Assembly: GCA_950071955.1 (NCBI GenBank)
Contig: CATMOC010000075.1
Span: 1-10,991 of the forward strand
Direction of reading: 5' to 3'
DNA: 10,991 bases
DNA from: an uncultured Mesorhizobium sp.
GTDB lineage: Bacteria; Pseudomonadota; Alphaproteobacteria; Rhizobiales; Rhizobiaceae
Below are positions 1-10,991 of this stretch, in pieces. The notes under the pieces were generated by a model. The model made no database searches. It was not told the origin of the DNA and was given only the letters and a program-made list of their open reading frames with translations. Made by a program: the position numbers and the translations under genes. The stretch's first letter is position 1, and each line of letters starts with the position of its first letter.

Positions 1-983
1 TCTTCGACTGGTCCGGCTACGAGGATCCGGCCTTCCATCCGCGCTACACCGAAAAGCACGGCGATTCTCCGACCTTCACCTTCTTCGGCGACGAGGACGA
101 GGCGTTCGAGAAGCTGCGCTCCGGCTTCAAGGCGGATCTGTCGCATCCATGCTCGCAGAGCGTGTCGAAGTGGCGCGAGGCGGGCCTGTTACAGCCGCTC
201 GACACGTCCCGGATCGAAGGTTGGGACGATCTGCTGCCCGGTCTCATGTCGATGAAGGATCTTGCGACCACCGAGGACGGCAAGGCGTGGTTCATGCCGT
301 GGGACTGGGGCAACACATCGCTCACCTACAATACCGAGAAGGTCGCGCTCGAGGACGTCGGCAGCCTCAAGGCATTCGCCGATCCCAAGTTCCAGGACCG
401 CGTCTCCCTTCCCGACAATGTCGACGACGCCTACGCGCTGGCCTCGCTCGCCATCGGGCTCAAGGACTGGACGCAGATGACGGACGAGCAGTTCGAGCAG
501 GCGTCGGACTTCCTGCGCGAGGTGCACAAGAACGTGCGCATGTACTGGACCGACAACACCGAGATCGTCCAGGCGATGGGCGGCGGCGAGGTCGATCTCG
601 CCTGGGCCTGGAACGATGCTGCCACGCAGCTCCAGCTCGACGGCAAGCCCGTGGCCATGAACAAGAACACGGAGGAAGGCGTGACCACCTGGGTCTGCGG
701 CTATGTTCTCCTGAAGGACGCGCCAGGCAGCCTGGACAAGGCCTATGACTACCTGAGCGCCGTCAATGCCGACCCGGAAGTCGCCAAGTACCTCGTCAAC
801 GACTGGGGCTATGGTCACGGCAACGCCAAATCCATGGCCGCCGTCGATCCCGAAGTGCTTGAGGAGAAGGGCTATGCGAGTGTCGACAAGTTCGTCGACA
901 AGACGTTGTTCCAGTCGCCGCTGCCGCCGGAGCTCAAGCTCCGGATGATCGCCGAGTTCGAGAAGATCAAAGCCGGCTACTGA
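1..983 (+). CDS. PotD-like ABC transporter substrate-binding protein (3' part)
   Basis: This is the C-terminal part of a periplasmic solute-binding protein. The reading frame is open from position 3, the stop is TGA at 981-983, and the true start lies before the window. The visible protein (about 326 residues) begins FDWSGYEDPAFHPRYTEKHG, and the WxGY...F...Y..K.G pattern is typical of mature PotD-type (spermidine/putrescine) binding proteins just after the first strand. Later stretches such as MPWDWGNTSLTYN and the acidic, aromatic-rich WAWNDAA region also fit the SBP_bac_8/PotD group. Family knowledge: such proteins deliver a cationic amine to a PotABC-type importer. The ligand here cannot be fixed from sequence, since relatives also bind other amines or organic ions. 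The partner ATPase and permease genes are not in the window and are probably upstream. It converges on ugpC with a 70-nt gap. Confidence 0.85.
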   Translation, partial: FDWSGYEDPAFHPRYTEKHGDSPTFTFFGDEDEAFEKLRSGFKADLSHPCSQSVSKWREAGLLQPLDTSRIEGWDDLLPGLMSMKDLATTEDGKAWFMPWDWGNTSLTYNTEKVALEDVGSLKAFADPKFQDRVSLPDNVDDAYALASLAIGLKDWTQMTDEQFEQASDFLREVHKNVRMYWTDNTEIVQAMGGGEVDLAWAWNDAATQLQLDGKPVAMNKNTEEGVTTWVCGYVLLKDAPGSLDKAYDYLSAVNADPEVAKYLVNDWGYGHGNAKSMAAVDPEVLEEKGYASVDKFVDKTLFQSPLPPELKLRMIAEFEKIKAGY

Positions 984-990
984 TCTTTCG

Positions 991-1038
991 CGGGCGCCGC
1001 TGCCGGTCTTTGCGGGGGCGGATCGCGGCCGGCGCCCG
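991..1038. terminator. Inverted repeat between convergent genes, possible terminator
   Basis: CGGGCGCCG at 991-999 is perfectly complementary in inverted orientation to CGGCGCCCG at 1030-1038, leaving a 30-nt loop. It fills the 70-nt gap between the stop of the PotD-like gene (983) and the stop of ugpC (1054), so it could fold in transcripts from either side. There is no T-run after either arm, so it is not a textbook intrinsic terminator; it may act as a processing barrier or be fortuitous in GC-rich DNA. Confidence 0.35.
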
Positions 1039-1053
1039 TAGCGGGCCGTCGCA

Positions 1054-2124
1054 TCACGTGTGCGATGGCTCGATCCTCTTGCCTGCCGCGTCGAAGGCGT
1101 GGAGCTTCGCCTCCGGCACGGAGATCGGGATGCTGTCGCCCGGCCTGGCGCTCGCGCGGCCTGAGACGCGCATAATCACCGGGCTTCCCGCCGCGTTGCC
1201 GTGCAGGAAGCTCTCCGCTCCCACGGGCTCCACCGCGATGGTCTGGAAGTCCAGCAACAGGCCGCCATCGCCCTGGCCGACCACGACGTCCTCCGGCCGG
1301 AAACCGATCTGCGCCGCCTTGCCTCCCGCAAAACCGTTTCCGGCGACAGCGGAGCCGTCGGCGAATGCCAGCCCCGTTCCATTGGCCGTCACCGGGAGCA
1401 GGTTCATCGGCGGCGCGCCGATGAAGCTCGCCACGAAGGTGCTCGCCGGCTTCTCGTAGACGTCGAGCGGCGCGCCAACCTGTTCGACCATGCCGGCATT
1501 CATGACCACGAGCTTGTCGGCCAGCGTCATCGCCTCCAGCTGGTCGTGCGTGACGTAGACGGAGGTGACGCCGAGCGACCTCTGGAGGTTCTTGATCTCC
1601 ACCCGCATCTGGCCGCGCAGCTTGGCGTCGAGGTTAGACAGCGGCTCGTCGAACAGGAACACCTTGGGGCTGCGCACGATCGCCCGCCCCATGGCGACGC
1701 GCTGGCGCTGGCCGCCGGAGAGTTCGCGGGGGCGCCGCTGCAGGAGGCTCGACAGTTCGAGGATCTTCGCCGTCTCGTTCACCCGCCTGTCGATCTCGTC
1801 CCGGGCCATGCCGCGGTTGCGCAAGCCGTAGGCCATGTTGTCGTAGACCTTCATGTGCGGATAGAGCGCGTAGTTCTGGAAGACCATGGCGATGTCGCGT
1901 TCGGCCGGGCCGATGGCGTTCACCACCTTGCCGTCGATCGAGATGTCGCCGGCGGTGATCGTCTCCAGTCCCGCGATCATCCTGAGCAGCGTCGACTTCC
2001 CGCAGCCGGACGGCCCGACCAGCACGCACAGCGCTCCGTCGGCGATGTCGATCGAAACGCCTTTGACGGCCTCGAAGCCTCCGGGATAGGTTTTCCTGAC
2101 GTTCTTCAGTTCGACGGTTGCCAT
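1054..2124 (-). CDS. ugpC: sn-glycerol-3-phosphate ABC transporter ATP-binding protein UgpC
   Basis: A 356-aa ATPase that powers glycerol-3-phosphate and glycerophosphodiester import on the cytoplasmic face of the UgpAE permease; E. coli UgpC is the same length. Visible motifs in order are Walker [10 protein letters not shown] (37-45), the Q-loop in [15 protein letters not shown], the ABC signature [14 protein letters not shown], Walker B VFLFDEP followed by the D-loop SNLD, and the switch His in YVTHDQ. A C-terminal TOBE/MalK-type regulatory region extends to the end, with FRPEDV typical of the MalK/UgpC branch. The ATG at 2124 follows the ugpE stop by 9 nt, with GGA just ahead of it, so it is the last gene of ugpBAEC. 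The assignment to Ugp rather than another CUT1 sugar system rests mainly on the neighbouring ugpB; ATPases of this branch are often shared between importers. Confidence 0.93.
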
Positions 2125-2133
2125 TCTTTCCGA

Positions 2134-2982
2134 TCACTTCTCGGTTTCGACGAGGCCGCGCACGAACCAGCGCTGCATGAGCACCACGACCAGGACCGGC
2201 GGAAGGATGGCCAGCATGCAGGTCACCATCACCAGGTGCCATTCGGTGTCGGCGTCGGCAAAGGAGATCATCTTGCGCAGTCCGATGACGATCGTGTTCA
2301 TGTCGTTGCTGTTGGTCACCAGCAGCGGCCATAGATATTGCGTCCATCCGTAGATGAAGAGGATCACGAACAGCGCCGCGATGTTGGTCCGCGACAGGGG
2401 AAGCAGGATGTCCTTGAAGAAGCGCCAAGGACCCGCCCCATCCACGCGCGCCGCCTCCAGCAGTTCGGCGGGGATCGTCATGAAGAACTGCCGGAACAAG
2501 AGCGTCGCGGTCGCCGAGGCGATCAGTGGCAGGATGAGTCCGGTATAGGTGTCGATCAGATTCAGGTCGACCATCACCTTGTAGGTCGGCAGGATGCGCA
2601 CCTCGACCGGCAGCATCAGCGTGATGAAGATCGTCCAGAAGAAGAACATTCTGAGCGGAAACCGGAAGAAGACGATCGCGTAGGCGGACAGGATCGAGAT
2701 CGCGATCTTCCCCACCGCGATGCCCAGCGCCATGATGGTGCTGTTGATCAGCAGCCGGTCGACGCCCACGCCGCCAATCCGCCCTATGCCGCCGAACAGG
2801 GCGGCATAGTAGTTGTGGAAGAACTCGCCGCCCGGCAGCAGCGGCAATGGCGGCCGCAGGATCTCGCGCAGCGTCAGCGTCGAGGCGACGAAGGTGTAGT
2901 AGATCGGAAAGGCGACGATGAGGATCCCGACGATCATCACCAGATGCGCCACGACGGTGCGGCTGCGCGATTGTCCGATCAT
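2134..2982 (-). CDS. ugpE: sn-glycerol-3-phosphate ABC transporter permease UgpE
   Basis: A 282-aa inner-membrane permease subunit (E. coli UgpE is 281 aa) that pairs with UgpA to form the glycerol-3-phosphate channel. About six hydrophobic segments are visible, near residues 11-31, 80-105, 112-130, 148-168, 200-222 and 250-270. The MalG/BPD_transp_1 EAA loop, which docks on the ATPase, is at about 176-198: EAARVDGAGPWRFFKDILLP. The N-terminal stretch FPIYYTFVAST with the following PPLPLLPG is characteristic of UgpE. The ATG at 2982 has GGAAGG 8 nt upstream on the minus strand. It lies 36 nt after the ugpA stop and is followed 9 nt later by ugpC, so the three are almost certainly co-transcribed. 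Confidence 0.94.
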   Translation of the reverse strand: MIGQSRSRTVVAHLVMIVGILIVAFPIYYTFVASTLTLREILRPPLPLLPGGEFFHNYYAALFGGIGRIGGVGVDRLLINSTIMALGIAVGKIAISILSAYAIVFFRFPLRMFFFWTIFITLMLPVEVRILPTYKVMVDLNLIDTYTGLILPLIASATATLLFRQFFMTIPAELLEAARVDGAGPWRFFKDILLPLSRTNIAALFVILFIYGWTQYLWPLLVTNSNDMNTIVIGLRKMISFADADTEWHLVMVTCMLAILPPVLVVVLMQRWFVRGLVETEK

Positions 2983-3018
2983 GGCGCCAGCCTTCCGCCG
3001 TGAAAGATCAGGCCGACG

Positions 3019-3903
3019 TCAGCCATAGTGAACCCTCTTTTCCACGTAGCGGAACTGCACGGCCGTCAGCGCGATGACGATGATCATCAGGATGACGGAT
3101 TGCGCCGCCGAACTGCCGAGCTGCAGGTTCACGAAGCCATCGTTGTAGACCTTGTAGACCAGCGTCTCGGTGGCCTTGCCGGGTCCGCCGCCGGTCACGG
3201 CATGGATGATGCCGAACGTGTCGAAGAAGGCATAGGTGGTGTTGATGACCAGCAGGAAGAAGGTGATCGGCGCGAGCAGGGGAAAGACGATGGTCCAGAA
3301 GCGCTTCGTCTCGCCGGCGCCGTCGATCGCGGCAGCCTCGATGAGCGTCCTCGGAATGGACTGGAGCCCGGCCACGAAGAACAGGAAGTTGTAGCTGATC
3401 TGCTTCCAGGCGGCTGCCGCGATGATCAGGACCATGGCCTGGTTTCCGTTGAGCAGCGGATCCCAGTTGTAGCCCGTCGAGCGCAGCATGTAGGCGAAGG
3501 TTCCCATGGTCGGGTTGAACAGGAACAGCCACAGCATCCCGGCGATCGCAGGCGCCACGGCATAAGGCCAGATCATCAGGGTGCGATAGAGTCCGCGGCC
3601 TTTGACGATCTTGTCGGCCATGGTCGCCAGTAGGAGGGCGATCGCCATGGCGCTGACGGCCGTGGCGACCGAGAAGATCACGGTCACCTCGAGCGAGTTG
3701 AGATAGCTCGGCTCGCTGAGTACGCGCCGGAAATTGGCAAGCCCAACGAAACGCGACTTCAGCCCGAACGGATCCTCGCGCAGCAACGACTGATAGAGCG
3801 CCTGCGCGGCCGGCCAGTAGAAGAACACGAGCGTGATGGCGAGCTGCGGCGCCAGGAGCAGGTAGGGCAGCAGACGGTGGGGAAACGTGCCGCGTGCCGT
3901 CAC
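3019..3903 (-). CDS. ugpA: sn-glycerol-3-phosphate ABC transporter permease UgpA
   Basis: A 294-aa inner-membrane permease subunit (E. coli UgpA is 295 aa), partner of UgpE. Hydrophobic segments lie near residues 11-31, 71-93, 107-129, 154-178, 205-228 and 267-285. The EAA cytoplasmic loop is [20 protein letters not shown] at 189-208. The MalF-type N-terminal [18 protein letters not shown] and the [14 protein letters not shown] segment are typical of UgpA. The start is GTG at 3901-3903, chosen because AGGA lies 6 nt upstream and the protein then has the family length; no ATG fits better. It is separated from ugpB by 80 nt that contain a strong GC hairpin, which may lower permease expression relative to the binding protein. 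Confidence 0.94.
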
Positions 3904-3917
3904 GGGCTATCCTTCGC

Positions 3918-3960
3918 AAAAAATCGACGCCCGCCCGCGCGGTTCGAACGCGCGGGCGGG
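3918..3960 (-). terminator. ugpB-ugpA intercistronic hairpin with T-run (attenuator-like)
   Basis: The arms CCCGCCCGCGCG (3930-3941) and CGCGCGGGCGGG (3949-3960) form a perfect 12-bp, all G/C stem with a 7-nt loop. On the minus strand the stem comes 24 nt after the ugpB stop and is followed, 6 nt later, by six T residues (3923 down to 3918). The T-run is slightly farther from the stem than in an ideal intrinsic terminator, so partial termination or 3'-end protection of the ugpB message is likelier than a full stop. Hairpins in this position are known in other importer operons (for example malE-malF), where they let the binding protein be made in excess over the membrane subunits. Confidence 0.65.
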
Positions 3961-3983
3961 GAGGGATCGGATGCCGGCTTCTG

Positions 3984-5294
3984 TTAGTTGCCGAGCGCCT
4001 GCTGGATGGCCACGTTGCCGCGCTCCACCGCGTTGTCGAGCGCCTGCTGCGCGGTCTGTTCGCCGGCGAGCATCTTCTCGAACTCCTCGTTCTCGATGTC
4101 GCGGACCTGCGGCATGTTGACGATGCGGATGCCCTTGGAGTTCGCCGTCGGCTCCTTGCCCATCATCTGCGTGATCGGAGTCTCGCGGCCCGGATTTTTC
4201 TCGTAGAAGCCCGAAGCCTTCGTCGCCTCGTAGGCCTCCATGGTCACCGGGAGATATCCCGACGCCTGGTGGAGACGCTGCTGGATCTCGGGCTGCGAGA
4301 GGAACTGGAAGAACGCCGAAACGCCTTCATACTCGGCATCGTCATGGCCGGCGAAGACCCAGAGGCTGGCGCCGCCGGGAATGGTGTTCTGCGGCGCGCC
4401 TTCGAGGTCGGGATAGTAGGGCAGCTGGCCGATGCCGTAGTTGATGCCCGACTTCACGACGTCGCCCAGGCCGCCGGAGGATTCCGTGAGGATTCCGCAT
4501 TCGCCCGACAGGAAGAGTTGCTTGGCCTCGGAGGTGCGGCCGCCGTAGCGGAAGACTTCCTCCTTCGCCAGGTCGGCGATGTTCTGGAAGTGCCGCACGA
4601 AGGGCTCGGTGTTGAACGTCAGCTCGATGTCGGTGCTCGCCAGACCGTTCTCGTTGGTGGCGTATTGCAGGTTGTTCCACGCCGAGAAGTTCTCGAGCCC
4701 GATCCAGGTCAGCCAGGTCGACGTGTAGCCGCACGCCGCCGCGCCGCTTTCCTTGATCTTGCGGGCGGCATCGAACACCTCCGGCCAGGTCTTCGGCGGG
4801 TTGGCCGCATCGAGTCCGGCTTTCTCGAAGATGTCCTTGTTGTAGTAGAGGATCGGCGAGGAGGAGTTGTAGGGGAATGAGAGCATCGTGCCGTCGGGCT
4901 TGGAGTAGTATGCGACGATGCCCGGCAGGTACTTGCTCTTGTCGAACTCGCCGCCGCCCATGGACAGGATCTCGGCGACCGGCTTCACGGCACCCTCGGC
5001 CGCCATCATCACGCCGGTACCGACGTCGAAGACCTGGATGATGTGGGGAGTCTGGTTGGCGCGGAACGCCGCGATGCCGGCGTTCAGTGTCTCGGGATAG
5101 GTGCCCTTGAACACGGGCGTGACCTTGTATTCGGACTGGCTCTCGTTGAACTCCTTCGACAGGGTCTCGACGACCTCGTTATTGGCACCCGTCATGGCGT
5201 GCCACCAGGAAATGTCCGTTACGGCTAGGGAAGGGACGGCGGAAAAGATCAGAAAGCCGGCTGACAAAGCCGCTGTCGTGGTGCGAAGAGACAT
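3984..5294 (-). CDS. ugpB: sn-glycerol-3-phosphate-binding periplasmic protein UgpB
   Basis: A 436-aa periplasmic binding protein (E. coli UgpB is 438 aa) that captures glycerol-3-phosphate and glycerophosphodiesters for UgpAEC. A Sec signal peptide covers residues 1-24, with likely cleavage after SLA. The mature start DISWWHAMTGANNEVV is a UgpB hallmark. Segments matching the known E. coli ligand pocket are present: GTYPE (Tyr66), NSSSPILYYN, ESSGG, PGGASLW, SGYLPVT and NMPQVR. The pocket Glu of the E. coli QVYEVGT segment is Asp90 here (QVFDVGT), a conservative change. The ATG at 5294 has GGGAG 6 nt upstream. It is first in the ugpBAEC operon, with a candidate Pho box 74-102 nt upstream of the start. 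No ugpQ phosphodiesterase gene follows ugpC, so diesters would need another enzyme. Confidence 0.96.
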   Translation of the reverse strand: MSLRTTTAALSAGFLIFSAVPSLAVTDISWWHAMTGANNEVVETLSKEFNESQSEYKVTPVFKGTYPETLNAGIAAFRANQTPHIIQVFDVGTGVMMAAEGAVKPVAEILSMGGGEFDKSKYLPGIVAYYSKPDGTMLSFPYNSSSPILYYNKDIFEKAGLDAANPPKTWPEVFDAARKIKESGAAACGYTSTWLTWIGLENFSAWNNLQYATNENGLASTDIELTFNTEPFVRHFQNIADLAKEEVFRYGGRTSEAKQLFLSGECGILTESSGGLGDVVKSGINYGIGQLPYYPDLEGAPQNTIPGGASLWVFAGHDDAEYEGVSAFFQFLSQPEIQQRLHQASGYLPVTMEAYEATKASGFYEKNPGRETPITQMMGKEPTANSKGIRIVNMPQVRDIENEEFEKMLAGEQTAQQALDNAVERGNVAIQQALGN

Positions 5295-5367
5295 GTTTCA
5301 CTCCCGATGTCTTCATTGGCGGAGGGGAATTCCGCGGATGGGAGTATCGTTCGTGTGCGACGCCGGG

Positions 5368-5396
5368 ACAACAGTTTTGTTTCACTTCGATGACAT
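5368..5396 (-). promoter_or_regulatory. Candidate Pho box (PhoB site) upstream of ugpB
   Basis: Read on the minus strand, three 7-mers start exactly 11 nt apart: ATGTCAT (5396-5390), GTGAAAC (5385-5379) and CTGTTGT (5374-5368). They are separated by 4-nt spacers, CGAA and AAAA. PhoB binds tandem 11-bp units of CTGTCAT plus a 4-nt AT-rich spacer, so spacing and the first unit fit well; the second and third units are degenerate. ugp operons are PhoB-controlled in E. coli and Sinorhizobium. A weak -10-like GATACT lies at 5348-5343. The site is 74-102 nt before the ugpB ATG. Confidence 0.55.
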
Positions 5397-5495
5397 TCGC
5401 CGACTGACGAAAAGGAAGCGAACGCCATAACGATGCTGCGCCGCGCAAAACGTAGGAACGGCCGCTTGCCGTCGGTGCTGGCCAAAATCCCCGTC

Positions 5496-5504
5496 TGTGG
5501 ATAA
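5496..5504 (-). promoter_or_regulatory. Single perfect DnaA-box-like nonamer
   Basis: The minus strand reads TTATCCACA, identical to the strongest E. coli DnaA-box consensus. It lies in the divergent ugpB/amine oxidase intergenic region, 21 nt before the amine oxidase ATG. Only one copy was noticed and there is no AT-rich stretch, so this is not an origin. It could be a DnaA-responsive regulatory site or simply chance. Confidence 0.25.
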
Positions 5505-5525
5505 GCCGTACCGGAACGGGAAATC

Positions 5526-6785
5526 ATGATGACGGACGTGATCGTCGTCGGCGCTGGGTTCGCCGGTCTTTCGGCTGCACGCGCGCTGGCGGAAAATGGT
5601 CTGCGCACGGTCGTGCTCGAGGCGCGCGGCCGCGTCGGTGGCCGCGTGGAATCGGCGGTGAACGCGCTCGGCGAGCGCTTCGATACGGGTGGCCAGTTCC
5701 TGTGCGACGACATGCCGGAGGTGATGGCCCTGGCGCGTCGCTACGGAAAGACGCTGGCGACGACCTCCTTCGAGGGCGAGGACGTCGCGCAGCCGCCGTT
5801 GCCGTCGCGGGAACTCGCCACGACCAGGCGGGGAGTGGTGGGACTGCGCGATCGGCTGAACGGAATCGAGCCCGCGGACGCCGCGATCGCCGGCCTCACC
5901 GTCGCCGACTGGCTGGCGAGGCAGCCGGAAAGTGCGGTTTTGAAAGCCGGCTTCCGTTCAATGATCGAGGGCCTCTGGTGCTATGCGCTGGAGGATATGC
6001 CGCTTTGGCACCTCGTCGAGACCGACCGGCGCATCACCAACGAGCAATCCGTGCTGCAGTACCAGATCGTGGAGACGATGCATTCGCTCGCCGAAGACCT
6101 TTCCATTGGCCTCGACATACGGCTGTGGCATGCGGCCGCGGGCGTCGAGCATGTCGGCGAGACGGTAGTGGTTCGGTCCGGGCAGTCGGTCTTCGAGGCT
6201 CGCGCCGTGGTGCTTGCCGTGCCGCCGACGGCGGCGGCGCGGATCGCTTTCAGCCCTGCGCCTGCGCCGGATTTGCGCCGAGCGCTCGAAGCCTGGTCCT
6301 CGGGCAGCGTCGTCAAGGCGGTGATACGCTACCGCCGCCGCTTCTGGCGCGAGGCGGGAAGGAGCGGCGTCGTGATGTGGCACGCCCCGACGGGGCTGTT
6401 CGCCTGCGACAGCAGCCCGGCCGACGACCGGCCGACCCTCTCCTTCTTCGCCGGCGGACCCGCCGCGCGGGGGATGAAGGGGCTGTCGGAAGAGCAGCTG
6501 AGAATGGACATTGCCGATCTGCTCGCCGCGGCACTGGGGCCAGAGGCCCACGCCCACGACGCCTTCAGCCTGCGTGGCTGGATGGCACCGGAGGATGGCG
6601 GCTATGGCGACGTGATCACGAATGTCGCTGCCGCCGATGCCGAGACCGTGTTGCGCGCCGGCCTCCCGCGCATCCAGTTCGCCTTCTCGGAACTCTCGCC
6701 CAGCTTTCCCGGATATGTGGAAGGCGCCATCGTGGCGGGTCGGGCTTCGGCCGAGCGGGTGATGGCGCTCCTGGCGACGGCGTAA
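5526..6785 (+). CDS. FAD-dependent amine oxidase-like flavoprotein
   Basis: A 419-aa flavoprotein of the amine oxidase (PF01593-type) group, probably cytoplasmic as no signal peptide is visible. The N-terminal FAD-binding fold shows VIVVGAGFAGLSAARAL (GxGxxG at 9-14), the ribose-binding Glu32 in VVLEARGRVGGRV and the R36xGGR40 motif. The C-terminal dinucleotide-side motif PGYVEGAIVAGRASAERV is also of the family. Family knowledge: these enzymes oxidise an amine (or desaturate a related substrate) using FAD, often giving aldehyde, ammonia and H2O2. The usual FAGE-x-(T/S) segment near the C-terminus reads FAFSELSPSFPG here, and the usual GGQW-x-GPGQ segment after the first motif reads GGQFLCDD. 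There is no Cys in the place used for covalent flavin attachment. The substrate cannot be assigned. ATG 5526 is chosen (a second ATG follows at once), with GGAACGGG shortly upstream. It is transcribed away from ugpB and ends 16 nt from the convergent fixK stop. Confidence 0.82.
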   Translation: MMTDVIVVGAGFAGLSAARALAENGLRTVVLEARGRVGGRVESAVNALGERFDTGGQFLCDDMPEVMALARRYGKTLATTSFEGEDVAQPPLPSRELATTRRGVVGLRDRLNGIEPADAAIAGLTVADWLARQPESAVLKAGFRSMIEGLWCYALEDMPLWHLVETDRRITNEQSVLQYQIVETMHSLAEDLSIGLDIRLWHAAAGVEHVGETVVVRSGQSVFEARAVVLAVPPTAAARIAFSPAPAPDLRRALEAWSSGSVVKAVIRYRRRFWREAGRSGVVMWHAPTGLFACDSSPADDRPTLSFFAGGPAARGMKGLSEEQLRMDIADLLAAALGPEAHAHDAFSLRGWMAPEDGGYGDVITNVAAADAETVLRAGLPRIQFAFSELSPSFPGYVEGAIVAGRASAERVMALLATA

Positions 6786-6801
6786 GCGGGGGTTCCTCCT
6801 G

Positions 6802-7458
6802 TCACTCGCTCATGTCGCGAAGGGTGTGCATCCTGACGATCTTCACCTTGCGCAGGCCGGGAAGGCGCACGATCCCCTTCTCCTTCAACCTGGAGAACAC
6901 GCGTGACACGGTCTCGATGGTGAGGCCGAGATAGTCGCCGATGTCGCTGCGCGACATCGGCAGGTCGATCTCCTCCAGGTCACCCTGGCGGGCCGCCATG
7001 TCGAGCAGGAAGGCCGCCACGCGTTCGGCGGCGTTCTGTCGGCCGAGCACCAGAAGATGCTCCTGGGCCCGAACGAGGCTCTGGAGGGCGAGCGGCAGGA
7101 GTTCGCGCGAGAAGTCGATGCCGGCGTGCGGGCGCATCACCCGGATGCCGGTCGCGCCGATCGCCTCGGCGAAGAAGTGGTGCGTCTTGTCGGCCTCGAA
7201 GCCGAAGACCTCGCCGGAAAGATGGAAGGCGGAGATCTGGCGGCGTCCGTCGGCCAGGAGGCGGTAGACGCGGACCGCGCCGAACTCGACCTGATAGAGG
7301 TCTCCCGCCTTCTCGCCCTGAGCGTAGATTTCAGAACCGGAGGAATAGAGCGTCGCCGGTTGCAAAGGCGATGCCGGCAGCAACGCCTCGAAGCCCGTTC
7401 CGGCGCCGGTGCCGAGGAGAGTGGCGCTACGGAATTCCATGGAGGTGTGTATCGTCAT
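6802..7458 (-). CDS. fixK: Crp/Fnr-family transcription regulator, FixK type
   Basis: A 218-aa DNA-binding regulator. Residues about 35-125 form the cyclic-nucleotide-binding-like sensor fold (SSGSEIYAQGEKAGDLYQVEFGAVRVYRLL). The C-terminal helix-turn-helix is at 168-190, MSRSDIGDYLGLTIETVSRV. Recognition-helix residues E182, S185 and R186 give the ExxSR pattern of proteins that bind TTGAT-N4-ATCAA. There is no cysteine anywhere, so it cannot carry the Fe-S cluster of FNR. This is the FixK condition, in which activity is set by transcription through FixJ. Position next to fixLJ and a FixJ-type site 73-90 nt upstream support that. ATG 7458 has GGGAG 6 nt upstream; an alternative in-frame ATG is at 7440. 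Likely targets are microaerobic respiration genes outside the window, plus the two FixK-like sites in it. A different Crp/Fnr subgroup is possible but less likely. Confidence 0.85.
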   Translation of the reverse strand: MTIHTSMEFRSATLLGTGAGTGFEALLPASPLQPATLYSSGSEIYAQGEKAGDLYQVEFGAVRVYRLLADGRRQISAFHLSGEVFGFEADKTHHFFAEAIGATGIRVMRPHAGIDFSRELLPLALQSLVRAQEHLLVLGRQNAAERVAAFLLDMAARQGDLEEIDLPMSRSDIGDYLGLTIETVSRVFSRLKEKGIVRLPGLRKVKIVRMHTLRDMSE

Positions 7459-7529
7459 CGGTCGCTCCCGTTCTTGGTGTCGGGAGGAAACTCGCCCAAT
7501 CCGCGCGCGGGCGAAATTCGGTTATGTCC

Positions 7530-7547
7530 CTACGGATAACTACGTAG
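7530..7547 (-). promoter_or_regulatory. Candidate FixJ-binding site of the fixK promoter
   Basis: On the minus strand 7547-7529 reads CTACGTAGTTATCCGTAGG. It matches the TA(A/C)GTAGTTTCCC-like site described for phosphorylated FixJ at rhizobial fixK promoters, except for one inserted or changed base in the TTTCC part. CGTAG occurs twice with a 10-bp period, as expected for a FixJ dimer on one face of the helix. It lies 73-90 nt before the fixK ATG and overlaps the TAG stop (7542-7540) of the upstream receiver gene. The consensus is quoted from memory; no -10 is obvious. Confidence 0.6.
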
Positions 7548-7923
7548 TGAGGATCGAAGCCGAGATCTCGGGTACCACGGCGGAGACCGCCTCTATGAGC
7601 GCGGGACCGAGGAGTGGCTTGGGCAGCTGCCTGAGGGCGAAGCTTCCAGGCAGCATCGCCATCCTGTCCAGAAGCACCACCACCGGACGGGAGGAACCGG
7701 CTATCTCCGCAAGCCGGGAGAGGTTCTGTTCGCCACCTTCGATCGCGTCCTCGTCAACGATCGCGCAGGAGAAGTCTTCAGCTTGCGGTGCTGCGAAAAC
7801 CGTCTCGAACCCCTTGTGCGAATCGACCTTGAATCCTTCCGCCTCGAGCGTGAACTCGATCGATTTGCGCAGTTCCTCTCCGGGAACGACGACAAGGATC
7901 GTCTTGGGCGGCTGCAAGGACAT
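7540..7923 (-). CDS. Single-domain degenerate receiver protein (FixT-like candidate)
   Basis: A 127-aa protein that is one receiver (REC) fold with no output domain. Strand 1 is TILVVVPGE (8-16), strand 3 is CAIVDED (53-59), strand 4 is VVVLLD (81-86), and strand 5 carries LPKPL (100-104). The phosphoacceptor-position Asp57 and the conserved Lys102 are kept. The acidic Mg2+-binding pair after strand 1 is replaced by Val13-Pro14, and the Thr/Ser of strand 4 by Leu85. Normal phosphotransfer is therefore doubtful. It sits between fixJ and fixK, behind a FixK-like site. In Sinorhizobium and Caulobacter the receiver-like protein FixT is FixK-dependent and inhibits FixL, so a similar feedback role is the best guess. 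Caulobacter FixT binds Fe-S through several cysteines; only Cys53 is present here. ATG 7923 has GGGAG unusually close, so an upstream non-ATG start is possible. Confidence 0.78.
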   Translation of the reverse strand: MSLQPPKTILVVVPGEELRKSIEFTLEAEGFKVDSHKGFETVFAAPQAEDFSCAIVDEDAIEGGEQNLSRLAEIAGSSRPVVVLLDRMAMLPGSFALRQLPKPLLGPALIEAVSAVVPEISASILTT

Positions 7924-7997
7924 TCTCCCGAACGAGGACGGCGGCCGGAGGATCAGGCCATAACGCTCTCGGGTACGCTTGCAGTGAAAGAGACGCC

Positions 7998-8011
7998 TTG
8001 CGCGAAATCAA
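7998..8011 (-). promoter_or_regulatory. Candidate FixK box upstream of the receiver gene
   Basis: TTGCGCGAAATCAA fits the FNR/FixK pattern TTGAT-N4-ATCAA at 8 of 10 positions: the ATCAA half is perfect and the other half is TTGCG. It lies in the 107-nt gap between the fixJ stop (8031) and the ATG of the receiver gene (7923), 74 nt before that start. Relaxed half-sites with TTGC are found among rhizobial FixK targets. A weak TACCCG at 7975-7970 sits near where a -10 would fall for a box centred at -41.5. Confidence 0.5.
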
Positions 8012-8030
8012 ACCCGGCGTCGCTGACGGG

Positions 8031-8648
8031 CTACTTCGATACGAATCCTGCGGCGAGCGCAATCCGCACCAGTTCGGGCAGGCTGCGGGCCTCCATCTTG
8101 GCCATGACGTTGGCGCGATGCACCTCGACGGTCCGGGGGCTGATGTCGAGATCGTAGGCGATCGTCTTGTTGGCGTGGCCCGCCACCACCCCCGACAGCA
8201 CCTCGCGCTCGCGCTCGCTGAGTTGGGCGAGCCGCTCCAGGATCGCGTGGATGTCCTGGTCGCCCGCGTTCCGGTCCAGTTCCCGGGCGGCGCGTTCGAT
8301 TGCCGCGATCAGGGTGTCGTCCTCGAACGGTTTCTCGATGAAGTCGAGAGCACCGGCTTTCATCGCTTCGACGGCCATCGGTACGTCCCCGTGGCCGGTG
8401 ATCACGATGGACGGGATCCTGGCCGCAAGTTCCTTCAGCTTCCGGATCAGGTCGACGCCGCTGATGTCCGGCATGCGAAGGTCCGTCACCAGGCATCCGT
8501 TGCGGATCGTCGGCGCGGCCGCGAGGAAGGCGGTGGCCGAATCGTGCAGCCGCACCGCGAAGCCGGAAACGGTCAGCATGAAGGCCAGCGACTTGCGCAC
8601 CGGTTCCTCGTCGTCGACGATGTGGACGATGTAGTCACCTCTCTCCAT
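8031..8648 (-). CDS. fixJ: Two-component response regulator FixJ
   Basis: A 205-aa cytoplasmic activator closely resembling Sinorhizobium FixJ. The receiver domain (about 5-123) begins [20 protein letters not shown], with acidic residues Asp12-Asp13, phosphoacceptor Asp56 in LVTDLRMPD, Thr84 in [20 protein letters not shown] and Lys106 in IEKPFED. The LuxR/NarL-type helix-turn-helix (about 140-205) reads [20 protein letters not shown] followed by [20 protein letters not shown]. Family knowledge: when phosphorylated by FixL at low oxygen it dimerises and activates fixK and nitrogen-fixation or microaerobic regulators. The start is ATG 8646-8648, because it restores the FixJ N-terminus and has GAGG 6 nt upstream; the frame stays open upstream, but that part is only the overlapped fixL region. 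It overlaps the end of fixL by 14 nt, implying translational coupling. Confidence 0.96.
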
Positions 8649-10146
8649 CGGTAGCCTCGCTTCGGATCGCCGGCAGGGTGAAGCGGAAGGTGGCTCCGCC
8701 GTCGGCGTTGCGGCTGGCCACCATCCGGCCGCCATGGGACTCTATGATTCGCTTCGAAATCGAAAGCCCGATGCCCATGCCGCCGGCCTTCGACGTGACG
8801 AAGGGCTGGAAAAGCCGCGCCGCGATCTCCTCCGATATGCCTGGCCCGGTGTCCGACACCTCCACGGCTGCCATGTCCCCGTCCGGCAAGGTTCGTATCG
8901 TCAGTTCGCGCCTCGTGCTGTCGCGCATGGCCTCCATCGCGTTGCGCATCAGGTTGATGAGCACCTGCTGGATCTGGACCCGGTCCGCAAGCACCATGTC
9001 GGCCCCCGGACGATAGTCGAAGACCGTTCGGACACCGCGTTCGCGCGAGCCGACCAGCGCCAGCGCGCCGGCCTCCTCGACCATCTTGCGGATGTCTTCG
9101 GCGGTCTTTTCCGTCTCGCCGCGCATCACGAATTCGCGCAGGTGCCGGATGATCTGTCCGGCGCGCAGCGACTGCCGGGAGATCTCCTCCAGGGCCTCGC
9201 GCATGCGGGAGGCCGTCTCGTCCCCGACATTGCGCAGCAGCCGGCTGCAACCTTGCGCATAATTGGCGATCGCCGAGAGCGGCTGGTTCAGTTCGTGCGC
9301 CAGCGTCGAGGCCATCTCGCCCAGTTCGTTCAGACGTGCCAGCCGCGCGAGTTCGCCCTGCACCTCCTGGAGGCGGGCTTCCGATTCTTCCCGCTCGGTC
9401 AGGTCGCGGATGAAGCCGGTGAAGTAGAGCCTGTCCTTGGCCTTCATCTCGCCGACCGCGAGCTTCATGGGGAACGTCGATCCGTCCTTCCTCCGGCCGA
9501 CGACGACCCGGTCGATGCCGATGATCCGTCTCTCGCCGGTCATGAGGTAGCGATGCATGTAGCCGTCGTGCTCGCCGCGATAGGGTTCCGGCATCAGCAC
9601 GCGCACGTTCTGGCCGATCACCTCGTCGGACCTGTAGCCGAACTGGCGGACGGCAGCCGAGTTGAACGACACGATCGTGCCGTCCTTCTCGATGACGACG
9701 GTGGCGTCGAGCACCGTGTCCAGGATCGACTTCAGATGCGCCTCCCGCTCTTCCAGCATCGCCTGGGTGCGGGCGGCGATGGTGCGGGCGCGGTGCACGC
9801 CCTCGCCGATCGCGATCGTCGCGAGACCCACCGCCGCGTAGATGGCGAGCTCGGTGGCGCCGATGGTCCCGGCGAGCGAGCCGAAGTACCAGGCGCCGGC
9901 CAGCGAGAGCGCGAGCGAAAGGAGTGCCGGGCCGAGACCGCAGATGGTGGAGGCGATCAGGATCGCCGGAACGAACGGCGCGAAGACGGCGCCATGCTGC
10001 AGCAACCCGTGGAGCAGATAGCGGATCACGAAGAGCGCCAGCACGGCGCCCGCCGCGACGGCGTATGCGGTCACACCGCGGCATTCGGGGAGGAGCGTTC
10101 CGAACCTGTCACGCTCCACCGTGTCGGCGCTGGGGCTACCGTGCAT
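8635..10146 (-). CDS. fixL: Oxygen-sensing haem histidine kinase FixL
   Basis: A 503-aa inner-membrane sensor kinase. Four hydrophobic segments lie within residues 25-116. They are followed by a haem PAS domain (about 135-250) with haem ligand His193 in [10 protein letters not shown], plus Arg199 and Arg213 at the positions of Bradyrhizobium FixL R206 and R220 that couple oxygen binding to kinase control. The H-box is [10 protein letters not shown] with His284, the N-box is [11 protein letters not shown], and the ATP lid includes DTGPGIS and GMGIGLS. Family knowledge: O2 on the haem inhibits autophosphorylation, and deoxy-FixL phosphorylates FixJ. ATG 10146 is chosen because it places the haem and kinase histidines within one residue of Sinorhizobium FixL (H194, H285); an in-frame TTG at 10164 would add six residues. 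The 263 nt upstream hold only two inverted repeats near the preceding gene and a weak TTGACC (10301-10296); no convincing promoter was found. Confidence 0.96.
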
Positions 10147-10363
10147 GGACCCGTCCGGCCGCAAGCTCGCCGTGCGCGCGCACGGGATTGCCGCGAACTC
10201 CCTCGGGGGACGCTTCGACCAAAGACAGACTAACGAACGGTATCAATGCGCAACCACTCCTCGATCTGCCAATACTCGCAACTTCCACCCGGCGTGGTCA
10301 ATGATCCAGCGGGTGATCCCTGAAGAAGGCAGGTGTATCGGAGAAGATCGGTGGCACTGGCCC

Positions 10364-10415
10364 GGCCACCGCCCCAGTCGGCGGCTCCGGGCGGTGGCCC
10401 TAGGCTGCGCTAGGG
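10364..10415 (-). terminator. Two abutting inverted repeats after the 128-aa gene
   Basis: CCCTAG (10398-10403) and CTAGGG (10410-10415) form a small repeat spanning the TAG stop of the upstream gene. Immediately beyond, GGCCACCGCCC (10364-10374) and GGGCGGTGGCC (10389-10399) form a perfect 11-bp stem with a 14-nt loop. The two share bases 10398-10399, so they may be mutually exclusive. No T-run follows on the minus strand. It is probably a Rho-independent-like or processing hairpin separating the 128-aa gene from fixL. Confidence 0.45.
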
Positions 10416-10796
10416 CTTCTCGACGCGCGCCACCCGATAGGTGTGCATGGCACCGCCGCTGCTGACGGAGATGTATTCGCCGGTCACGAAACGTTCCTCG
10501 CCGAGCCGGAAGCCCACCTCGTCGTCGCGGTCGCCTTCGGCATAGTCGAAATACCACTGGCCGCCCGGCTTGCGGCGGAGCCGGCCGATGCGGTCGTCCG
10601 CGCCATGGCGGAAATGCCTCACCCGACAGGCGTCCTGGTGCTTCTTCCATTCGGCGGGGTCGAGGTGGCCTTCGGTTTCGAGAGGCACGAGGATGTCGTA
10701 GCCTTCCTCGCGGTCGCCGTCCGGATGCCCCTTTTCCCGCGCGAGCAGGAGGCGCACGTGCCGGAATTTCGGGGTGAGGTCCTTCAACTGTGTCAT
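10410..10796 (-). CDS. Uncharacterised 128-aa protein, putative FixK target
   Basis: I do not recognise a named domain. The predicted protein is small, soluble, highly charged and free of signal peptide or membrane segments. It begins TQLKDLTPKFRHVRLLLARE and contains alternating strands such as YDILVPLE, GQWYFDYAE, FVTGEYISVSS and HTYRVARVE, suggesting a compact mainly beta fold. His53, Cys57, His61 and His64 form an HX3CX3HX2H cluster that could bind a metal, though nothing proves it. It is very probably real: the ATG at 10796 has AAGGAAA about 8 nt upstream, a perfect FNR/FixK palindrome lies 52-65 nt before the start, and codon third positions are GC-rich as in its neighbours. The context suggests a role under low oxygen, upstream of and in the same direction as fixLJ but separated by hairpins. 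Confidence 0.8.
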   Translation of the reverse strand: MTQLKDLTPKFRHVRLLLAREKGHPDGDREEGYDILVPLETEGHLDPAEWKKHQDACRVRHFRHGADDRIGRLRRKPGGQWYFDYAEGDRDDEVGFRLGEERFVTGEYISVSSGGAMHTYRVARVEKP

Positions 10797-10847
10797 GGGC
10801 GGTTTCCTTTCCTGCCGCGACTGTTAGCGCGGGAGCAAAGCCGGGCC

Positions 10848-10861
10848 TTGATCGGAATCAA
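10848..10861 (-). promoter_or_regulatory. Perfect FNR/FixK box upstream of the 128-aa gene
   Basis: TTGATCGGAATCAA matches the TTGAT-N4-ATCAA consensus at all ten specified positions. It lies in the gap between the stop of the partial membrane protein gene (10871) and the 128-aa gene. A TAACAG hexamer at 10826-10821 begins 21 nt past the box, the spacing expected for a class II (-41.5) activated promoter. The resulting short leader would still contain the Shine-Dalgarno AGGA (10810-10807). Confidence 0.75.
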
Positions 10862-10870
10862 AATCGCCGA

Positions 10871-10991
10871 TCAGCCGGCCGGGAAGAGTGCCCGGACCAG
10901 ATAGGGCGTGAGAAGAAATGCTCCGTAGCCGACCGCGGCCGCCGCGATGCTCGCCACCCCAAGCGGCGTCCAGTATCGGACCGGGCCCCCC
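10871..10991 (-). CDS. C-terminal end of an unidentified membrane protein
   Basis: Only the last 39 codons are in the window, ending in TGA (10873-10871); the start lies beyond 10991. The visible peptide contains one clear hydrophobic span, PLGVASIAAAAVGYGAFLLT, followed by PYLVRALFPAG, so this is probably the last membrane helix of an integral membrane protein. The family cannot be told from so little. It is read in the same direction as the 128-aa gene, 74 nt ahead of it, but a FixK box in between suggests the latter has its own promoter. Confidence 0.6.
   Translation of the reverse strand, partial: GGPVRYWTPLGVASIAAAAVGYGAFLLTPYLVRALFPAG

What the first reader, a model, noticed from the sequence alone, without database searches (positions are those of the whole stretch)
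7498..8011. Possible closed regulatory loop FixLJ - FixK - pseudo-receiver
A FixJ-type site precedes fixK and a FixK-type site precedes the small receiver gene lying between fixJ and fixK. If the receiver inhibits FixL, as FixT does in Sinorhizobium and Caulobacter, the entire sensor, cascade and negative feedback would be encoded in about 3 kb. Gene order and sites are seen; the feedback function is inferred from the family analogy.
Basis: partly seen in the sequence, partly recalled or inferred. Interest (0 to 1): 0.7.

Follow-up and report, generated by a model that had tools for sequence, protein, structure and literature searches.

The report
FixT-type oxygen-sensor feedback cassette
A bacterium carries its oxygen sensor, the two switches it controls and a likely built-in brake on the sensor side by side; the same arrangement was already known from Sinorhizobium, so it is a well-supported new example rather than a new system.

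Summary
On the minus strand lie fixL, fixJ, a 127-residue pseudo-receiver and fixK, with a FixK box (7998-8011) before the receiver and an 18-bp FixJ-type palindrome (7530-7547) before fixK. A FixK2-consensus box lies within 150 bp upstream of the receiver in 28 of 31 loci, 0.53 expected. S. meliloti has the annotated order fixL-fixJ-fixT-(fixK) with both sites in the same places, and the window receiver groups with S. meliloti FixT (37 rows, support 92/94). FixT's inhibition of FixL is published, so the loop is known; here inhibition is inferred. The fixK promoter has no FixK box, fitting indirect feedback.

Comparative additions: FixT-type receivers nest inside phosphorylatable receivers found in the same slot, mostly in other families, so the pocket was probably lost once. 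The receiver's FixK box is persistently imperfect in its downstream half, unlike the fixN box of the same genome (weaker in 17 of 20 pairs, equal in 3; two pairs left out would add one equal and one stronger): perhaps a brake that engages late. The receiver's stop codon often lies inside the FixJ site. Novelty: new member of a known kind.

The parts
8635..10164 (-). fixL: membrane histidine kinase with a PAS sensor domain of the FixL haem type (509 aa)
   Evidence: NCBIfam FixL 515 bits (equivalog cut-off 850, so under it); solved FixL PAS domain 1d06 E 4.3e-56 over residues 132-256
8031..8648 (-). fixJ: response regulator (205 aa)
   Evidence: NCBIfam FixJ 312.4 bits, cut-off 255
7998..8011 (-). 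FixK box TTGATTTCGCGCAA upstream of the receiver; downstream half-site (CGCAA) imperfect
   Evidence: fits FixK2 box consensus; box conserved in 28 of 31 loci
7970..7975 (-). possible -10 element (TACCCG); its A (7974) stands 37 bases from the box start, the column that is A in 19 of 19 fixN and 19 of 30 receiver promoters
   Evidence: class II geometry is inferred
7540..7923 (-). FixT-type pseudo-receiver (127 aa; 125 aa if TTG 7917 is the start, as close relatives begin there)
7530..7547 (-). FixJ-type site, 18-bp imperfect palindrome CTACGTAGTTATCCGTAG, overlapping the receiver stop codon
7514..7521 (-). CCGAATTT, fitting the CSNAATWT element of FixJ-dependent fixK promoters
6802..7458 (-). 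fixK: CRP/FNR-type activator, 218 aa, no cysteine (so neither an FNR iron-sulphur sensor nor a FixK2 C183-type redox switch)
   Evidence: closest solved structure FixK2 4i2o E 6.9e-43; sequence
10848..10861 (-). perfect FixK box TTGATTCCGATCAA upstream of the 128-aa ORF next to fixL
   Evidence: perfect box in 12 of 18 inspected relatives of that ORF
10410..10796 (-). 128-aa protein without Pfam match, predicted FixK target adjacent to fixL

Best explanation
A self-contained FixLJ-FixK micro-oxic switch with a FixT-type brake. Low oxygen activates FixL; FixJ-P binds the 18-bp palindrome at the end of the receiver gene and turns on fixK; FixK binds the box at 7998-8011 and turns on the pseudo-receiver; the pseudo-receiver, which should not accept phosphate because the acidic pair is gone, binds FixL through its preserved alpha1/alpha5 face and lowers FixL autophosphorylation, so FixK limits its own synthesis indirectly. 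Shown here by sequence: genes, sites, conservation, grouping with FixT, lost pocket, no FixK box in the fixK promoter. Inferred: each binding event, expression, inhibition of FixL, and the docking face.
For: S. meliloti CP140947.1 is annotated fixL-fixJ-fixT-helix-turn-helix protein and has TTGATCTCGCGCAA before fixT, 13 of 14 bases as in the window, and TAAGTAATTTCCCTTA across the fixT stop, which is the FixJ-binding sequence quoted in PMC4999443. FixK box in 28 of 31 loci. FixJ core overlaps the receiver stop in 18 of 26 loci and CSNAATWT is present in 22 of 26. One group of 37 pseudo-receivers including two S. meliloti rows (92/94). Acidic pair absent in 37 of 37, phospho-acceptor Asp kept in 36, Lys in 36, beta4-beta5 stretch about 5 residues shorter in 33 of 37. 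Alpha1 is the most conserved helix (mean entropy 1.43 bits; alpha5 1.85, alpha3 2.82, alpha2 2.96) and its identity to FixJ is twice that of the rest (0.38 against 0.19). Receiver fold, TM about 0.7 to receiver domains. The genome has a ccoN (fixN) fragment with a perfect FixK box upstream. [quoted passage not shown] FixT inhibits FixL autophosphorylation (PMC7078487, sections).
Against: The receiver scores 29.8 bits on NCBIfam FixT (cut-off 150), though an S. meliloti FixT (L047) scores only 28.0. It lacks the four-cysteine motif of Caulobacter FixT. In Caulobacter FixT does not block FixL-to-FixJ transfer, which sits awkwardly with simple docking on FixJ's site. The phospho-acceptor Asp is kept in 36 of 37 although phosphorylation should be impossible: unexplained. 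The pseudo-receiver group is supported but not starred, and rows L168 and L147 sit on very long branches. The AlphaFold model is of middling confidence (mean pLDDT 76). Four of 37 fixJ genomes of the family show no receiver near fixJ, so the brake is dispensable in some lineages.
Confidence: 0.85

Rival explanations
1. The receiver is still phosphorylated and acts as a phosphate sink or competitor of FixJ, like an ordinary single-domain response regulator.
For: Asp57 and Lys102 are kept in 36 of 37 pseudo-receivers; receivers with an intact pocket occupy the same slot in other genomes.
Against: The acidic, metal-binding pair is lost in 37 of 37 and the Thr/Ser in 29 of 37. FixT of S. meliloti and Caulobacter was not phosphorylated, and both lack the two acids; PMC9430884 offers that lack as a possible reason for its own protein, Osp.
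Confidence: 0.07
2. The receiver regulates something other than FixL (another kinase, or FixJ or FixK directly) and is only co-located.
For: No binding partner was tested here; within the genus the receiver diverges faster (72.6% identity) than FixL, FixJ and FixK (89-92%).
Against: 21 of 27 fetched family loci (L010-L036) have full FixJ and FixK matches on either side of the receiver; 31 of 37 fixJ-bearing family genomes have a receiver match or an inspected receiver in the slot; groups with FixT.
Confidence: 0.06
3. The receiver is transcribed by read-through from fixLJ and the FixK box is not used.
For: The fixJ-receiver gap is only 107 bp and no terminator-like site was found in it.
Against: Box conserved in 28 of 31 loci, its centre 59-100 bp before the start codon except 132 in L012, while little else of the 80 aligned columns is conserved; FixK acts on fixT1 in S. 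meliloti.
Confidence: 0.05

Closest known systems
Sinorhizobium meliloti fixL-fixJ-fixT-fixK cluster (FixT; Foussard 1997 and Garnerone 1999, seen only as references)
   Same: Gene order, FixK box before fixT with the same CGCAA half-site, FixJ site overlapping the fixT stop codon, pseudo-receiver without the acidic pair
   Different: Receiver only about 30% identical. No nifH over cut-off in this genome (70% complete) or in a complete genome of its genus, so no link to nitrogen fixation was seen here
Caulobacter FixT (PMC7078487, sections read)
   Same: Single-domain receiver in a FixLJ-FixK network that inhibits FixL autophosphorylation
   Different: Caulobacter FixT has a four-Cys iron-sulphur motif; the window protein has a single Cys (residue 53, the column being Cys in all 37 pseudo-receivers), so no cluster is expected. 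The Caulobacter sequence itself was not compared here
Bll2758 of Bradyrhizobium diazoefficiens and RPA4249 of Rhodopseudomonas palustris
   Same: A figure legend of PMC13327599 calls RPA4249 homologous to FixT. bll2758 is listed between fixJ and fixK2 on a reporter plasmid (PMC9104804) and its product is among the top micro-oxia-induced proteins (PMC6515984)
   Different: Neither sequence was examined here. The same table does not mark bll2758 as a FixK2 target. Slot receivers keep the phosphorylation pocket in 6 of the 8 other families of the order in which one was read
Osp, inhibitor of CckA in Rhodobacter sphaeroides (PMC9430884, passages)
   Same: Response-regulator-like protein without the acidic pair that inhibits a histidine kinase in a negative feedback loop
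   Different: Other kinase and pathway

Membership tests
FixT | Gene between fixJ and fixK in a FixLJ-FixK cluster (as in S. meliloti) | tested here: met
FixT | Single-domain receiver fold lacking the acidic pair | tested here: met
FixT | Groups with S. meliloti FixT in a tree | tested here: met
   one group of 37, support 92/94, not starred; the S. meliloti row L047 is 101 of 115 residues identical to the annotated FixT
FixT | Over the NCBIfam NF051882 cut-off | tested here: not met
   29.8 bits against 150. The model is over its cut-off in 1 of 14 control genomes and S. meliloti FixT (L047) scores 28.0, so the cut-off does not define the wider family
FixT | FixK-dependent expression | not testable with these tools
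   box present and conserved; no expression data
FixT | Inhibits FixL autophosphorylation | not testable with these tools
   biochemical assay needed
Caulobacter iron-sulphur FixT | Four-Cys motif | tested here: not met
   one Cys in P0001
Phosphorylatable single-domain response regulator (the other occupants of the slot) | Intact Asp-Asp/Asp/Thr/Lys pocket | tested here: not met
   Val13-Pro14 in place of the acidic pair
FixJ | Over NCBIfam FixJ cut-off | tested here: met
   312.4 bits against 255
FixK (oxygen-insensitive) | CRP/FNR-type without the cysteine cluster of FNR | tested here: met
   no Cys in P0002; best solved match FixK2; NCBIfam Caulobacter FixK model 192 bits, under its cut-off of 300

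The most novel reading that the evidence does not exclude
The feedback gene's promoter is kept as a weaker FixK target than the output operon. In the 20 genomes compared, the receiver box keeps a perfect upstream half but an imperfect downstream half (mostly CGCAA) while the fixN box is perfect; and receivers in the same slot that could still be phosphorylated have an intact downstream half in 10 of 11 boxes, against 0 of 31 for pseudo-receivers. This would make the brake engage only after FixK has built up, giving a timed pulse, and would mean that the slot has two biochemical designs: an ordinary receiver under a strong box, and a once-derived FixT anti-kinase under a weak box. The phosphorylatable version might then bear on the still unidentified mechanism by which fixK2 represses itself in Bradyrhizobium.
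Probability: 0.28. Interest if true: 0.55.

Novelty: new member of a known kind. Interest (0 to 1): 0.35.

Why it matters
It shows that the FixT feedback loop, studied in a nitrogen-fixing symbiont and in Caulobacter, is common wherever fixJ is found in this family (31 of 37 fixJ genomes have a slot receiver or a receiver match), here in a genus without a detected nifH. The comparison gives two testable ideas: that the brake comes on late through a weak FixK box, and that the anti-kinase arose once from an ordinary receiver in the same slot. The second may bear on how fixK2 represses itself in Bradyrhizobium (an as yet unidentified mechanism according to PMC9104804).

Tried and rejected
Fe-S FixT: rejected, single Cys. 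Direct FixK autoregulation: no FixK box in 7459-7539. Failure of the NCBIfam FixT cut-off as evidence against FixT: rejected, because S. meliloti FixT also fails it. Read-through from the FixK-box gene at 10796 into fixL as a positive loop: no terminator-like site was found between them, but nothing else supports it; left open. Asymmetric box as a general property of FixK targets: partly true, since TTGAYNNNNCGCAA has 120 places against 55 of its reversed control over six genomes (summed) and such sites occur before other FixK2 targets; but the neighbouring 128-aa gene keeps perfect boxes in 12 of 18. Association of box type with receiver type: pseudo-receivers are one group on the tree, so it amounts to about one event and cannot be tested statistically. 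The name rrfA for the Bradyrhizobium gene was from memory; searches with it found nothing, so I use bll2758. Whether the Bradyrhizobium gene was already tested: PMC9104804 cites a 2016 book chapter for a fixK2 reporter with a deletion inside bll2758; I could not read it.

Literature: (full-text searches of open PubMed Central papers) were read as listings. The one aimed at half-sites listed two papers, on Herbaspirillum and Neisseria; I did not open them. I saw no report of the weak downstream half-site, but subscription papers, including the original FixT papers, are not held.

Full report
WHAT IS THERE. On the minus strand lie fixL (10164..8635), fixJ (8648..8031), a small receiver (7923 or 7917..7540) and fixK (7458..6802). 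FixJ passes its NCBIfam cut-off (312 against 255 bits); FixL and FixK have FixL and FixK models as best matches but under strict equivalog cut-offs. FixL carries the FixL-type PAS domain (1d06, E 4.3e-56). FixK has no cysteine and its best solved match is FixK2. Pfam finds no receiver domain in the small protein, but the AlphaFold model (mean pLDDT 76) matches receiver domains at TM about 0.7. Its order of elements is beta1-alpha1-beta2-alpha2-beta3-alpha3-beta4-beta5-alpha5, without helix 4.

THE SITES. The FixK-type site reads TTGATTTCGCGCAA on the minus strand (8011..7998) and fits the published FixK2 box TTGA/C-N6-T/GCAA (PMC9104804, passage). Taken alone it is a modest match. With the same consensus, 28 of 31 loci have a box in the 150 bp before the receiver start, 0.53 expected from shuffles. 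These 31 include near copies (three S. meliloti rows, a few congeneric pairs) and three phosphorylatable receivers; L011 was left out of that count because its orientation was first misread, and it does carry a box. The three misses are L029, L030 and L036. The FixJ-type site is CTACGTAGTTATCCGTAG (7547..7530), followed by CCGAATTT. Of the 26 loci put to the count, CSNAATWT is found in 22 and the FixJ core overlaps the receiver's stop codon in 18; L011, L013, L023, L034, L035 and L048 were not in that count. So the last receiver codons often double as the fixK control site, as in S. meliloti, where the annotated fixT ends inside TAAGTAATTTCCCTTA, the sequence that PMC4999443 quotes as the FixJ-binding site (passage). 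There is no FixK box in the window's fixK promoter, so negative autoregulation would have to be indirect.

WHO IT IS. S. meliloti pSymA (CP140947.1) is annotated fixL, fixJ, fixT and a helix-turn-helix protein in this order, with the cbb3 oxidase genes following. Its box before fixT is TTGATCTCGCGCAA and its box before ccoN is TTGATCTGGATCAA. In a maximum-likelihood tree of 60 rows, 37 pseudo-receivers including the window and two S. meliloti rows form one group (92/94, not starred), nested inside 13 receivers with intact acids, ten from other families of the order, two from the same family and one from a Bradyrhizobium plasmid; FixJ receiver domains are the outgroup. The acidic pair is missing in 37 of 37 pseudo-receivers and present in 13 of 13 others; the phospho-acceptor Asp and the Lys are kept in 36 of 37. 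PMC9430884 (passages) offers the missing acids as a possible reason why Osp is not phosphorylated and notes the same lack in both FixT proteins. Failing the NCBIfam FixT cut-off is not evidence against: S. meliloti FixT (L047) scores 28.0, the window 29.8, cut-off 150.

DISTRIBUTION. In 151 family genomes the receiver has a match in 32 and FixJ (E <= 1e-60) in 37; 28 genomes have both, two of them with phosphorylatable receivers (G027, G052) and one rearranged (G098). Four receiver matches without FixJ at that threshold are weak (E 3e-4 to 9e-4). Of the nine FixJ genomes without a receiver match, seven were inspected: three have a diverged receiver in the slot and four have none near fixJ (G053, G100; G029, G073); G071 and G137 were not read. 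Of 121 genomes of the order 38 have FixJ at E <= 1e-45. In 29 FixJ loci read from them, 14 have a single-domain receiver after fixJ: ten phosphorylatable (six families) and four degenerate (f31, f42); one has a longer regulator and 14 none.

HOW IT LIKELY WORKS. FixL/FixJ turn on fixK; FixK turns on the receiver; the receiver restrains FixL. The published parts are FixK1 acting on itself through fixT1 (PMC5596199, passage) and FixT inhibiting FixL autophosphorylation in S. meliloti and Caulobacter (PMC7078487, sections read). Here alpha1 is the most conserved helix and alpha5 the second, and alpha1 is more like FixJ than the rest is. This suggests docking on FixL's helical bundle, an inference from general knowledge of kinase-receiver pairs. 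Against a simple FixJ mimic stands the Caulobacter result that FixT does not block transfer to FixJ.

A WEAK BOX KEPT WEAK. One search examined 30 ccoN loci of 23 relatives: 19 have a perfect box within 400 bp upstream of the match, two a 7-of-8 box (L109, L110), nine none; the own box comes, because the script's flank assumption failed on the own fragments. Of 25 receiver genomes tabled, 20 gave pairs. On the eight core bases the receiver box is weaker in 17, equal in 3, stronger in 0 (sign test 1.5e-5, ignoring relatedness). Left out: G130 and G086 (fixN locus without box), G059 (no ccoN), and G038 and G090, which have only a more distant ccoN class (642-644 bits against 777 or more). Putting the last two in would add one genome with a stronger receiver box (G038) and one equal (G090), 17 against 1, P 1.4e-4. 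With ten bases, a measure chosen after seeing the data, the receiver box is weaker in 20 of 20. The upstream half is TTGA in 25 of 25 and the downstream half CGCAA in 17 of 25. C at the tenth base of the box (25 of 30) is more conserved than the spacer; the G after it (20 of 30) is not. The downstream half is [AG]TCAA in 0 of 31 pseudo-receiver boxes and in 10 of 11 boxes of phosphorylatable slot receivers (36 and 13 loci, misses included). Both fixN and receiver promoters share an A 37 bases from the box start (19 of 19 fixN, 19 of 30 receivers), the expected place of the -10 element for a box at -41.5. I read this as selection for a late brake; shared ancestry and a second regulator using CGCAANGCG are not excluded.

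SETTING. It has 29 symmetric FixK boxes against 4 of the reversed control, and a ccoN fragment with a FixK box upstream. nifH over cut-off is absent here and in the complete same-genus genome G105. In G105 the order from the 128-aa gene to the binding-protein gene is the same; the receiver is 73% identical, FixL, FixJ and FixK 89-92%, the amine oxidase 69-76% and the two outer genes 98%.

VERDICT. Observation confirmed, interpretation supported, system already known in kind. The comparative regularities are the only part that may be new.

Noticed in passing
10410-10861: A 128-aa protein without Pfam match has a perfect FixK box 51 bp upstream; matches in 20 of 101 family genomes, perfect box in 12 of 18 inspected. 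It lies next to fixL here and in the same-genus genome G105 but not in the other genera whose places can be compared.
   Followed up: partly
7998-8011 and relatives: The receiver box is extended by a conserved GCG, giving CGCAANGCG, a short inverted repeat; before fixN the last G is not conserved. Unexplained.
   Followed up: no
7540-7923: Phospho-acceptor Asp57 and Cys53 are kept in 36 and 37 of 37 pseudo-receivers although the metal-binding acids are gone. Unexplained.
   Followed up: no
7540-7923 against L178: Within the genus the receiver (72.6% identity) diverges much faster than FixL, FixJ and FixK (89-92%); the amine oxidase beyond fixK is about as divergent (69-76%), the outer genes 98% identical.
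   Followed up: no
L011 / L121 (G098): Rearranged cassette: receiver-fixK divergent from fixLJ, both sites kept before receiver and fixK.
   Followed up: partly
L048: A plasmid of Bradyrhizobium septentrionale carries a kinase - FixJ-like - phosphorylatable receiver - helix-turn-helix cassette with a FixK-type box before the receiver.
   Followed up: partly
L045, L046: Further FixT-FixK pairs on S. meliloti plasmids follow only pieces of fixJ.
   Followed up: no
1054-5294 and 5526-6785: ABC transporter genes (ATPase, two permeases, solute-binding protein) on the minus strand and a flavin amine oxidoreductase on the plus strand.
   Followed up: no
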